Shown: positions 1 to 64,000 of the stretch, in pieces
Layout of the letters: the number at the start of each line of letters is the position of its first letter
Position numbering within the stretch: the stretch's first letter is position 1
Notes under the pieces: generated by a model
The model's input: the letters and a program-made list of their open reading frames with translations, nothing else
Database searches by the model: none
Told to the model about the DNA's origin: nothing
Translations under genes and position numbers: made by a program
Assembly (NCBI GenBank): GCA_913058265.1
Contig: CAJXPQ010000006.1
Location: 62,001 to 126,000, forward strand
DNA length: 64,000 bases
Source: an uncultured Oligoflexia bacterium
GTDB taxonomy: Bacteria; Bdellovibrionota; Bacteriovoracia; Bacteriovoracales; Bacteriovoracaceae
Direction: 5' to 3'

Positions 1-2000
1 TTAAAACCTTTTCCTTTTACAGGAAGGGTTTCAACGAAAAGTATTTCTCCGCCATAAGATGTCCAAGCAAGTCCAGTAACAATTCCAGGATTAAGTGGCT
101 TTTGAGCTACTTCAGATTGAAATCTTTTCGGTCCTAATATTTTTTCAAGATCAGAAGTTTTAGGAGTAAATTTTTTCTTAGTTTTAGCAGTAACCTTTTT
201 TAGAGCAGCGTGACGACATAGTTTTGCTACAAATTGTTCCATTCTTCTAACACCGGCCTCTCTAGCATAATCATTGATTAGTGCCTTCAGTGTAGCCTGC
301 ACTAACGAGAAGTCTTTATTCGTCAGACCATGTTTTTTAAGTTGTTTTGGAATAACCCACTTCGTTGCAATATTTACTTTTTCTTCAAGTGTATATCCAC
401 TAAGTTCAATTAGCTCCATCCGATCAAGTAACGCCTCAGGTATTTCTCCAACGTAGTTTGCTGTTGCAATAAATAAAACTTTCGATAGATCAAAAGGAAC
501 GTCTAGGTAATTATCTATAAAACTTTTATTTTGTTCTGGATCTAAAACTTCTAAAAGAGCTGACCCTGGATCCCCTTGGTAACTTCTTCCAAGTTTATCG
601 ATTTCATCCAGCATGATGACTGGATTATTTACTTCTACTCTTTTGAGAGCCTGTACTAATTTACCTGGTAATGCACCAACATAAGTTCTTCTATGGCCCT
701 TTATCTCTGCTTCATCTCTCATACCCCCGAGAGAAAATCTATAAAATTTTCTTCCCAATGAATTTGCTATAGACTGACCAAGTGAGGTCTTACCAACACC
801 AGGAGGTCCTGATAGACATAATATGGTTCCGTCATATTCTGGCTTCAATTGACGTACAGCTAGAAATTCAAGTATGCGCTCTTTGGCTTTTTCCAAACCG
901 TAATGGTCACGTTCCAATATCTTTTTAGCAACATTGATATCCGTATTATCCTCAGTAGAAACACTCCAAGGAAGATCAGTCATCCAATTAATGAATGTTC
1001 TCGTTAAATTATACTCTGGAGAAGAGTCTGGAATTGACTCTAAACGCTCTAACTCTTCGTTAACAACTTTTAGCGCTTCTTCAGGCATATTGGCTTTCTC
1101 TACAAGATCTCTGAATTTTTTGATATCTCGAGATTTATCATCTTCATCCATACCGAGTTCAGATCTTATAACTTTGAGCTGCTCTCTTAAGAAGTACTCT
1201 CTTTGATACTTGTTAACCTTATCATTCACTTCATCTGTAATTTTCTTTTGTATATCTGCAACATCTTTTTCTCTTTTCAAATATACTAATAGTTTTGCAA
1301 AACGCTTTTTAACAACAAGTGTTTCCAAGAAGTCTTGAGCTTCTGGAACATCTAGCGATAGTGCAAATGCCACTAAGTCTGCAAGAGCGCCAGGGCTTGG
1401 CGAATTTAGCATTGCCAATTTCATTTCTTCATTAAAGTATGGATTAATTTCACTTAATTTCTTTACTTGATTGATAACAGATCTAGTATAAGCATCAAGC
1501 TCTTCATCTGCCTCTTGAACATCTTCAAAAATGCTTGCTCTAACAACAAGAACTGGCGACTCCTCTAAGAACTTCTTAATTGAAAAACGCTTAAGTCCAT
1601 GTACAAGCAAATTCACTGATCCATCAGGTAGTTTTAACTTCTTAACGACTTTACAATAAACGCCCACTCTATATACATCTTTGGCCGAGAGATCTTTTAC
1701 ATCATCGTTATATGCTTCCATCTCATATTCTTCTACATGACCAATATGTTCTTCTTCACCTTCGCCATCATCTATAACGTACTCTTGACCTTCTTTAAAC
1801 TTAACTAGGTTTAAAGCCACATAACCAGTTTTTGTCACCAAGTCATCTAAGTCTTTAGTATATTTATCTTCACTAAGAATAATTGGAGCAATCATACCTG
1901 GAAAGATAGGACTATTTACAATTGGAATAACAACAATATCCGTAGGTAATGCTGCAATACCATCTGTCTCTGAATTAAGTTTAACATTTTTATCTGACAC
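1..2000 (-). CDS. lon: ATP-dependent protease Lon, 3' end beyond the window
   Basis: Lon is a cytoplasmic homohexameric AAA+ serine protease that degrades misfolded and regulatory proteins. The visible reading frame begins at a GTG at 2000, preceded by AGGAG with 6-nt spacing, and runs off the left edge after about 666 codons. It shows the N-terminal substrate-binding (LAN) region, a coiled segment, the Walker A motif GPPGVGKTS, Walker B with IMLDEIDK, and the first part of the protease domain ending in ETLPVKGKGF. The catalytic Ser-Lys dyad would lie outside the window. The TTA at bases 1-3 is out of frame and is not its stop. It follows the AMIN-like gene by 9 nt, so the two are probably cotranscribed. 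Identification is near certain. Confidence 0.96.
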   Translation of the reverse strand, partial: MSDKNVKLNSETDGIAALPTDIVVIPIVNSPIFPGMIAPIILSEDKYTKDLDDLVTKTGYVALNLVKFKEGQEYVIDDGEGEEEHIGHVEEYEMEAYNDDVKDLSAKDVYRVGVYCKVVKKLKLPDGSVNLLVHGLKRFSIKKFLEESPVLVVRASIFEDVQEADEELDAYTRSVINQVKKLSEINPYFNEEMKLAMLNSPSPGALADLVAFALSLDVPEAQDFLETLVVKKRFAKLLVYLKREKDVADIQKKITDEVNDKVNKYQREYFLREQLKVIRSELGMDEDDKSRDIKKFRDLVEKANMPEEALKVVNEELERLESIPDSSPEYNLTRTFINWMTDLPWSVSTEDNTDINVAKKILERDHYGLEKAKERILEFLAVRQLKPEYDGTILCLSGPPGVGKTSLGQSIANSLGRKFYRFSLGGMRDEAEIKGHRRTYVGALPGKLVQALKRVEVNNPVIMLDEIDKLGRSYQGDPGSALLEVLDPEQNKSFIDNYLDVPFDLSKVLFIATANYVGEIPEALLDRMELIELSGYTLEEKVNIATKWVIPKQLKKHGLTNKDFSLVQATLKALINDYAREAGVRRMEQFVAKLCRHAALKKVTAKTKKKFTPKTSDLEKILGPKRFQSEVAQKPLNPGIVTGLAWTSYGGEILFVETLPVKGKGF

Positions 2001-2009
2001 TATTCTCTC

Positions 2010-2483
2010 CTACTTTTTTGCATCTATAACTAGTCGACCTGGATTCTCTAAGTAAAAAATATCATAGCTAGCTTTCGCTTTAAACGTAAGCTCTACTGAG
2101 ACAGTATTTTTATCTATTGAAAAGAAATCAACACTACTTAATAATTTAATATTTTTAAGTTTACCCATACTTGTGGCAAGGTTTGTATTGAAGAAATCAA
2201 TAAAGACCTTCTTCTCTTCGCCAGAAATTTTTCCATAGACTTTTGGTGGCTTATTACCTGAAAAATCAAAAACAATTCTTTCATACCCTCTAGCAGGAAC
2301 ATACGAGTTACGAATCCCTTTTAAGTCTTGTTGCATAGGGTTTGCCATTGAGTGGAAAATACCTTTATCAAGGAAAATAGAACGCTTGCGAGAAGAAATT
2401 TTCCAAATTCGCTCGTTTAATAGATCTTGGGCATGACTCATTGGTGACAAAAATAAAAGTACTAGAATAAAACTCAGTTTCAT
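2010..2483 (-). CDS. Secreted AMIN-domain-like protein
   Basis: A 157-residue protein with a clear Sec signal peptide (MKLSFILVLLFLSPMSHA, then QDLL). The C-terminal half alternates short hydrophobic strands with charged turns (RIVFDFSG, KKVFIDFFNTNL, PGRLVIDAKK). This resembles AMIN domains, the periplasmic peptidoglycan-targeting module also seen at the N-terminus of PilQ. No enzymatic motif is visible. It lies 9 nt upstream of lon and 46 nt downstream of the matrixin gene. The envelope location is well supported; the AMIN assignment is a fold-level inference from strand pattern and the LVIDAKK-type ending. Confidence 0.75.
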   Translation of the reverse strand: MKLSFILVLLFLSPMSHAQDLLNERIWKISSRKRSIFLDKGIFHSMANPMQQDLKGIRNSYVPARGYERIVFDFSGNKPPKVYGKISGEEKKVFIDFFNTNLATSMGKLKNIKLLSSVDFFSIDKNTVSVELTFKAKASYDIFYLENPGRLVIDAKK

Positions 2484-2529
2484 ATAACCTCATCCTTGGT
2501 TAGAAATACCCTCTAATAGTATAAAATTA

Positions 2530-4374
2530 TTAGAACTTAGACAAAGAAATATGTTTATTATTCGATAATTGAAGAAAACCAAAAATCATCAGAAATCCGA
2601 CAAAGAAACTCATGCCGCCAGACCCACCAGAGCCACCCGATAAATCAACTGAACCACAACTTACCTGTGCATCATCACCCTCAAGTTGCGAAGCGTTAGC
2701 ACTAGACGACAAAGACTCATAACTACCCGTTCCACGAACATTATCTCCATCAAGGCAGCTTAGATTATCACTGTACGGATAATTAGAAACATCCCCCAGA
2801 CTCTCAAAGCCATCTGCAGTGTTTGATCCCACTATATTTGATATTATATATTGGCCATCCTCATATTGAACCACATCTGGACTTGAAAATATCTCTACAA
2901 CCTGTGTAGAACTTAAAGCTTCAGGATATACGATTATTTCAAATTTATTATTTGCACTAGATCCAGATAATTGTAAGTCAACATTTAGGTCTGTAAGTGT
3001 TTTTCCCGTAGTAGGGTCTGTCGTAGATGAATATCGAGAGTATCCCGCCTCATCATCTCTTTTTGTGTAAACAACAAAGCTCAAAGATGAACCAATCGCT
3101 GTACTAGAGAGTGAGACTCTATTAACAAGTGACCCAAGACTAAAGTCTTGAGGATCTATTCCAGAAAAATCAATTTGAAATTTATCTCCCTTGCCGCCTT
3201 CTCCTAGTTGTACTTCCTCAGAGCTAAAATAACCATTCAGAATAACATGTGAAGTTGATGAGTTTTCTAGTAAGTCAAATTCATCATTCACTGTTTCAAA
3301 CTTTGTTGCGTAGTAATCAGAGTTTAAATTTTCATCACAGCTTATACTAACGATACCAGCATCAATATAATCATTGCTCGCATCAAGTTTAAAAATCTGT
3401 GGTCGTCCTTTACTTCGAGGACCACATTCTTGGAAAAATGTCGGCTTAAAAAGGTTACGGTCACAAAGGTTATGGCTTATATTTTTATAATAATCGTTTA
3501 AATGTGCTGTACTTTTAACCGGTACCACTTGAATATAGTAAGAGTCATCTAGATCTAGATTATCAAAATAAAAAATCCCACTCTCATCAGTTAATTGTGA
3601 TTGAATATGTTTGTTAGAAATAACCGATATCACATTTACATTTGCGCCAAATACAGGAATTTCATTACCAGTAACAACCTTTCCCTTTATAGCTCCATTT
3701 GTTGAAATGTTATATGTTTCATAAATACCAGCTATATCATCATCATTTATTTCATGCTGACCTTTAAAAATTGAATACACCATAGAGGCTCCAGCTGCCT
3801 CTGAGTGAGAGAGTCCGAGAGCATGACCTAGTTCGTGGGTTAGAACATCTCCAAGATAGGCCTTACCACCGCTACTATTATCTTTTTCAAAAGTTAAATC
3901 AACTGATGGTCTTATAAAGGATTGATTTATCAAAACTCCAACTGAAGTAATATAACCTGTAAAAGGGTTAAGCTGTGCCGTCGTGACAGCAATAGTACTA
4001 CTTGTAAAATAATTAAAATTACTAGAATAAGAAAGATAATTAACATCAGAGAACTGAAATGGAATAGAATCAGTATAAGCGATCTCAAAGTTATAAGGAG
4101 ACACCTGGTTCCATTCATTTATACTTTCTTCAACAACCTCTCTTGTTTTCAAAGAGACATACTCTGTTGTTGTAAGATTCATATTCGATATTTCAAAGCT
4201 TGTTTTATCTAGGTCGAAACTAGAGGTGTTAACAGGTGCTGAATCTACAAATAGCTTAATTTTCTTACTCGTAGTATTCCACTTTATAATCTTACCAGAG
4301 TCTGACCTTCCCATGACATATGCTCCAGCACTCTGTACTGTTAGCAATATAAATAAAGGTAAGATCTTAACCAT
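2530..4374 (-). CDS. Secreted matrixin-type zinc metalloprotease with C-terminal anchor
   Basis: The 614-residue product carries an N-terminal signal peptide (MVKILPLFILLTVQSAGA) and, at residues 180-190, the full metzincin motif HELGHALGLSH. A downstream SMVYS forms the Met-turn typical of matrixins (M10 family). After the roughly 220-residue catalytic domain comes a beta-rich region that looks like a carboxypeptidase-regulatory/Ig-like fold (KGKVVTGNEIPVFGANVNV), then a Gly/Ser linker (SGGSGGSGG) and one C-terminal hydrophobic helix. The start at 4374 was preferred to an upstream in-frame start because it follows the stop of the 230-residue gene by 2 nt and leads straight into the signal peptide. 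It is probably an exported, membrane-tethered protease; the substrate is unknown. Confidence 0.88.
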   Translation of the reverse strand: MVKILPLFILLTVQSAGAYVMGRSDSGKIIKWNTTSKKIKLFVDSAPVNTSSFDLDKTSFEISNMNLTTTEYVSLKTREVVEESINEWNQVSPYNFEIAYTDSIPFQFSDVNYLSYSSNFNYFTSSTIAVTTAQLNPFTGYITSVGVLINQSFIRPSVDLTFEKDNSSGGKAYLGDVLTHELGHALGLSHSEAAGASMVYSIFKGQHEINDDDIAGIYETYNISTNGAIKGKVVTGNEIPVFGANVNVISVISNKHIQSQLTDESGIFYFDNLDLDDSYYIQVVPVKSTAHLNDYYKNISHNLCDRNLFKPTFFQECGPRSKGRPQIFKLDASNDYIDAGIVSISCDENLNSDYYATKFETVNDEFDLLENSSTSHVILNGYFSSEEVQLGEGGKGDKFQIDFSGIDPQDFSLGSLVNRVSLSSTAIGSSLSFVVYTKRDDEAGYSRYSSTTDPTTGKTLTDLNVDLQLSGSSANNKFEIIVYPEALSSTQVVEIFSSPDVVQYEDGQYIISNIVGSNTADGFESLGDVSNYPYSDNLSCLDGDNVRGTGSYESLSSSANASQLEGDDAQVSCGSVDLSGGSGGSGGMSFFVGFLMIFGFLQLSNNKHISLSKF

Positions 4375-4376
4375 AG

Positions 4377-5069
4377 TTATTCTTTCTTTCTTAAAAATTG
4401 AGAAACAATACCCAGTAAGCCTAAAACTAATATAAGCCACACTACTGATTTCTTGTTACTTTCTTCTGGAATTACTGAAGCAATAGATCTTGTTGCAAGA
4501 TTTTTTCTTTTTGACATCACTGCTTTTCTTTCTTGCTCTACTTCAAATTTATCTTTGAATCTCTCTTTAAATTTTTCTTTTTTAACCCACTCTGCTAGGC
4601 CATAGAATTGCTTTAAGCCCATTTGTCCAACATTTGGATAGCTTGGAAAAATTTGATTAACCATAATTTTTTTATTTCCATACTTCTTAATAGAAAATTT
4701 TCCAAGACCTAGATTTTGAATATAATTTTTTTTATTATGTGTGCGAGTAAAGAGTACAACATTTTCACCAACATTAAGCTTGGGTGCACCCTGCACCTTA
4801 TACTCTTTATCTCCAATCCGCCCTCCAGGGTAGAAAACCTCAGTATAGCTTTCTTCCTGAGGTGTTACTCCAATCCATTTATTTGTAAATATAACGACCT
4901 TTGTTTCTATGCGACCATCTTCTCCATCAAGAAATTCGATACGCTCAACAACTCCCTCTATAATCCCCTGGGATTCCTTAATCTGAATCTTCACAGACAC
5001 AGGCTTAAAAGTAGTCGCAAAACCGGCCTGGGAAGCAAAGATTAATAATACAGCTAAGTGTTTTCGCAT
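4377..5069 (-). CDS. Secreted protein with C-terminal membrane anchor, matrixin partner
   Basis: I do not recognise a named family. The 230-residue product has a signal peptide (MRKHLAVLLIFASQAGFA), a beta-rich middle with GEDGRIETKVVIFTN and GENVVLFTR, a strongly charged stretch around residues 163-185 (KKEKFKERFKDKFEVEQERK), and a C-terminal hydrophobic helix followed by FLRKKE. The layout implies an exported domain tethered by its C-terminus. Its stop is only 2 nt before the matrixin start, so translation is probably coupled. It could be an inhibitor, chaperone or substrate-presenting partner of the protease, but that is only context. Confidence 0.8.
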   Translation of the reverse strand: MRKHLAVLLIFASQAGFATTFKPVSVKIQIKESQGIIEGVVERIEFLDGEDGRIETKVVIFTNKWIGVTPQEESYTEVFYPGGRIGDKEYKVQGAPKLNVGENVVLFTRTHNKKNYIQNLGLGKFSIKKYGNKKIMVNQIFPSYPNVGQMGLKQFYGLAEWVKKEKFKERFKDKFEVEQERKAVMSKRKNLATRSIASVIPEESNKKSVVWLILVLGLLGIVSQFLRKKE

Positions 5070-5132
5070 ACTTAAGTCCTCAAAATAGTGTTTTCACACT
5101 AATTTATCGGCTCTAGAGCTTAAAACTTGAGC

Positions 5133-7730
5133 TTATTTATCAAATACTATTTGATTATTCGCGAGCTCTTTAAATTTAGGATGCTGATCAATTATAACAA
5201 TCGTATTTCCCTTTGAGGCAAGGTCGCTTAGTAGCTCACCCATTCGCTTAAGCTCAAAGGTAGATAGTCCAAAAGAAATATTTTCTAAAAATATAATCGA
5301 GTTTTCAAGGTTCTTTTGAAGCTTATTAAGTAAATATATCCTTTGAATTTCTCCGCCTGATAACGACTTAACTTGTCTATCTAGAGATAGATAATCCAAA
5401 TTTAAAACATGTAAATACTTTAAAATTCTTTGAAATTTAGGCGTCAGTTTAACTGTTTCAAATACCTCTGCGATCGGCTTTGAAAATGATTCATGAACTG
5501 TCATACGACCATCTGATAACTCTGCATAAAGAGATTTTATTTTCTTTCCATTACAGTCTTCACATTCAACTTTAATATCTTCCAGGAATTGCATTTCAAT
5601 TATTTGAAATCCTCTTCCGCCACACTTCATACATTGTCCAAGTTCAGAGTTGAAAGATAGGTGTCCATCTTTCAACCCCATTGCTTGGGCCACAGGTAAC
5701 TTAATATAGTGCTTTCTTATAACAGTAAATAATTCTGTCATACTTCCAACTGTGGATCTGGATGTATATCGATTTAGGTTTGCGTCTACAACGACAACAC
5801 CTTCAAGTTTTTCATCACCAGAAATTGATTTCACAGTACCTTTCGTAATATCAAGATGCTTACCCGTGACTCTATAGTTGAGTTCACTTGCTAGAATATT
5901 AATTAAGCAAGCCGATTTACCAGATCCAGAGGTACCTAAGACAAGATTAATCCCGCCATTTAAGACTTTAAAGTCAGGGTATTTATTTCCATAAATTTCT
6001 GAACCACTAACCTTTATCCATGTTTTCTTAGTAACCTCTATAGGAGTAAATTTATGGTTATCACGTTTAAATTTATAATCTGACCTCTCTCCAGAATATA
6101 ATACTTCACCACCCTGATGTCCTGCAAGTGGACCCATCTCAACGAGATAGTCAGAGCTTTTTTTAAAGAAGGTATTGTGATCGATAATAACAACTGTATT
6201 ATTTTGCTCTAAAAGTACTTTAAAACCTTTTAACAAAGATTTCATTTCTTTCTCAGCCAATCCTAAGCTAGGCTCATCAAATATAAAAAGTGAGTCTGTT
6301 CCCTCATAGGAAAGATATTTTAGAAGTAATAGTCTTTGGTATTCACCAGCTGAGACCGTTTTAGACTTTCGAAGTAACTGTAAATGCCCCAGACCAATCT
6401 CTTCTGCCATATTTAAAATTAATTGAATTTTTTTATATGATTTTTTTGATTCGTTAGAGTTAAACAGGAGTTCATTGCGATTCCTATTTAAATAGGACTT
6501 CAACTCCGAAACATTTGAACTAAGTAGTCGACGTAAATTCAATTCAACTTCTGAATCAATGAAAAACTTTTCTGTAAAGCTACCAAGTCTCAACCCATGA
6601 CACTCCTGGCACTCAACGCTTTTTTGAATATTACGAACAAATATTCGTACATTCATTTTATACTTTCGCTTTTCCATATATCTAAAAAATGCATCAAAAC
6701 CAGGGTAAGAGCCCGCACCAGTGTACAGGATATCCCAAAAATCTTTAGGCAGTTTAGAGATAGGTTTCTCAAGTGAAATCTTTCTTTTTTTGAGTTCATA
6801 CATCAAGTTTTCTTTTTGAGTACCAAACCTCTTGTAGTTAAGTAGAGTAACGCCGTCATCAGATACCGACTTATTAATATCTACTAGCTTCTCTTGATCA
6901 TACTCTAGGTTCTCTCCGAACCCGCTACAAGTTTTACATGCGCCAAGAGCATTATAGGGAGAGAAATGCATTAAGGAGATACCGTTCTCTGCAGCATACT
7001 CACATGAAGAGACAGGGCACTTTCTATGTTTATATTTATAGCTCAGCTTTACTAATTTTTTACTTTTTTCTAAAAGAACATGAATTGTTAATCCGAGCTT
7101 TAAGTAAGGATCAAGTTTTTCATCCAACTTACCTATGTGGGACCTTTTAAATCTAGAGATTTCCCATAACTTATCCTCAACATTAAAATCGTCAATTTTT
7201 TTTGAGCGTGTGGATTTAACAGATCTTGATGGTAAGGGTGAGTTTGCAAAATATTCAAGAAAATCTTCTTTTGAAATTAGAAGGTAATACTTCTCATCAT
7301 CATCTACACATATGTCCCCTACGAAGTCTCCAAAGGGCTGCTCTTCAAAGCCAATCTTATGATCGGGACACTTCTCCTTAGAGTAATAGAAGAAATGATT
7401 TTGTAGTAGTTCAGTTAAGTGCATTGTATCTGCAACATTAGCGCGTGTACCAACAACAGGATTTATCTGAGGTAGACCGAAAACAGGTAATACAGGCTCT
7501 ATTAAATCAACATCTGCTGGAGCTGGCCTTTCAGAGAAAAATTTCAGGTATGTTGGAAAAGAGTTAAGGAATCTTCTTTTAGACTCTGCATATAATGTAT
7601 GAAAAGCTAATGATGTTTTACCAGAGCCAGATGGGCCAAAGAAGCATATAAGCTTATTTAAAGGAAGCTCCAAGTCCACGTTCTTAAGATTATGAACTCT
7701 TGCGCCTTCAATTTTTATCTTTTTTTGCAT
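5133..7730 (-). CDS. UvrA-like ABC ATPase (excinuclease subunit A paralogue)
   Basis: An 865-residue, twin-ABC protein of the UvrA family, slightly shorter than true UvrA (about 940). The first Walker A is GPSGSGKTS (residues 32-40) and the second is GTSGSGKSA. Zinc-binding cysteines are visible as CPVSSC/CKTC, CQEC and CMKC/CEDC. The second ABC signature is a good LSGGE (790-794), whereas the first is degenerate, VSAGE. The Walker B of the second ABC reads IIFLEN, so the catalytic Asp-Glu pair is replaced by E816-N817. These changes fall in the same composite site, which suggests one ATP site no longer hydrolyses. It is more likely a UvrA2-type paralogue (damage tolerance, drug resistance) than the canonical repair subunit. 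It is transcribed downstream of rpsI, beyond a terminator. Confidence 0.9.
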   Translation of the reverse strand: MQKKIKIEGARVHNLKNVDLELPLNKLICFFGPSGSGKTSLAFHTLYAESKRRFLNSFPTYLKFFSERPAPADVDLIEPVLPVFGLPQINPVVGTRANVADTMHLTELLQNHFFYYSKEKCPDHKIGFEEQPFGDFVGDICVDDDEKYYLLISKEDFLEYFANSPLPSRSVKSTRSKKIDDFNVEDKLWEISRFKRSHIGKLDEKLDPYLKLGLTIHVLLEKSKKLVKLSYKYKHRKCPVSSCEYAAENGISLMHFSPYNALGACKTCSGFGENLEYDQEKLVDINKSVSDDGVTLLNYKRFGTQKENLMYELKKRKISLEKPISKLPKDFWDILYTGAGSYPGFDAFFRYMEKRKYKMNVRIFVRNIQKSVECQECHGLRLGSFTEKFFIDSEVELNLRRLLSSNVSELKSYLNRNRNELLFNSNESKKSYKKIQLILNMAEEIGLGHLQLLRKSKTVSAGEYQRLLLLKYLSYEGTDSLFIFDEPSLGLAEKEMKSLLKGFKVLLEQNNTVVIIDHNTFFKKSSDYLVEMGPLAGHQGGEVLYSGERSDYKFKRDNHKFTPIEVTKKTWIKVSGSEIYGNKYPDFKVLNGGINLVLGTSGSGKSACLINILASELNYRVTGKHLDITKGTVKSISGDEKLEGVVVVDANLNRYTSRSTVGSMTELFTVIRKHYIKLPVAQAMGLKDGHLSFNSELGQCMKCGGRGFQIIEMQFLEDIKVECEDCNGKKIKSLYAELSDGRMTVHESFSKPIAEVFETVKLTPKFQRILKYLHVLNLDYLSLDRQVKSLSGGEIQRIYLLNKLQKNLENSIIFLENISFGLSTFELKRMGELLSDLASKGNTIVIIDQHPKFKELANNQIVFDK

Positions 7731-7743
7731 TTTATATTTATAC

Positions 7744-7776
7744 TAAAAAAAAGGCCCACCGTAAAAGGTAGGCCTA
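7744..7776 (-). terminator. Rho-independent terminator after rpsI
   Basis: On the minus strand AGGCCTACC is followed by a six-base loop and GGTGGGCCT, then a run of eight T residues. It lies 27 nt beyond the rpsI stop and just before the UvrA-like start, so it ends the rplM-rpsI transcript. Confidence 0.9.
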
Positions 7777-7803
7777 TATACAAATAATGTACTATTAAAT
7801 CGA

Positions 7804-8205
7804 TTAACGTTTTGAGAATTGGTACGATTTTCTTGCACCTGCAAGACCGTATTTCTTTCTCTCAACTTTTCTAGCATCTCTAGTTAAGAAGCCAGCAGCT
7901 TTTAAAGCAGGTCTGTCAGTTGGAGCGATTGCAATTAATGCTCTTGCAATTCCAAGTCTAATAGCACCAGCTTGTCCAGTCGTTCCACCACCCTTAACAT
8001 TGATGTTAAGATCATACTTATCAGTAAGTCCTAATAGTTCGAAAGGTTGTGATATAACATATCTTGAAGTTGCCTTTGGAAAGTAATCAGTAAGATCTCT
8101 TTTGTTTACAGTGATTTTACCTGTTCCGTCAGCAAGGTATACTCTTGCAATCGAAGACTTTCTTCTTCCAACTGTTTGAGTTTTATAAGTTTTTCCTTTA
8201 GCCAT
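7804..8205 (-). CDS. rpsI: 30S ribosomal protein S9
   Basis: S9 is a small-subunit protein whose basic C-terminal tail reaches the P-site tRNA. The 133-residue length is normal. Diagnostic stretches are [14 protein letters not shown] at the N-terminus, [20 protein letters not shown] in the centre and the invariant C-terminal SKR after ARKSYQF. It lies 18 nt downstream of rplM, the usual bacterial rplM-rpsI pair, and is followed by a strong terminator. Confidence 0.98.
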
Positions 8206-8223
8206 GATATAATCCTTCTTATT

Positions 8224-8661
8224 TTATAGCGTTTTAGCTTCTGGTTTTTGAGCTTCGTTACCGTGATCAGGTCCAACATTAACTTTTAACTTAGTTAACT
8301 GTTTTCTTCCGATTGTTGTCTTAGGAAGCATTCCCTTAACAGCATTCATTACGATTAGCTCTGGGTGTCTTTCTAACTGAACTTTAGCTGTTCTAGATTT
8401 TAACCCACCAATGTGATTTGTATGCCAATAGTACTTTTTATCGGCCCATTTATTTCCTGTAAGTTTAACTTTCTCACAGTTTGTAATAACAACGTAGTCA
8501 CCGCACTCTTGGTTTGGTGTAAAAGTTGGTTTGTGCTTTCCTCTTAAAAGATTAGCCACTTCTGTAGCAAGTCTACCTACAACCATATCAGTCGCATCTA
8601 TAACCCACCATTTTCTGTCCATCTCTTCTTTCTTTGCAGAAAAAGTTTTTTGCGTATACAT
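8224..8661 (-). CDS. rplM: 50S ribosomal protein L13
   Basis: L13 is an early-assembling large-subunit protein that binds 23S rRNA. The 145-residue product shows WWVIDATDMVVGRLATEVAN, LRGKHKPTF, GDYVVITNCEKVKLTG and GMLPKTTIGR, all diagnostic. The start at 8661 is chosen because AGAGG lies 5 nt before this ATG; a start five codons upstream lacks such a site. A good sigma-70 promoter lies about 40 nt upstream. Confidence 0.97.
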   Translation of the reverse strand: MYTQKTFSAKKEEMDRKWWVIDATDMVVGRLATEVANLLRGKHKPTFTPNQECGDYVVITNCEKVKLTGNKWADKKYYWHTNHIGGLKSRTAKVQLERHPELIVMNAVKGMLPKTTIGRKQLTKLKVNVGPDHGNEAQKPEAKTL

Positions 8662-8699
8662 AATTACCTCTAACAATAAATATTATTAAGTTTTAGTCC

Positions 8700-8728
8700 T
8701 TATAACGGCCCACATTACTTACTGTCAA
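8700..8728 (-). promoter_or_regulatory. Sigma-70 promoter for rplM-rpsI
   Basis: On the minus strand a perfect TTGACA (8728-8723) and TTATAA (8705-8700) are separated by 17 nt. Transcription would start about 8693, giving a leader of roughly 30 nt before rplM. Confidence 0.75.
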
Positions 8729-8794
8729 TAACTAAGTCTAAAAATGGTTACCACTCCACTCTATAATTAACTAGCTGATCTCATTTAAACGGGA

Positions 8795-11593
8795 TTAAAA
8801 GAAACCAATTGACACATGCAGCCTTCCAGGGCTCTCTAATCTACCAGAAGAATCTTCTTTTCTCAAGAGTTTTATGCCGTAATCGAAGTCTAAAGTACCT
8901 ACTGGTGTGATGTATTTAAATGATAAACCTACAGAAGACCTAAGTTCATCCATATCGACCTCACCCACAAAAAGACGACCCGCATCATAAAATACCCCAA
9001 GAATTGAGGAGTCTGATAGGTTGTACCTAGGTTCAAACTTTAGATTTACCATGTAGGCCCTAGAATTTACCTCTACTTCGCTAATATCTTTACCATTTTG
9101 TAGTACATTTATTTCTCCGTCATCAAATCCGCGAACCTGGTCGGTACCAACTAGTCTGAATACTTTGATATTTGGTATGTAGCCTTCGGTACTTCCATCG
9201 GCATTAACATTAGTTGCGTTATTCTCTTGAATTCCGAAGGTTCCAGACATCGCCAAGGTAATATCCGGAGAAATTGGGACATAAAACTTATTTCGACTTA
9301 TTAGTTTATAGTAATCAATTGTAAGTTCATCGTTTTCCTGTGAAAGGAAGAAAGGATTGGCAAATTCACAAGACAGCTCATGTAAAGTTCCCTTGCTTGG
9401 ATTAACAGACCTATTTCTCAAGTCGAGAGATATAGATGGAGTGAAAGAGCCAATTTGGAAATGGCCATCATCCTTATCAAATGTGGCGTCAAATTGAGAT
9501 ATCGTCTCAACCTGCTGCCTGATGGACAAGCTAAGTCTTTTTGTAAAATCGTAGCCAACTCCATACCCAATTCGCTGAATATCGGCATCGAATGAAAAAA
9601 ATCTTTTTCGTAATTTACCGACCGCCATATCAAAATTAACGTCTGAGTGGAAAATATGGTCTTCAGAATAGTTAACCGTAGAGTCAAACTCCCACAATGA
9701 ACTAGATTCCTTTCGTCGAGTTTCATCTAATGAGCTAAGATCAAAGCGCTTATTAACTGTTCCATTAAATGTTATACGTTTATTCATTCCATCAATATTA
9801 TTGTAAGTAACAGTAGTCGATAGCTTAAATCCAATATCAGAACGAATACCTGGGGCCAACTCAACAGATCCAAAGTCTTTCTCGTTAACGAAAATCAAAA
9901 TATCTGTAGAACTCTGACCTTGTGTTACTGGCTTGATCTGAACTGTACTAAACAGTCCTAACCTTAAAAGATTACTTTTAGACTGTTCTAAAATATTTGT
10001 TGTTATTAGGTCCCCGCTCTCAAACTCAATTTCTCGTTCTATGAGAATTTTACGGGTACGTGTATTTCCTAGGATGATAATATCATCAACAAAAAGTTTT
10101 TCACCAAGTTCAATTTTTATCATAAGGTCAACACGGGAATTCTCAAGTTTATAGGATACCAAGTCTGCACCTCGTAAATTGGAGATCTTGCTAAAGTAGT
10201 ACCCTCCCTGCTGCAAATAATCTTGAATAAGTTCGAGGTCAGTCTTAAAGAAAATAGGATTAAATGGCTGATTCATTTTATTGCTTATGCGTTTAAGGAT
10301 ATCTAGTCTAATCTCGGCCGAAACTCCTTCTATCTGAATCTTATCTATTTTTGTTTTTACTCCCTCTCTAACTTTAAAAAGAACGTTTGGAGAATTTGTC
10401 TTAACATCGTATTGGATAACAGGACTCTCAATAAAGATACTTACAAAACCATTTGATATATACTTGTCTCTAAGTAAGTTGATGTATTTCTCATAGTTCC
10501 GTTCATCAAAGTAGTCATAAAGAGCTTGTTCGGAAGAGATCTCTTTATAAAATTCATAAAGGTCTTCTTGTGAGAAGAAACTATTCCCCTTAAATCTTAA
10601 GCCGCTAATTCTTGCTCTTACTCCCTCATCAATCTGAATAGAGTACACCCTAATATTCTCACCGTTTAAGTCTTTCCTGAGAGCTGAGGTAGCGATTACT
10701 CCTGCGTTTAAGAATCCTTTTTCGCGATAGAGTCCCTTAATAAATTTTATAATATTTTCATTTGCGACTTCTCGCTTGGATGAAACAAAATAACGTGAAA
10801 GCTCATTCTTAAGATAGGCTTGAGAGAAAAATTTATTATCCATAAAATAAAAAGCATAATTACCTTCTGACTTCACATCCAGATACAAAGAAACTGAGTT
10901 GTTACCCAAGAATCTATAACGAACATCAAAATCCACAAGGTAATAACCAAACTCTACAAACATCTCTTTCAATGATTCCATCTCTTCTTTAAGGGCTTGA
11001 GCATTAAAAGGTTTATCTATGTTTTGATAAAGCCTCTTTTTTATATACCTCTGAATAAGATCGGAATTTGCATTTGTTGTTATATCTCGAATCAGTATTG
11101 GATCTCCAAGATTTAAAGTGTATTTTAAATCAGCAGAGTTACCAGAGGTTTTCAATTGATATGATGTTTTGGCATTTGGAAATCCTGCCTCTTTGGCAAC
11201 CTCAACAAGTAAGTTACTTGTTATCTTCAATTTCTGGGAGTCAATATACTCCCCTTCTCTAATCGGTAATATTGGAGGAATATTTAAATCATACGATCCA
11301 ATAACCTTAACATCTTCGAAGCTTCGAATTTTTTTCTTCTGCTTTGTTTCAATGTGAAGATGTTTTTTATCAACTGTAAATGAAAGCTCACGTACACCTT
11401 CATTTGCGATATATACTTTAAAGACGCTGTAGAAATGACTTTTACTAGTGTACTTCCGCTTAAGTGAAGAGAATGTCTCTTTCAAATCGTTGCACTCTGA
11501 GCCAGAAACACAATTGACTTTAACACTTCTAATGTCGAAAGAGTAAGCATTCGCTGTAAATAATATAATTAAAGCAAGAAAGAATCTCATCAT
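8795..11593 (-). CDS. tamA: Omp85-family outer membrane protein, TamA-like
   Basis: The 932-residue product has a signal peptide (MMRFFLALIILFTANAYS), a long series of POTRA-like repeats (for example VDDIIILGNTRTRKILIERE) and a C-terminal beta-barrel with the VRGFDDGEI motif of Omp85 lid loops and a terminal Phe. It should insert barrel proteins into the outer membrane. Because it directly follows tamB, it is called TamA rather than BamA, although the POTRA region looks longer than in Escherichia coli TamA (three repeats). The start at 11593 overlaps the tamB stop in an ATGA arrangement, with AGGTGG 8 nt upstream; the GTG at 11605 lies inside that ribosome-binding site. Confidence 0.88.
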   Translation of the reverse strand: MMRFFLALIILFTANAYSFDIRSVKVNCVSGSECNDLKETFSSLKRKYTSKSHFYSVFKVYIANEGVRELSFTVDKKHLHIETKQKKKIRSFEDVKVIGSYDLNIPPILPIREGEYIDSQKLKITSNLLVEVAKEAGFPNAKTSYQLKTSGNSADLKYTLNLGDPILIRDITTNANSDLIQRYIKKRLYQNIDKPFNAQALKEEMESLKEMFVEFGYYLVDFDVRYRFLGNNSVSLYLDVKSEGNYAFYFMDNKFFSQAYLKNELSRYFVSSKREVANENIIKFIKGLYREKGFLNAGVIATSALRKDLNGENIRVYSIQIDEGVRARISGLRFKGNSFFSQEDLYEFYKEISSEQALYDYFDERNYEKYINLLRDKYISNGFVSIFIESPVIQYDVKTNSPNVLFKVREGVKTKIDKIQIEGVSAEIRLDILKRISNKMNQPFNPIFFKTDLELIQDYLQQGGYYFSKISNLRGADLVSYKLENSRVDLMIKIELGEKLFVDDIIILGNTRTRKILIEREIEFESGDLITTNILEQSKSNLLRLGLFSTVQIKPVTQGQSSTDILIFVNEKDFGSVELAPGIRSDIGFKLSTTVTYNNIDGMNKRITFNGTVNKRFDLSSLDETRRKESSSLWEFDSTVNYSEDHIFHSDVNFDMAVGKLRKRFFSFDADIQRIGYGVGYDFTKRLSLSIRQQVETISQFDATFDKDDGHFQIGSFTPSISLDLRNRSVNPSKGTLHELSCEFANPFFLSQENDELTIDYYKLISRNKFYVPISPDITLAMSGTFGIQENNATNVNADGSTEGYIPNIKVFRLVGTDQVRGFDDGEINVLQNGKDISEVEVNSRAYMVNLKFEPRYNLSDSSILGVFYDAGRLFVGEVDMDELRSSVGLSFKYITPVGTLDFDYGIKLLRKEDSSGRLESPGRLHVSIGFF

Positions 11594-14500
11594 TTGAAAG
11601 ACCACCTTAGCTTAACATCTGCACCGACAGAGCTATCATCGTTAATGGTCTCAGCATCATCTTTAGACTTCGATTCGTAAACCCCTTCCAGAGAAACATT
11701 ATTATTTATATTGTAGTTCAAGTTCATAGATTGCTTTTGGGTATTACTATTCCCAACAGTTGAGGAAACAGACAAACTCATAGCATCATTAAGCTTTTTC
11801 TTTATCTCAAAAGTTGTTGCCGAGCTAACCTTACCAACACCACTAGAGGAACCCTCTTCCGATCTTTTTGACAAATAACTTCCTTCATCTTTAGATATGG
11901 AAGTACCTAAGTTGACCTGAAGACCAAATTCATTTTTTAAAGTTTCATTTATTTTAAAGCTGTCAAAAATGATTGATCCAACACCTGCTCTTGTCATACT
12001 TTCTTTTTCTGAGTCAGATAAATTATTAGAAAGATCTTCTGTATAACCAAATGCAATCAAAGAGAGGATGTCTGACTGCGATAAAGAAGGTTCACTAGTA
12101 AGATCTAATCGATAGTTTTTAACAGGCCCAATCAACTTAACAGTTACATTGTAGTTATTGATCTTAGAAGTTGTTACAAAATCTAATTGTGGATTACTAT
12201 ATTTATTCCTGTCGACAAAGAAGACACTACCTTTGGTAAATAGAAATTCATTATTTTTAAAGGTTATCTTGTTTCTTCTCGTAGCTAAATCAATTTTACC
12301 AATAATTCTTGGATCACGCTCTCCACCCAATATCTGTAAATTACCCTCAAAACCTAAGTCTGCAAGAGAGTTTCGAATGTAAATAGGCTCCCTAGTAACT
12401 ACATTCAGATTAAAATTAATTAATTGGCTTGTAGCTTCGCTACTAGATTCTGGTAAATAATCTACATCAGAGCCAACAATTGACTTTCTTCCCTTTAGAT
12501 AATCTGTTACCTCATTTATTAATATAAATTTTTGGATATAAAAATCTCCACCTAGTGTGTAAGGAAAATTGTTTCCAATCAGACTTCCCGCACCAGAGAA
12601 ATTGAGATTCGATTTATCCATGACAGTAATACCTGCATTCTTAAATTCATAACGAAGATTTATATCAGGAACAAGCCTTGTTAAGTTCACGTCACCCTCT
12701 AAATTGAAAGTTCCATTAATAAGCTGTGCAACAAATTTATCTAGTTTCAGAACTCCGTTCTTGAAAGAAAGCTTCATATCAGCTTTTGTAATTTCTGTAG
12801 GTATAAGGTTGGTGGTTAGTGATAAGTTATTTGAAGTTACATTTGCTTCATACAACTCCTTGCCTTTGCGATTTCCATAAACAAGTTTTCCACGAATATT
12901 TCCGCCTGCCTTATATACAATATTATTGAAGACTTCTAAAATACTTGAATCAATCTTCAATTGAGTTGTTGTGTCATAGTCACGATGCAAGTCCCCGCTC
13001 CCAGTACTAATAACATAAAACTTACGACCACGAATGTTTGTGTCCCATAAAACTACCTTGCCATCAGTTACGACAATTTCTGAATTAGGATTTTGATAAT
13101 TCACTTCTATAGGCGATTTACTAAACATGAGTTTCTTCATATTTGAATTGTAATTATTAATCTTCAGCTTTTCTGGATCAAAATCAAAGTTTAAAGAATA
13201 TAGTACACTTCCTTTCAAGTCATTATTTACAAGGTCTACACCAGAGAAGACTCCAATTATATCTCGAAGATTTGGAATATTTAAATTTAAGTCGACGTAG
13301 GACTTCTTCGGATTAACTCTACTCAAGTTTAAAAAAGACTCAATACTAATTTGTTCATTAAATAGGTTTAACTTGAAGAGTGAGCTTTTATTATTTAAGT
13401 CTATATCCAGGGACGAGTCCGAGTACCTCTTATTATACACAAATGAATCTGTAAGCTTAAGCTTTGAAACTCCAGACCACTTCTCATTGTTATAGTTTAA
13501 ACTAATATCTCCGTTAAGATTACCACGCAAATTCAATGGCACCCTTGAGTAATAGGATGATTCTTGAATTGGAACCGCTTTAACACTTAGATTAACGATC
13601 AGGTCTTTCGACTTTAAATCATATCCCAACGAGCCCCTAAGTTTTCCTTTTGACTTATTCGCCTTAAAGTCTTCAATTAAAAATTTGCCCTCGCGAATAT
13701 TGAGTTTTGCACTTACACTGTCTAGGTTCTCATCGTATATATATGTATTCGAGCTATAGAGTGTGCTACTTAAATCTAGCTTAGAAATATCAAGCTTACC
13801 ATTTACACTTCCGACAGTATCCCACGTGCCATGAAACTCTTTATTCGATATTTTTATATTTCCAATAAGTGGAGCTAATATCTTTTTTGCAGATGACAAA
13901 GAAAGCATATCTACCTTGTAATCAGCCTCAATATTTGACTCTACTAAATCCACACTCAACTTCCCTGCAACCTTAGTGTCTCCAACAACACCTCTAATCC
14001 TCGGAATAGTTAACGTGCCTTTATCAATATCCATATTGATACTTGCTTGTACTTTTTCAAGAGCATAGTCCTCAAAGCTAAAGTCATTTAACTTCGTATT
14101 GGCCATAAGCTTCAATCCGCTCCCCTTATTCTCTAATTCAAGTCCAAGAGTTCCTCTACCCAAAAAGTTGAGATTACTAATCTTTCCAATATCTACAAAA
14201 TCAATAAAACTGACAGGAATCTTAATTCTAAATTCTCCCCCACCAATAACTCCATTTAAGGATAAAGCTGTCTCATTTTTACTTGCACTAAGGTTCATCT
14301 TGAATATCTTCTTATCCACTAAAAACTCAGCATTGCTTAATGAGAAGTTTTCAAGTTTTATTATTTCTGAGTTTTCTTTTCCCAGCACACTCAGCTCATT
14401 AAGTTCTGCACCGTCTTCTATTCTAAATGAATAGCTATCCTTAAATAAATCAAACCGTACTTCTCCCGAGACTCTACCCCTAAGCATTTCTGTACTATTT

Positions 14501-15603
14501 CTTAGGTAACGTAAAAAGTTATCAAACTCCAGATCTCGTACATTTGCTATTATAGGATCTTCAACAAATTTTTTACTTTTAAAATTATACAGCTCAAAGG
14601 GCTTAATAAGAGTTAGTTCTTGCTTCTTTTCTGTGAATCCAAACTCTAAAACTTTTATATGCTCAGAACTCACTCCAATTTTGGCATCAAGCTTTTCCCC
14701 GTATAAAAAATCTGTGCGAAATTCCGAAAGCTGCAAATCAGAAAGAATATCATACTCAATTCCCTTTCCATCAATATTAGCTGACAAGTCCAATATTCCC
14801 GTATCAAGCTTCCCGACCTTTTCGAACTCTAGCCATGTGTGTAATTCGTTAATTGGCATTTTTATTTTTGTACTTAACTTATAGGATATATTTTTTGATA
14901 AATATGACTCAATTTCACCGTCTAAAGACATGTTAGTATAGCCCGAGTTAATCTTAACCTTGTTTAGCCTTAGTCTATATTGATCAACATTGGCGTCGAA
15001 CTCAAGGCTATCTAGTCCTTTTCTTTTTCTTAAATATTTAGTTAAATCTATATTTTCAATTTTACCTCTTAACCTCAAACTTTTAGATTCTGTGGAGATT
15101 TTCAAGTTTTTAACAGCAATATTCTCTCCCCTATAATTTATTGAGATATCCGTTAATCCAATGTTTTTTAGTGGGATGGTTTCAATTATCGAGAAATCAG
15201 GTACACCACTATTTTCAACTTCACTTTTCTTTTTCTTTTTTTCTTTAGATTTATTTATTAAGACGACTCCATCTGAGCACTCCACATTATGTATCATGAA
15301 CTTTGTACTAAACGCATCAATTAGATTAAAGTATACTCCTAATTTTTTCACCTTCATTTCTATTTCGGTACCCTCAATAACACCGGAAAAATCCACCTCT
15401 TTAACTTCTAGCCCAGGAGGCAGCAGCGTAAACGCCAAGTTTGAAAATTGAATATCACTTTTGAATGTTTGATTAACGTATGAAGTAAGGACCTTTGAAA
15501 CATTGTTTGCAACCCATTTACTTTGCAAGACTTCCCAAACGATCATAAAATTAACCGAAATTATAAAAATAAAGAATATGAGTACCTTATTTATTTTCAA
15601 CAT
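11590..15603 (-). CDS. tamB: Translocation and assembly module protein TamB
   Basis: A 1337-residue inner-membrane-anchored AsmA/TamB-family protein that spans the periplasm and works with TamA or moves lipids between membranes. It has one N-terminal membrane helix (VLIFFIFIISVNFMIVW), an AsmA-like start, then more than a thousand residues of repeated amphipathic beta strands (LRGKIENIDL, LNLNIPNLRD). The C-terminal domain (former DUF490) includes SLSQSDILSLIAFGYTEDL and the ending VGADVKLRWSFK. The length is typical. Its start codon overlaps the previous stop as TAATG, and its end overlaps tamA by 4 nt. Confidence 0.92.
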   Translation of the reverse strand: MLKINKVLIFFIFIISVNFMIVWEVLQSKWVANNVSKVLTSYVNQTFKSDIQFSNLAFTLLPPGLEVKEVDFSGVIEGTEIEMKVKKLGVYFNLIDAFSTKFMIHNVECSDGVVLINKSKEKKKKKSEVENSGVPDFSIIETIPLKNIGLTDISINYRGENIAVKNLKISTESKSLRLRGKIENIDLTKYLRKRKGLDSLEFDANVDQYRLRLNKVKINSGYTNMSLDGEIESYLSKNISYKLSTKIKMPINELHTWLEFEKVGKLDTGILDLSANIDGKGIEYDILSDLQLSEFRTDFLYGEKLDAKIGVSSEHIKVLEFGFTEKKQELTLIKPFELYNFKSKKFVEDPIIANVRDLEFDNFLRYLRNSTEMLRGRVSGEVRFDLFKDSYSFRIEDGAELNELSVLGKENSEIIKLENFSLSNAEFLVDKKIFKMNLSASKNETALSLNGVIGGGEFRIKIPVSFIDFVDIGKISNLNFLGRGTLGLELENKGSGLKLMANTKLNDFSFEDYALEKVQASINMDIDKGTLTIPRIRGVVGDTKVAGKLSVDLVESNIEADYKVDMLSLSSAKKILAPLIGNIKISNKEFHGTWDTVGSVNGKLDISKLDLSSTLYSSNTYIYDENLDSVSAKLNIREGKFLIEDFKANKSKGKLRGSLGYDLKSKDLIVNLSVKAVPIQESSYYSRVPLNLRGNLNGDISLNYNNEKWSGVSKLKLTDSFVYNKRYSDSSLDIDLNNKSSLFKLNLFNEQISIESFLNLSRVNPKKSYVDLNLNIPNLRDIIGVFSGVDLVNNDLKGSVLYSLNFDFDPEKLKINNYNSNMKKLMFSKSPIEVNYQNPNSEIVVTDGKVVLWDTNIRGRKFYVISTGSGDLHRDYDTTTQLKIDSSILEVFNNIVYKAGGNIRGKLVYGNRKGKELYEANVTSNNLSLTTNLIPTEITKADMKLSFKNGVLKLDKFVAQLINGTFNLEGDVNLTRLVPDINLRYEFKNAGITVMDKSNLNFSGAGSLIGNNFPYTLGGDFYIQKFILINEVTDYLKGRKSIVGSDVDYLPESSSEATSQLINFNLNVVTREPIYIRNSLADLGFEGNLQILGGERDPRIIGKIDLATRRNKITFKNNEFLFTKGSVFFVDRNKYSNPQLDFVTTSKINNYNVTVKLIGPVKNYRLDLTSEPSLSQSDILSLIAFGYTEDLSNNLSDSEKESMTRAGVGSIIFDSFKINETLKNEFGLQVNLGTSISKDEGSYLSKRSEEGSSSGVGKVSSATTFEIKKKLNDAMSLSVSSTVGNSNTQKQSMNLNYNINNNVSLEGVYESKSKDDAETINDDSSVGADVKLRWSFK

Positions 15604-16910
15604 TACTTTTTATCAATTCCTCTGTATTTTGGATTTTCCTTCAAAATGATCTTTTTATATTTTATGGCTTCAGCGTCTTTCCCTAAATTTATAAAAGATA
15701 GATATTTTAAATAGTTGAATGATAGTAGTTGATCAGCTGTATTCTCAAAGTTATCAATTGCCCAGTTGCAATAATATATACACTCTCTTAACTGACCCTG
15801 TTTACTTGAAGCCTCTGCAAGGAAGTAAAACTTTAAGGAATTATCTTCGAGTTTTTTTGATAAGTTTATAGCTGCGTCATACATCTCATTTTCAATAAAA
15901 CTGGTCACAAAAAGCTTTAGCTCTTCTTGGCCATATTCTTCCTTTACGACTCTCCAGTAAAGCTTATTACTCTGTTCATCTCTTTTACTAATTGGTGTCT
16001 TATCTCTTTCTTTTACTTCTAGTTCAGAGTATTCTTTTTCCTCTTTTTTTATTAACGTATTCTTTTTTATTTCATTTTTACTGATTTTTATTCGTTTTTC
16101 TTTGTAATCTCTATATTCAAGAAGGTACCTTGGGATATCCTTATGTTTAACTTTTATTTTATTTTTCAAATATTGATCTAACTCTTTTTTTCTTTCTATA
16201 AAAGGAAAAATATACATAAGAAACTTCTCATCTTTGAAGAGAATTATAAATTCATTAACTTCCTTCTTCGACAGCATAATTTCAGAGTTACAAGTTGCAC
16301 AGCGAATCTTTAACAACAGCATCATCTTTGCAAATTTCAACTGATTTGATTGATGTAACATTACAATACGGTATAAAGACTTCAGCACGCTTGCTGTCTC
16401 TCTTGTCTCCTCTTTCTGTACCTCTTCAGAAATAATTCGCAAGGCCTCATCATAATTTTCTAGTTCTAAAGCCACAAATAGCATTATGTTTGTCATTGCT
16501 GCTCTACCACTAAGTACTTGTTTAAATTTATTATGTATTTTATTAATTTGGTTATAATACTTGCTTGCTAAAAATTTAGAGAATTGCTTTTCAGTCAGCT
16601 CTTCAAACTCCTTAACATTACCCATCCTAAATATTATTTGAAGTAATTTTATATTTAAACGTGAAGACATTAAATTCTGCTTTCCAGTGTTTAATATTTC
16701 ATATATTTGCTCATCAGATAGTTTCTCTAATTCATTTTGGATTTGATCATAGATTTTATGGTTAGGATATTTGTTTGATATATCGATGATTCTTTTAAAG
16801 TTCTCAAGTTCTTCCGAGTTTATCTTTAAAAATATAGACGCTAAAGAAGTCTGTGCTTCTTTATATTTTTTAATTTCTAATTGGTTTTCGAACTCAAGTA
16901 ATTCAGTCAA
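15603..16910 (-). CDS. Alpha-helical repeat (TPR-like) protein of unknown function
   Basis: I do not recognise the family. The 435 residues are strongly helical and charged with no signal peptide, so it is probably cytoplasmic. Helix-pair patterns resembling tetratricopeptide repeats occur near the C-terminus (EMYDAAINLSKKLEDNSLKF, then QGQLRECIYYCNWAIDNFE). A CATCNSE segment near residue 204 carries a CxxC pair. A Lys/Glu-rich, probably disordered linker lies around residues 270-310. The stop overlaps the tamB start by one base (TAATG), implying coupled translation and a possible link to TAM function; this is inference. Confidence 0.75.
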   Translation of the reverse strand: MTELLEFENQLEIKKYKEAQTSLASIFLKINSEELENFKRIIDISNKYPNHKIYDQIQNELEKLSDEQIYEILNTGKQNLMSSRLNIKLLQIIFRMGNVKEFEELTEKQFSKFLASKYYNQINKIHNKFKQVLSGRAAMTNIMLFVALELENYDEALRIISEEVQKEETRETASVLKSLYRIVMLHQSNQLKFAKMMLLLKIRCATCNSEIMLSKKEVNEFIILFKDEKFLMYIFPFIERKKELDQYLKNKIKVKHKDIPRYLLEYRDYKEKRIKISKNEIKKNTLIKKEEKEYSELEVKERDKTPISKRDEQSNKLYWRVVKEEYGQEELKLFVTSFIENEMYDAAINLSKKLEDNSLKFYFLAEASSKQGQLRECIYYCNWAIDNFENTADQLLSFNYLKYLSFINLGKDAEAIKYKKIILKENPKYRGIDKK

Positions 16911-16946
16911 ATATACCTCGTCAAATGTGCTAACTTATTAATTATT

Positions 16947-18290
16947 TTAGCATTTTTCAGCGAGAAAATTTGTATTGTAAGAATTTGCCCTAAAGGATTT
17001 GTCTGTTAGAATTTCTTTGTGCAACTCAATATTTGTCTTCAAACCACCAATTACAGTTTCGTCCAAAGCTCTTAATGCTCTTGCGATACATTTCTCTCTA
17101 TCATCAGCATATATAATGATTTTAGAAATCATAGAGTCGTAATGGGGTGATACATTATAACCTGTGTAAATGAAGTCATCAACTCTAACTCCAATGCCAC
17201 CAGGTCTATGATAATGTGTAATTAAGCCAGGAGAAGGCATTGACGTCTTTGGATCCTCTGCATTTATTCTACACTCAATCACGTGACCGTGAAACTCAAT
17301 ATCTGACTGTTTCATTTCTAACTCTAATCCATACGCTACTTTAATCTGCTCGGAAATCAAATCAATGCCACATCTCTGCTCAGTTACTGGATGCTCCACT
17401 TGAATACGAGTATTCATTTCCATAAAGTAAAATTTCTGACTATCAAGGTCATATAAATACTCAACAGTTCCCACTGAGTCATAGCCTACTTTATGTGCAA
17501 GTCGTCTACTTGCCTCACACATCTCTGCCCTAGTTGACTCAGTAATGACTGGACTCGGAGATTCTTCAATAACCTTTTGAAATCTTCTTTGAATTGTACA
17601 ATCACGCTCACCCAGATGAAGAACATTATTATGCTTATCAGCAAGAATTTGAATTTCTACATGCCTTGGATTTACAACATACTTTTCAATAAACAAGGTA
17701 TCATCACCAAACGCCAACTTTGATTCCTGCTTAAGAACTATGATTGTTGGTAAGACTTTCTCTATATCATCTATCCTCTTCATACCTCTTCCACCGCCAC
17801 CAGCGGAAGCTTTAATTAGTATAGGTAATCCAATTTTTTTTACTTCTTCTATTATTTTTTCATCGCTTGAGTCATTTACTAAAATTGGCTCAAGTGTTGG
17901 TACTTCTGCTTCTCTTGCAATTTTTTTAGATTCAATTTTATCTCCCATCGACCTTAAACACTCTGTGTTTGGACCAATAAAAGTTATTCCGCACTGCTCA
18001 CACATTTTTGCGAATTCTTCATTCTCAGATAAAAATCCGTATCCTGGGTGAATTGCATCAGCACCAGTTATTTCTGCCGCAGATAAAATGGCATGTATGT
18101 TTAGATAACTATGAACTGACTTCGCCGGGCCAATGCAAACCGACTCATCTGCAAGTTTTACATGTAAAGAATTTTCATCTGCTGTTGAATAAACAGCAAC
18201 AGTTTCAATACCAAGCTCCCGACAGCTTCTCAGAACCCTTATTGCAATTTCGCCACGATTTGCGATTAAAACTTTCTTAAATGGTTTCAC
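16947..18290 (-). CDS. accC: Acetyl-CoA carboxylase, biotin carboxylase subunit
   Basis: AccC carboxylates the biotin on AccB using ATP and bicarbonate, the first half-reaction of fatty acid synthesis. The 447-residue length is normal. Visible motifs are KVLIANRGEIAIRVLRSCRE at the N-terminus, the ATP-grasp loop KASAGGGGRGMKRI, FIEKYVVNPRHVEIQ and the active-site EMNTRIQVEHPVTE. It follows accB with one base between them and is part of the aroQ-efp-accB-accC run. Confidence 0.98.
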   Translation of the reverse strand: MKPFKKVLIANRGEIAIRVLRSCRELGIETVAVYSTADENSLHVKLADESVCIGPAKSVHSYLNIHAILSAAEITGADAIHPGYGFLSENEEFAKMCEQCGITFIGPNTECLRSMGDKIESKKIAREAEVPTLEPILVNDSSDEKIIEEVKKIGLPILIKASAGGGGRGMKRIDDIEKVLPTIIVLKQESKLAFGDDTLFIEKYVVNPRHVEIQILADKHNNVLHLGERDCTIQRRFQKVIEESPSPVITESTRAEMCEASRRLAHKVGYDSVGTVEYLYDLDSQKFYFMEMNTRIQVEHPVTEQRCGIDLISEQIKVAYGLELEMKQSDIEFHGHVIECRINAEDPKTSMPSPGLITHYHRPGGIGVRVDDFIYTGYNVSPHYDSMISKIIIYADDREKCIARALRALDETVIGGLKTNIELHKEILTDKSFRANSYNTNFLAEKC

Positions 18291-18291
18291 G

Positions 18292-18726
18292 TTATACTCT
18301 AATTCTATAAAGAACTTGCCCGTACTCTACAAGACTTTCGTTATCAACACATACCTCAACAATCTCGCCTGAAGCATCACTTTCAATTTCATTCATAATC
18401 TTCATAGCTTCTAATATACAGAGAGTCTGACCGGCAGAAACCTTATTTCCAACTGATACATAATTCGGTTTATCAGGTGACGGGCTTGCATAGAATGTTC
18501 CAACAAATGGTGATTTTACTTCATGCAAACTCTTATCCACTGCTATTTCAGCTGTTGAGCCAGACTGTGATGCAACACTTTGAGCTGGGACTTGAATATG
18601 TGACACTGGACTTGCTGTACTATTAAAACTCACAGAAACTTTAAAGTCCTTTTCTTCATATTTTAGCTCAGCGACACCTTCCGACTTCGCTAATTCTATA
18701 AATTTTTTAACATTTTTTATATCCAT
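18292..18726 (-). CDS. accB: Acetyl-CoA carboxylase biotin carboxyl carrier protein
   Basis: AccB carries the covalently bound biotin between carboxylase and carboxyltransferase. The product has a short helical N-terminus (KNVKKFIELAKSEGVAELKY), a Ser/Ala-rich linker, and a biotinyl domain containing SPFVGTFYASPSP and the biotinylation site EAMKIMNE, where the Lys is modified. Two adjacent ATG codons could start it: the second (18726) sits 6 nt from AGGAG, the first (18729) only 3 nt, so the second is preferred. The 6 nt after efp and the 1 nt before accC point to an operon. Confidence 0.96.
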   Translation of the reverse strand: MDIKNVKKFIELAKSEGVAELKYEEKDFKVSVSFNSTASPVSHIQVPAQSVASQSGSTAEIAVDKSLHEVKSPFVGTFYASPSPDKPNYVSVGNKVSAGQTLCILEAMKIMNEIESDASGEIVEVCVDNESLVEYGQVLYRIRV

Positions 18727-18735
18727 CATAATCTC

Positions 18736-19305
18736 CTATGACTTTGATCTTTCAACGTATTCACCTGTTCTTGTATCGATTTTTAATTGTTCATCGACAT
18801 TTATAAAGAGAGGGACACTTACTTGAAGTCCTGTTTCCATTATTGCTTTTTTATTACCACCAGCTGCAGTATCACCCTTTAATCCGGGATCAGTTTCAGT
18901 AACCTTTAAGTTCACAAAGTTTGGTAGTTCTATTGATATTGGTCTTTCGTTAAAATATAAAATATCTACTTTGATACCTTCTTGTAAATAATTTTTTGCA
19001 TCACCTACATTATCATGACTAAGGTGTACGGATTCAAATGTCTCTGTATCCATGAAGTTATACCCATCCATATCGTCATATGTATATTCCATCTCACGCT
19101 CTACCATATCTGGTTGATCAACAGTGTCGACACCAGACTTAAAAGTTCTCTCCAGAACTTGTCCAGTCATCAGGTTTTTAATTTTGGCCTTAACAAATGC
19201 CGAGCCCTTACCTGGATTGGTATGTGCAAAGCTTACAACAATATAAGGCTTTCCTTCGATAGCTATTTTTAACCCATTTCTAAAATCAGTAGTTTGATAC
19301 TTCAC
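18736..19305 (-). CDS. efp: Translation elongation factor P
   Basis: EF-P binds between P and E sites and relieves ribosome stalling at polyproline. The 189-residue product matches family length, with the KOW-like N-terminal domain (FRNGLKIAIEGKPYIVV), the loop HTNPGKGSAFVKAK whose Lys is the usual modification site, and the C-terminal OB fold ending DTRTGEYVERSKS. I see no epmA/epmB or earP in the window, so the modification type is open. It sits between aroQ (18 nt) and accB (6 nt). Confidence 0.97.
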   Translation of the reverse strand: MKYQTTDFRNGLKIAIEGKPYIVVSFAHTNPGKGSAFVKAKIKNLMTGQVLERTFKSGVDTVDQPDMVEREMEYTYDDMDGYNFMDTETFESVHLSHDNVGDAKNYLQEGIKVDILYFNERPISIELPNFVNLKVTETDPGLKGDTAAGGNKKAIMETGLQVSVPLFINVDEQLKIDTRTGEYVERSKS

Positions 19306-19323
19306 GATCTTTCCTTTATAAAT

Positions 19324-19752
19324 TTAATTAAGTTGTGATAGTACTGCAAAGTAGTACGCTTCTTTTCCAAGCCCACCCATTATTATAGATGCTGCTTGTG
19401 CCGTCAACATAGAATGACGAAATGATTCTCTACTATGAGTATTGGTCAAATGAACCTCTACCACAGGGATTTTTAGTATCTTTAACGCATCAAGAATTGC
19501 AATTGATGTGTGTGAAAATGCCGCGGGATTAATAATCAGTGCGTCATGCTTTTCATTTGTTAATTTATGTAGCCTTTCTATGATTTCAGTTTCAGAGTTT
19601 GATTGCCACCATTCCAGCTTAACATCAAGCCCGCTAATTTTTTTTTCTGTATAGTTTTGTATTTCATCAAGGCTAATACTTCCATAAGTATCAGTCTCTC
19701 TGACTCCTAACATGTTTAAATTTGGCCCATTTATTACAAGAAAATTTTTCAT
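19324..19752 (-). CDS. aroQ: Type II 3-dehydroquinate dehydratase
   Basis: AroQ converts 3-dehydroquinate to 3-dehydroshikimate in the shikimate pathway. The 142-residue product shows the family hallmarks: NGPNLNMLGVRE with the catalytic Tyr in TDTYG, WQSNSETEIIERLH, IINPAAFSHTSIAI with the Asn and His of the active site, and EVHLTNTHSRESFRH. Its stop leads into an 18-nt gap before efp. The next shikimate enzyme, AroE, is found elsewhere in this window as part of a fusion. Confidence 0.97.
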   Translation of the reverse strand: MKNFLVINGPNLNMLGVRETDTYGSISLDEIQNYTEKKISGLDVKLEWWQSNSETEIIERLHKLTNEKHDALIINPAAFSHTSIAILDALKILKIPVVEVHLTNTHSRESFRHSMLTAQAASIIMGGLGKEAYYFAVLSQLN

Positions 19753-20724
19753 CTAAGTTGTAACTTTGTCAGATCGTTTGTTTAGCTTTTGTTGATATAG
19801 ATTAAATATTTTTGTTAGTGTTTCTATTTTTTTTTGATCTAAATTGACAGGCTTTTCAACTGCTGTACCTGTCATCAATTCGGCTAATTTTTGCGCGGAA
19901 GCCTTATCATCTGGATGCAGTTCAAGTATATTTTCCAGAATAACAATCGCCCTATCAGTGTGCCCCTGTGAGCAATATAGATCAACTAAGGTATGAGTAA
20001 TAATAGGAAGTTCATCTGCACTTTCTTCATCATTATTACCACTTATAACTTCGTTTGATTTAACATCAAACTCTTCATGAAAATATGAGTCGTCTAAGTC
20101 TCTCTCCGGAAGGTTTATCTCGCTACTTTCAACTTCTTTCTTAAACTGATCTAGAGGTGAAGCTGGACTTACTTTCCATTCATCAAGAGAATCTTCCTCG
20201 GACGGCTTTTCCTCTTTGCTGAAATTTACTTGAACCCACTCGTCTTCAGTAAATTCATTCTCTCTATATTCCTCAGATTGATCAGAGTGATCTATTGAAC
20301 TTATTAATAGATCATCTTCTAATAGTTTAATTTGGTCGGCAACATACTGATCTTTTGGATTAAGCAGCATCAAGTATTTAAATGTTTGTAATGCTTCATC
20401 TAGATGACCGAGATTAATACATGTCTTTGCAAATAATTTCTGTAGAGTTATATTTTCTAAATTCTGAGCTACAAAAGGTCTGACAGTATTGTAAGACATT
20501 TCATAGTTCTGCAGATCGTAATAACAACTACCAAGAACAACATAACCTAGAGTATATGAAGGATGATTTCTTATTCCATCCTTCAATATTTTTGAAGCTT
20601 CATCAAGCATCCCTAACTTTCGGTATGTCTCTGCGAGAGGCGCAAAAACTCTAGAGCGTGGTTTCTTCTCATACATAAGAGAATACTTTGCTAAGAGTGA
20701 GGATGTTTTTAAGGACTTGGCCAT
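19753..20724 (-). CDS. Tetratricopeptide-repeat protein beside pilQ
   Basis: A 323-residue protein with TPR motifs in the first 130 residues (PLAETYRKLGMLDEASKILK, then VVLGSCYYDLQNYEMSYN and LAKTCINLGHLDEALQTF-like helices), an acidic low-complexity middle (about 150-225) and a further TPR (LVDLYCSQGHTDRAIVILE). No signal peptide or lipobox is present, so it is probably cytoplasmic. This differs from Tgl/PilF pilotins, which are exported TPR lipoproteins. It begins 4 nt after pilQ and abuts aroQ with no gap. A role in pilus assembly is suggested only by position. Confidence 0.82.
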   Translation of the reverse strand: MAKSLKTSSLLAKYSLMYEKKPRSRVFAPLAETYRKLGMLDEASKILKDGIRNHPSYTLGYVVLGSCYYDLQNYEMSYNTVRPFVAQNLENITLQKLFAKTCINLGHLDEALQTFKYLMLLNPKDQYVADQIKLLEDDLLISSIDHSDQSEEYRENEFTEDEWVQVNFSKEEKPSEEDSLDEWKVSPASPLDQFKKEVESSEINLPERDLDDSYFHEEFDVKSNEVISGNNDEESADELPIITHTLVDLYCSQGHTDRAIVILENILELHPDDKASAQKLAELMTGTAVEKPVNLDQKKIETLTKIFNLYQQKLNKRSDKVTT

Positions 20725-20728
20725 AGTT

Positions 20729-22525
20729 TTATAATCCTAAATCATCTCCTAACTCTCTATTCACAAGACCAGCTTCTTCCTGGTTTATAATTCTAGGAGT
20801 TAAGAAAATAATTAATTCGTTACGAACTTTTTTAGGATTATATGCAGATTTAAAAAGCCAGCCAAGTAATGGTAGGTCCATTAGAAACGGTATACCTTGA
20901 GATAGTGTTGAGTCATCTGTTTGATAGATTCCACCAATAACTACCGTTGAACCGTTCTCAACAAGCACATTCGTATTTACTGATCTTGTTGTAGTTCCTG
21001 GTAACTGATCACTACTCTCCTGAGATGAGAATCCAGATTTAGAGATACTTACAGTCATTGCAATTGATCCCTCATTAGTAACCTTAGGTGTTACATTTAA
21101 ACTAATTGTTGCAGTTATGGGTGTAATTGTTCCAGCACCTGTTGATCCATCTTCAGCCACAGATTCGACTCTAAAGTTTCTCTGGTCTGAATTGGAAATC
21201 GTTGCTGGTTTATTATTCTCAGTTATAACTTTAGGGGAAGAGATAATCTTACCTTTAGATTCTGACTCCATCAAATCAAGGTTAAAAGCAAGATTTGCTA
21301 ATCTACCAACACTTATTTGTGCTCCGAAGAATCCTGAGCTAGCTGTTGGTGCTGTATTTAGACTAAAAGCACCTGAGCTCTCAGCTACATCACCAAATGC
21401 ATCATATTGAATATTCAAACCGGGGGCCGCTAAGCCAGCTCTAAATTCATAGCTTTCACTTGCTTCAACAATTCTTGCTTCAATGAGAATTTGTGGTGTC
21501 TGCGTATCCAGTGTTTCAATAATTTTTTTCATTTTTTCAATAGATTCGATAGTGTCTTTTACGATCAAGTTCTGTGTTCTGTCATCAGAAGTAATTGTTC
21601 CACGATCTTTTGTAGAATATGTATCAAGAATCTTTTTAATATCACTAAGTGCCGCATAACTAATTGGAAATATTTTTGTTACCAGTGGCTCAAGTACTTT
21701 GTTCTTACTTTCTTCATCAAGCTCTTTTTGTTTTGCTGTTCTTGCTTTCTCTGATGTCGTTATTGTTAATATATTACCATGCTTAACTGCAACTAAATCT
21801 CCAAGGTCCATTATTGTATCAAGTACTTGATCCCAAGGAAGTTTCGTTAAACTAATTGTTAGAGGTTTAAGAGTTGAAACTTCATCTTCAATAATTATAT
21901 TAAAACCAGATGTATCTCCAATCATTTTTAGTATATCTGGGTAACTAACATTATTAACATTTAAAGAAATCTTTCTACCAACATATCTTTTAACCCCTGA
22001 CTGAGTTATATTTTCTAAAATGTCATTTATACTACTCGACTTAGGTACTAGAACCTTAGATGAATCAAGTGTATTATCATCTGCGATAAATTCGCTTTCA
22101 GCCACTTTCTTAAGCTTTGCTCTGGTAAATACACCGAATCGATTTTCGATATGTAATATTATTTTATTTCTCTTAGTCTCAACGAAAGATCTGACATTAT
22201 CTCTTAACTGAATTGCAAATCTTATATCATTAGTGCTTCCAGGCTTTTTGTATGGAGAAATAAATACCGAACTTCCAGTAAATTCAGATGTATCAATACC
22301 TCTCATAAACTTTTTATCTGCTGATACAGACTTTAGATCTAAAATAATTTGCTTATCTGCTTTGATATGATTTCGTTCAGCAATAACAGTCTTGTCAAAA
22401 TCAATAATTAGCTTACTAACTTCGCCCTCTTGAATGTAATTGACTGACTTTATATTTGCAGGTGCAACAGCTAGTGAACTAACTGATACAAGTAGTGATA
22501 ATAATGTTAAAATCCGTTTCGTCAT
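20729..22525 (-). CDS. pilQ: Type IV pilus secretin PilQ
   Basis: PilQ forms the outer-membrane channel through which the pilus fibre passes. The 598-residue product has a signal peptide (MTKRILTLLSLLVSVSSLAVA), one AMIN-like domain (about 30-130), an STN/N0 domain (RKISLNVNNVSYPDILKMIG), a NolW/N1 domain (FPISYAALSDIKKILDTYS) and a C-terminal secretin barrel with GIPFLMDLPLLGWLFKS and ELIIFLTPRII. It is compact compared with PilQ proteins that carry two or three AMIN domains. It follows pilP in the conserved pilMNOPQ order. Confidence 0.96.
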   Translation of the reverse strand: MTKRILTLLSLLVSVSSLAVAPANIKSVNYIQEGEVSKLIIDFDKTVIAERNHIKADKQIILDLKSVSADKKFMRGIDTSEFTGSSVFISPYKKPGSTNDIRFAIQLRDNVRSFVETKRNKIILHIENRFGVFTRAKLKKVAESEFIADDNTLDSSKVLVPKSSSINDILENITQSGVKRYVGRKISLNVNNVSYPDILKMIGDTSGFNIIIEDEVSTLKPLTISLTKLPWDQVLDTIMDLGDLVAVKHGNILTITTSEKARTAKQKELDEESKNKVLEPLVTKIFPISYAALSDIKKILDTYSTKDRGTITSDDRTQNLIVKDTIESIEKMKKIIETLDTQTPQILIEARIVEASESYEFRAGLAAPGLNIQYDAFGDVAESSGAFSLNTAPTASSGFFGAQISVGRLANLAFNLDLMESESKGKIISSPKVITENNKPATISNSDQRNFRVESVAEDGSTGAGTITPITATISLNVTPKVTNEGSIAMTVSISKSGFSSQESSDQLPGTTTRSVNTNVLVENGSTVVIGGIYQTDDSTLSQGIPFLMDLPLLGWLFKSAYNPKKVRNELIIFLTPRIINQEEAGLVNRELGDDLGL

Positions 22526-22572
22526 ATAACCTCTTCCTTAAAGTTATAGTTATTAAATTAATCCTATCAACT

Positions 22573-23028
22573 TTAATTTGAAATAGGAATAACTGTTTCT
22601 ATATATTCTGCTTCGCCGTATATATTAGTAATTTGCTCAACTAAAATAATACCTCCGGCCATAATAGCTTTTATTTCTGGTCCATTAAATCCAAGCTTTT
22701 CCCCTTCCCTAAGTGTGTAAGGACCCTTTTCTTGGACTTTAATAACAACTCTTCTCTCTTTTCCAATAAGAACACCTACGATCTTAACCTCTGAAAGGTT
22801 AACTTCTCCGTCCAGTCTGACTTGGTTATCCATAACACCACTAGATTTCTCTTTATTCTTTTTTGTAGTTTCAGATTGAAATTTTGGTGATTGAAATGGA
22901 TCTCTCAATTCAAACGGTTTTTCTATTGTCGTATGATCCTTAAATAGATTGTCTAACTTGCCAGCATGTACGCTTAGAGTTGTACACGTCAAAAGAAATA
23001 TCGATAGTAGTAGTTTCGTGCTATCCAT
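22573..23028 (-). CDS. pilP: Type IV pilus assembly protein PilP
   Basis: PilP links the inner-membrane PilMNO complex to the PilQ secretin. The 151-residue product begins at the ATG at 23028, preceded by GGGAGGG, and has an export signal (MDSTKLLLSIFLLTCTTLSVHA). The Cys at about residue 15 could be a lipobox but the preceding residues LLT fit poorly, so cleavage after VHA is equally likely. The sequence then has the characteristic FELRDPFQSP and a C-terminal beta domain (VKIVGVLIGKERRVVIKVQ, YTLREGEKLG). It overlaps pilO by 8 nt. Confidence 0.93.
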   Translation of the reverse strand: MDSTKLLLSIFLLTCTTLSVHAGKLDNLFKDHTTIEKPFELRDPFQSPKFQSETTKKNKEKSSGVMDNQVRLDGEVNLSEVKIVGVLIGKERRVVIKVQEKGPYTLREGEKLGFNGPEIKAIMAGGIILVEQITNIYGEAEYIETVIPISN

Positions 23029-23620
23029 CTGACCCTCCCGGATCATAGCTTTCATTGTACTTATAAGCCTCAACTGTAGTAGTCAAATCTAATAATTGAA
23101 ATCTACTTCTAGGATCACCCTCTGTTGATCCCTTCATCCTTAGGTACTTTACGTTCAAAATCCTTCCATTTTTAGCAAGATTTTCTAGTTTTTCGTAAAA
23201 AATTAAAAATTGTAAGTATGTACCCTGAACATCAAAGTTATAGTCTTTTGATATATAGAAGTTTTGATTTACCTCTGTGCTTGGAGATGGATTTGGATTT
23301 AACATTTTTAATGTGCGCGAAAATTCTGTTAGCTTTCCATTAACTTCAGCATCTCTTATTTCTGAAGGTAGTTGTTTTTGAATAGTCTTAATTTGATCAA
23401 CAACTTGCTGGACTCTTTCCATAGATTTTTCTCTATCATCCTCAAACTGCTTCACCTCTTTCAAATCTCTTTCAACCTTAGTTATCTTAGACTCCATAGC
23501 CTCAAGTTGATCTTTTGCAGAGACTAATTTCTCCTCAGATACTTCTTGATATTCAACGCCAATGAAAATAGCGTAAGCAAGAAATAAGAAATGAATATTT
23601 TTCACAACAATATCTATCAT
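23021..23620 (-). CDS. pilO: Type IV pilus inner-membrane protein PilO
   Basis: A 199-residue bitopic protein: one N-terminal hydrophobic helix (VVKNIHFLFLAYAIFIGV), a long coiled coil (about 25-90) and a ferredoxin-like periplasmic domain containing NFYISKDYNFDVQGTYLQFLIFYEKL. It pairs with PilN in the alignment complex. It starts directly after the pilN stop and its end overlaps pilP, fitting translational coupling. Confidence 0.94.
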   Translation of the reverse strand: MIDIVVKNIHFLFLAYAIFIGVEYQEVSEEKLVSAKDQLEAMESKITKVERDLKEVKQFEDDREKSMERVQQVVDQIKTIQKQLPSEIRDAEVNGKLTEFSRTLKMLNPNPSPSTEVNQNFYISKDYNFDVQGTYLQFLIFYEKLENLAKNGRILNVKYLRMKGSTEGDPRSRFQLLDLTTTVEAYKYNESYDPGGSDG

Positions 23621-24214
23621 CTAGTAAAACTTCTCCACTTGAGCAGTAATTTCAAATGCTTCAACTCTATTATTATTTATTTCCTCCGGTATCCCATCTG
23701 GCTTTGAAAAATTTACATTTGGTCCAAAATATACAAGTGATTTAATATTTTCAATAAATAAACCAATACTCTTCCATGATTTTGAATAACCCACCATTCT
23801 GAAGCTACGATCATCAATTTCTAATTCAAGTAACCATATATCTTCAGGGGTATTTTCAGCTAAGTTTTTGAGTAGTAAAAAAGGATTTTGTCTTTTATCT
23901 ACAATGCTCTTAACTACACTAATTTTTTCTTTTAATTGGATTTCTTTGGCATTTAACTCTTTAACCTGTCTTTTAACTTCATCGTATGATCGAAGTTCTG
24001 TTCTTAATTGATTATTTTTCTTTCTTGATACGATAATTTGAGCTTCGGCCTTAACTGTCTCTTCTTCGTAAACCATATCAATTGCAGGTTCAACTAAATA
24101 TACAGCCAGAAAAAAAGGAATCAAATACTTTATATTGATTAAACTTAAATCAATACCTCCAACTTTTGTTATATCGATATTTTTCTGTGATGGAGAGAGG
24201 TTAATTTCTATCAT
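23621..24214 (-). CDS. pilN: Type IV pilus inner-membrane protein PilN
   Basis: The 197-residue product begins MIEINLSPSQ, matching the conserved INLLP-type motif that binds the PilM groove. One membrane helix follows (about 28-48), then a coiled coil and a periplasmic domain with PEDIWLLELEIDDRSFRMVGYS. The ATG at 24214 was chosen over an upstream in-frame start because it forms TAATG with the pilM stop and places the PilM-binding motif at the N-terminus. Confidence 0.94.
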   Translation of the reverse strand: MIEINLSPSQKNIDITKVGGIDLSLINIKYLIPFFLAVYLVEPAIDMVYEEETVKAEAQIIVSRKKNNQLRTELRSYDEVKRQVKELNAKEIQLKEKISVVKSIVDKRQNPFLLLKNLAENTPEDIWLLELEIDDRSFRMVGYSKSWKSIGLFIENIKSLVYFGPNVNFSKPDGIPEEINNNRVEAFEITAQVEKFY

Positions 24215-25305
24215 TATATTTTTCTCATCCCTAAACCTAATGCAACTATTCCACATGTTCTAATGCTTTCTATTTCCTCTTCCGAGAATTTCCCTTTAAC
24301 TTCAATCGTCTCTAAAGGATCAATTTCCTCTACATCAAGGTCGACTAGTTTACTAACGCCCTCCAAGACTCCAGGCAATTTACTACTTCCACCAGTTACA
24401 AAGCAATATGAGGCCTGCTCGCTTGAACCCGCAGCAATATAGAAGTTTAAAATTTTTCTTAACTCATCCATTAATTTATCATTATGAATTTCAATGATAC
24501 TCATCAACTCTTCTGGCAGATTTCCATTATCATCTCCAAAAACCTTAAGGTCTTCAGCTTCTTCATAACTTACACCCATTGATCTTTGAATTTCCTCTGT
24601 TACAAGTACCCCGCCAATATTAACTTCTTTTGTTAAGACTGGACCGGCATTTTTATAAACGATTATAGAAGTATACTGTGCTCCAAAGTCTATTATTATC
24701 GCTCCGCTATCTGAGACCTCATAAAATCTATCTCCGAGATAGTTTTCAAATACGTTAACAAGGGCAAAACAGTTTAAGTCTACAGTTTTCACATACAAGC
24801 CTGCTTCAGCGATGTAACCTATATATTTTTGGATAACACTCGATTTTGCAGCTCCGACGATTGAATCAACAATATCATCTTCTTCTATGCGCCCAATAAT
24901 AGAGAAACCAATTTCAGCATCATCTGCGCCAAATGGAATATATTGTTCTGATTCCCAAAGTATATTATCTTCTACTTCCTCATCAACGCCATCAGGTACC
25001 TGAATTCTTTTTGTCACTGTATTTGGACCATCTAAGCCGAGACAAACTATTTTCTTTTTTTCTTTAAAAAGCTTCATTGTCTCAGAGATGGCTTCAATAA
25101 TTTCTTCTGGTTTTTGAATTTCATCTTCTATAATAGATGCTTCTGACAAGGGGATTGATCTATACTTTAAAAGCTTAAACTGACCTTTCTTAGAATCTTC
25201 AAGAATAGCTATCTTAATTGCACTCAGCCCAATATCAATACCAATGAGTTGGCCCTTTTCCATACTGGCCTTAAAATCATTGAATTTATTAATTAGTTCT
25301 GACAC
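24214..25305 (-). CDS. pilM: Type IV pilus actin-like protein PilM
   Basis: PilM is a cytoplasmic actin/FtsA-fold ATP-binding protein that recruits PilN and the motor platform. The 363-residue product shows the phosphate-1 loop GIDIGLSAIKIAIL, the phosphate-2 loop IIDFGAQYTSIIVY and the adenosine motif FVTGGSSKLPGVLE. Translation appears to begin at a GTG (25305) with AGGA 5 nt upstream. A sigma-70 promoter flanked by an inverted repeat lies just upstream, making this the probable first gene of the pilMNOPQ transcript. Confidence 0.95.
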   Translation of the reverse strand: MSELINKFNDFKASMEKGQLIGIDIGLSAIKIAILEDSKKGQFKLLKYRSIPLSEASIIEDEIQKPEEIIEAISETMKLFKEKKKIVCLGLDGPNTVTKRIQVPDGVDEEVEDNILWESEQYIPFGADDAEIGFSIIGRIEEDDIVDSIVGAAKSSVIQKYIGYIAEAGLYVKTVDLNCFALVNVFENYLGDRFYEVSDSGAIIIDFGAQYTSIIVYKNAGPVLTKEVNIGGVLVTEEIQRSMGVSYEEAEDLKVFGDDNGNLPEELMSIIEIHNDKLMDELRKILNFYIAAGSSEQASYCFVTGGSSKLPGVLEGVSKLVDLDVEEIDPLETIEVKGKFSEEEIESIRTCGIVALGLGMRKI

Positions 25306-25316
25306 TTATTTCCTAT

Positions 25317-25370
25317 CCTTGAAATACTACATTAATACATTATAGCTTTATTGATTTCGCAATTTCAAGG
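25317..25370 (-). promoter_or_regulatory. pilM promoter with flanking 9-bp inverted repeat
   Basis: On the minus strand TTGAAA (25368-25363) and TATAAT (25344-25339) are 18 nt apart. A perfect inverted repeat, CCTTGAAAT (25317-25325) and ATTTCAAGG (25362-25370), brackets the core promoter, with one arm overlapping the -35 element and the other just after the expected start of transcription. The placement is what a repressor dyad or looping operator would show. Confidence 0.6.
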
Positions 25371-25385
25371 TTTTAGTGCAAAATG

Positions 25386-26168
25386 TTATTTCAGGGATAC
25401 TAGATTAAAATGATCAAATATGTCGGGAAAATAGATTTGAACAGCAGCAACTATAATTATATAGGGACCAAATGCAAAAGGCGTATCTTTTCCAAGCTTC
25501 TTAGAAAGAATTAACCCTACACCGACTACAGAACCAACCATACAGCTGGTAAAAATATTATTTAACACTCCAATTGGACCAAGAAGTACACCTAAGATAC
25601 CAAACAACTTAATATCACCACCACCAAGACCTACAACACCTCTAAGTTTGTAAAATAGCAGTGTAACTCCCAATGGTCCCAAGAATCCAATCATTCCACC
25701 CACAAGCCAATAGTTTAAAGGTTTATGCATAATTACGTAGGGTAAAACTATAATCAATAGATATATGTTTAGTTTATCGGGCAGCAGCTGATGCTTTATA
25801 TCAATAATTATATGAGCAATAAAAACACAAGCAATCGAGAAGTAGACAGCAAAGTATGTTAACTCAGTTATGGATAAATTTCTCGGCGCAAGATATAGAC
25901 CAACTAACCCGGTGAATAGTTCAACCAAGGGATAACTTATAGGTATTTTTGTTTTACAACTTGAGCACTTTCCTTTCAAAAATATATAGCTCAGCATTGG
26001 AATATTTTCATACCACTTAATCATATGCCCACACTTTGGGCATGACGACCGTGGTTTTACGACACTTAAACCTTTTGGCATTCTATAAATAACAACATTA
26101 AGAAAGCTTCCAATTAGTGAAGCAAAGTAAAAGGCAAATATTTGTAGTAAGGTTTCTATCGCTATCAA
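25386..26168 (-). CDS. pilD: Prepilin peptidase / N-methyltransferase PilD
   Basis: PilD cleaves type IV prepilins after Gly and methylates the new N-terminal Phe. The 260-residue polytopic protein has the N-terminal GSFLNVVIYRMPKG motif, the zinc-binding CPKCGH/CSSCK pairs of the methyltransferase loop, and both catalytic aspartate motifs (DIKHQLLPD and GGGDIKLFGILG). Its start overlaps the upstream permease stop by 4 nt, so it is coupled to the ABC transporter genes. Its substrates, the two prepilins, are encoded nearby. Confidence 0.96.
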   Translation of the reverse strand: MIAIETLLQIFAFYFASLIGSFLNVVIYRMPKGLSVVKPRSSCPKCGHMIKWYENIPMLSYIFLKGKCSSCKTKIPISYPLVELFTGLVGLYLAPRNLSITELTYFAVYFSIACVFIAHIIIDIKHQLLPDKLNIYLLIIVLPYVIMHKPLNYWLVGGMIGFLGPLGVTLLFYKLRGVVGLGGGDIKLFGILGVLLGPIGVLNNIFTSCMVGSVVGVGLILSKKLGKDTPFAFGPYIIIVAAVQIYFPDIFDHFNLVSLK

Positions 26169-26941
26169 TCTAAATTCTTTTTGTTAAACGTTAAAACACA
26201 AAGTGTTATCAAAAACAATGAATAAAAGAGAACATAAAATGTATTATTTACTAAGTAATCAAGCTCTATATTTTGTTTGTAAATGACATGCTCTTTTAAA
26301 TTTAACTTATAATAACCTGGAAGGAAAAAATGATACACATCAATAATAGATTCAAGTACTTTGTTCTTTGCGATCATAGAAGTTAATTTTACACCATCGA
26401 TTGCATGACCTAAAACATATACAATCATGCTTAATATAACAGCAATTGTTTGGCTTGAAATTAACGAGAGCAGGCTTACGACTAAAAGTGCAATAATTGC
26501 TTCGAATAAAATAAAAAGAATAGACCACATTAAAATGGGAGCGAACTCACCACCAATGAAAAAATACGCACTTAGGGTCAAGGTACTTAGAAGTAAAACA
26601 TTTACAATTAATACAAGTATTAACCCCATGACTTTCCCCAAAATAAAGCAATATCTTGGAACAGGCCTTGAGATAATCATATAAACGGTTCTACTATCAA
26701 TCTCTTTTGCTAGAATTCCAGAGCCAATAAATATAGCTATTCCGACACTACTTAAACTAAGTGTTCCGAGACCAAAATCAAGAGCGATTCTGGCGGGCTC
26801 CCCATAAGTAAAGCTATAAGCAACGTATGTTACAAGGAGTAAGCCAAGACCTAAGAAGAATATATTTACTAATATATTACTCTTAATAATTTCTTTAAAA
26901 GTAAACTTGGCGATCGTAAGAATTTTATTAATTTCTCTCAT
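26165..26941 (-). CDS. ABC-2 type permease, PilI-like
   Basis: A 258-residue inner-membrane protein with about six hydrophobic helices and the ABC-2/GldF-like segment AKEIDSRTVYMIISRPVPRY, typical of permeases that pair with a separate ATPase. It starts 2 nt after the ATPase gene and overlaps pilD by 4 nt. In Myxococcus xanthus an ABC transporter (pilG, pilH, pilI) lies immediately before pilD-pilMNOPQ and is needed for pilus export; the identical order here supports a PilI-type role. The substrate is not known. Confidence 0.9.
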   Translation of the reverse strand: MREINKILTIAKFTFKEIIKSNILVNIFFLGLGLLLVTYVAYSFTYGEPARIALDFGLGTLSLSSVGIAIFIGSGILAKEIDSRTVYMIISRPVPRYCFILGKVMGLILVLIVNVLLLSTLTLSAYFFIGGEFAPILMWSILFILFEAIIALLVVSLLSLISSQTIAVILSMIVYVLGHAIDGVKLTSMIAKNKVLESIIDVYHFFLPGYYKLNLKEHVIYKQNIELDYLVNNTFYVLFYSLFLITLCVLTFNKKNLD

Positions 26942-26943
26942 AG

Positions 26944-27807
26944 CTAATTCTTTTTTACATTATAAAATATTTCTTCAAGAGTTGGTTTTTCTGCCTGTAG
27001 ACTCACAATTTCTTTTCCATCTTTTAATAGTTTAGACAAATACTCTTCTTTTTTGTTATTAGGTATCACTTCAGTCAATAAGCTATCACCATCAAAGTAG
27101 GAAATCCTAGTTTCCGGCTTAATATTATCTTTCATGATTTGATCGACACTTCCATTGAATACGACTTCCCCATCTTTGAGAAAAATCACACTGTCACAAA
27201 TCTCTTCTACATCTGATATTATATGTGAACTGAAAAAGACTGTTTTTCCCTCATCTCTTAATTGAACAATTATATCTTTTAATTCCTTTCTCCCTATAGG
27301 ATCAAGGCCGGCCAAGGGTTCATCTAAAATAATAAGCTTAGGGTTATGAAGTAACGTTGCTAAAAATCCAATTCTTTGCAACATACCTTTTGAGTAGTTT
27401 TTTATATGACGATTAAGTGCAAAATCAATCTTAAATTTTATTGCCCATACATTTACTTGTGATTCGATTTCGGCTTTTGAAAGGTCAGTGAGAGCTCCCA
27501 TATAATGACAAAACTCTAAACCTGTAAGGTGTGGATAAAAGAAGGGTCTTTCTGGCAAGTAGCCAATATTTTTAAAAGCTTCAAGCTTGTTTTTCCCCAA
27601 GCTTTCATTGTATTTAATCTCACCTGATGTTGGACGAATGAAGTCCATTGCAATTTTAAGAGATGTGGTTTTTCCAGCTCCATTGGCACCTAGAAAACCA
27701 ATTGTTTTTCCCTCAGGAATATTAAATGTCACACTCTTTAAAGCGTGAAAGTCTTTTTTTAAGAGATCTGTATTAAAAACCTTTGAAACATTGCAAAAAT
27801 CAATCAT
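26944..27807 (-). CDS. ABC transporter ATPase, PilH-like
   Basis: A 287-residue ABC ATPase with Walker A GANGAGKTTSLK, signature YSKGMLQRIGFLATLL, Walker B KLIILDEPLAGLDP and the switch His in VFFSSHIISDVEEICD. The C-terminal 70 residues match drug/GldA-type exporters. It precedes the permease by 2 nt. By synteny it corresponds to Myxococcus PilH. The start at 27807 is only 28 bp from the divergent gene on the plus strand, and no clear Shine-Dalgarno precedes it. Confidence 0.93.
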   Translation of the reverse strand: MIDFCNVSKVFNTDLLKKDFHALKSVTFNIPEGKTIGFLGANGAGKTTSLKIAMDFIRPTSGEIKYNESLGKNKLEAFKNIGYLPERPFFYPHLTGLEFCHYMGALTDLSKAEIESQVNVWAIKFKIDFALNRHIKNYSKGMLQRIGFLATLLHNPKLIILDEPLAGLDPIGRKELKDIIVQLRDEGKTVFFSSHIISDVEEICDSVIFLKDGEVVFNGSVDQIMKDNIKPETRISYFDGDSLLTEVIPNNKKEEYLSKLLKDGKEIVSLQAEKPTLEEIFYNVKKN

Positions 27808-27818
27808 ACTATTATAAT
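27791..27818 (+). promoter_or_regulatory. Promoter for the divergent 272-residue gene
   Basis: TTGCAA (27791-27796) and TATAAT (27813-27818) are 16 nt apart on the plus strand, predicting a start near 27825 and a leader of about 10 nt. The -35 lies inside the first codons of the divergent ABC ATPase gene. An overlapping minus-strand TATAAT (27816-27811) is also present, so the two promoters may compete. Confidence 0.5.
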
Positions 27819-27835
27819 GAAGAGAAAGAGTTAAA

Positions 27836-28654
27836 ATGACAATACAATCTCGCCTTAAAATTTTTGGTCAGCTTTTTTTAGCATTTCTACTGCTTGCTAC
27901 CGCATATTATTTTAGTTCCAGTTCTACTAAGCCCATAATCAATATCACAAAGCAAGATAGTGCATTAAATTTCAATGATAACCTCATTAATATTGTATCA
28001 GTGGGACAGTCTAGGCTATTAGCAGATTTATTGTGGATCACAACCTTACTTGAGTCTGACTTGGATCATTATAAGGGCAAAGATCTAAACTCTTGGATAT
28101 TCTTAAGATTCAGAAACATTATTACTCTTGATCCTAACTTCAATCGAGCATACCGCTTTGGTGGCCAATACTTAAGTATAATAAAAGATGATCTATACGG
28201 TGCTAAGTATATTTTTGAAAAAGGTTTAGCGATCTTTCCAAATGATCATGAACTTATCAAGTATGCTGCTTTCCTTTATGCATTTGAATTAAGAGATAAT
28301 GAAAGAGCATTAGAGCTCTACTCAAAGCTTAAGGGCTCAGACACGGCACCGAGATTTCTAAGTTCTTTAATTGCAAAGCTAAAATTTGGAATTCATAATG
28401 ACCTTGAAGTTATTTTACCAGTACTTCAAGAACTTTATGAACTTGAGAAAGATAATGGTCCTCTTAGATATAAATTGAAGAAAGATATTTATGCCGTTAA
28501 AGCTCAAATAGATATTGAATGCTTAAACTTAAAAAAATCTAATTGTTCTAAACTTGATGCCAACGGTGATCCTTACTTGGTCAAAGACGGCAGTTACAAA
28601 AGCGCTAGTCCTTTTAAACCCTATATTGGTTTAAAGCTGCGTAATAATCAATAA
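27836..28654 (+). CDS. TPR-like membrane-anchored protein in the pilus region
   Basis: A 272-residue protein with a single N-terminal hydrophobic helix (FGQLFLAFLLLATAYYF) that could anchor it or act as an uncleaved signal. The rest is helical with TPR-like repeats (FNRAYRFGGQYLSIIKDDLY, AKYIFEKGLAIFPNDHEL, ERALELYSKLKG). A CLNLKKSNC pair near the C-terminus suggests a disulfide, consistent with a periplasmic location. It is divergent from pilH and its last codons overlap the minor prepilin gene, read convergently, by 7 nt. A role comparable to Myxococcus PilG is possible by position but unproven. Confidence 0.8.
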   Translation: MTIQSRLKIFGQLFLAFLLLATAYYFSSSSTKPIINITKQDSALNFNDNLINIVSVGQSRLLADLLWITTLLESDLDHYKGKDLNSWIFLRFRNIITLDPNFNRAYRFGGQYLSIIKDDLYGAKYIFEKGLAIFPNDHELIKYAAFLYAFELRDNERALELYSKLKGSDTAPRFLSSLIAKLKFGIHNDLEVILPVLQELYELEKDNGPLRYKLKKDIYAVKAQIDIECLNLKKSNCSKLDANGDPYLVKDGSYKSASPFKPYIGLKLRNNQ

Positions 28655-29301
28655 CCTGTTCTTATAATTCGAATTTGTTTTAGATGATTAATGCTCATAA
28701 GTGATGATTGGGTTGGCGTGGAAAACTCTTTATGAATATATCCAGCAGAGACAACAGAGAAAGCCTGCGTATCATTACTATTCATATCACCCAGCCCTTC
28801 CTCCATGGTCAAACTATTGGTAGCGGTTGTTTCATCTAGTGCATTACTTGAATTGATAACACCAGAACTAAAAATTGCAAGAGAATTTACAATTACGCTT
28901 CCAGTACCTATTGTAGCAAGGTAGTAGGATCTATCTATCTCAGGAGCAAGTAATCGAGGGCAATCACCTGGCGCAAGCCCATTTTGATTTGCCTGAGCAT
29001 AGGCAGAAGCACTTATGGCGGATGTGATAGTCGGAAATCCAATAGCATAATATCGCTTCACATCATCTACAGGTTGAAAACCCATGTCTTGAAGACAATT
29101 TGAATAAATTCCAAACTCACTATAGAAAGTATTTTGAACAGAATAAACACCTGCTAATTGAATCTTTGCCTCAACTGATCTGGCCTTGGCTTGATACTGT
29201 GAAAAATAGGTTGCTGATACAGCAGAGAGAATACCTATAATAGATATAACAATCATAAGTTCAACAAGGGTAAATCCGTGATTATTTTTAATTTTCATCA
29301 T
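28648..29301 (-). CDS. Type IV prepilin paralogue (second pilin)
   Basis: A 217-residue prepilin with a short leader ending NNHG, then [19 protein letters not shown], including the conserved Glu at mature position 5. The region after the helix closely parallels PilA ([33 protein letters not shown]), so the two arose by duplication. Paired cysteines (SNCL and GDCP) could form the pilin disulfide. It lies downstream of pilA beyond a strong terminator, so it may be expressed less and act as a minor pilin. The two adjacent start codons are equivalent for function. Confidence 0.92.
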   Translation of the reverse strand: MMKIKNNHGFTLVELMIVISIIGILSAVSATYFSQYQAKARSVEAKIQLAGVYSVQNTFYSEFGIYSNCLQDMGFQPVDDVKRYYAIGFPTITSAISASAYAQANQNGLAPGDCPRLLAPEIDRSYYLATIGTGSVIVNSLAIFSSGVINSSNALDETTATNSLTMEEGLGDMNSNDTQAFSVVSAGYIHKEFSTPTQSSLMSINHLKQIRIIRTGY

Positions 29302-29330
29302 CTACTACATTTAACATTATTTTTTTGATA

Positions 29331-29366
29331 AAAAAAAGCCCCTTCAAATGAAGAGGCCTTTTTTCT
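29331..29366 (-). terminator. Rho-independent terminator after pilA
   Basis: On the minus strand GGCCTCTTC, a short ATTT loop and GAAGGGGC are followed by a run of T residues. It separates pilA from the second pilin gene and would favour a high-level pilA-only mRNA. The A-rich flank on the other side makes it potentially bidirectional. Confidence 0.85.
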
Positions 29367-29384
29367 TTTAATCTTAATTATATA

Positions 29385-30026
29385 CTAGTAACCATTTCTT
29401 ACATTAGTGTATTTCTTATCTTGATTTACAACGATTAGAGCTTCATCAGTACCTGCTGTAGCAAAGTCAGCACTGACAATACCTGATGCTGCGATTGTAA
29501 ATGTTTGATTGTCTGCGTCTGACTGATCTCCCAAATCGGATCCAACGAGTCCAGCCGCATCTGCAGGAACAGTAGTTGCAATAGCAGAACCGTTACCTTT
29601 ACCAGCACCGAAAAAGGTAGTTACAGCAGGAGATATCCCTGTTGCTGGTGCAGCCGTAGTTGCATTATCCTCAGGACAACTAGCATCAAGAAGACCTTGA
29701 TTAATCGCACTACCATGAGCTGTTGTATTAATCGCTGCTGTTTGATTTATACCAATTGCGAAGTATCTATTTGCTCTTTCTTTATTCGGATCAAAGCCCA
29801 TGTATGGTAAACAATTTGAGTAAATACCAAAGTCACCATAGAAAGATTGTTCTGATGTGTAAGCTGCAGCTAATTGAATCTTAGCTTCTGACGTTTTTGC
29901 TTTCGCTTGGTACCTTTTAAAGTTAGGTACTGCAACAGCTGAAAGAATACCGATAATTGCAACAACGATCATTAGCTCCACTAACGTAAAGCCTGATTCG
30001 CCCATTTTGGGTTTTAAAGTTTTCAT
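29385..30026 (-). CDS. pilA: Major type IV pilin PilA
   Basis: The 213-residue prepilin has a short charged leader ([12 protein letters not shown]) cleaved before [19 protein letters not shown], with Glu5 conserved. The globular part is low in charge and Ala/Thr/Gly-rich ([20 protein letters not shown]), with a cysteine pair (SNCL, DASC). The ATG at 30026 is preferred because AGGAG lies 6 nt upstream, whereas the ATG at 30032 touches it. Its own promoter and terminator suggest it is expressed as a single abundant transcript. PilA is the main fibre subunit; type IV pili are known to be needed for prey entry in Bdellovibrio. Confidence 0.94.
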
Positions 30027-30116
30027 GTTCATCTCCTGTTCTAAACGTTAAGAGTTTAGAAATTTAAATTTAACTTAAAGCGACCTGCCATTAAGAGACA
30101 GAGACTTCATAGCTTT

Positions 30117-30122
30117 ATTATA
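30117..30122 (-). promoter_or_regulatory. Putative -10 element of the pilA promoter
   Basis: A consensus TATAAT on the minus strand, about 90 nt before the pilA start, without a convincing -35. The implied leader of roughly 80 nt contains a small hairpin (CTAAAC, 7-nt loop, GTTTAG) directly before the ribosome-binding site. No sigma-54 -24/-12 GG-GC signature is visible in the 180-nt intergenic space. Confidence 0.4.
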
Positions 30123-30215
30123 ATTCCATTCACTATATTTTCGTCATAAATCGTTAAATTATTTAGTAAATCTTTGTATTTCAGTCAAATAATTAAATAA
30201 AACAAGCACTTGCAG

Positions 30216-31436
30216 TTAAGCTCCACCGGCTGACATAAATATCGGTAAATACATGGCAATTAAGACTGTTCCGATAACTCCACCCAAACCGACAAGAATT
30301 AGAGGCTCTATCATCTTAGTGAGGTTATCGATGAGCTCTTCAGTTTCTTGTTCAAAAACATCTGCAACCTTAATAAGCATATCATCCAAGTTACCGGTGG
30401 ACTCACCAACTTTAATCATTTGATTAATTAGAGGTGGAAAGTACTTTATTCTACCAAGGGGTTCTGTTATTGATTTACCTTTAATGACGGCTTCTTTAAC
30501 ACCATTCATATCTTTAGCAATTTGAGTATTGTCTAGAGTTTCAATACATATATCTAGTGAATCAATTAGCGGAACCCCAGCACCTAACATCGTGGATAGT
30601 GTTCTTGAGAAACCAGATAATCCCCCCTTAATAATAATTCCACCAAAGAGCGGCGTAGTCATAACCCAACGGTCCCATTGAATCTTTCCTTGTTTGGTCT
30701 TAATATAATTGAGGAAAAACATTAATCCACCAAAAACAACAGGTATCATTAGCAAGGTGTATTCTTGAAAGAAGTTAGAAACATTTATGACAAACTGAGT
30801 GACCGCAGGAATCTCCTGACCACCCTCCTTTAGCATCCCAACAAATTGAGGAACGACAAAGTACATTAATCCCCAAGTAACAAGTACACCAATAACTAAA
30901 ACGATTGTTGGATATGTCATGGCCCCTTTAATCTTCTTTTTAATATTCTCTTGTTTCTCCATAAATTCACTGAGTTTATTTAAGATATCATCGAGAATAC
31001 CTGCCGCTTCACCTGCCTTAACAAGGGAAGTATAGAGCTTATTAAAACCCTTCTGCGACAACATGGAATCATGTAAGGATTTACCAGAACCAATACCGTC
31101 CAGAACTCCCCTAATACTTATTTTAAGAGAAGGGTTTGGCTCTTGCTTTGCCAACATCTCCAGACTTTCAAGAATAGGCACACCTGCATTTATTAAGATT
31201 GAAAACTGCTTAGTAAATCGATTCAACTCAACCATTCCAAATGGTTTTAGTATTCCTTTCTCAACAAGAAATACTCCGAGGTCAACATCTAAGACACTTG
31301 GTGCTGTTATTTTTTTTGCTCTTATTCCCTGCCTTCGAAGTATCCGCTTAACATGACGAACGTCTTTACCTTCTATTTCACCGTCGACTTTTCTACCTTC
31401 AGCATTTACACCTTCGTATTTAAATTTACCTGCCAT
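30216..31436 (-). CDS. pilC: Type IV pilus inner-membrane platform protein PilC
   Basis: A 406-residue GspF-family polytopic protein that couples the PilB and PilT motors to the growing fibre. It contains two copies of the T2SSF domain (RFTKQFSILINAGVPILESL near 95 and GFSRTLSTMLGAGVPLIDSL near 280), each with the hallmark LxxAGxPLxxxL pattern, and a C-terminal membrane segment (MIEPLILVGLGGVIGTVLIA). It lies 17 nt downstream of pilT in a pilB-pilT-pilC operon. Confidence 0.96.
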   Translation of the reverse strand: MAGKFKYEGVNAEGRKVDGEIEGKDVRHVKRILRRQGIRAKKITAPSVLDVDLGVFLVEKGILKPFGMVELNRFTKQFSILINAGVPILESLEMLAKQEPNPSLKISIRGVLDGIGSGKSLHDSMLSQKGFNKLYTSLVKAGEAAGILDDILNKLSEFMEKQENIKKKIKGAMTYPTIVLVIGVLVTWGLMYFVVPQFVGMLKEGGQEIPAVTQFVINVSNFFQEYTLLMIPVVFGGLMFFLNYIKTKQGKIQWDRWVMTTPLFGGIIIKGGLSGFSRTLSTMLGAGVPLIDSLDICIETLDNTQIAKDMNGVKEAVIKGKSITEPLGRIKYFPPLINQMIKVGESTGNLDDMLIKVADVFEQETEELIDNLTKMIEPLILVGLGGVIGTVLIAMYLPIFMSAGGA

Positions 31437-31453
31437 AATTAAACCTTATGATC

Positions 31454-32572
31454 CTATACCTTAATTCCAAGCATTTTCGCAAGTTCCTCTGGATTGTTAG
31501 AGAATGACATCGCATCCTCCGCCGTAATTAAACCTGAATCGAGCGCTTTTTTAATAGACTGATTCATAGTAACCATACTTGTGACCTCTTGATTTATTTG
31601 CATTTGAGAATAAACTTGATGCAACTTATCCTCTCTAATTAAATTTCTAATTGCTGGTGTTACACGCAAGATTTCTTGACACAAAACTCGCCCCCCACCT
31701 TTTTTTGGAAGTAGTTGTTGAGCGACAACCCCCTGAAGAACAAATGAGAGTAATGTTCTTACAGGGTCTTGCTGATCCGCAGGAAATACATTTATAATCC
31801 TCGAAATTGTTTGAATGGTAGAGTTTGTATGGAGTGTTCCAAAAACAAGGTGGCCCGTTTCTGCAATCTCAAGAGCGGCCTCAATTGTAATAACATCCCT
31901 AAGTTCTCCGACTAAGACGATATCTGGATCTTGCCTCAAGAGAGAACGAAGGCCATTTGAAAACGACAAGGTATCAACACCAATTTCTCTTTGATTTACT
32001 ATACTCGTTTTATGGCTGTGCATAAACTCGACAGGGTCTTCTAAAGTAATAATATGTCCCGGCATAGTTGAATTTAATCTATCAATAATAGAAGCAAGAG
32101 TCGTAGACTTCCCGGACCCAGTAGGACCAGTAACTAACATCAGTCCATTTGATACATCCGTCATCTCCAGTAGAACCTTTGGTAATCCAAGAGAATCGAA
32201 ATCTGGAACTTGACTAGGTATTTGTCTAAAGACAGCTGCGACAGCTCCCTTAGAGTAAAAGCAATTTGCTCTAAACCTTGCGAGTCCCTTTACTCCGAAT
32301 GAAAAATCAAGCTCTAAGTTCTTTTCAAGTTCACTTCTTTGAGACTCTGTGAGGATTTGATAGATCAGTCTTTTAGTGTCATCAGCATTTAACGGTGGAA
32401 TTTTAACCCTTACTATTTCACCTGAGATTCTCATTCCTGGAGCAGAAGCAATTGTTATATGTAAATCAGAAGCTCCATTATCCACCATAACTTTAAAAAG
32501 TTGTTGAATTTGAATGTTACCAACACCTGCCTTAGTAGTCCGTGTGGTTTTAGTACTGCCTTGATTACTCAT
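31454..32572 (-). CDS. pilT: Type IV pilus retraction ATPase PilT
   Basis: A 372-residue hexameric AAA-like ATPase that depolymerises the pilus. Motifs in order: N-terminal PAS-like domain (LFKVMVDNGASDLHITIASA), Walker A TGPTGSGKSTTLAS, Asp box ITLEDPVEFMHSHK, Walker B DIVLVGELRD, and His box ETGHLVFGTLHTNS. The C-terminal part carries an AIRNLIREDK-type segment typical of PilT. It starts 9 nt after pilB ends. Confidence 0.96.
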   Translation of the reverse strand: MSNQGSTKTTRTTKAGVGNIQIQQLFKVMVDNGASDLHITIASAPGMRISGEIVRVKIPPLNADDTKRLIYQILTESQRSELEKNLELDFSFGVKGLARFRANCFYSKGAVAAVFRQIPSQVPDFDSLGLPKVLLEMTDVSNGLMLVTGPTGSGKSTTLASIIDRLNSTMPGHIITLEDPVEFMHSHKTSIVNQREIGVDTLSFSNGLRSLLRQDPDIVLVGELRDVITIEAALEIAETGHLVFGTLHTNSTIQTISRIINVFPADQQDPVRTLLSFVLQGVVAQQLLPKKGGGRVLCQEILRVTPAIRNLIREDKLHQVYSQMQINQEVTSMVTMNQSIKKALDSGLITAEDAMSFSNNPEELAKMLGIKV

Positions 32573-32581
32573 AATCTATCC

Positions 32582-34255
32582 TTAGTCACTATCAGAAGCT
32601 GAATTTGCTAATGCTTCTTCTAAAGTTGTTAATCCCTGTGCAACTTTGGTAAGTGCACACATTCTTAAACTTTTCATTCCATCTTTTATCGCTTGTGCCT
32701 TAATTTCATCTGTCGTTGCTTCTTTAATAATCAAATCCTTCACTCTTTGAGTCATATCAAGAACTTCATAAATTGCAACTCTTCCCTTATAGCCAGTTCC
32801 ACCGCAAGCTTCGCAACCTGCACCCTGATAAACTTTTATCTTAGATGCAGATCCAGGAGCAAACCCCATAGAAATCAGTTGATCTGTTTCTACTCGGACT
32901 AGCTCTCTACAGTTGATACATATTTTTCGACAAAGCCTTTGCGCCACAACACAATTTAGTGCAGCAACAACTAAGAAAGCCTCAATCCCCATATTAATAA
33001 GTCTTGTAACCGTACTCGCTGAATCGTTTGTATGAAGTGTCGACAAAACCATATGCCCAGTAAGTGCTGCTTCAACTGCAATCTCACCAACTTCAACATC
33101 CCTAATCTCACCAACCATTATAATATCTGGATCTTGTCTTAGAAAGGCCTTCAGACTTGATGAGAAAGTAAGTCCAACTTCCTTCCTAACATTAACTTGG
33201 TTAATTCCTTCCAAGTTAAATTCACATGGATCTTCTGCTGTAGATATATTTGTGTCTTCTTTGTTAAGCTCAGATAGAGCAGAGTATAGTGTTGTCGTTT
33301 TCCCGGATCCTGTTGGACCGGTCACCAGAACCATACCATATGGCTGATAGATCCCCTTCTTAAACACCTCAATTTGCCGAGGTTCAAAACCAAGCTTAGT
33401 CATATCAAGCTGAAGGTTCGATTGGTCTAATAGTCTTAGAACTATTTTTTCACCGAAAAGTGTAGGTAGAGAAGAAACCCTATAATCAATAGGTTTACCA
33501 CCGATGGATAGCTTTATTCTTCCATCCTGCGGCTTTCTTTTTTCTGAAATATCCATAGATGCCATAATTTTTAATCTTGATATAACAGGTGCCATAAGTG
33601 ATTTGGGTGGCTGAGCAACTTGAATAAGTGAGCCATCCAACCTAAACCTTACTCTAAATATTTTCTCGTATGGTTCACAATGTATATCTGAAACATTTTT
33701 AACAAATGCCTCGGCCAAAATTCTATTAACAAACGTAACTACATCTTGCCCAATATCTTCGGCCTTGATATCTTGTTCGGCTTCTTCATTACCTTTAATC
33801 TCAAATACAGTACCAACAAGCTCCTCAACAGAGTCCTCAACATTACTAAAAAGTTTCATCCATGAGGAAATATTAGTTAGTATAAACTCTACCGGTTTTT
33901 TAAGTTCTCCACCCAGCACAGCTGCTGCGCCATCAACAACGGTTGGGTCAAATGTGGCCAGTGTAACTTTCGTTTGGGTAACTTGAATTGGTATCGCCCT
34001 ATATTTAAGAATACTTTTTTTCCGCAAAGATTTAATCGTATCCTTTGCAACTTTAGCATTCTTCAGGTCAATGAAAGATATATTATATTTACCTGCAACT
34101 AATTTAGCGAACTTATTTTCATCAAAGTGAGGCATATCAAGAAGTTCAAACTCACCAACGTCATCCTCATCCTTATTCATCATAAGACGTCGCACCTCTT
34201 TCAAGGTTGCAATACCATTTTCAGTCAATAACTTAATGAACTCGGATCTAACCAT
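32582..34255 (-). CDS. pilB: Type IV pilus extension ATPase PilB
   Basis: A 557-residue GspE-family ATPase that powers pilus assembly. It has the N-terminal GspE domain (FIDLKNAKVAKDTIKSLR), the catalytic core with Walker A TGPTGSGKTTTLYS, Asp box STAEDPCEFN, Walker B DIIMVGEIRD and His box ALTGHMVLSTLHTNDSA, then the zinc-binding cysteines CINC and CEACGGTG. It is the first gene of pilB-pilT-pilC and follows the ribF-aroE fusion by 47 nt. Confidence 0.97.
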   Translation of the reverse strand: MVRSEFIKLLTENGIATLKEVRRLMMNKDEDDVGEFELLDMPHFDENKFAKLVAGKYNISFIDLKNAKVAKDTIKSLRKKSILKYRAIPIQVTQTKVTLATFDPTVVDGAAAVLGGELKKPVEFILTNISSWMKLFSNVEDSVEELVGTVFEIKGNEEAEQDIKAEDIGQDVVTFVNRILAEAFVKNVSDIHCEPYEKIFRVRFRLDGSLIQVAQPPKSLMAPVISRLKIMASMDISEKRKPQDGRIKLSIGGKPIDYRVSSLPTLFGEKIVLRLLDQSNLQLDMTKLGFEPRQIEVFKKGIYQPYGMVLVTGPTGSGKTTTLYSALSELNKEDTNISTAEDPCEFNLEGINQVNVRKEVGLTFSSSLKAFLRQDPDIIMVGEIRDVEVGEIAVEAALTGHMVLSTLHTNDSASTVTRLINMGIEAFLVVAALNCVVAQRLCRKICINCRELVRVETDQLISMGFAPGSASKIKVYQGAGCEACGGTGYKGRVAIYEVLDMTQRVKDLIIKEATTDEIKAQAIKDGMKSLRMCALTKVAQGLTTLEEALANSASDSD

Positions 34256-34302
34256 ATTTTTAACTTCCTATGGCTAACATATCGGAATTTCTATACGAAA
34301 TT

Positions 34303-35910
34303 TTAAGGTCTTTCTAAATTCCAGAAACTTAGGGCATATTTTGCTTGAAGCTCTAACATTTCGAGTCCGTCTTGATACCTAACGGCCGTATTCTTAAATA
34401 GTTGACGGTGAGGCTCAAAGTTATAGTTTAAGTCCCAGAAATCATAACTTCCCTTACCAGCACTAGCTATAATAAAATCTCTAGAGCAAGAGTTTATAAC
34501 CAAAAGTCCTTCAGGTTTTCTACCAATTAGTTGATTCAGCATATCAAGATTACCAAGTCTTCGTGAAAGTACTTCAACTTTTATATCAAGATTATTAAGA
34601 AGACTTATCAACAACTCAGACATTGCACCATCCCCCAAAATAATAATACGATCAATATTGTCGGCCAAGTACTTTTGAAGTAATTCCTCCATTGCTAATT
34701 TATCTGTATTAGCGCCCTTAATTTCCTCATCAAAAATTAAAGTATTGATCATAGATAGGCTTGGATCGATTTTAATAACATCCTCTATATAATACTTTTT
34801 AAATGGGGCGGTTATACTAACTCCATTATACTTTCCTGCAAGTTGCTTTAAGCTAGGCAACTCACTAGGCTCAACATCGATGAGATCGTATTGTATTGAA
34901 TATCCTAGTAGTTTCTCATACGCTACTTGAGACTTTGAGTGTGATATATTTTGTCCAATGAGTGCGAGTTGTATTTTCGACTTACATCTAAAGAACTCTT
35001 TTGTTAATTCAACATCTCTCATTATTTGATTTAGTAGATCCTTCTTTGTATCAAATTTCTTCTCTTCACGAACCTTTTTCAAGAACTTTACATCAATCTC
35101 TTTTGCATACAGATCCTCAGCATAGTTTAATAAATGAGTCTCAATAGATACGCAATTTTTCTCAGACACGGTGGGGTTAACTCCAATATTGGTAACTCCT
35201 TCAACGACTATACCCTCGATTACCACCTCTGTTATATATACTCCAAAGGGTGGGATCATTTGAATATTTGAAATCGTTAAGTTAGCTGTTGGGACAAGCT
35301 CTTTTCCACCTATACCTCGCCCTTGTTCAACAGTACTTTTTATGGAAAAGTCACGCCCAAGTAGTTTTTTTATAAGTAAGAAGTCAGATCCCTTAGATAT
35401 CTCATCTCGGATCATTGTAGAGGATATAACACCGTACTCATTAGAAAATGATTCTTCCTGCTGTATCTGGATAGACATATTTTTAATTTTTTTATTAAGG
35501 AATTCTTTTGAGTTTTGTTTACCCTTTCCTAGCCTAAAATCATGTCCTAAATATATAAGCTTAAGCTTCTCTATTGAAAGAATATTATTATCTATAAAGT
35601 CCTCAGCAGACATTTGTTGTAGCTGGATGTTAAAATCTAGCTCTACAATTTTAACAATACCCAAACTATAAAGTAGTCCTTTCTTTTGCTCCTGACTTGT
35701 AATCAGAAACGGCTTCGGTCCATTAAAAAAAATATTTGGATGAGGGTTAAAGCTAATAAGCACTGGCATGAGTCCAAGACTTTCACACATCTTCACAAAG
35801 TTAGATATAAGCTCTTGATGGCCGAGATGTACACCATCGAAATTGCCAATAGCAATGCCAATGCTCTCATTAGAAATATTTAATTCGTTAATTTTCTCTA
35901 AATTCGTCAT
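34303..35910 (-). CDS. Fusion of bifunctional FAD synthetase/riboflavin kinase (RibF) with shikimate dehydrogenase-like domain (AroE)
   Basis: One 535-residue reading frame holds two complete enzymes. Residues 1-307 are RibF: FMN adenylyltransferase with GNFDGVHLGHQ (22-32) and SSTMIRDE, then riboflavin kinase with PTANL (207-211) and THLLNY. Residues 313-535 match AroE: ISHSKS (322-327, shikimate-binding serines), GVSITAPFK with catalytic Lys371, GANTD with catalytic Asp403, a nucleotide-binding loop ILGDGAMSE and the C-terminal DGLEMLELQA plus SFWN. AroE normally reads NVT where this has SIT, and GAGGA where this has GDGAM, so cofactor preference may differ. RibF makes FMN and FAD; AroE reduces 3-dehydroshikimate with NADPH. 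The start overlaps batD by 23 nt. Confidence 0.93.
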   Translation of the reverse strand: MTNLEKINELNISNESIGIAIGNFDGVHLGHQELISNFVKMCESLGLMPVLISFNPHPNIFFNGPKPFLITSQEQKKGLLYSLGIVKIVELDFNIQLQQMSAEDFIDNNILSIEKLKLIYLGHDFRLGKGKQNSKEFLNKKIKNMSIQIQQEESFSNEYGVISSTMIRDEISKGSDFLLIKKLLGRDFSIKSTVEQGRGIGGKELVPTANLTISNIQMIPPFGVYITEVVIEGIVVEGVTNIGVNPTVSEKNCVSIETHLLNYAEDLYAKEIDVKFLKKVREEKKFDTKKDLLNQIMRDVELTKEFFRCKSKIQLALIGQNISHSKSQVAYEKLLGYSIQYDLIDVEPSELPSLKQLAGKYNGVSITAPFKKYYIEDVIKIDPSLSMINTLIFDEEIKGANTDKLAMEELLQKYLADNIDRIIILGDGAMSELLISLLNNLDIKVEVLSRRLGNLDMLNQLIGRKPEGLLVINSCSRDFIIASAGKGSYDFWDLNYNFEPHRQLFKNTAVRYQDGLEMLELQAKYALSFWNLERP

Positions 35911-37540
35911 TTATACTTTTTTCTAATTTCTTGAAGATATTTTTTTTACACTTTAATACTGTTTTTGATTCTTGGTCATTATAACTCTCATCTAACTTTC
36001 GTACTAAATCTTTAAGATACACCTTGCTCTTCTCATCAAGCTCCACTTTATCTATAATATCAAGCATTTTCATCTCAGTATCTATAAGTGATAGAATTTT
36101 ATGTAATCTAGCATAGGTAACACCATACTTGTAAACCTCATCAAATACTGATAGTTCTTTCAGACCTGAAAAATTAACAACCCTGTATAAAGTGTATCCC
36201 AACAAAAGTAATAACAATCCGAGGGCGAGAACAATAATCTCTGATGCGTAATATATATAGGTATTTACGACTGAATATAAAGGTATCCACTTAGGCTTAC
36301 TTTCAACTTTCCCTAAAGCCTCGCTAGCATTAACAGGTACTATATTCTTATCCTGTACCTTCTCAATTTTAACCTGTGAACTTCCACCAGCAATTTTAAT
36401 TTCTGGAATCTTTAATTTCACATTTTCAAACTCTTTACTTTCGACATTAAAATAAGAAAGCTCTAAGTATCTCTCAGGTAGAGTTACAGTATCGCGACCA
36501 AGATAAGTATATTTTATCTTTTTTTGCGCCGTAAAATCTTGCTTTACAACTAAGTCTCCAGATTTTTCGAACTCTTCAATTTCTGAATTCGATATAATAC
36601 TCGGTGCCTCAAACAATTCAAGTGCTCCGCCACCCGAGACCATCATTTCCATTTCAATAGGCTCGTTAGTAATAAATCTATTTCGTGGAACCGCTAAATT
36701 GAACTCATGCTTTCCAACTAAGCCAGTATAATTTGATGGTATTTGACCAGGTAATGGCATAACGGTTATATCTATTTCAGGACTTCTAATTGTCTTCGAC
36801 ATTCTTTTACCAAGCTGAAGATTAAATCCGAAGTTACCTAGAGAGTTTCTTCCAGTTGAATAACCAATCTTCATACTTAAAGAGTCTATACTATAGTCTC
36901 CTGGCTTCTGACCAAATAATTGCGCCGTATACATTAGCCGCCTTGAATAGATCTCGCCATTATCACTTATTCTTTGCTGGTTCATGCTTTCTTGATGAAA
37001 TCTTTTTAAGAATTTATCTAACTTTGGAAATTTCTTGATATCTGCATTTGTTATAGGTACATCTTGTCTATTATATAAGTAATATCGTACGATAATGGAC
37101 TCACCGACATAAACCTTTGTTTTATTAACCTCAGCTCTTACAAAAATTCTCTTAGGCTTCGCTGCAACTTTCAAAACCTGAATAAGTTTTGAAGGATGAG
37201 ATATCTTCTTGTCACCAAGTTGAACGCGGATTAAGTTTAAATATGCTGACCCTGGCCTCTTTGCCAACATCTCGTATGTATAAGATACAGATCGCTTAAC
37301 AGAGACTTCTCCATTAATATAAGTCGCTCTAGTAGAAACTGAAGGCGCAGACCTTGAGATAACTTCCACATTTATTGGATTAAATGAGATTAATGGCTCT
37401 TCATCACTCTGAGTTTCAATTGTAAAGTCTACATTAAATGTATCATTTAAGATGGGCTGCCTAGGTGTTACCTTTACTTTTATCTTATCCGCATAAGCTG
37501 ATGTCATAAGAAATACCAATAGCACCAAAAATACTTTCAT
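35888..37540 (-). CDS. batD: BatD-like envelope protein
   Basis: A protein of about 550 residues with a signal peptide (MKVFLVLLVFLMTSAYA), a large exported beta-rich region of repeated Ig-like domains (KVTPRQPILNDTFNVDFTI, RAEVNKTKVYVGESIIVRYY, LAVPRNRFITNEPIEMEMM) and one membrane helix near residue 420, followed by a cytoplasmic helical tail. This matches BatD of the Bacteroides aerotolerance-type operon. The ATG at 37540 overlaps the preceding stop as TAATG with AAGGA upstream; an in-frame TTG two codons earlier is possible. It is presumed to be a periplasmic partner of the BatA/BatB VWA proteins. Confidence 0.88.
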   Translation of the reverse strand: MKVFLVLLVFLMTSAYADKIKVKVTPRQPILNDTFNVDFTIETQSDEEPLISFNPINVEVISRSAPSVSTRATYINGEVSVKRSVSYTYEMLAKRPGSAYLNLIRVQLGDKKISHPSKLIQVLKVAAKPKRIFVRAEVNKTKVYVGESIIVRYYLYNRQDVPITNADIKKFPKLDKFLKRFHQESMNQQRISDNGEIYSRRLMYTAQLFGQKPGDYSIDSLSMKIGYSTGRNSLGNFGFNLQLGKRMSKTIRSPEIDITVMPLPGQIPSNYTGLVGKHEFNLAVPRNRFITNEPIEMEMMVSGGGALELFEAPSIISNSEIEEFEKSGDLVVKQDFTAQKKIKYTYLGRDTVTLPERYLELSYFNVESKEFENVKLKIPEIKIAGGSSQVKIEKVQDKNIVPVNASEALGKVESKPKWIPLYSVVNTYIYYASEIIVLALGLLLLLLGYTLYRVVNFSGLKELSVFDEVYKYGVTYARLHKILSLIDTEMKMLDIIDKVELDEKSKVYLKDLVRKLDESYNDQESKTVLKCKKNIFKKLEKSINDEFREN

Positions 37541-39285
37541 TACCAATCCTTAGCTTTTGAAGACTTTCTATTATCAATTGTCTTTGCATCGATAAGCTTC
37601 TTCTGTAATTGATTATCATCACTCATTAATTGCTTTAAGAGAACAGGGACTTTCTTTTTGCGCTCTTTCTTTTCTTTACCTGACTCACTCTTATTTTTCT
37701 TATCTTTATTTTTTTCTTCTGTATCTTTATCAGATGGCTTTTTATTTTTATCACCATCATCTTTATCTTTATTCTCTTTTTTATCATCTTCATTATTTTT
37801 ATCATCTTCAGGTTTACCCTCAGAGTTACCTTTTTCGGATTCTGAATCTTTATTCTCATCCCTTTCTTCGCTTTTTTCCTTATCTTGACCTTTCTTACCT
37901 TTTCCACCAGCTGACTGCTTCAATGCCTTCAGAATATTCTTCTTGATCTCGTCCTCAAGCATTTGATCTTCATGAGTGTTACCTTTCATATAATCCAAAA
38001 TATTATTATATTTAGATATTGCACGGCTTGGTTTTTCATTCATCAGCATAGAAGTAGCATAATTGAAGTGCTCTCTGAGGTTTGATGACTCTAAGTCTTT
38101 TGGCAGAGTCTCTTTATATAGAAGCTCTGCTTCTTCAGAGAACTTATCCTGCAGAAGGGATGACGCAAGATTACCAATACCAGAATCATCAAGTTCTCCC
38201 TCTCTAAATTTTTTCTCAAAACTTAAGGTCTTTTCAGATTTTACTTTTTCAGGTTCTTCTTCGTTTGATTCGCTGTTTTGTGCTGATATATTAAAACTAA
38301 TCAAAAGCATTAATGTTACAAAGGATTTTTTAAAGTCTAAAAGCATAGCGAGTATGAATAATATCATTGCTGGCACCAAGAAGTAGCTGGCAAGTATTGG
38401 TCTAATTCTAAATTCATTTTTAGAGGTTTTAAGTTCAAATGATCTATTAAAAAAGTTGATGATTTCTTCTGTAGGAAGTGAATAAGATGAGACAATCCAA
38501 TATTTATAATTTTCGATCTTATCACCGAGACTCTTTAGAAAATCTTCGTTGAGCTTAGTGATGACGACCTTGCCTTGATGCTTTTTGTTACCTTGAAATA
38601 CATTTTTTCTATCTCGTACTGGAATAGTACTGCCTTTTGCTGTTCCAACTCCAACAACCGCGACTGAAATACCATCAGGAATAGTGAGTTCAATCCCACC
38701 GTCTGTCTCCTCGGCATCTGTGAAGATTAGTATGTTTCCAATCACATCTTCGGAGGTATTCTTAAAATATTGAATACTCTCCTGGATTGCTAAGGAGAGA
38801 CCTGTTCCCCCTCTCTTTAATTCCAATGTTTCTAGCATGCCAACCCTGGCTTTAATTAGGTCATAATCGTCAGTAAAGGGTACGATTGTTTTTTGCCCAT
38901 CAGAGAAAACATTTACTGCAACCTTTTGTCCTATGGCTTTTTTTACATAATGTCTTACAAGTAACAAGGCTTTATTGTATCTATTCGGCCTTACATCTTC
39001 TGCCAACATACTTCCAGAACTATCTATTAATATGATTGTTCGTTGATCTGATGTTTTACCTGTAATTTTTTGCTCTGGTCCTCTTAGATCTAACAGCGCC
39101 ATAGAAAAAAGAATTAAAGATAATGACAATAAATACATAGAGATCTTAGACGATCTTGATTCAATATGAAACCAATGACTTTTCACCCATTCAAAGTAAT
39201 TCTTTCTTTGCTTAAAGGAAAAAAATAAATAGATCAATAGAAATATGATAATAAAAGGTAGAAGCTCGTAATTATTTAAAATCAT
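37540..39285 (-). CDS. BatB/BatC-like fusion: VWA domain plus TPR and charged tail
   Basis: The 581-residue protein begins with membrane helices flanking a von Willebrand A domain whose MIDAS motif is DSSGSML, followed by TDAEETDGG. A further helix (about 305-325) is followed by an exported-looking TPR-like region (LREHFNYATSMLMNEKPSRA) and then about 100 residues of almost pure Lys/Glu/Asp/Asn, ending KVPVLLKQLMSDDNQLQKKL. BatB (VWA) and BatC (TPR) are separate in many genomes; here they are one chain. The nucleotide composition of the tail is strongly purine-biased. It overlaps batA by 4 nt (ATGA). Confidence 0.88.
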   Translation of the reverse strand: MILNNYELLPFIIIFLLIYLFFSFKQRKNYFEWVKSHWFHIESRSSKISMYLLSLSLILFSMALLDLRGPEQKITGKTSDQRTIILIDSSGSMLAEDVRPNRYNKALLLVRHYVKKAIGQKVAVNVFSDGQKTIVPFTDDYDLIKARVGMLETLELKRGGTGLSLAIQESIQYFKNTSEDVIGNILIFTDAEETDGGIELTIPDGISVAVVGVGTAKGSTIPVRDRKNVFQGNKKHQGKVVITKLNEDFLKSLGDKIENYKYWIVSSYSLPTEEIINFFNRSFELKTSKNEFRIRPILASYFLVPAMILFILAMLLDFKKSFVTLMLLISFNISAQNSESNEEEPEKVKSEKTLSFEKKFREGELDDSGIGNLASSLLQDKFSEEAELLYKETLPKDLESSNLREHFNYATSMLMNEKPSRAISKYNNILDYMKGNTHEDQMLEDEIKKNILKALKQSAGGKGKKGQDKEKSEERDENKDSESEKGNSEGKPEDDKNNEDDKKENKDKDDGDKNKKPSDKDTEEKNKDKKNKSESGKEKKERKKKVPVLLKQLMSDDNQLQKKLIDAKTIDNRKSSKAKDW

Positions 39286-40253
39286 ACAACCTCCTTAAGC
39301 CAAAATCGTCTTAATAATTGAGCAAAGCAAAACATCAAAATTCCCCAGAACAAATAATCATAAAATAGTTCATCGTATATAACTTGGCCTTGGCTTTTAA
39401 TCTTTGTTTTTTCTAATTTTTGTATTTCGTCCAATATTTCTTTAAGGCTATCCTGACTATCTGCCATAAAGCTCTTACCACCTGTAATCTTAGAGATTTC
39501 TTCAAGGGTTTTTGTATCAATTGATCCTCCCGGTAGATTTTGATACTGAACTCTTCCGAAAGGATCTTTTCCAATTGGTAAACGTGATTTTCTTGTTCCT
39601 AACCCAATTGTGTAGACTTTTATATTAAAATCTTTGGCCGTTCTTGCTGCATTAATGGGAGTCATATTTCCAATATTATTTACACCGTCTGTTAATAATA
39701 CTATGACTTTATTCTTCGTTTCACTACTTTGTGCTCTTGCAACACCCAATGCGAGAGCATCTCCAATATTTGTACCACTTCCTAAATATCCAATTTTTAT
39801 CTCTGAAATAACTTCATCAATTAATTTTGGATCAGTTGTCAGTGGTAGCAGGGTGAATACTTTTTCAGAGAATATAATGATGCCGATTCTATCAGTTGGT
39901 CTTAGGGCAGAGAACTCTCTTAGCTTTTGTTTTGCAACTTCCAACCGATTTGGTTTCAGGTCATCTGCCAACATTGAACGCGAAACATCAACGACTAAAA
40001 ATATGTCATTCACTTCAATATCACTTGGCATAAACTTTAAAGGTTTTCTTGGACCAGTCATTGCAAAGCTAATCAATAATAGTCCAACGATTCCAATACC
40101 AAATATAATCGTTCTAAGAAATCCATTTGCCTTGCTACTCTTTCCGACAGGTAAAATTAACTGTGCTGGTTTAATTAAATACCAGTAATTAATGGCCCAA
40201 AGAATGGCAGCAAACAAACCGATAAAAGCTAGTTCAATTGACTTAAACTCCAT
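39282..40253 (-). CDS. batA: BatA-like VWA membrane protein
   Basis: A 323-residue protein with two N-terminal membrane helices, a VWA domain with an intact MIDAS (DVSRSML, then TGT-like GSGTNIGDAL and LTDGVNNIG) and a C-terminal helix (LFYDYLFWGILMFCFAQLL). This is the classical BatA layout. Metal-dependent VWA domains act as adhesion or assembly modules activated by MoxR ATPases. It overlaps both neighbours by 4-11 nt. Confidence 0.92.
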   Translation of the reverse strand: MEFKSIELAFIGLFAAILWAINYWYLIKPAQLILPVGKSSKANGFLRTIIFGIGIVGLLLISFAMTGPRKPLKFMPSDIEVNDIFLVVDVSRSMLADDLKPNRLEVAKQKLREFSALRPTDRIGIIIFSEKVFTLLPLTTDPKLIDEVISEIKIGYLGSGTNIGDALALGVARAQSSETKNKVIVLLTDGVNNIGNMTPINAARTAKDFNIKVYTIGLGTRKSRLPIGKDPFGRVQYQNLPGGSIDTKTLEEISKITGGKSFMADSQDSLKEILDEIQKLEKTKIKSQGQVIYDELFYDYLFWGILMFCFAQLLRRFWLKEVV

Positions 40254-40995
40254 TAAAAATATCCTCTATATCGAGTTTTTTCTTCAGTGAGTTTATATGC
40301 TCTAACTCAGCATCCAACCATGATTCCTTATATTGTATTTTATATATACCTTTTAATAGTATCAATAATTGATGATCTTCATTTTTTACAAGTGATAGAA
40401 TCTCCTGTTTGTATGAATGTACTCTTTCGAAGTCTTCTCTTGTCTTTGCTTTTTTGAATAACTCAATTATATTTTTCTTTCTCTCTTCAATCTCTTGCTG
40501 ATATTTCTTTTTGTCACGACGAAGATTTATGAATCCCTTAACAAAAAATATTATTATAAACAGGAAGACAGCTATGGAGCCGTAGATAATATTTTTCCAT
40601 ATAGCCTGCTCACTCATCAGATTATCTCCCGAGAAGCTAAATAGTTCAGGATTATCCTGTTTCTGTTCTGGCTTATATTGAAATCTTTGTATTGAAAAAA
40701 GATCCTTTTCGTTTTCATTCTTCTTTTTTTTCTTTGGTGGATCAAGAATAAATATCTTAAATTGCTTAGGGCTTCTATCTGGATAGACATCCATTACATA
40801 CATAATCTGATTGATTTTTGTGTTTTTGAGTTTTTTTAATTCTTCTATATTTAGTGATGTCTCAATAGCAACTGTATATATTTCTCCATTAGATATGACA
40901 ACATCACTTCCAAGTGGATAAACACTATTTGCATACAAACTGAAGTTTACCCCATACATCATGATTAATAAGAATATGACTCTATAACATTTCAC
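40243..40995 (-). CDS. Signal-peptide protein with central membrane helix, bat operon
   Basis: I do not recognise a named family. The 250-residue product has a signal peptide (MKCYRVIFLLIMMYGVNFSLYA), a roughly 110-residue exported domain, a basic patch (DPPKKKKKNENEK), one membrane helix (IIYGSIAVFLFIIIFFV) and a cytoplasmic coiled-coil tail. A GTG start at 40995 with GAGGGG 7 nt upstream is well supported. It occupies the place where other bat operons carry a DUF4381-like membrane protein between the DUF58 and VWA genes, and it may be a divergent version. Confidence 0.8.
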   Translation of the reverse strand: MKCYRVIFLLIMMYGVNFSLYANSVYPLGSDVVISNGEIYTVAIETSLNIEELKKLKNTKINQIMYVMDVYPDRSPKQFKIFILDPPKKKKKNENEKDLFSIQRFQYKPEQKQDNPELFSFSGDNLMSEQAIWKNIIYGSIAVFLFIIIFFVKGFINLRRDKKKYQQEIEERKKNIIELFKKAKTREDFERVHSYKQEILSLVKNEDHQLLILLKGIYKIQYKESWLDAELEHINSLKKKLDIEDIFNGV

Positions 40996-41812
40996 GTATG
41001 AACCCCTCTAAATATCGTTCATCGACGCTAAGATACTTATAACGTCCTTTAGCAAGATTGACATTAGTATCTGACTCTATTCTAACTAGACTTTTTTTCT
41101 TTTTGCCTTGCCCGAATATAGAAAAGGGCTGTTTTTTGTTTTTCTCTAGAGGTGATTGAATGACAAAGCAATGTAAGTTTTTTCTATATACCAATTTATT
41201 TAATAGCTCTATGTCTGAGACTTCTGACAAGTCATTGAGATATACGACTTCTTTTCTTCTCGCAATCAAATCCTTTAACATTGAATTTTTCTTTTTTTCA
41301 TTTCCTTCTGTCTCATATCTTTTTTCAAGATTTACCGTGCCGTCGGATTCCAAAACACCCATTTTCTCAAGCTGAGATACTAAGAGTATGATTCCTTCCT
41401 GCCCGCTCATAAGTGGTAGCCTTAAAATCTTATCTGTACAGATTATTGCTGAAACTTTATCTTTAGACTTTTCTGCCAATAAATATATCAAGCACAGAAG
41501 CTCTAAGGCCGCTTGTAGCTTTGAAACCCCATTATATCCAAATAGCATTGTATTAGTGATATCAACAACGACATATATCTCAACATTACGCTCTTCTTCG
41601 AAGGTTTTAATATACGTGGTATTTGTTTTTGCAGATAGTTTCCAGTCAATAAAACGAACATCATCACCAGGATTATATACCTGGTGCTCCTTAAAGTGGA
41701 GGCCTGCTCCCTTAAAGTGGGATTTGAGCATTCCAACAGAAAAAGAATTTGCATTTCGAAAAAGATGACTCTGAAGCGAGCCAACAATTTTCTCAATTTC
41801 ACGTAGGTTCAT
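40982..41812 (-). CDS. DUF58 domain protein
   Basis: A 276-residue cytoplasmic protein of the DUF58 family, with the conserved HFKGAGLHFKEHQVYNPGDD and VRFIDWKLSAKTNTTYIKTF segments, then a VWA-like fold (VEIYVVVDITNTMLFG). DUF58 proteins almost always accompany MoxR ATPases and VWA proteins. The ATG at 41812 is one base after the moxR stop; a GTG seven codons upstream is the alternative. Function is unproven, probably linking MoxR to BatA/BatB. Confidence 0.92.
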   Translation of the reverse strand: MNLREIEKIVGSLQSHLFRNANSFSVGMLKSHFKGAGLHFKEHQVYNPGDDVRFIDWKLSAKTNTTYIKTFEEERNVEIYVVVDITNTMLFGYNGVSKLQAALELLCLIYLLAEKSKDKVSAIICTDKILRLPLMSGQEGIILLVSQLEKMGVLESDGTVNLEKRYETEGNEKKKNSMLKDLIARRKEVVYLNDLSEVSDIELLNKLVYRKNLHCFVIQSPLEKNKKQPFSIFGQGKKKKSLVRIESDTNVNLAKGRYKYLSVDERYLEGFIREML

Positions 41813-41813
41813 C

Positions 41814-42761
41814 TTATAAGCACTCACTCGCAATATCGTACACTACATTTCTAACATTAATTTTATCTATTACGGCCTCATAAGAAAGTAAAACTCTATG
41901 ACCTAATACACCCTTTACATTTGCAAGTACGTCTTCAGGCGAAGCGTAATCTTTGCCGGCCATATAAGCTTTAAACTTGGCCATACGATATAGCCATATT
42001 GCTGCTCTTGGAGAGGCTCCTGCCATGATTGCGCCATCATATTTTTTAATAAAGTGCTCATTTCCTGGTCTTGTAGCGTGAACAATCTTTATAATTATAT
42101 CTTTCAACTTTTCATCTACAAAAACCTTTTCTACATCTGACTTTAAAGTAGCAAAGTCAGTACTATTCATGATTGGATTTAATGCACCCAAAGAAGATAT
42201 TTTTAAATCTAGTATCGATTTTTCTGATTCAAAATCTGGATAGTCCACAAGTACCTTCATCATAAATCTATCAAGTTGTGCCTCAGGTAAGTTATATGTT
42301 CCTTCTTGTTCTATAGGATTTTGTGTTGCCATTACGACAAAAGGTGACTTTAGAGGGTAAGACTTCTCACCTATGGTGACTTGTTTTTCCGCCATTGCTT
42401 CTAATAGTGCGGCCTGAACTTTCGCCGGAGATCTATTGATTTCATCAGCTAAAACCAATTGGGTGAAAATTGGTCCAAATTTTGTTGTGAATTCTTCTTT
42501 CTTTTGATTATAAATCATGGTTCCTATTAAATCACTTGGTAGCAAGTCTGGAGTAAATTGAACTCTATTAAACTCTAGTTCACAAAGTTTACTCATCGTT
42601 GAAACACTTAATGTTTTTCCAAGTCCAGGCATTCCCTCAATTAGAAGATGTCCTTCACAAACTAGTGCAGCTATAATTGACTCCAACATATTATCTTGTC
42701 CAAAAATAACGCTTCTTGCGGACGATAGTACATTTTCAACTTTTTCTCTTACTTCACTCAT
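41814..42761 (-). CDS. moxR: MoxR-family AAA+ ATPase
   Basis: A 315-residue MoxR ATPase with Walker A EGMPGLGKTLSVS, Walker B VLADEINRSPAKVQAALLEA, sensor 1 VMATQNPIEQEGTYNLPEAQ and the C-terminal lid with ASPRAAIWLYRMAKFKA. MoxR proteins act as chaperones for metal-dependent VWA proteins. It has a good ribosome-binding site (AGGAG, 5 nt) and is the first gene of a seven-gene minus-strand run ending with ribF-aroE. Confidence 0.96.
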   Translation of the reverse strand: MSEVREKVENVLSSARSVIFGQDNMLESIIAALVCEGHLLIEGMPGLGKTLSVSTMSKLCELEFNRVQFTPDLLPSDLIGTMIYNQKKEEFTTKFGPIFTQLVLADEINRSPAKVQAALLEAMAEKQVTIGEKSYPLKSPFVVMATQNPIEQEGTYNLPEAQLDRFMMKVLVDYPDFESEKSILDLKISSLGALNPIMNSTDFATLKSDVEKVFVDEKLKDIIIKIVHATRPGNEHFIKKYDGAIMAGASPRAAIWLYRMAKFKAYMAGKDYASPEDVLANVKGVLGHRVLLSYEAVIDKINVRNVVYDIASECL

Positions 42762-42818
42762 TTCAGCTCCTCATAAGCACTTTATTTCTTTGATAATTTT
42801 CTCATTCATTCGTCTAGT

Positions 42819-42824
42819 ATTATA
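42819..42824 (-). promoter_or_regulatory. Putative -10 element upstream of moxR
   Basis: A consensus TATAAT on the minus strand about 58 nt before moxR, in the only sizeable gap (105 nt) before this operon. The -35 position reads CTACCT and is poor, so an activator or another sigma factor may be involved. Confidence 0.4.
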
Positions 42825-42866
42825 CAAGTTGAATTAATTTTAGGTAGATATTTTTATTAGAGTATT

Positions 42867-43703
42867 CTAGTCTGTCTTACTGTTTTCAAACCAGTCTCTG
42901 GCAGTACTATTCTCTATTGAGTGTTCATTGAATTCAAATGTCTCACTTAATTCCCGATCAATTTCACCGGTTTTTATTTTTAATAAATTTTGTTTTGTTT
43001 TTGTGATGATTTTTGTTGGTAGCCAATGTTTACTAGTAACTTTAGAGTAGATTATTTCTGACTCTAGCTTAACTGTCTGTGTACCTTCATAAATGAACTT
43101 CTCAACCTTGGTAATTATCCACTTCCCCTTAGACCATTTTTCTTTTTTCAACGTATAATTAGTTCTTACCGTTCCAGTTGATACTTTTTCTATAACTTCA
43201 ATCTTTTGATTTTTGAATTTGATTTTTATTTCATTGCTATCGTTTAGACCACTTGCGTCTACATACAAGTACCAGTTTCCTTGTTTCTCTAAATATTCGT
43301 AATCCTTAAGCCACTTCTCAAAGCTACTTGCAAAGATTATATTCAATTTATCTCTGATGAGCTCTTTTACTTTAATTTGAATAATATCTGGGATTTTATT
43401 CTTATTGCCTAGGGAGATACCAATCTCATCTTTATACTTGTATGCCTTAATAACCATTGGCGCTGTTATCTGGAAGTGCTTAGAAAGTAACTCAATGACT
43501 TCATCGGATTTGACTGTAAAGCTTATATCTTTATATTGGTTAAAATCATATAGTCTTTTATCTACTGCTGGAATACCTGCTATTGCAGAATTAATCTTCA
43601 GTTGGATTGATAATATTATCCCAAGCTGGAAAATTAAAGATTTTAATATGCTTTTCTTTTTTAAAGGTAACTTTTCCTGCTGCACCTGTAACACCTTTGA
43701 CAT
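42867..43703 (-). CDS. Exported protein of unknown function, out-of-frame overlap with rqcH
   Basis: A protein of up to 278 residues with a basic N-terminus (KLPLKKKSILK) followed by a hydrophobic stretch and a plausible signal cleavage (SIQLKINSAIA, then GIPAVDKRL). The mature part is mixed alpha/beta with many Lys and Glu, and YTLKKEKWSKGKWIITKVEK plus YSKVTSKHWLPTKIITKTK suggest an outer-membrane-lipoprotein-carrier-like beta sheet, which is only a guess. The first 113 nt overlap the 3' end of rqcH in another frame, and the overlap encodes most of the signal peptide. The exact start (ATG 43703 or a GTG 9-18 nt later) is uncertain. Confidence 0.72.
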   Translation of the reverse strand: MSKVLQVQQEKLPLKKKSILKSLIFQLGIILSIQLKINSAIAGIPAVDKRLYDFNQYKDISFTVKSDEVIELLSKHFQITAPMVIKAYKYKDEIGISLGNKNKIPDIIQIKVKELIRDKLNIIFASSFEKWLKDYEYLEKQGNWYLYVDASGLNDSNEIKIKFKNQKIEVIEKVSTGTVRTNYTLKKEKWSKGKWIITKVEKFIYEGTQTVKLESEIIYSKVTSKHWLPTKIITKTKQNLLKIKTGEIDRELSETFEFNEHSIENSTARDWFENSKTD

Positions 43704-44916
43704 TCTTGACCATTGTATAAATCATTTGAACTTCAGTTCGCTCTATTTGTGAATATTTTACCATTGCAGCTGCTACTTTCCCAAATATATCATCACTTAA
43801 TGTGTTTTCTTTTAACTTAATGATAATATGCGCACTTCTATCACCCTCAAGGTGAAACCAATAGTCATCCTTTTTGGCCCATTGCTTTCTCAATCGATCA
43901 TTACCCTGTGCATTGATTCCGACACCAAGCTCCATGTCTTCAAAGGAGAACACTTGTATATTTCCCTCACCAGAGCTCTCTACACTTTTCTTCTTCTCAT
44001 TTCTCCAAATCGGCTTAACAATGACAAGTTCGCTCTTCCTTAAATCTTTAAGGTTATGCCCCTCAAGTTCACTCTGAGTATCTTTTAATCTTACCTTCAG
44101 GATCTTCTCTGCTTTCTTGAAATTTTTTATCTTTTGATACAGTTGATCGCGTCTAACATAATGAGATTTTTCTTTGAATTTTATTTTTATATCATCGATA
44201 AGAAGAACCTTATCTAATTTTTCAAGATTTTCAGTCGTTTCTATAAATTTTAATATATCTTCTTTTTTACCTACTTTTAGCAAGTCATTCTCAATATTTT
44301 TGACTTTTCTTTTTAGGAATTTTTTCTTCTTTGTTTCTGAACTACTAGAAAGAGCTTTCTTATTCTCTTGCTCTAAAAGTTCCTCTATTTCTATAAAGTT
44401 TTTTTCCCTGTATTCACTTTGTTTTTGTCGTCCCACTTCATTAAAGATATCATTGCTCAAGTTATCAGAGACTATCTTCTCCTGTGTCCAAGACTTGAAT
44501 ACTTTCATATGTTCACTTTTGGCATCATAATAGTGATGAGCAAAATATAACTTTCTTCCCATGTAGAAAAAGGCTGCCTTATTTACAACACCCCATTTTT
44601 GATAAGAAATTGTTATAATTCGATCTTGGTCATCGCAATCTATTGAAATAAGAATTGTCGCCGAAAGGTACTTCCTTAAATATTCGAGAAATACATCTTT
44701 CTTCCTGATAAAGCTTGGGATTTGCTTTTCTCCTAACCATATCCCCTCATTACTATTTCCACGTCCTAAACATAAATAATTTGTCTTTCCGGCATATCTC
44801 AAAGAGAATGATAAATAATAGGCTGAGCTATATAATTTTTGAATAAATATTTGCCCATTAACCTCTTGATTAATATCATTAACTTGTTTTTTAATTTGAG
44901 CATAAGACTGAATCAT
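43591..44916 (-). CDS. rqcH: NFACT-family ribosome quality control protein RqcH
   Basis: RqcH (Rqc2/NEMF homologue) binds peptidyl-tRNA-obstructed 50S subunits and directs C-terminal alanine tailing. The 441-residue product has the NFACT-N domain with the key Asp-Arg pair in DDQDRIITI (D98-R99, close to D97-R98 of Bacillus subtilis), a coiled-coil middle (about 200-300) and the NFACT-R domain (about 349-365, DYWFHLEGDRSAHIIIKL). It is shorter than the roughly 570-residue Bacillus protein, mainly through a shorter middle. The true start is the ATG at 44916: the longer frame extends antisense into mutS2. It is divergent from mutS2. Confidence 0.9.
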   Translation of the reverse strand: MIQSYAQIKKQVNDINQEVNGQIFIQKLYSSAYYLSFSLRYAGKTNYLCLGRGNSNEGIWLGEKQIPSFIRKKDVFLEYLRKYLSATILISIDCDDQDRIITISYQKWGVVNKAAFFYMGRKLYFAHHYYDAKSEHMKVFKSWTQEKIVSDNLSNDIFNEVGRQKQSEYREKNFIEIEELLEQENKKALSSSSETKKKKFLKRKVKNIENDLLKVGKKEDILKFIETTENLEKLDKVLLIDDIKIKFKEKSHYVRRDQLYQKIKNFKKAEKILKVRLKDTQSELEGHNLKDLRKSELVIVKPIWRNEKKKSVESSGEGNIQVFSFEDMELGVGINAQGNDRLRKQWAKKDDYWFHLEGDRSAHIIIKLKENTLSDDIFGKVAAAMVKYSQIERTEVQMIYTMVKNVKGVTGAAGKVTFKKEKHIKIFNFPAWDNIINPTED

Positions 44917-47275
44917 GACGACTAATATACCTAGAGAACCTATTGATCTACAACTTATTGAGTGGCCAGAAGTTGAAAAACTAGTACAAAACTGTGCCTT
45001 TTTTGATGAAACCAAGAATAATATAACAAATACGACCCATGACCTTGTATTCATTCAAAATATACTAGCGAATACGAGTACCTTAATTCACTTTGCCAAC
45101 GATCAAGATTTTCTCTCACTTGTTTCGAGTATGCTAACTTTAAGCTCTGATTTTTTGTCAAAAAATGAACTGATTAAGCTCAAAAAATCTCATGCGATTC
45201 CATTAAGTGAAATACACACAATTCTAACCTTTATAGAGTTCTATAAAGAACATTTTCGCACTATTCATAAATATTTTCCTGATGAAGTTAATTTTGATCA
45301 GAACAGATTTATGCAACTGATTAACAAAGATATCCTAAAAGAGTTCAGATCATTTGTTTCACAAGATGGTGAGATTAATCTTGAAAGACACCCACAGGTT
45401 AGGCATCTTATAGTTAAAATTAGAACAATTGAAGAGACTATAAGAAGTTCCTTAAACCACAGTCTTAGTAGCCCTGATCTTAGTAGTAAAATACAGTTTT
45501 CAACAATAGATATCATTAATGATAGATACGTTATTCCAATTAAGAGTGATGCTTACAACCGATCAATCGGTACAATTGTCCATCGCTCTGATAGCGGGAA
45601 TACACTTTATGTTGAGCCTAAGAACATTTCAAAATTAAATTATCAAAGAGTTGAACTACTAGTTGAACTCACAGCAATTATTAACAAAATTGAAGCTAAA
45701 CTTACTAAAACACTTCAATTACACTTGCCAAGTATCACACATATTATGGACTTTACTTTTTTACTTGACGATATTTCTGCCAGAGTTAAATTTGCTATTG
45801 ATCACGAATTAAATTTCCCCATTTTAACTGAGCGTATGGGCTTCAAATATAAGGAAGCTTTTCATCTTTTAATAAAAGACCCCATTAAGAATGATATCTC
45901 TCTAGATGAAGATCACGAGGGACTCATCATTTCTGGTCCAAATACTGGTGGAAAGACAGCTACACTTAAGCTTCTCGCCATCAATCAGCTATTAGTTAGA
46001 GCCGGGCTATATGTACCCTGTAGTGAGTGCGAAATGCATCTTTACGACTGTCTTTTTTATTATGGTAACGATAATCAAGATATTAATAATGGTTTAAGTT
46101 CTTTCTCTGCAGAGGTCCATGGCTATACAAATCTCTTTAATCAACTCAAAGAGACTAATCTTATTTTAATTGATGAAATTTTTAATTCTACATCATCAGA
46201 AGAGGCATCTGCCTTAGCTATTGCTCTCTTTGAAAATATTAATAGTTATAAAAAGTCCCATATTATTGTTTCCTCTCATCATCAAACTTTAAAAACTCTC
46301 CTCCACCAGAATGATAAATTTATTTCTGCACATGTTGGTTTTAATATGGACAATAATACTCCTACATATAAATTACAGTATGGTTCTCCTGGAGCGTCAC
46401 AGGCACTTAGAATTTTCAAGCACATAACTTCTAAAGATGATCATTTTAGAAATATTTATGAGCGATCTATACAATTGCTTGATAATAAATCTCTTCACTA
46501 TGAAAAATTACTCGACTCCCTTGCTCACAAAGAGCATGAACTTAATAAGACGCTTGCTAATAATAATCAAATAAATCATGAACTAAAAAATCAAAAGATG
46601 GCAATGCAGGGAGTGATCAAGATTAAAATTGATGATGCGGTTGCTAAGACTGAAAAGAAACTACATAAACTAATTGGTAAAGCAGAGCAACTTATACAAG
46701 ATGTTAAGCAAGGCTCACTAACAAAACCAAAGCAAGTTCATAGTAAAGGGCACTCAATATCAAGTGAGTTAAATACCTTTAAAGAGTCTGACTCAAGCGA
46801 CACCTCAAAGTACGTTAATTTATCAATACCTTCTCAATTTATTGAGGGTGAGCATTACTTTTCACTTAAACTTGAAAAGACTGTTGTACTTAAAAAGATA
46901 GAAGCAAATAAAAAACAGGCCCTCATTACTGTTGGCAATATATCAATGCGCGTTCCACTCACAACACTCAGAGTAGCCAATAAATCACAGGTTATAAATG
47001 TAAAACCTGATATTTCAATACAGGTTGAGACTGTCGAAAGAAGTAAAATTGAATATGATTGTCGGGGAATGCGATTAGAAGAGTTTGAAGCTTTGATCCA
47101 AAATATTAGCAGTGATCTTATGTTAGAAAAGATACCCTTCGTGACAATCATCCACGGCCATGGAACAGGTACTTTAAAAAGCTGGTTGCGCTCATTTGTA
47201 AAAAAGCACCCTGATCTTATGATTATTCCTAATGATACTGGAAATGATGGGGAGACTCAGGTTCAGCTAATTTAA
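44915..47275 (+). CDS. mutS2: Endonuclease MutS2 (ribosome collision factor RqcU)
   Basis: A 786-residue MutS2: clamp and lever helices, ATPase with Walker A GPNTGGKT (about 341-348) and Walker B LILIDE (about 415-420), a coiled-coil arm, a small KOW-like domain (about 645-690) and a C-terminal Smr domain (about 710-786) with DCRGMRLEEF and HGHGTGTLKSWLR. The residues after Walker B read IFNSTSSEEASALA where most MutS2 proteins have LGxGTDPxEGxALA, a notable divergence. MutS2 splits collided ribosomes and in some bacteria cleaves the mRNA through Smr. The start at 44915 is required to include the first helix; no strong ribosome-binding site is visible. Confidence 0.94.
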   Translation: MTTNIPREPIDLQLIEWPEVEKLVQNCAFFDETKNNITNTTHDLVFIQNILANTSTLIHFANDQDFLSLVSSMLTLSSDFLSKNELIKLKKSHAIPLSEIHTILTFIEFYKEHFRTIHKYFPDEVNFDQNRFMQLINKDILKEFRSFVSQDGEINLERHPQVRHLIVKIRTIEETIRSSLNHSLSSPDLSSKIQFSTIDIINDRYVIPIKSDAYNRSIGTIVHRSDSGNTLYVEPKNISKLNYQRVELLVELTAIINKIEAKLTKTLQLHLPSITHIMDFTFLLDDISARVKFAIDHELNFPILTERMGFKYKEAFHLLIKDPIKNDISLDEDHEGLIISGPNTGGKTATLKLLAINQLLVRAGLYVPCSECEMHLYDCLFYYGNDNQDINNGLSSFSAEVHGYTNLFNQLKETNLILIDEIFNSTSSEEASALAIALFENINSYKKSHIIVSSHHQTLKTLLHQNDKFISAHVGFNMDNNTPTYKLQYGSPGASQALRIFKHITSKDDHFRNIYERSIQLLDNKSLHYEKLLDSLAHKEHELNKTLANNNQINHELKNQKMAMQGVIKIKIDDAVAKTEKKLHKLIGKAEQLIQDVKQGSLTKPKQVHSKGHSISSELNTFKESDSSDTSKYVNLSIPSQFIEGEHYFSLKLEKTVVLKKIEANKKQALITVGNISMRVPLTTLRVANKSQVINVKPDISIQVETVERSKIEYDCRGMRLEEFEALIQNISSDLMLEKIPFVTIIHGHGTGTLKSWLRSFVKKHPDLMIIPNDTGNDGETQVQLI

Positions 47276-48046
47276 ACCTGGAGCATCGTCGATCATATTA
47301 CCAATTCTCCAAGGTCTAAACATTAGAGTTTCATCTTCATGAGAAAATCCAGGGATTGGTAGTGAGAATGAGAACCATACAAGTATAGCTCTTCCTTTTA
47401 TATTTTCGAAAGGGACAAACCCCCACATTCTTGAGTCTGAAGAGAAATCTCTATTATCACCCATTACAAAGAAATGTCCTTCTGGAACTGTAATACGTGG
47501 AAAGTTTGCTGTGAATGCATTGTCTTCATGAACTTGTGAAATATGAGTATGTTCACCTGTTTGAGTTTTAAAAAACCTAAAATTAAAGTCTTTGTACTTT
47601 TCATCCATATCATCCATGATTTCTTTTCCATCAAAATCAAGCATTTCTATTGGAGAATCATTTACGTAAACTCTCTTCTCAATGACCTCAATAGTCTCAC
47701 CTGGTAGCCCCACAACTCTTTTAATATAGTTTAGATCTGGGTTCTCTGGATATTTAAACACAACGACATCACCTCGTTTAGGATCAGAGGCTTCTGTAAT
47801 ATATGTAGGGTCCGAAAACCAGTCTGAAAATGGTACCTTAAATCCGTAGGAAAACTTATTAACGAGAATAAAGTCACCTATTAGAAGTGTTGGAATCATT
47901 GAACCAGATGGAATTTTAAATGGTTCAAATAATACCGAGCGAAAGCTTAGTACGACAACAATTATTAAAATAATTGATTTTGTCTCTTTGATGAACTTTT
48001 CTTTCTTAGTAAGTCCGCTTGTATCTTTCTTTTTGAAACCAAACAT
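47267..48046 (-). CDS. lepB: Signal peptidase I
   Basis: LepB removes signal peptides from exported preproteins. The 259-residue protein has one N-terminal membrane helix (about 22-40), catalytic Ser49 in IPSGSMIPTL, catalytic Lys109 in YIKRVVGLPGE, and the conserved GHFFVMGDNRDFSSDSRMWG. Its end overlaps the mutS2 end by 9 nt, tail to tail. It starts 4 nt after the penicillin-binding protein stop, with AGGGA as ribosome-binding site. Confidence 0.96.
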   Translation of the reverse strand: MFGFKKKDTSGLTKKEKFIKETKSIILIIVVVLSFRSVLFEPFKIPSGSMIPTLLIGDFILVNKFSYGFKVPFSDWFSDPTYITEASDPKRGDVVVFKYPENPDLNYIKRVVGLPGETIEVIEKRVYVNDSPIEMLDFDGKEIMDDMDEKYKDFNFRFFKTQTGEHTHISQVHEDNAFTANFPRITVPEGHFFVMGDNRDFSSDSRMWGFVPFENIKGRAILVWFSFSLPIPGFSHEDETLMFRPWRIGNMIDDAPGLN

Positions 48047-48050
48047 TTCT

Positions 48051-49253
48051 TTATCCCTGCTTTTTATGGTGCTTTAAGTAGTAATACTGGATTATATCTT
48101 TTGCTAGCACTGTTGATTTTATATACCATTTATTAACATTTACGATCATTATACAGATTGATATTCCTGCGTCATCAGAATTCTTTGGCTTAGCATAGCT
48201 TACAAACCAATCGCGCTTACCATAGGGTACACCACCGGTAATCGAACCTGTTTTCCCGCCGATAGTAATATTCTTTATACGTTTTGTTTTCCAAGGCCTA
48301 AAAGCACCTCTGGCGGTCCCTTTCTTTACTGTTAACTCCATCATCGTTTGCATCTTACTCGCCGTATCCTTAGATAAGACTCGATCAATATTATAACTAG
48401 ATTTCCACACGACTCTATCGTTCTCTTGGTCTGTAACAGAGTTTATGACTGAAGGTTTTATTAACACTCCATCATTGGCCACAATGGATGCAATAACCGC
48501 TCCATGGAACGGACTTATTGTTGTTTCTCGATTAAAGCCTGATGCCATTTCTGCCAAACTATAACTATCATAATGCTGAAAAAGTTTAGAGCCTCCGACG
48601 TCAAGAAGCTGTGGTAAATCCTTATTAAAGCCAAAGCGATTGGCCATATATGTAAGACCTTGAACATTTGTATTCTTGATTGCCGCCTTACCAAAAACAA
48701 CGTTATTACTTCTCGCAAAAGCTTTGGCGAATGGAATACTTCGACTCCATCTATTCTTCCTATCTTTCAATTGATACTTATATAAAGTTGAAGATTTTCC
48801 AGAGTAGGTAAAAAGAGATTTATCGTCGACTTTAGTATTCTCAATTAATTCTGCCGCAGTAATAACTTTAAAAATACTTGCAGCTGGGTTTGTACTTGAA
48901 AAAGTTAGATTCTTTCCGAACACTCTTCCTTTTCGAGCATAATCGATAGCCGATAGAACTTTCCCTGTATTATTATCCAGAACAACAACGGAAGTATAGT
49001 CAGTGCCATATCGTCGAAGTTGCTTCTTTATATAGTTAGTTAAGTCTTCATTTAATGAATAGTTTAAAACATAGTTTCTTTCTGATATCTCAACTGTCGT
49101 AGGCCAGGTTTTTGAGCTAAAAATTTGCTTTGTGATTTCGCCACTCATAACCACAGGGTCTAAAGGCTGTAGACTCAGGTCTTTATAAAAGTTAAAGTTG
49201 GAAAATACAGGTGTTGAAAAGCATAATACTAGAATCGCTAAAATATTATTCAT
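48051..49253 (-). CDS. Penicillin-binding transpeptidase, single-domain
   Basis: A 400-residue exported protein (signal MNNILAILVLCFSTPVFS) with all three transpeptidase motifs: SIFK (Ser126-Lys129), SNN (182-184) and KTGS (334-337). It looks like the isolated transpeptidase domain of a class A protein (SVVVLDNNTGKVLSAIDY). There is no glycosyltransferase domain and no PBP-dimer domain, so it is unusually short for a crosslinking enzyme. The cleavable-looking signal suggests a periplasmic form. The ATG at 49253 overlaps rlmE by 8 nt; a TTG four codons upstream is an alternative. It should be a monofunctional peptidoglycan crosslinker or L,D-independent modifying enzyme; precise role unknown. 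Confidence 0.9.
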   Translation of the reverse strand: MNNILAILVLCFSTPVFSNFNFYKDLSLQPLDPVVMSGEITKQIFSSKTWPTTVEISERNYVLNYSLNEDLTNYIKKQLRRYGTDYTSVVVLDNNTGKVLSAIDYARKGRVFGKNLTFSSTNPAASIFKVITAAELIENTKVDDKSLFTYSGKSSTLYKYQLKDRKNRWSRSIPFAKAFARSNNVVFGKAAIKNTNVQGLTYMANRFGFNKDLPQLLDVGGSKLFQHYDSYSLAEMASGFNRETTISPFHGAVIASIVANDGVLIKPSVINSVTDQENDRVVWKSSYNIDRVLSKDTASKMQTMMELTVKKGTARGAFRPWKTKRIKNITIGGKTGSITGGVPYGKRDWFVSYAKPKNSDDAGISICIMIVNVNKWYIKSTVLAKDIIQYYYLKHHKKQG

Positions 49254-49842
49254 TTTTGAATCCAATTCCTATTACGAAGAACTCTTTACTTACACTACGA
49301 GTAGATTTTGGCTTTAGAAAATGAAATTTTTCAAACATATGTCTCTGTTGTTTTAAATATTGTTGAGCATCGTTGCTATCAAATACTTTAATAACAAAAT
49401 TGCCTCCTTCCTTTAAAAAATTTGGAAGGTGGTAAAAAACCATTTCGACAAGTTGTAAACTTCGTGTTTGATCAACGGATTTTATCCCTGTTGTATTTGG
49501 TGCCATATCTGAAATTAGTGCATCAAATTTATCCTGCATACCCAGCTCTTCTAAATTTTTAACGTCGTTAACGTCTTTCTCATACACGGTAACATTAGAA
49601 ATAGTATTCAGTTTTTGATTTACTTCTTTGATATCGATACCTATTACACGTCCCTTATCACCAACTTTTTTCGCTGTATACTGAGTCCATGAGCCCGGGT
49701 GATAGCCTAAATCAAATACTTTATCACCCTTAGTGAGGATCTTATATTTTTGATCAATTTCTTCTAGTTTATAGATACTTCGAGCAAGGTAGTTTTCTTT
49801 TTTTGCTTTATTATAATAATGATCTTTTACTTTAAATCCCAT
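49246..49842 (-). CDS. rlmE: FtsJ-like (RlmE) 2'-O-ribose rRNA methyltransferase
   Basis: A 198-residue Rossmann methyltransferase that methylates the 2'-OH of a 23S rRNA uridine (U2552 in Escherichia coli) using SAM. It shows the N-terminal Lys region (YLARSIYKLEEIDQKYKIL), the SAM loop FDLGYHPGSWTQY, the catalytic Asp in DALISDMAPNTTG and the Lys in FVIKVFDS, completing with Glu near the end (SKEFFVIG). The SAM loop reads GYHPGSW instead of the usual GAAPGGW, so it could be a divergent FtsJ homologue. It directly abuts the sigma-54 activator stop. Confidence 0.9.
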   Translation of the reverse strand: MGFKVKDHYYNKAKKENYLARSIYKLEEIDQKYKILTKGDKVFDLGYHPGSWTQYTAKKVGDKGRVIGIDIKEVNQKLNTISNVTVYEKDVNDVKNLEELGMQDKFDALISDMAPNTTGIKSVDQTRSLQLVEMVFYHLPNFLKEGGNFVIKVFDSNDAQQYLKQQRHMFEKFHFLKPKSTRSVSKEFFVIGIGFKNE

Positions 49843-50760
49843 TTACCCGGCCAAGTTATTTTCTTTTTTATAGTACCTTCTATCTATACCATACTTTCTC
49901 AACTTTGAAATGAAAGTGACTTTACTAATTCCCAATTCTAGAGCGGAATTATTCACCTTGCCTTTATTTTTAATCATTATTTTCTCAAATATATCCCTTT
50001 CAAATACTTCATGTTGATATCTGTAGTTAAACTGCTGATTAGACTTCATTTGATTATTTGTTTTATTTAGCCATGTTGGTACGTCGCTCAGTGTCAACCT
50101 TCTTTTGTTTTGTAAGAGTAACATTTCAATTGTCCCTTTTAGCTCTCTATAGTTTCCTGGCCAAGAGTATTCAAACAAGGCATTTAAAAGCTCTTCATCC
50201 CATAAACTAGTAACATTATAATACTCAGATAAATCCTCTATGATCCCCATGATTATTTGGAGTTTATTTTCGCTATCATTTATCGATTTTAACTTTGTTT
50301 CAAATAATCTCAGTCTGTAGTAAAGATCCTCTCTGAACTCTGCAGCAATCACCATTTGTTCTAGGTCTTTATTAGTGGCGTAAATAAACCTGCCTCGAAA
50401 ACGGTGAGACTTATTGCTACCCACTGGGTAGAACTCCTTCTCCTCTAGGACCGTTAATAGTTTTGCTTGCTGCCCTAGAGTTAACTCTCCAATTTCATCC
50501 AAAAAAATTGTTCCATCTTCGACTTGGTCGAAATAACCCAACTTATCAGTCATGGCACCTGTGAAGGAGCCCTTCACATGTCCAAAAAGTTCAGACTCAA
50601 ATAAGTTTTCACATATTGCTGCAACATTAATATGCAGAAATTTTCGACATGACCTTGATGATTTACTATGTATCTTCTTTGCTAATAGAGTTTTACCTGA
50701 GCCTGTAGGGCCTGTTATTAGGATGGGTTTATTTTGTTCTAAGACTTCAAGTTTATTCAT
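49843..50760 (-). CDS. Sigma-54-dependent transcription activator lacking a sensor domain
   Basis: A 305-residue activator made only of the AAA+ domain and a Fis-type helix-turn-helix. Motifs: Walker A ITGPTGSGKTLLAKK, the sigma-54 contact loop GSFTGA (canonical GAFTGA), Walker B GTIFLDEIGEL, the FREDLYYRLRLFE segment and WPGNYRELKG. The C-terminal helix-turn-helix is NSALELGISKVTFISKLRKYG. The start at 50760 has AGAGAGG 5 nt upstream; an upstream TTG has none. With no receiver, GAF or PAS domain, control must come from a partner protein or from expression level, as with PspF-type activators. Confidence 0.93.
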   Translation of the reverse strand: MNKLEVLEQNKPILITGPTGSGKTLLAKKIHSKSSRSCRKFLHINVAAICENLFESELFGHVKGSFTGAMTDKLGYFDQVEDGTIFLDEIGELTLGQQAKLLTVLEEKEFYPVGSNKSHRFRGRFIYATNKDLEQMVIAAEFREDLYYRLRLFETKLKSINDSENKLQIIMGIIEDLSEYYNVTSLWDEELLNALFEYSWPGNYRELKGTIEMLLLQNKRRLTLSDVPTWLNKTNNQMKSNQQFNYRYQHEVFERDIFEKIMIKNKGKVNNSALELGISKVTFISKLRKYGIDRRYYKKENNLAG

Positions 50761-50814
50761 AAGATCCTCTCTTTTAGATCTTATAGTTTTGGACTTTCCC
50801 AATAGCTACAATGA

Positions 50815-50946
50815 TTAAGTATATGTAGTCTTTTTTTCAGTTTTGAATTTGCTTTGAAGAAAATCTATCAGCACCGGAAAGCTTAACTCTAACATCTCTT
50901 CAAAAAGACTTGGTATATACAAATCGAGCACTGTGACAGGGCTCAT
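50815..50946 (-). CDS. Possible 43-residue protein upstream of the sigma-54 activator
   Basis: A short minus-strand frame (MSPVTVLDLYIPSLFEEMLE and onward, ending KTTYT) with AGGGTG 3-4 nt before its ATG. The composition looks protein-like: two amphipathic hydrophobic segments followed by a basic tail. It ends 54 nt before the activator start, so it would be the first gene of that transcript. It might be a regulator of the sensorless activator, but the length is near the limit for chance, so the call is tentative. Confidence 0.35.
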   Translation of the reverse strand: MSPVTVLDLYIPSLFEEMLELSFPVLIDFLQSKFKTEKKTTYT

Positions 50947-51270
50947 ATCACCCTTTATATGGCTTTCTAATCATCTAAAATCATTACGAATTTCACTTAA
51001 CTTATGTTTAATCTTTGATTTGATTTTGGTTAATAATGTGGACAAGTTTGTAGTTCGAAGTGACATATTCTTACTTCTAGTTAAACTAAAATCCTTTATT
51101 CAACAGTTATTAGTTAGTTATCAACAGTAAAGAAAGCTGACTATCTTCTCCCTGCACTATCTATCATCAACTGTGAATTCTTTAATTTCAGTGACTTATA
51201 TGTTGTCAAGTATTACTCTTTATTAAGATAACTTAATTTAATAATAATTGACTAGAATAGTTATCCCCAT
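50947..51270 (+). other. Gene-poor interval
   Basis: About 320 nt of very AT-rich sequence between two minus-strand genes. A plus-strand 65-codon frame occurs at 50933-51130 but has no ribosome-binding site and a biased Leu/Ile/Ser composition, so it is not called. Sites resembling but not matching DnaA boxes (TTATCAACA, and TTGTCCACA on the other strand) are scattered here. I see no RNA gene or terminator. Confidence 0.5.
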
Positions 51271-51528
51271 TCAGGCGTCATGAAAAGCTAAAAACTCCAC
51301 AAAACCATCGTTTGCTACAGATACAGCGAAGATCTCATCTTCTCCACCCAAAGAATCCACAACATCTGTTACAAGACGCATAGTTCCATCTGTATTCACA
51401 TAAACAAATGGCTTAGCATTTTGTGAATCTTCTGACTTAGTACATGTTTGGTAACTTGAGAGAAACTCGTCGTAGAGCATATTTGATAAATTGGACTTAA
51501 GAATAATGACCTCCTTGCCATACTTCAA
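51271..51528 (-). CDS. Small hypothetical protein with an unusual start
   Basis: A frame of up to 85 codons whose second half looks like a real beta-rich domain (KPFVYVNTDGTMRLVTDVVD, EIFAVSVANDGFVEFLAFHD). The family is unknown. The best ribosome-binding site nearby, AAGGAGG at 51516-51510, lies inside the frame and is followed at correct spacing only by ATT (51504) or CTT, not by ATG, GTG or TTG. The upstream TTG at 51528 has no such site and the next ATG (51480) is unpreceded. A non-standard ATT start is therefore possible. There is also a short overlapping leader frame (ATG 51532, MVEVWQGGHYS, stop). Confidence 0.5.
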   Translation of the reverse strand: MKYGKEVIILKSNLSNMLYDEFLSSYQTCTKSEDSQNAKPFVYVNTDGTMRLVTDVVDSLGGEDEIFAVSVANDGFVEFLAFHDA

Positions 51529-51572
51529 CCATAGTTAATTGTAATAATATTTTGGATTACATACAAGCATAT

Positions 51573-51586
51573 TTCACTGGAGTGAA
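51573..51586. promoter_or_regulatory. Perfect 14-bp palindrome, candidate operator
   Basis: TTCACTGGAGTGAA is an exact inverted repeat (6-bp arms around GG) about 45 nt upstream of the small hypothetical gene and in the gap before the membrane-protein gene's stop. A consensus TATAAT follows on the plus strand at 51599. The symmetry fits binding of a dimeric regulator. Confidence 0.4.
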
Positions 51587-51668
51587 TTAGTTTTACGGTA
51601 TAATAGTGATTTAGGCCAAGAATGCATTAGTTTTACTAATAGCTAGGGTAAGTTTTGCTGAAGTAAGA

Positions 51669-53201
51669 TTATAGCTGAATAAAGTATTTTAAAATTTCCA
51701 TATCAAAGAAGATTTTACCAATGATACGAAGCCTGTTTTCTAGGTGTGAGTCCAACAAACAGACTAATATGTAGATGGCGTATATGATATTTCGTTTTGA
51801 CCTTAATCTGCTGATTGTTTGAAAGACCCACTCGATTGGAATTACCGCCAGTAAAGATAAAATCCAAATAAATGTAAAGCCTGCTACAAATTCTGGCTGA
51901 ATAAATACTCCAAACAAAATAAGAACTATTAAGCCGTAGAAAACTTGCTTAAATTTAAACTTATCAAATCCAACATAGGTAAGAAGTGTTCTCGAGCGAC
52001 CTGAGAGATAAAAAAGTCCCAAGATTAGTCCAACTGGGGAAATAACAAAGAAGGCCTTACGATTCAAGTGCTCCAACACAGTGCTTTCAGCTAAGTATAA
52101 GTTAAAAAAGCTAAACTCTATAGATTCGAATTTAAACCCAAAGATCATTAGAGCAATTGCGAATCCTAGTATATTATATTTCAGCCATTGCTGCTTAAAC
52201 CACTGAGTTCTCTCTTTGAAATAAAAGAAATATGAAATGATTATACCAACTGGAACGAGGAGAAAATTAACAGGATTAATCATGGCCATATAACTGCCCA
52301 CTAAGCCTGTAAAAAGCCCCGCTCTATAAGTCCCACTGTGACTACTCCAGACTAAAGACCAAAGCCATAAGATCGATACAGTCGTCGTCATAGTTGAAAA
52401 GAAATCTAGGCCTAAAATCTTAGAGAATGACCATGTACTTACGATTGCATATACACCAAGAAGTGCCAGCCTTCGTGAAAAGAGATATCTCATCAAACAA
52501 TAAAAAGAAAAAATAAATAGACCTAAACCAAAAAAATAAAAATGAAAGCACCATATAAGATTATAAAGCTTAGGGATTGAAACAAAGGGCGTATAAATAA
52601 AGCTTAAAAAGTTCCACAGAAATGCGCTTACATTCTCGCTGGGGTCTAAATACAGTTTTAATGCGTCTATGTTTTGAAAAAGTTGAACTTCGGGTAAAGA
52701 TATAATGAATGTAAAGCCTGTTAATAAGAGAATCGTTCTTTCGAATGAATCCATGTACTTCATTTCACCAAATTGAGATATCATAGATTCTTCTATGATT
52801 TTCCCCCTGGTAGGCCATGAATAAAAGAGTCCTACGATCGCAAAAAAGCCCCAAAAAATATACTGATGAAGAACGCCGGGAAAAAGGGAAAAAATATTGA
52901 AGAGGAGAATCATTCCAATACTTCCCAGAGTGATTCTGTACACAATCCTTTCCATGGAAGAATTTGCCCGGTAGTAGATCTTCAGTCTATTATCAATTTC
53001 TTTACCAAAGAAGTACCATTGACCACCCATAAAAAGCAGGTATACGAGTAGAATACCTGACTGAATAAGCAAGTTGAGGTCTTCCGTATCCTGTAACCAT
53101 AAAGGTATCAACAGGAACGTAAAGTATATAAGTATCCGATTTATAAAGAATTTATACTTTAACTTTAAGTATTCCGACTTTTTTACTAAGGTTTTTTCCA
53201 T
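51669..53201 (-). CDS. Polytopic inner-membrane protein of unknown function
   Basis: A 510-residue protein with about eleven to twelve hydrophobic helices and no recognisable motif. The topology (many helices, with a hydrophilic segment after the first pair and no large soluble domain) resembles DUF2723/PMT-like or Wzy-like membrane enzymes, but none of their catalytic signatures is evident. It is divergently transcribed from fliD with a long, structured leader, and no SD-like sequence precedes its ATG. I cannot assign a function. Confidence 0.8.
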   Translation of the reverse strand: MEKTLVKKSEYLKLKYKFFINRILIYFTFLLIPLWLQDTEDLNLLIQSGILLVYLLFMGGQWYFFGKEIDNRLKIYYRANSSMERIVYRITLGSIGMILLFNIFSLFPGVLHQYIFWGFFAIVGLFYSWPTRGKIIEESMISQFGEMKYMDSFERTILLLTGFTFIISLPEVQLFQNIDALKLYLDPSENVSAFLWNFLSFIYTPFVSIPKLYNLIWCFHFYFFGLGLFIFSFYCLMRYLFSRRLALLGVYAIVSTWSFSKILGLDFFSTMTTTVSILWLWSLVWSSHSGTYRAGLFTGLVGSYMAMINPVNFLLVPVGIIISYFFYFKERTQWFKQQWLKYNILGFAIALMIFGFKFESIEFSFFNLYLAESTVLEHLNRKAFFVISPVGLILGLFYLSGRSRTLLTYVGFDKFKFKQVFYGLIVLILFGVFIQPEFVAGFTFIWILSLLAVIPIEWVFQTISRLRSKRNIIYAIYILVCLLDSHLENRLRIIGKIFFDMEILKYFIQL

Positions 53202-53218
53202 AATACCCGACTAGTATA

Positions 53219-53243
53219 GTAAGGGTTGCAACACAACTCTTAC
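53219..53243. promoter_or_regulatory. Strong hairpin in the leader of the 510-residue gene
   Basis: GTAAGGGTTG, a five-base loop and CAACTCTTAC form a 10-bp stem (one G-T pair). On the minus strand it ends 18 nt before the start codon, a position where folding could mask ribosome binding. Confidence 0.5.
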
Positions 53244-53267
53244 CCAATCCTAATTTATCCTAATCCC

Positions 53268-53297
53268 AAAGCCCCCTACCCAGGGGCTTTTTTTATT
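53268..53297 (+). terminator. Terminator-like hairpin in the divergent fliD upstream region
   Basis: AAAGCCCC, a short loop and GGGGCTTT are followed on the plus strand by a T run. It lies upstream of the fliD promoter although no plus-strand gene precedes it, so it may insulate fliD from antisense read-through or end a small RNA. In the minus direction it lacks a T run. Confidence 0.75.
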
Positions 53298-53305
53298 GTC
53301 TCCAA

Positions 53306-53311
53306 ATTATA
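53306..53311 (-). promoter_or_regulatory. Putative -10 element for the 510-residue gene
   Basis: Consensus TATAAT on the minus strand, about 105 nt before the start codon; a TTGATG lies 20 nt further upstream, a wide spacing. The implied leader contains both hairpins listed here. Confidence 0.4.
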
Positions 53312-53328
53312 ACCCACAATCTACCCTA

Positions 53329-53356
53329 TTGCATCAAATTCTTAGTATGCTAAAAT
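53329..53356 (+). promoter_or_regulatory. Sigma-70-type promoter for fliD
   Basis: TTGCAT (53329-53334) and TAAAAT (53351-53356) are 16 nt apart, giving a start near 53363 and a leader of about 50 nt. A sigma-28 element of normal spacing is not evident. Confidence 0.45.
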
Positions 53357-53412
53357 TTAGTGAGTGCCCGAAGTGCGCATGAAGCGCTTCCAGCAACTCA
53401 TCAGGAGGATGT

Positions 53413-54801
53413 TTGGGTATAGCATTTGGTTCCATTAACTCTGGACTTCCAAAGAATATTGTTCAGCAAATACTAGAGGCTGAAAAGATTCCAATACAAA
53501 AGATGGAAGCCCGTAAAGGGAAAATTGAGAACAAGAAAACATTGTTAGCAGACCTAATGAAGCGAGTTGAAAACTTGCGAGGGACTATCTTTGCCAACAA
53601 ATCCCAAAGAAGTTTTAGAGAATTTTCCGTTAATGTTTCAGGTGATGGTATTGCCGCGAATGTAGACAAAAACGTAGCAGAGCCTGGTACTTATCAAATT
53701 GAAGTTCTACAGCTTGCTCAAAAATCATCTGCAATTTCAAATGGTGTCGAAGACAAAGATGAAACATATATTGGAGTAGGATACCTGCAATACGAATTAC
53801 CTGATGGAACAACAAAAGAAATTTATGTAGATGAAGATAACTCATCCCTATCTGGTATTGCCAAACTGATTAATGGTCAAGATAGCAACGGGATGAGAGC
53901 CAATGTCGTCAACTCTGGTGACGGTTCAGACGAGCCATGGAAACTCATTATTACCCTTCAAGAAACTGGGGATGAGGCTAAGGCAACCTTTCCAAACCTC
54001 TATCTTGTAGATGGTGAAGTCGATATCTGGTTTGATAATGAAAGAGCTGCACAGGATGCCAAAATAAAGCTCGATGGCTTTGAACTTGAAATTCCTGGTA
54101 ATAAAACTTCTGACCTTATACCTGGAGTTACAATTGATCTAAAAAAAGCACAAGTTGGTGATGAGATCACGCTTGATATTAAAGAAGATACTGCGGCGAT
54201 GACGACAAAAATCGATGATCTCGTAACAAATATAAATGAGGTTATATCATTTATTAAAGAGCAAAATGCAATGGATGAAACCACAGATACATCTAGAACT
54301 CTTGGTGGTGATATAACCCTACAAACGCTAGAGAGTAGATTAAGAAGTACTGTCTTTATGGGTGTTAAGACTGACGCTGGATCGAAACGAATTGGAGACC
54401 TAGGTTTAACCTTTCAAAGAGATGGGATGCTTAAACTAGACAAAGATAAATTCCAAGCTGCTCTAGATGATAATCTTGAAGTCGTGAGTCAGGTCGTAAA
54501 CGGACAGTATTCAATAAAAGATGGAAAGATAAATGGGTTCATTGATAACTTAGACAAACTAGTAAGTGATGCGCTTAAAAAGCCAGGTGGAATTCTAAGT
54601 TCTAGAAAAGATGGGCTAGATACTCAAATACGTCAGATTGATAGAAGAATTGAGAGTAAAGAAAGACAGATTAAAAGAAAAGAAGAACATTTAAAACAAA
54701 AATTTGCACGATTAGAAGAAACAATATCAAAAATAAAAACCCAAGGGAGTGGACTTGCCGGCCTAGGTGGCGGCGGGAACCCAGTTCAACAATTAGGGTA
54801 A
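53413..54801 (+). CDS. fliD: Flagellar filament cap protein FliD
   Basis: FliD caps the filament tip and guides flagellin folding. The 462-residue product begins MGIAFGSINSGLPKNIVQQI, the family's typical N-terminal pattern, has coiled-coil ends and a variable centre, and closes with the helical GKINGFIDNLDKLVSDALK and IRQIDRRIESKERQIKRKEE coiled coil. Translation must begin at TTG 53413, because only this start places the conserved N-terminus correctly; AGGAGG lies 4 nt upstream. An out-of-frame ATG at 53409 sits in between. fliS follows after 10 nt. Confidence 0.95.
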   Translation: MGIAFGSINSGLPKNIVQQILEAEKIPIQKMEARKGKIENKKTLLADLMKRVENLRGTIFANKSQRSFREFSVNVSGDGIAANVDKNVAEPGTYQIEVLQLAQKSSAISNGVEDKDETYIGVGYLQYELPDGTTKEIYVDEDNSSLSGIAKLINGQDSNGMRANVVNSGDGSDEPWKLIITLQETGDEAKATFPNLYLVDGEVDIWFDNERAAQDAKIKLDGFELEIPGNKTSDLIPGVTIDLKKAQVGDEITLDIKEDTAAMTTKIDDLVTNINEVISFIKEQNAMDETTDTSRTLGGDITLQTLESRLRSTVFMGVKTDAGSKRIGDLGLTFQRDGMLKLDKDKFQAALDDNLEVVSQVVNGQYSIKDGKINGFIDNLDKLVSDALKKPGGILSSRKDGLDTQIRQIDRRIESKERQIKRKEEHLKQKFARLEETISKIKTQGSGLAGLGGGGNPVQQLG

Positions 54802-54811
54802 GGAGTAAACA

Positions 54812-55210
54812 ATGAGTTATGGTTTAGGTGCGTACAAGAAAACTTCGGTACATACTGCTAGTAAAGAACAAATTTTACTTATGCTGTATCAAGCGGCAAT
54901 TAAGAATTGCAAAAAAGCCATTGAGGGTATCGATTCGCAGGACATAAAGATGAAAGGTGAGCACATCGGGAAACTGCAGGATATTGTGATCGAACTTAAC
55001 AACTCTTTAGACTTTGAGGTTGGCGGAGATATTGCGAGAGAGTTATCTTCTCTCTATGACTATATTTTACACTCAAGTACTCAGGCCAATATAAAGATAG
55101 AGAAAGAGCCACTTGAGGGATGTCTTAATGTATTAAGAACTCTATACGATGGATGGTCTCAAGCCATAAAGTCACTAAAAGTTAATAACGATAAAACCGG
55201 GAATGCATAA
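54812..55210 (+). CDS. fliS: Flagellin export chaperone FliS
   Basis: A 132-residue four-helix-bundle chaperone that keeps flagellin unfolded before export. It shows the diagnostic N-terminal YKKTSVHTASKEQILLMLYQAAI and SLYDYILHSSTQANIK with the GWSQAI-like helix (LYDGWSQAIKS). It is spaced 10 nt after fliD and its stop overlaps the next start (TAATG). Confidence 0.95.
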   Translation: MSYGLGAYKKTSVHTASKEQILLMLYQAAIKNCKKAIEGIDSQDIKMKGEHIGKLQDIVIELNNSLDFEVGGDIARELSSLYDYILHSSTQANIKIEKEPLEGCLNVLRTLYDGWSQAIKSLKVNNDKTGNA

Positions 55211-55581
55211 TGATAGAAACACAGAATAACTTAATTGAATTTTTAGATAAAGCTTACAAGCTTACTACTGAGGCACTAAAAGCAGTTCAGGACAAAGATT
55301 TTGATGAGCTAAATGACATCTTATCTAATAGAGAGCGAGCAGTAAATATCGTACTAAGTATGAGTGAAAGACTTTCTTTACACCAAAAAGAAATTACTCA
55401 TACTGAAGAGGTTATCGCTTTTAATAACCAAGTTAGTCAGGTGCTAGACAAAATCAACCAAATGGATGAAATTATAACTAGCTGCCTTCAACATGAAAAA
55501 ACTTTAACTCAAAGTGAAATAGCAGATACACATAAAAATAAAGAAAGTTTTAAGGGATACAATTTAAATAATATAAAATAA
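55210..55581 (+). CDS. FliT-like flagellar chaperone
   Basis: A 123-residue all-helical protein that starts on the last base of the fliS stop. Pattern and position match FliT, the FliD export chaperone: an N-terminal helix pair with LTTEALKAVQDKDFDELNDI, an RERAV turn and a long C-terminal helix. Sequence conservation in FliT is weak, so the assignment leans on gene order. Confidence 0.75.
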   Translation: MIETQNNLIEFLDKAYKLTTEALKAVQDKDFDELNDILSNRERAVNIVLSMSERLSLHQKEITHTEEVIAFNNQVSQVLDKINQMDEIITSCLQHEKTLTQSEIADTHKNKESFKGYNLNNIK

Positions 55582-55619
55582 TATAAAAGATAATAACACT
55601 TAAGCTCGAAGGCTCGATT

Positions 55620-56270
55620 ATGGAAGAACGAAACTCTCGATATGAACTACAACAATCACGTAATGGATTAACAGTTCCTGTCATCAACGAAGTATTTTTA
55701 CACTCAATTTACAACCCTATTAAAGAGGCTGAAGCATTTGCAGAAACTCATTCGAAAAGTCTCGCCTACAAAGATAAAATAATCGTATTAGGACTAGGTT
55801 TCGGGTATCATGTAGAGCAATTAGCTAAAATTTTAAATAGAAATCATAATTCGTTTGAAATTCTTATTGTCGAGCCCAATAGTAAGCTTGTAGATGACTT
55901 TATAAGTACTAGAGGCTTCGAAGATAAAAATATTAAAATAATAAATGCTCCAAATGTAACAGATCTTTTTGGAAGCCTAGACTTCGTTTCTTACTTGATG
56001 CAAAAGCCAGCAATCATTAAGCATGATGCATCTTTTATCTTAAATCAAGAATACTATACCCAGCTTCTTTCATATCAAGCTCCAAAACAAATAAATCAGT
56101 TCGGCACTATATTAAGTGAAAACTCAAAAAATTTATTCTCAGAGCGCTCTGCAAATACTGTTAATGACTATATTGATTCAATTAAGTCAGAAAAAAGTAT
56201 CAGGAACAGAAATGAGTTCCTACTTTTGGCCATAAATGAAATAAGAACGACAACGGTTCAAGGAAAATAA
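55620..56270 (+). CDS. Maf/DUF115-like Rossmann protein in flagellar cluster
   Basis: A 216-residue protein with a Gly-rich Rossmann start, KIIVLGLGFGYHVEQLAKIL, followed by an acidic residue in LIVEPNSKLVDDF. This recalls the N-terminal domain of Maf (motility accessory factor) flagellin glycosyltransferases, and it opens with the HSIYNPIKEAEAF segment that precedes the Rossmann domain in that family. The catalytic DUF115 region is mostly missing, so it may be an accessory or a split remnant. It lies directly before two GT9-like genes. Confidence 0.7.
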   Translation: MEERNSRYELQQSRNGLTVPVINEVFLHSIYNPIKEAEAFAETHSKSLAYKDKIIVLGLGFGYHVEQLAKILNRNHNSFEILIVEPNSKLVDDFISTRGFEDKNIKIINAPNVTDLFGSLDFVSYLMQKPAIIKHDASFILNQEYYTQLLSYQAPKQINQFGTILSENSKNLFSERSANTVNDYIDSIKSEKSIRNRNEFLLLAINEIRTTTVQGK

Positions 56271-56271
56271 C

Positions 56272-57876
56272 ATGAAAAATATAATAATTTTAAACTTAGG
56301 ATCTCAGAAAGATATTATTGAAAGTTCATATCTTACCTCTTCAATTGTTTCAGAACATCCTGACCACAAAATTGAAATGCTAGTAGATAGTGCAAATGCT
56401 GAAATCGCTGAAATCGTAAGTGGTGTCCATAAGGTACACACTATTGATACGACTAAAATCAAGCAAATCTTTGATACTCCCCTATATTCTGAAGCTTTTG
56501 CAATTAATGAGTTTGTAGATTCATTAGATGAAATTTTCACAAAAAACTGGGATTATGCATACAACTATAGCAACGACTCTGTAAGCTCTTACCTGATAAG
56601 TGCAGTGGACTCCCATCAAAAAATCGGTACGTATATCAGTAATAATGGTGTTGCAAGAACGACAAACAAGTGGGCAACTTATCAAAATGCAGTTGCACCA
56701 ATGCAAGCACGTCCAGTAATTGATCGTGTAAACATGAGAAATCACATCGCTGGAACTCCTGTATACCTCGAGGAACAACGTATAAAGATGAACGGTGAAT
56801 ATACAGCTGTCGCAACTCAAAACTTTGCTCGTATTAGACAAATGAAGGGTTCTTCAGCAACTTTTATCGTTGGGATAAACTTAAATGAAGGTTCAGATGG
56901 TTATGTAATGGGTAGTAATACTTATATGGAATTACTTGAAGCGATCGAAGAATCAGAGAATTTCAAAGCAGTTTTACTTCTAGATGGCAAAAGCTATCAA
57001 CGAGAAACAGTTAATGAACTTAATGCTAAGTTTAAAGATACATTAATATCAATTAACGTTGAGACAGTTGCACTTCCAGCAGTTCTTTCTAATCTAGATA
57101 TTTTAGTTTCAACTTCAAATACCCAACTTGCGATTGCTGATGCAATGGAGACTAAGTGTATAGAAATTAGAGACTTTACGTCGAAGAATTTTATTCCTGT
57201 CTGTCATACTAATGATAACTATATTATTCAATCTAAAGACGAGAGTAACATGGCAAATGATATTATTCTTGCAATTAATGAAGAGTTAGAAACAGAATTG
57301 CCAATTACAACTCTAAGCTCTGCCAACCCTACCTATAAACTTATTCAAGATGAGTACGGTGTTACTCAATCTCAGATAAGAGGTGAGTTGGATCTTTTTT
57401 CTGAGCTATCATTTCACTTAGAAAGGTCTATTACACTTGAAAACTTAGGATACCCACATAATGCTGAACTTGTTGAGCACGTTAAATTAAACTCTGACGA
57501 TACTCAGCTTTCAACATTTGTTAATGAGATGAAAGAAGAACTAACCGACACAGTAAAAGTGCTACTTTCAACTTTAAGATCGCTCAAGGGTATGAAAAAC
57601 TCTGAGAGTAATCTCAACTCATTCATTGGCCATCTTGATACACTAATTGCTATAGGTCGTAATGATACTATTATTGCCTCGACAGTTAGGTTTTTCGAGG
57701 GGCGAATTGAGAATATAGAAGCCGTAGATATGGATGCTAATATTAAGGCCATCGAATCTAATCTATTTCAATTAAAATCAGAACTTCAAACGATTACAAC
57801 ACTGTTAACTGAGCTTTCAGTAAGATCAGATAAGAGTTCTTCAGCTCAAGTAAGGAATACAACAGCTGAAGCTTAA
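56272..57876 (+). CDS. Heptosyltransferase-like (GT-B fold) protein, degenerate
   Basis: A 534-residue protein with a GT9-like N-terminal half (IIILNLGSQKDIIESSYLTS) and a second Rossmann half (STFIVGINLNEGSDGYVMGS). The GT9 active-site region, normally a GxDSGxxHxA pattern, reads STSNTQLAIADAME. The basic residues and Asp expected for donor binding appear altered, so it may not be catalytic. A C-terminal helical extension of about 150 residues (HLERSITLENLGYPHNAELV onward) is not part of the known fold. It is followed by a 42-residue gene and a more canonical GT9. Confidence 0.75.
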   Translation: MKNIIILNLGSQKDIIESSYLTSSIVSEHPDHKIEMLVDSANAEIAEIVSGVHKVHTIDTTKIKQIFDTPLYSEAFAINEFVDSLDEIFTKNWDYAYNYSNDSVSSYLISAVDSHQKIGTYISNNGVARTTNKWATYQNAVAPMQARPVIDRVNMRNHIAGTPVYLEEQRIKMNGEYTAVATQNFARIRQMKGSSATFIVGINLNEGSDGYVMGSNTYMELLEAIEESENFKAVLLLDGKSYQRETVNELNAKFKDTLISINVETVALPAVLSNLDILVSTSNTQLAIADAMETKCIEIRDFTSKNFIPVCHTNDNYIIQSKDESNMANDIILAINEELETELPITTLSSANPTYKLIQDEYGVTQSQIRGELDLFSELSFHLERSITLENLGYPHNAELVEHVKLNSDDTQLSTFVNEMKEELTDTVKVLLSTLRSLKGMKNSESNLNSFIGHLDTLIAIGRNDTIIASTVRFFEGRIENIEAVDMDANIKAIESNLFQLKSELQTITTLLTELSVRSDKSSSAQVRNTTAEA

Positions 57877-57899
57877 TATATTTTAAATAGGAGGTGCTT

Positions 57900-58028
57900 G
57901 TGAGTATTCAGGAAGAGATTCACAATGCCATGAAAGAGATTCAAAAAAAGATCAATGCTAAAGAACAACTCTCACGAGATGAAATTGAAAGCTTGTTCTT
58001 AACTTCGCTCATTGAAGAGGAGGGGTAG
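57900..58028 (+). CDS. 42-residue protein, too short for usual gene calls
   Basis: A GTG start at 57900 has an excellent ribosome-binding site (AGGAGG, 5 nt before GTG) and a TAG stop immediately abutting the ATG of the following gene. The product is MSIQEEIHNAMKEIQKKINA followed by KEQLSRDEIESLFLTSLIEE and EG. It is strongly helical and acidic, with an RDEIESLF segment. Good ribosome-binding site, gap-free packing and protein-like composition all support a real gene. Function is unknown; a small adaptor for the flanking GT9-like proteins or for the flagellar export system is possible. Confidence 0.72.
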   Translation: MSIQEEIHNAMKEIQKKINAKEQLSRDEIESLFLTSLIEEEG

Positions 58029-59675
58029 ATGCAAACTCAAAAAGTGGCCATCTTACAACTAACTCGTATTGGCGATTTGATTCAAACCTACCAAGCGACA
58101 AGACAGTTTAAAGCTGAAAACCCTAATACTCACGTGACACTAATCGCTCGCAGAAAATTTGCGTCTGGAATCATGTTTCTATTAGAAACTTTGTTCGATG
58201 ACATTATTCTTTTCGATACTCAGGAATTTTTCAAAGAAAAGAACTTTAAAAGTGCAAAGGGTAATGTTTCAGATTTTATTTCCAAGATCACTACGACTGA
58301 ATATGATTTCTTAATTAACTTATCTTTTAACAAAAGCTCGAGTTACTTATCTACTCTTATAAATGCAAAAGATAAGTTTGGACTTCACAGAAATGATGCA
58401 GCTGAAATTGCTGTAAATGATAGATGGAGTCAGTTTGTATATTCAAATGTTATGAATTCAACAAACACGCCCTTTTCCCTAGTAGATATTTACCGTTATA
58501 TATTTGGTTGTAATATAACCCACGTTTTATCTCATGATCCAGAGATTGATAAGCGTTCCAAAAATATTGTTATTCATCCCTTTGCTTCCCAAAAAAAGAA
58601 ACGTTGGGGTGCCAATAAGTGGACTGAGCTTCTTTTTAAGTTAGCAAGTGATTTTAGTGACTATCAATTTTATATTGTAGGCTCTCCGCAGGATAGTCAT
58701 GATGCTAGTAGACTACTTCAATCACCAGCACTTCAAAAGTATTCCAATAGATTTCACGATCTCACTAAGGGTAATTTAATATCTGATTGTTATCAGCTTC
58801 TAATGGACTCTCGCCTCTTTATTGGCCACGACTCAATGGTTTCTCACCTTGCAAGTGAAACATTAACACCTGCACTTATATTATCTCTTGGGACTGTTAG
58901 GCCACATGAAACCAGTGCTTACTCTGAGTATGCAGTAAATATTGCACCAAAAAATAAATGTTTTCCTTGTACGGTACAGGAATCATGTGAATTACTACCT
59001 TGTCATAATAGTATCAATCATCAGCTCGTTAAAACGATTGCAAAAGAAATGTTATATGGAAATAAAATAAACCAAGACTTTTTAAAGGCAAAGCTGACAC
59101 CGTTTCATCTAAATTCAGTTAAAATATATACTTCTTCATTTAATGAAAATACAGGTTTAGTACTTTCTGAAATTACTGAAAACTATAAGTCGTTAAGTGA
59201 AATTTTCAAAGAGTATTATAAAGTTATTTGGCAATATTACTTAAGGGATACTGATGTAAACGTAGAACTCCCTCATATGAGTGAGGATACTGCTTCATCA
59301 CTTTATAATTATAGTGCAGGTGTTCAGTACCTTTATGAGCTTTATAACTTTGGTGTTAAGTATTCAAATAAGATTATTCATGAAATTGATCAAAAAGATA
59401 CAAACTTCAAAGAGGTTCAAGACTGTATAAACAAACTTGGTGAGATTGATCAATTATGTAGTATTACAAAGAAGAACTACCCTCACCTGACTCCTTTGGT
59501 CGATTACTTTTATGTTAACAAAGCTAATGCGTTAGGTAATAATATAGAAGATATCAGCAAACATAATTTATTGAACTATTATGATGCTTCCAATCTTGTG
59601 GCCGTTCTTAGTGACTTTATAGAAAAATCTGTAAAGCCATATGTTCGACAGCAAGAAGTAAACAAGGATGTTTAA
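58029..59675 (+). CDS. Glycosyltransferase family 9 (heptosyltransferase-like) protein
   Basis: A 548-residue GT9 protein: the N-terminal LQLTRIGDLIQTYQATRQFK with the catalytic-region Asp, the nucleotide-binding domain VIHPFASQKKKRWGANKW with the basic residues that hold the phosphosugar, and FIGHDSMVSHLASETLTPAL, equivalent to the GxDSGxxHxA acceptor/donor motif. Cys-rich CFPCTVQESCELLPC is typical of some GT9 members. A C-terminal extension of about 200 residues is unusual. Placed in the fliD-fliS cluster, it is a candidate flagellar-protein or sheath-glycan glycosyltransferase rather than a core LPS enzyme. Confidence 0.88.
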   Translation: MQTQKVAILQLTRIGDLIQTYQATRQFKAENPNTHVTLIARRKFASGIMFLLETLFDDIILFDTQEFFKEKNFKSAKGNVSDFISKITTTEYDFLINLSFNKSSSYLSTLINAKDKFGLHRNDAAEIAVNDRWSQFVYSNVMNSTNTPFSLVDIYRYIFGCNITHVLSHDPEIDKRSKNIVIHPFASQKKKRWGANKWTELLFKLASDFSDYQFYIVGSPQDSHDASRLLQSPALQKYSNRFHDLTKGNLISDCYQLLMDSRLFIGHDSMVSHLASETLTPALILSLGTVRPHETSAYSEYAVNIAPKNKCFPCTVQESCELLPCHNSINHQLVKTIAKEMLYGNKINQDFLKAKLTPFHLNSVKIYTSSFNENTGLVLSEITENYKSLSEIFKEYYKVIWQYYLRDTDVNVELPHMSEDTASSLYNYSAGVQYLYELYNFGVKYSNKIIHEIDQKDTNFKEVQDCINKLGEIDQLCSITKKNYPHLTPLVDYFYVNKANALGNNIEDISKHNLLNYYDASNLVAVLSDFIEKSVKPYVRQQEVNKDV

Positions 59676-59684
59676 GGTTTAATC

Positions 59685-60296
59685 ATGGCAACTATTGAAG
59701 TAAATAATCAAAGAATTGATTTTAATGAACAGAATTACCTGAACTTAAAATCTCTGTTACCAAAACTTCAAAGACAGTTTCCAATTGATGAATTTAATAT
59801 TGGCGCCTTCAAAGTCAATGGACAGAATATTGATATTCACAGTGAGCACCCTTCCCTTGTAAGACCAATAGAACATAAAGATCATATTGAAATACTATTC
59901 CAGCAATTTGCACCTCAGACTCACTCCGTAGTATTGGAATTATCCAGTCTTACAGATAAAATAATTTCAAAGATTGAAATCTGCACAGATTTTTATAAAA
60001 GTGAGGATGACTTAACGGCCCAACTTCACCTTGGTCAAATTATAGATGCCGTAGATATATTCATTCACACCATTTCTCATATCCTAAAAAATGGAATCGA
60101 TTTAGCTGAACTAGAGGAGTCTGTACCGGTCAAAGAATTACAGATTCACCTTCTATCCGTCTTAAAGGCGATCAGTAATGCCCACAATAAGTCCGACCTG
60201 ATTATGCTTACAGACTTGCTAGAATATGAGCTTAAAGATAATCTAACTCAGTGGAAGATACTCATAATACCCATTCTAAGAAATCAAATGCGTTAG
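59685..60296 (+). CDS. Hypothetical protein of flagellar cluster
   Basis: A 203-residue protein I do not recognise. The first 75 residues look beta-rich (MATIEVNNQRIDFNEQ, EFNIGAFKVNGQNIDI), perhaps a ubiquitin-like or small sheet domain, and the remainder is helical (LHLGQIIDAVDIFIHTISHI). No signal peptide. It begins 9 nt after the GT9 gene and its 3' end overlaps the histidine kinase by 46 nt. Confidence 0.7.
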   Translation: MATIEVNNQRIDFNEQNYLNLKSLLPKLQRQFPIDEFNIGAFKVNGQNIDIHSEHPSLVRPIEHKDHIEILFQQFAPQTHSVVLELSSLTDKIISKIEICTDFYKSEDDLTAQLHLGQIIDAVDIFIHTISHILKNGIDLAELEESVPVKELQIHLLSVLKAISNAHNKSDLIMLTDLLEYELKDNLTQWKILIIPILRNQMR

Positions 60297-61813
60297 ACCA
60301 TAAAGTCTATCTAGCCCCTTCAATAAAAAATTTGCCACAGTTTCAATTTTTAAAGGATTATCTTTGCCTAGATGAGACAGAGGCTTCAATCAAAGTAGAT
60401 TTTAATCAAAGTAATTACGTTATTTCAAACATCAATACAAAAAGTACATTTGTATGTTCAATGAAAAACATGACCACGTATTTACAGGACAAAGTATTGA
60501 TAGGACACCAACACTTCTCAGATATTGATTTTAGCAATACCATTAGTAAAAATCCTAAGCCGAATTCTCTAGAGATAATTTTTGCAAAGTCTTCTAGTAT
60601 CCAAGAGTACATACAGCTGATTCTTGCAAAAACAAAGTTATCTGTTTTCTCAACAGTCCACCTCTTCATTCATCCAAGAGGTAAGAATATGGCCTATCAT
60701 GAGACATTTGGTCGTTCTTCACATCAAAAGGGCTTAGTTCAGACAGAGGATTTCTTTGAACTATATAATGCAATTAAAAAGTCAAAAGAAAGAACTTTTG
60801 GACAGTCCTCTTTTAAAGCTTCAAAGTATAATATAATTGGAACCTGTGTTGGAAGAGAGTTCACCTTAACAAATCACGATGTCATCCTTTTTTTCTCGCG
60901 TAATGATATGATTCCAATGGAATATCTCGAAACGACACTTTTTGAAAATGAGTTTTACAATCTTGTTAATCATATCAATGTTTACATCTCTAACAAAGAG
61001 GCGATTAACAACATAAGTATTTACACTGATCTATTTGATAATATTTTAAATGTTCCTCTTAATAAAAATTGGAACGCTAGTGTTGAGAGTGCAATAGACC
61101 TACTGCAAGTGGAAACATATAATGAAGCGGAGATAAATCATCAAGAGCGAATTTCTCTTCTAGGGGACCTTCTAAATACTCTTCGACATGAACTATCCAA
61201 TCCACTATTTGGTCTGCAACTAAGTGCTGAGGTTTTAAAGTTTGAGCAGCTTGATAGTGAGCAAGAGATGTTTCTTGGTCAAATTGAAAAATCTATTCGT
61301 AGATCTCAAAAAATAATCGAGAATTTCTCTGAATTTTTCAGTGATAATTTAGAGCAACGTGAATTTGATCTTATTGAATTAATTGAAGAAGTTTTCACAC
61401 TTACCAAGAGTGAATCAAGGGCCATCTCAAAAAATTTATACCTTGATAACACTAGAGTCTCAGGAGATCTAAAGTATTCCATACATGGTCACCCAACATC
61501 TATAGCTCAAATATTATTTAATTTAATTATAAATAGTGTTCAGGCCATTAAAGAAGGTAAGACAAAAGACCCAGCTATTAACATTTATCTATCTGAAGAG
61601 CCTGCTTTTTTAAATGTTAAAGTTGTGGATAACGGACCTGGTGTCCTATTAGAGCATCAAAAAGATTTTTTTAAACCTTTTTATACAACAAAAGTAGACG
61701 GTACTGGTCTTGGACTTGCGATTTGTTTGAACTTAGCAAAAAAAATTCAGGGTGATTTATCATACAAGCCCACCAAGACTGGATCTATATTTGTACTAAG
61801 GATTCCTAAGTGA
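60251..61813 (+). CDS. Soluble sensor histidine kinase
   Basis: A protein of about 520 residues with no membrane helix. The N-terminal 290 residues are an unrecognised sensor region. The kinase core has an H-box with phospho-acceptor His313 (RHELSNPL), N-box NLIINSVQAI, G1 VVDNGPG, F-box KPFYTTK and G2 GTGLGLAICLNLAK. The GTG start at 60251 overlaps the upstream gene by 46 nt and lacks a clear ribosome-binding site, so the true N-terminus may be later (for instance TTG 60331). Its partner is the receiver gene that overlaps its stop. Confidence 0.9.
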   Translation: MEDTHNTHSKKSNALDHKVYLAPSIKNLPQFQFLKDYLCLDETEASIKVDFNQSNYVISNINTKSTFVCSMKNMTTYLQDKVLIGHQHFSDIDFSNTISKNPKPNSLEIIFAKSSSIQEYIQLILAKTKLSVFSTVHLFIHPRGKNMAYHETFGRSSHQKGLVQTEDFFELYNAIKKSKERTFGQSSFKASKYNIIGTCVGREFTLTNHDVILFFSRNDMIPMEYLETTLFENEFYNLVNHINVYISNKEAINNISIYTDLFDNILNVPLNKNWNASVESAIDLLQVETYNEAEINHQERISLLGDLLNTLRHELSNPLFGLQLSAEVLKFEQLDSEQEMFLGQIEKSIRRSQKIIENFSEFFSDNLEQREFDLIELIEEVFTLTKSESRAISKNLYLDNTRVSGDLKYSIHGHPTSIAQILFNLIINSVQAIKEGKTKDPAINIYLSEEPAFLNVKVVDNGPGVLLEHQKDFFKPFYTTKVDGTGLGLAICLNLAKKIQGDLSYKPTKTGSIFVLRIPK

Positions 61814-62181
61814 AGATACTTGTAATTGAAGATGAGATTCTTATTCAAAAGTCATTACAAAAGCTTTTAGAGCTTAAAGGTTGCTCCGTGACAGCGACAA
61901 GTATGGGAAGAGAGGCAATCCAGCTTATTCAGAACAACTCATATGATCGAATTATCTGTGATCTAATGCTACAAGATATAACGGGCTTTGATATTATTGA
62001 GGAATCTAAGTCCCTATACTCAAGTCATGAAATTGCAGAGAAGTTCATTATTATAACTGCATATTCATCCCCACAAGTTATTGAGAATGCTCAAAAGTAC
62101 TCTTGTAAAATACTAAATAAACCTTTTGAGGACATACATTCTGCAATAAATTTTTTTATAGGTAACAAAGATGAAAAATAA
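61810..62181 (+). CDS. Single-domain response regulator (receiver only)
   Basis: A 123-residue CheY-like receiver with acidic pocket EDE (7-9), phospho-acceptor Asp51 in IICDLMLQD, the Thr/Ser switch in ITAYS and Lys104 in LNKPF. There is no output domain, so it must signal by protein contact, for example to a flagellar motor component. A GTG start overlaps the kinase stop by 4 nt (GTGA). Its own stop overlaps nadK by 11 nt. Confidence 0.92.
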   Translation: MKILVIEDEILIQKSLQKLLELKGCSVTATSMGREAIQLIQNNSYDRIICDLMLQDITGFDIIEESKSLYSSHEIAEKFIIITAYSSPQVIENAQKYSCKILNKPFEDIHSAINFFIGNKDEK

Positions 62182-63079
62182 AAATTTAAAAAAGATTGGT
62201 ATTATACTTAAGCCTTCACACTTTGATGATCTACCAAATATTCTTACCAACCTTTTGCGTTGGCTTTTTCGAAGGTCTAAAGAGATATATATCTTAGAAA
62301 AAGAAGAGTCCCGTCTTGAAGGCTCACTATCCAAAAAATTATTATCAAATGTTCACTTTGTTGATGAATCCTATTTATTTAATGATGTTGATATTATTCT
62401 TTCACTTGGTGGCGATGGTACCTTGCTTGGAGTAGCTAGAAAAGTATCCTCTAAAGTTCCTGTGTTTAGTGTTAATCTTGGCCGTCTTGGCTTTATTACA
62501 GAATTTAGCAAAACTGATTTCTATGAGAAGTTAAACGTCATCTTTCTTGGTAAATACGATATTATAAAGAAAAATCTCTACAGTATGGCCGTAACTAATA
62601 AATCTAAGAAAAAATCAAAAGAATATTTTTTTAACGATATTGTTTTTACAAAAAACGATCTGGCGAGGATGTTTACTCTCTCTGTTGAAACAGAGAATGA
62701 GCATATCTTTAATCTTTCGGGTGATGGTTTAATCATTAGCTCGACCTATGGATCTACAGCCTACTCACTCGCAGCTGGTGGGCCAATAGTACATCCCGCG
62801 GTAAAGGCCTTAATTCTCACACCTATTTGTGCACATAGTCTAACTCACAGACCTTTAGTTATTCCCGATAATGAAAAGTTGAAAGTTACTGTAATTGATA
62901 AGATTGACAGTGTTTCTGTAACAATGGATGGTCAAACTTGCGTTCACTTAGAACCAAGGGATATAGTAACAATTAAGAAAGAAAGCTCAAAGGCCATCAC
63001 TCTTATTAAAAATTCAGAAAAATCTTACTTTCATACTTTGAAAGAGAAATTTGTTCATGGTAGAAGAGAAGTATACTAG
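62171..63079 (+). CDS. nadK: NAD kinase
   Basis: NadK phosphorylates NAD to NADP. The 302-residue product shows the GGDG motif (80-83, SLGGDGTLLGVAR), NLGRLGFITEF, and the NAD-binding SGDGLIISSTYGSTAYSLAAGGP region. It begins 11 nt before the receiver gene ends and recN follows after 9 nt, so all three are probably on one mRNA. Confidence 0.97.
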   Translation: MKNKNLKKIGIILKPSHFDDLPNILTNLLRWLFRRSKEIYILEKEESRLEGSLSKKLLSNVHFVDESYLFNDVDIILSLGGDGTLLGVARKVSSKVPVFSVNLGRLGFITEFSKTDFYEKLNVIFLGKYDIIKKNLYSMAVTNKSKKKSKEYFFNDIVFTKNDLARMFTLSVETENEHIFNLSGDGLIISSTYGSTAYSLAAGGPIVHPAVKALILTPICAHSLTHRPLVIPDNEKLKVTVIDKIDSVSVTMDGQTCVHLEPRDIVTIKKESSKAITLIKNSEKSYFHTLKEKFVHGRREVY

Positions 63080-63088
63080 GAGATATGT

Positions 63089-64000
63089 ATGTCAGAAAAA
63101 ACTCAGATGAAGTTAGATAAGATTAACTTAAAAAACTTTGCCACTTTTGAGGATCAAAATATACATTTTGATGATCATCTTAACACTATTGTTGGTGAAA
63201 CTGGATCTGGAAAAAGTCTCATCCTGGATGCAATACAAATTGTTCTCGGTGCAAGAACCGATAAGAAGCTGGTTCGATTTAATTGCGAGTTTTCTATACT
63301 TGAAGCGCATTTTGTAACAGAATCAAATTTTATAAAAAATTATTTTAATGAAATCGGATATCCATTTGAAAATAATGAAATTGTAATCAAAAGGATTATG
63401 TATTCAAATGGTAAGTCTAAGTCTTTTCTAAATCATCAATCTTGTACAAAAACAACTTTGAGTGATTTTTCTCGTAGATTTGTAGACCTCGTTGGACAGT
63501 TTGAAAATCAAAAATTGCTATCTAGCGAATATCAAATTTTACTACTTGACCATTATTCAGGCGCCCATGCTCTACTCCATGATTACAAAGAAAGTTATGC
63601 TGAATTAACACAACTTCGAAAGAAACATACTACAATGGTTAATGACAACCTCGATCTCTTTCAAAAATTAGACTATATAAATTTTCAAATCTCTGAGTTT
63701 GAAAAAATTAATCCATCAATTGAAACAGAAAATGATCTCTTAGCTCAAAAAGAAAAGTTTCTTAAAGTTCAAGAAAACATAGAGTCGATTAAAGTCATAA
63801 ATCAAATATTTGAAGGAGACGAGTCTTCAAGTGGAATTTTTGATCTCATAAACAAAATCAAACGGAGTCTTGATCAAGGACTTCTTGACGAAGATCACCA
63901 CAATAAATTAGCTACAGCGGAAGAATATCTGAATGATGTGAATTATAAACTAAACAATGCTAACCTTGATGTTTCAGAAGACTATGATTACGATCAAATT
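63089..64000 (+). CDS. recN: DNA repair protein RecN, start only
   Basis: RecN is an SMC-like ATPase that binds DNA ends during double-strand break repair. The visible 304 codons include Walker A IVGETGSGKSLILDA with QIVLGARTDK, DLVGQFENQKLLSSEY and the beginning of the coiled coil. The ATG at 63089 has AGGAG 6 nt upstream, which favours it over an out-of-frame ATG at 63085. The gene continues beyond the right edge. Confidence 0.95.
   Translation, partial: MSEKTQMKLDKINLKNFATFEDQNIHFDDHLNTIVGETGSGKSLILDAIQIVLGARTDKKLVRFNCEFSILEAHFVTESNFIKNYFNEIGYPFENNEIVIKRIMYSNGKSKSFLNHQSCTKTTLSDFSRRFVDLVGQFENQKLLSSEYQILLLDHYSGAHALLHDYKESYAELTQLRKKHTTMVNDNLDLFQKLDYINFQISEFEKINPSIETENDLLAQKEKFLKVQENIESIKVINQIFEGDESSSGIFDLINKIKRSLDQGLLDEDHHNKLATAEEYLNDVNYKLNNANLDVSEDYDYDQI

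Follow-up and report, generated by a model that had tools for sequence, protein, structure and literature searches.

A start-codon overlap of mutS2 and a gene for an RqcH-like protein conserved across a family of Bdellovibrionota

Proteins of the RqcH/NEMF type recruit tRNA-Ala to the 50S subunit and add C-terminal tails to nascent chains, together with RqcP. In the pathway of Bacillus subtilis, MutS2 (RqcU) acts upstream of RqcH, and published work reports MutS2 in 97% of RqcH-bearing genomes and a strong co-occurrence of the two across bacteria (PMC10897456, PMC11633108). We found no mention of gene linkage between mutS2 and rqcH in the passages searched. The same two factors are encoded at the locus described here, where they are likewise predicted to act in series, by ribosome splitting followed by tailing on the 50S subunit. 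Compared to the B. subtilis-type pathway, however, the two genes are adjacent and divergent and share their start codons, and the RqcH lacks the HhH domain.

Three further systems resemble the locus in part. Divergent overlaps, in which genes on opposite strands overlap by a few bases at their 5' ends, make up only ~1% of prokaryotic overlaps and are under-represented, and most of the long ones reflect mis-annotation (PMC2174442, PMC2478687). The present pair has the same geometry, but its gap of exactly -2 is retained in 28/37 genera of a family, and its products catalyse successive steps of a single pathway. Leaderless bacterial genes are marked by a TANNNT motif ~12 nt upstream of the start (PMC3160421), that is, by a hexamer just before the ATG in place of a Shine-Dalgarno (SD) sequence. 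Such a class exists in the genome studied here, whereas the candidate hexamers of the present pair would lie among the codons of the opposite gene. In the EcoRV restriction-modification system, overlapping divergent promoters exclude simultaneous polymerase binding (PMC5333194), and by analogy the same mutual exclusion may operate between mutS2 and rqcH. The EcoRV locus nevertheless differs by its intergenic region and its C-protein regulator, since mutS2-rqcH lacks intergenic DNA and no regulator is known for it.

The window analysed is a stretch of 64,000 nucleotides from an uncultured Oligoflexia bacterium, and the features of the locus are collected in Table 1.

Table 1. Features of the mutS2-rqcH locus, in window coordinates.
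Feature	Coordinates	Strand	Basis
RqcH-like NFACT protein, 441 aa: NFACT-N, coiled coil, NFACT-R, without HhH	43591..44916	-	Pfam, profile, Foldseek
Alternative site of sigma-70 type for mutS2, within rqcH, ATGATA-17-TATAAT	44808..44836	+	weak; would give a leader of ~70 nt
Candidate -10 of mutS2 (CATAAG, weak), 8 nt ahead of ATG, inside rqcH codons 4-6	44901..44906	+	sequence; function inferred
CATG, two start codons overlapping by two bases	44914..44917		sequence; exact overlap in 40/53 family genomes
MutS2/RqcU, 786 aa: MutS core, domain V ATPase, SMR, weak MSSS (KOW-like) match	44915..47275	+	TIGR01069, Pfam, profile
Candidate -10 TATATT for rqcH, 7 nt before ATG, inside mutS2 codons 4-5	44924..44929	-	sequence; function inferred

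Domain and profile matches bear out the identities that the first-pass annotation had given to both genes, with the minus-strand product as an HhH-less variant of RqcH. The plus-strand protein scores 412.6 bits against TIGR01069, above the equivalog cut-off of 400, and matches MutS_V and Smr of Pfam. It consists of the MutS core, the domain V ATPase and a C-terminal SMR domain, and lacks MutS domains I and II. The family MutS2 profile aligns over nearly its full length with B. subtilis MutS2 (8qpp), and this alignment includes the region of MSSS, the KOW domain that binds the ribosome in MutS2, which by itself scores 16 bits, under its cut-off of 26.8. The gene is single-copy in its own genome, the second match of the MutS2 profile being below the cut-off and MutS1-like. 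The Walker B region (MutS2 residues ~420-432) reads DEIFNSTSSEEAS throughout the family, compared to DELGAGTDPQEGA in B. subtilis MutS2.

Judged by its sequence, the minus-strand protein is an HhH-less RqcH-like protein. NFACT-R_1 of Pfam is matched at 37.2 bits against a cut-off of 29.8 and recurs in 29/29 family members, 18 of which also match NFACT_N. The DR motif, which in RqcH selects tRNA-Ala (PMC8373112), corresponds to D98-R99; it aligns with D97-R98 of B. subtilis RqcH and is kept by 90% or more of the family members. Alignment of the family RqcH profile with B. subtilis RqcH (7aqc) gave two blocks, residues 22-110 against 21-109 and residues 169-432 against 282-556. Since only ~58 residues stand between the blocks where RqcH has ~172 (441 residues in total against 570), the HhH domain is missing. 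For the coiled coil, long helices are predicted at residues 194-215 and 252-284 in a low-confidence structure model. Foldseek search with this model put RqcH at the top, and all 13 matches with E <= 0.001 were of the RqcH, Rqc2, NEMF or FbpA type; as the model was built from two input sequences and has a pLDDT of 51, its agreement with the profile carries little weight of its own. The protein is a variant of RqcH for which we found no described mechanism. The gene is single-copy in its genome, where a search for S4 proteins recognised no small Hsp15/RqcP-like member. The sole small S4 protein (73 residues, G000:C8:72990) is YbcJ-like by eye. The genome also contains tmRNA.

At the junction, the letters at 44910-44923 read gaatCATGacgact, with C44914, A44915, T44916 and G44917. 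The ATG of mutS2 (44915-44917, plus strand) opens a frame of 786 codons and that of rqcH (44916-44914, minus strand) one of 441 codons. The overlap of the two genes in CATG, first pointed out from the sequence of the window, is therefore real. It could nevertheless be an artefact of ORF reading if one of the proteins really began elsewhere. Divergent overlaps in databases are often mispredicted, as were all those longer than 60 bp that were checked in one study (PMC2478687), and in the window genome the rqcH frame stays open for 138 nt upstream of its ATG, up to a further in-frame ATG at 45054. This longer frame, however, is not conserved, and in many relatives the open stretch ahead of the rqcH ATG measures only 6-27 nt. 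In mutS2, a stop codon closes the frame 6 nt before its ATG, and in many family genomes this frame is shut within 3-9 nt upstream. Later starts are also scarce. In the window genome, codons 2-40 of mutS2 contain no other start, and the first alternative in rqcH comes at codon 39 or later; among 40 family genomes, 30 have no alternative start in mutS2 codons 2-17 and 19 have none in rqcH codons 2-22. Moreover, the same pair of ATGs recurs in 28 genera, and the conserved N-terminus of RqcH, MIQxY, begins exactly at the rqcH ATG of CATG. Because MIQxY begins at this ATG and the upstream frames of relatives close early, both starts as originally read are very likely right, and a mis-called start is a highly improbable explanation of the overlap.

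We surveyed 59 genomes of the family, which belongs to the Bdellovibrionota and is probably the Bacteriovoracaceae, for head-to-head mutS2-rqcH pairs with small or negative gaps, as the first-pass annotation had proposed. Both genes are present in 49/59 genomes and lie on the same contig in 44 of these 49. All 44 same-contig pairs are head to head, and 33 of them share the exact 2-base ATG/ATG overlap. Of the other five of the 49, G056 has a contig break right at the junction, G041 is too fragmented for a verdict, and in G017, G022 and G023 the genes are unlinked. With nine more genomes of the family added from the phylum sample, the exact overlap is found in 40/53 genomes and 28/37 genera. 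The CATG junction also occurs in a named relative, Bacteriovorax sp. LF-bin-6, whose lineage is our ground for assigning the family to the Bacteriovoracaceae. Three genomes of one genus have CATATG instead of CATG, one family genome has an interrupted locus, and the other pairs have gaps from -26 to 51, including 6, 9, 15 and 51, some of the start calls being uncertain. Across the family, the two proteins share only ~31-48% identity with the copies in the window. The overlap is thus confirmed, and more strongly than the first-pass annotation could know. On a quick MutS2 tree, rooted by three genomes of other families and with several weak forks, parsimony requires nine changes, and the shared start codons most simply date to the ancestor of the family. 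In four genomes, rqcH was found but mutS2 was not matched (G007 and G053 of genus g8, G026 and G040), and as some of these are near-complete, RqcH apparently can persist without MutS2. In one genome (G034), neither gene was matched.

The arrangement is different elsewhere in the phylum. In most other families of a sample of 144 genomes, mutS2 and rqcH are far apart, including in single-contig genomes of family f6. The two genes are head to head with larger gaps in families f17, f20 and f24, and in family f7 they form a tandem on one strand with rqcH upstream (G078, G085 and G091). Outside the phylum, the family RqcH profile found no rqcH within ~4 kb of ~78 mutS2 loci, mostly from Firmicutes, although a very divergent RqcH could escape this profile. 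Unlinked genes in relatives, which had been named beforehand as evidence against the reading, are therefore seen in three family genomes and in most other families of the phylum, whereas the family is otherwise head to head. We found no published report of a conserved mutS2-rqcH start-codon overlap in a literature search that covered few subscription papers. The tie between MutS2 and RqcH has so far consisted of genetics and of presence and absence across genomes; to these is now added chromosomal linkage, in two arrangements within one phylum. As linkage and overlap are held through deep divergence, they provide independent genomic support for a joint function of the two proteins. The placement of both genes in one pathway by the first-pass annotation agrees with published work, which puts MutS2 upstream of RqcH (PMC10897456, PMC11633108).

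How far such a junction departs from expectation was judged from 612 kb of the same genome, in which a simple ORF caller gave 78 divergent pairs, an approximate figure. A gap of -2 occurs in 3/78 of these pairs, and gaps from -1 to +10 in 0/78; the mutS2-rqcH pair, with its -2 in 40/53 family genomes (28/37 genera), thus exceeds chance. Besides mutS2-rqcH, CATG is common to the starts of a 566-residue membrane protein and a 140-residue protein (G000:C6:49015-49018) and to those of proteins of 266 and 232 residues (G000:C11:5419-5422). As two more divergent pairs show it, the CATG geometry seems to be a recurrent though rare mode in this genome. The second of these pairs (C11:5420) was considered as a control for lock-in and dropped, being too poorly conserved.

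A divergent pair coding for SpoT-like and PgpA-like proteins (named by eye), with a gap of 43 nt, served as control instead. It is head to head in 30/30 family genomes, and its gap spans 37 to 92 across the family. Since the control keeps its order while its gap varies, conservation of gene order is ordinary in this family, but conservation of an exact start overlap is not. The comparison leaves room for a neutral explanation, because indels find no intergenic DNA at an overlap in which to accumulate. On this account the overlap arose once in the family ancestor, has no regulatory role and persists since there is no intergenic DNA to change and any change of the A or T in CATG kills both starts. 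A single origin would account for the pattern, the length of the control gap would vary only because intergenic DNA can vary, and the synonymous evidence for embedded promoters, described below, is weak or confounded. Against it, escape is easy and is seen, in the CATATG of one genus, in the gaps of 6, 9, 15 and 51 and in the nine changes on the tree; as such escapes occur, the trap is not complete. Moreover, most lineages still hold exactly -2 despite the deep divergence of the proteins. We regard neutral retention as a reasonable possibility, though a somewhat doubtful one.

What else could hold the two starts together depends on how the genes are initiated. In the same 612 kb, 20/249 genes carry a TATAAT-like hexamer 5-9 nt ahead of the ATG, and an SD sequence of at least 4 is present in 1/20 of these genes compared to 127/229 of the others. 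As the hexamer-bearing genes are almost devoid of SD sequences, this genome has a leaderless gene class. The first-pass annotation had placed the promoter and leader of each gene inside its partner. Geometry indeed forces any such element into the partner gene, but with a leaderless class in the genome the assumption that both genes have a leader may be wrong.

The candidate -10 elements lie within the first codons of the opposite genes. That of rqcH, TATATT at -13 to -8, is made by the mutS2 codons AAT ATA; it is the same in G043, G009 and G055, and reads TATACT in G036. Where codon 5 of mutS2 encodes Ile, it is ATA in 6/8 genomes (2.2 expected). In place of the CATAAG of the window on the mutS2 side, several relatives have TATAAT, TATAGT or TATAAG. 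Synonymous shuffles reach the -10-like signal of mutS2 in 6/300 cases. That of rqcH shows no overall excess, shuffles reaching it in 110/300. An SD sequence for mutS2 is present in 9/40 family genomes against 10.3 imposed by the rqcH peptide, which is the chance level, and SD-like 4-mers for rqcH in 23/40 (17.9 expected). A-ending codons are in excess at codon 5 of mutS2 (23 against 12.6) and at codon 8 of rqcH (24 against 12.6). These single-codon excesses were not relied on, because they shrink after allowing for a genome-wide, ~1.2-fold excess of A-ending codons at gene starts, and the synonymous tests scan many positions, so that no single z-score of 3 to 4 is conclusive. Demonstration of embedded promoters by synonymous constraint was accordingly set aside as weak or confounded by this codon bias.

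The first-pass annotation had gone on to propose mutually exclusive or interference-based expression, an excludon-like arrangement in which the leaders would run through the partner gene and the two genes would repress each other. That any leader is forced into the partner by geometry agrees with this proposal, as does the sigma-70-like site 79 nt upstream of mutS2, inside rqcH. The consensus promoter scan that gave this site, however, found 4 sites at the junction compared to 3.2 in shuffled sequences, which is the shuffled level. In addition, the two products act in series in one pathway (PMC10897456), so excluding one of them has no evident benefit, and the leaderless class of the genome speaks against long leaders. 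With the synonymous tests weak or confounded as well, the proposal is unsupported, and we consider alternative expression of the two genes quite improbable.

We tentatively prefer, at somewhat short of an even chance, that the overlap is kept through leaderless or very short-leader initiation from promoters in the opposite first codons, which couples the two genes; neutral retention comes close behind. In this coupling model, both genes would be initiated without a leader or with a very short one, and the geometry would be kept because leaders are absent or very short. The promoter of each gene would lie in the first codons of the other, such that the footprints of two RNA polymerases would be centred on the same point and overlap. 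Through this single control point the genes would be coupled and their outputs balanced against each other, by competition on each DNA copy rather than by an on/off choice in each cell. Of the two products, MutS2/RqcU would split collided ribosomes, and the HhH-less RqcH would add a tail to the nascent chain that stays on the 50S subunit. For the coupling, the synonymous tests give a hint at most, as A-ending codons near gene starts confound them. Against it stand the weak mutS2 hexamer of the window, the SD-like 4-mers of rqcH, the absence of an overall excess on the rqcH side and the escapes from the overlap, and mutS2 may also have a promoter with a longer leader.

An extended form of the coupling model, which we think unlikely as a whole, treats the first codons of the two quality-control genes as a family-wide element of ~40 bp that yields two divergent leaderless mRNAs from CATG. 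Polymerase competition would set the ratio of splitter to tailing factor, and through leaderless initiation both messages might stay translatable when stalling impairs normal initiation. The locus is a naturally occurring case in which to study how cells set the MutS2/RqcH ratio, and a divergent overlap conserved for so long provides a test bed for ideas on overlapping promoters and leaderless initiation.

The two genes also overlap their outer neighbours. Downstream of rqcH, a minus-strand frame of 278 residues without family match (42867-43703) overlaps the rqcH 3' end by ~110 nt, and its real start may lie further in. On the other side, mutS2 converges with a signal peptidase gene, and their 3' ends overlap by 9 nt (47267-47275).
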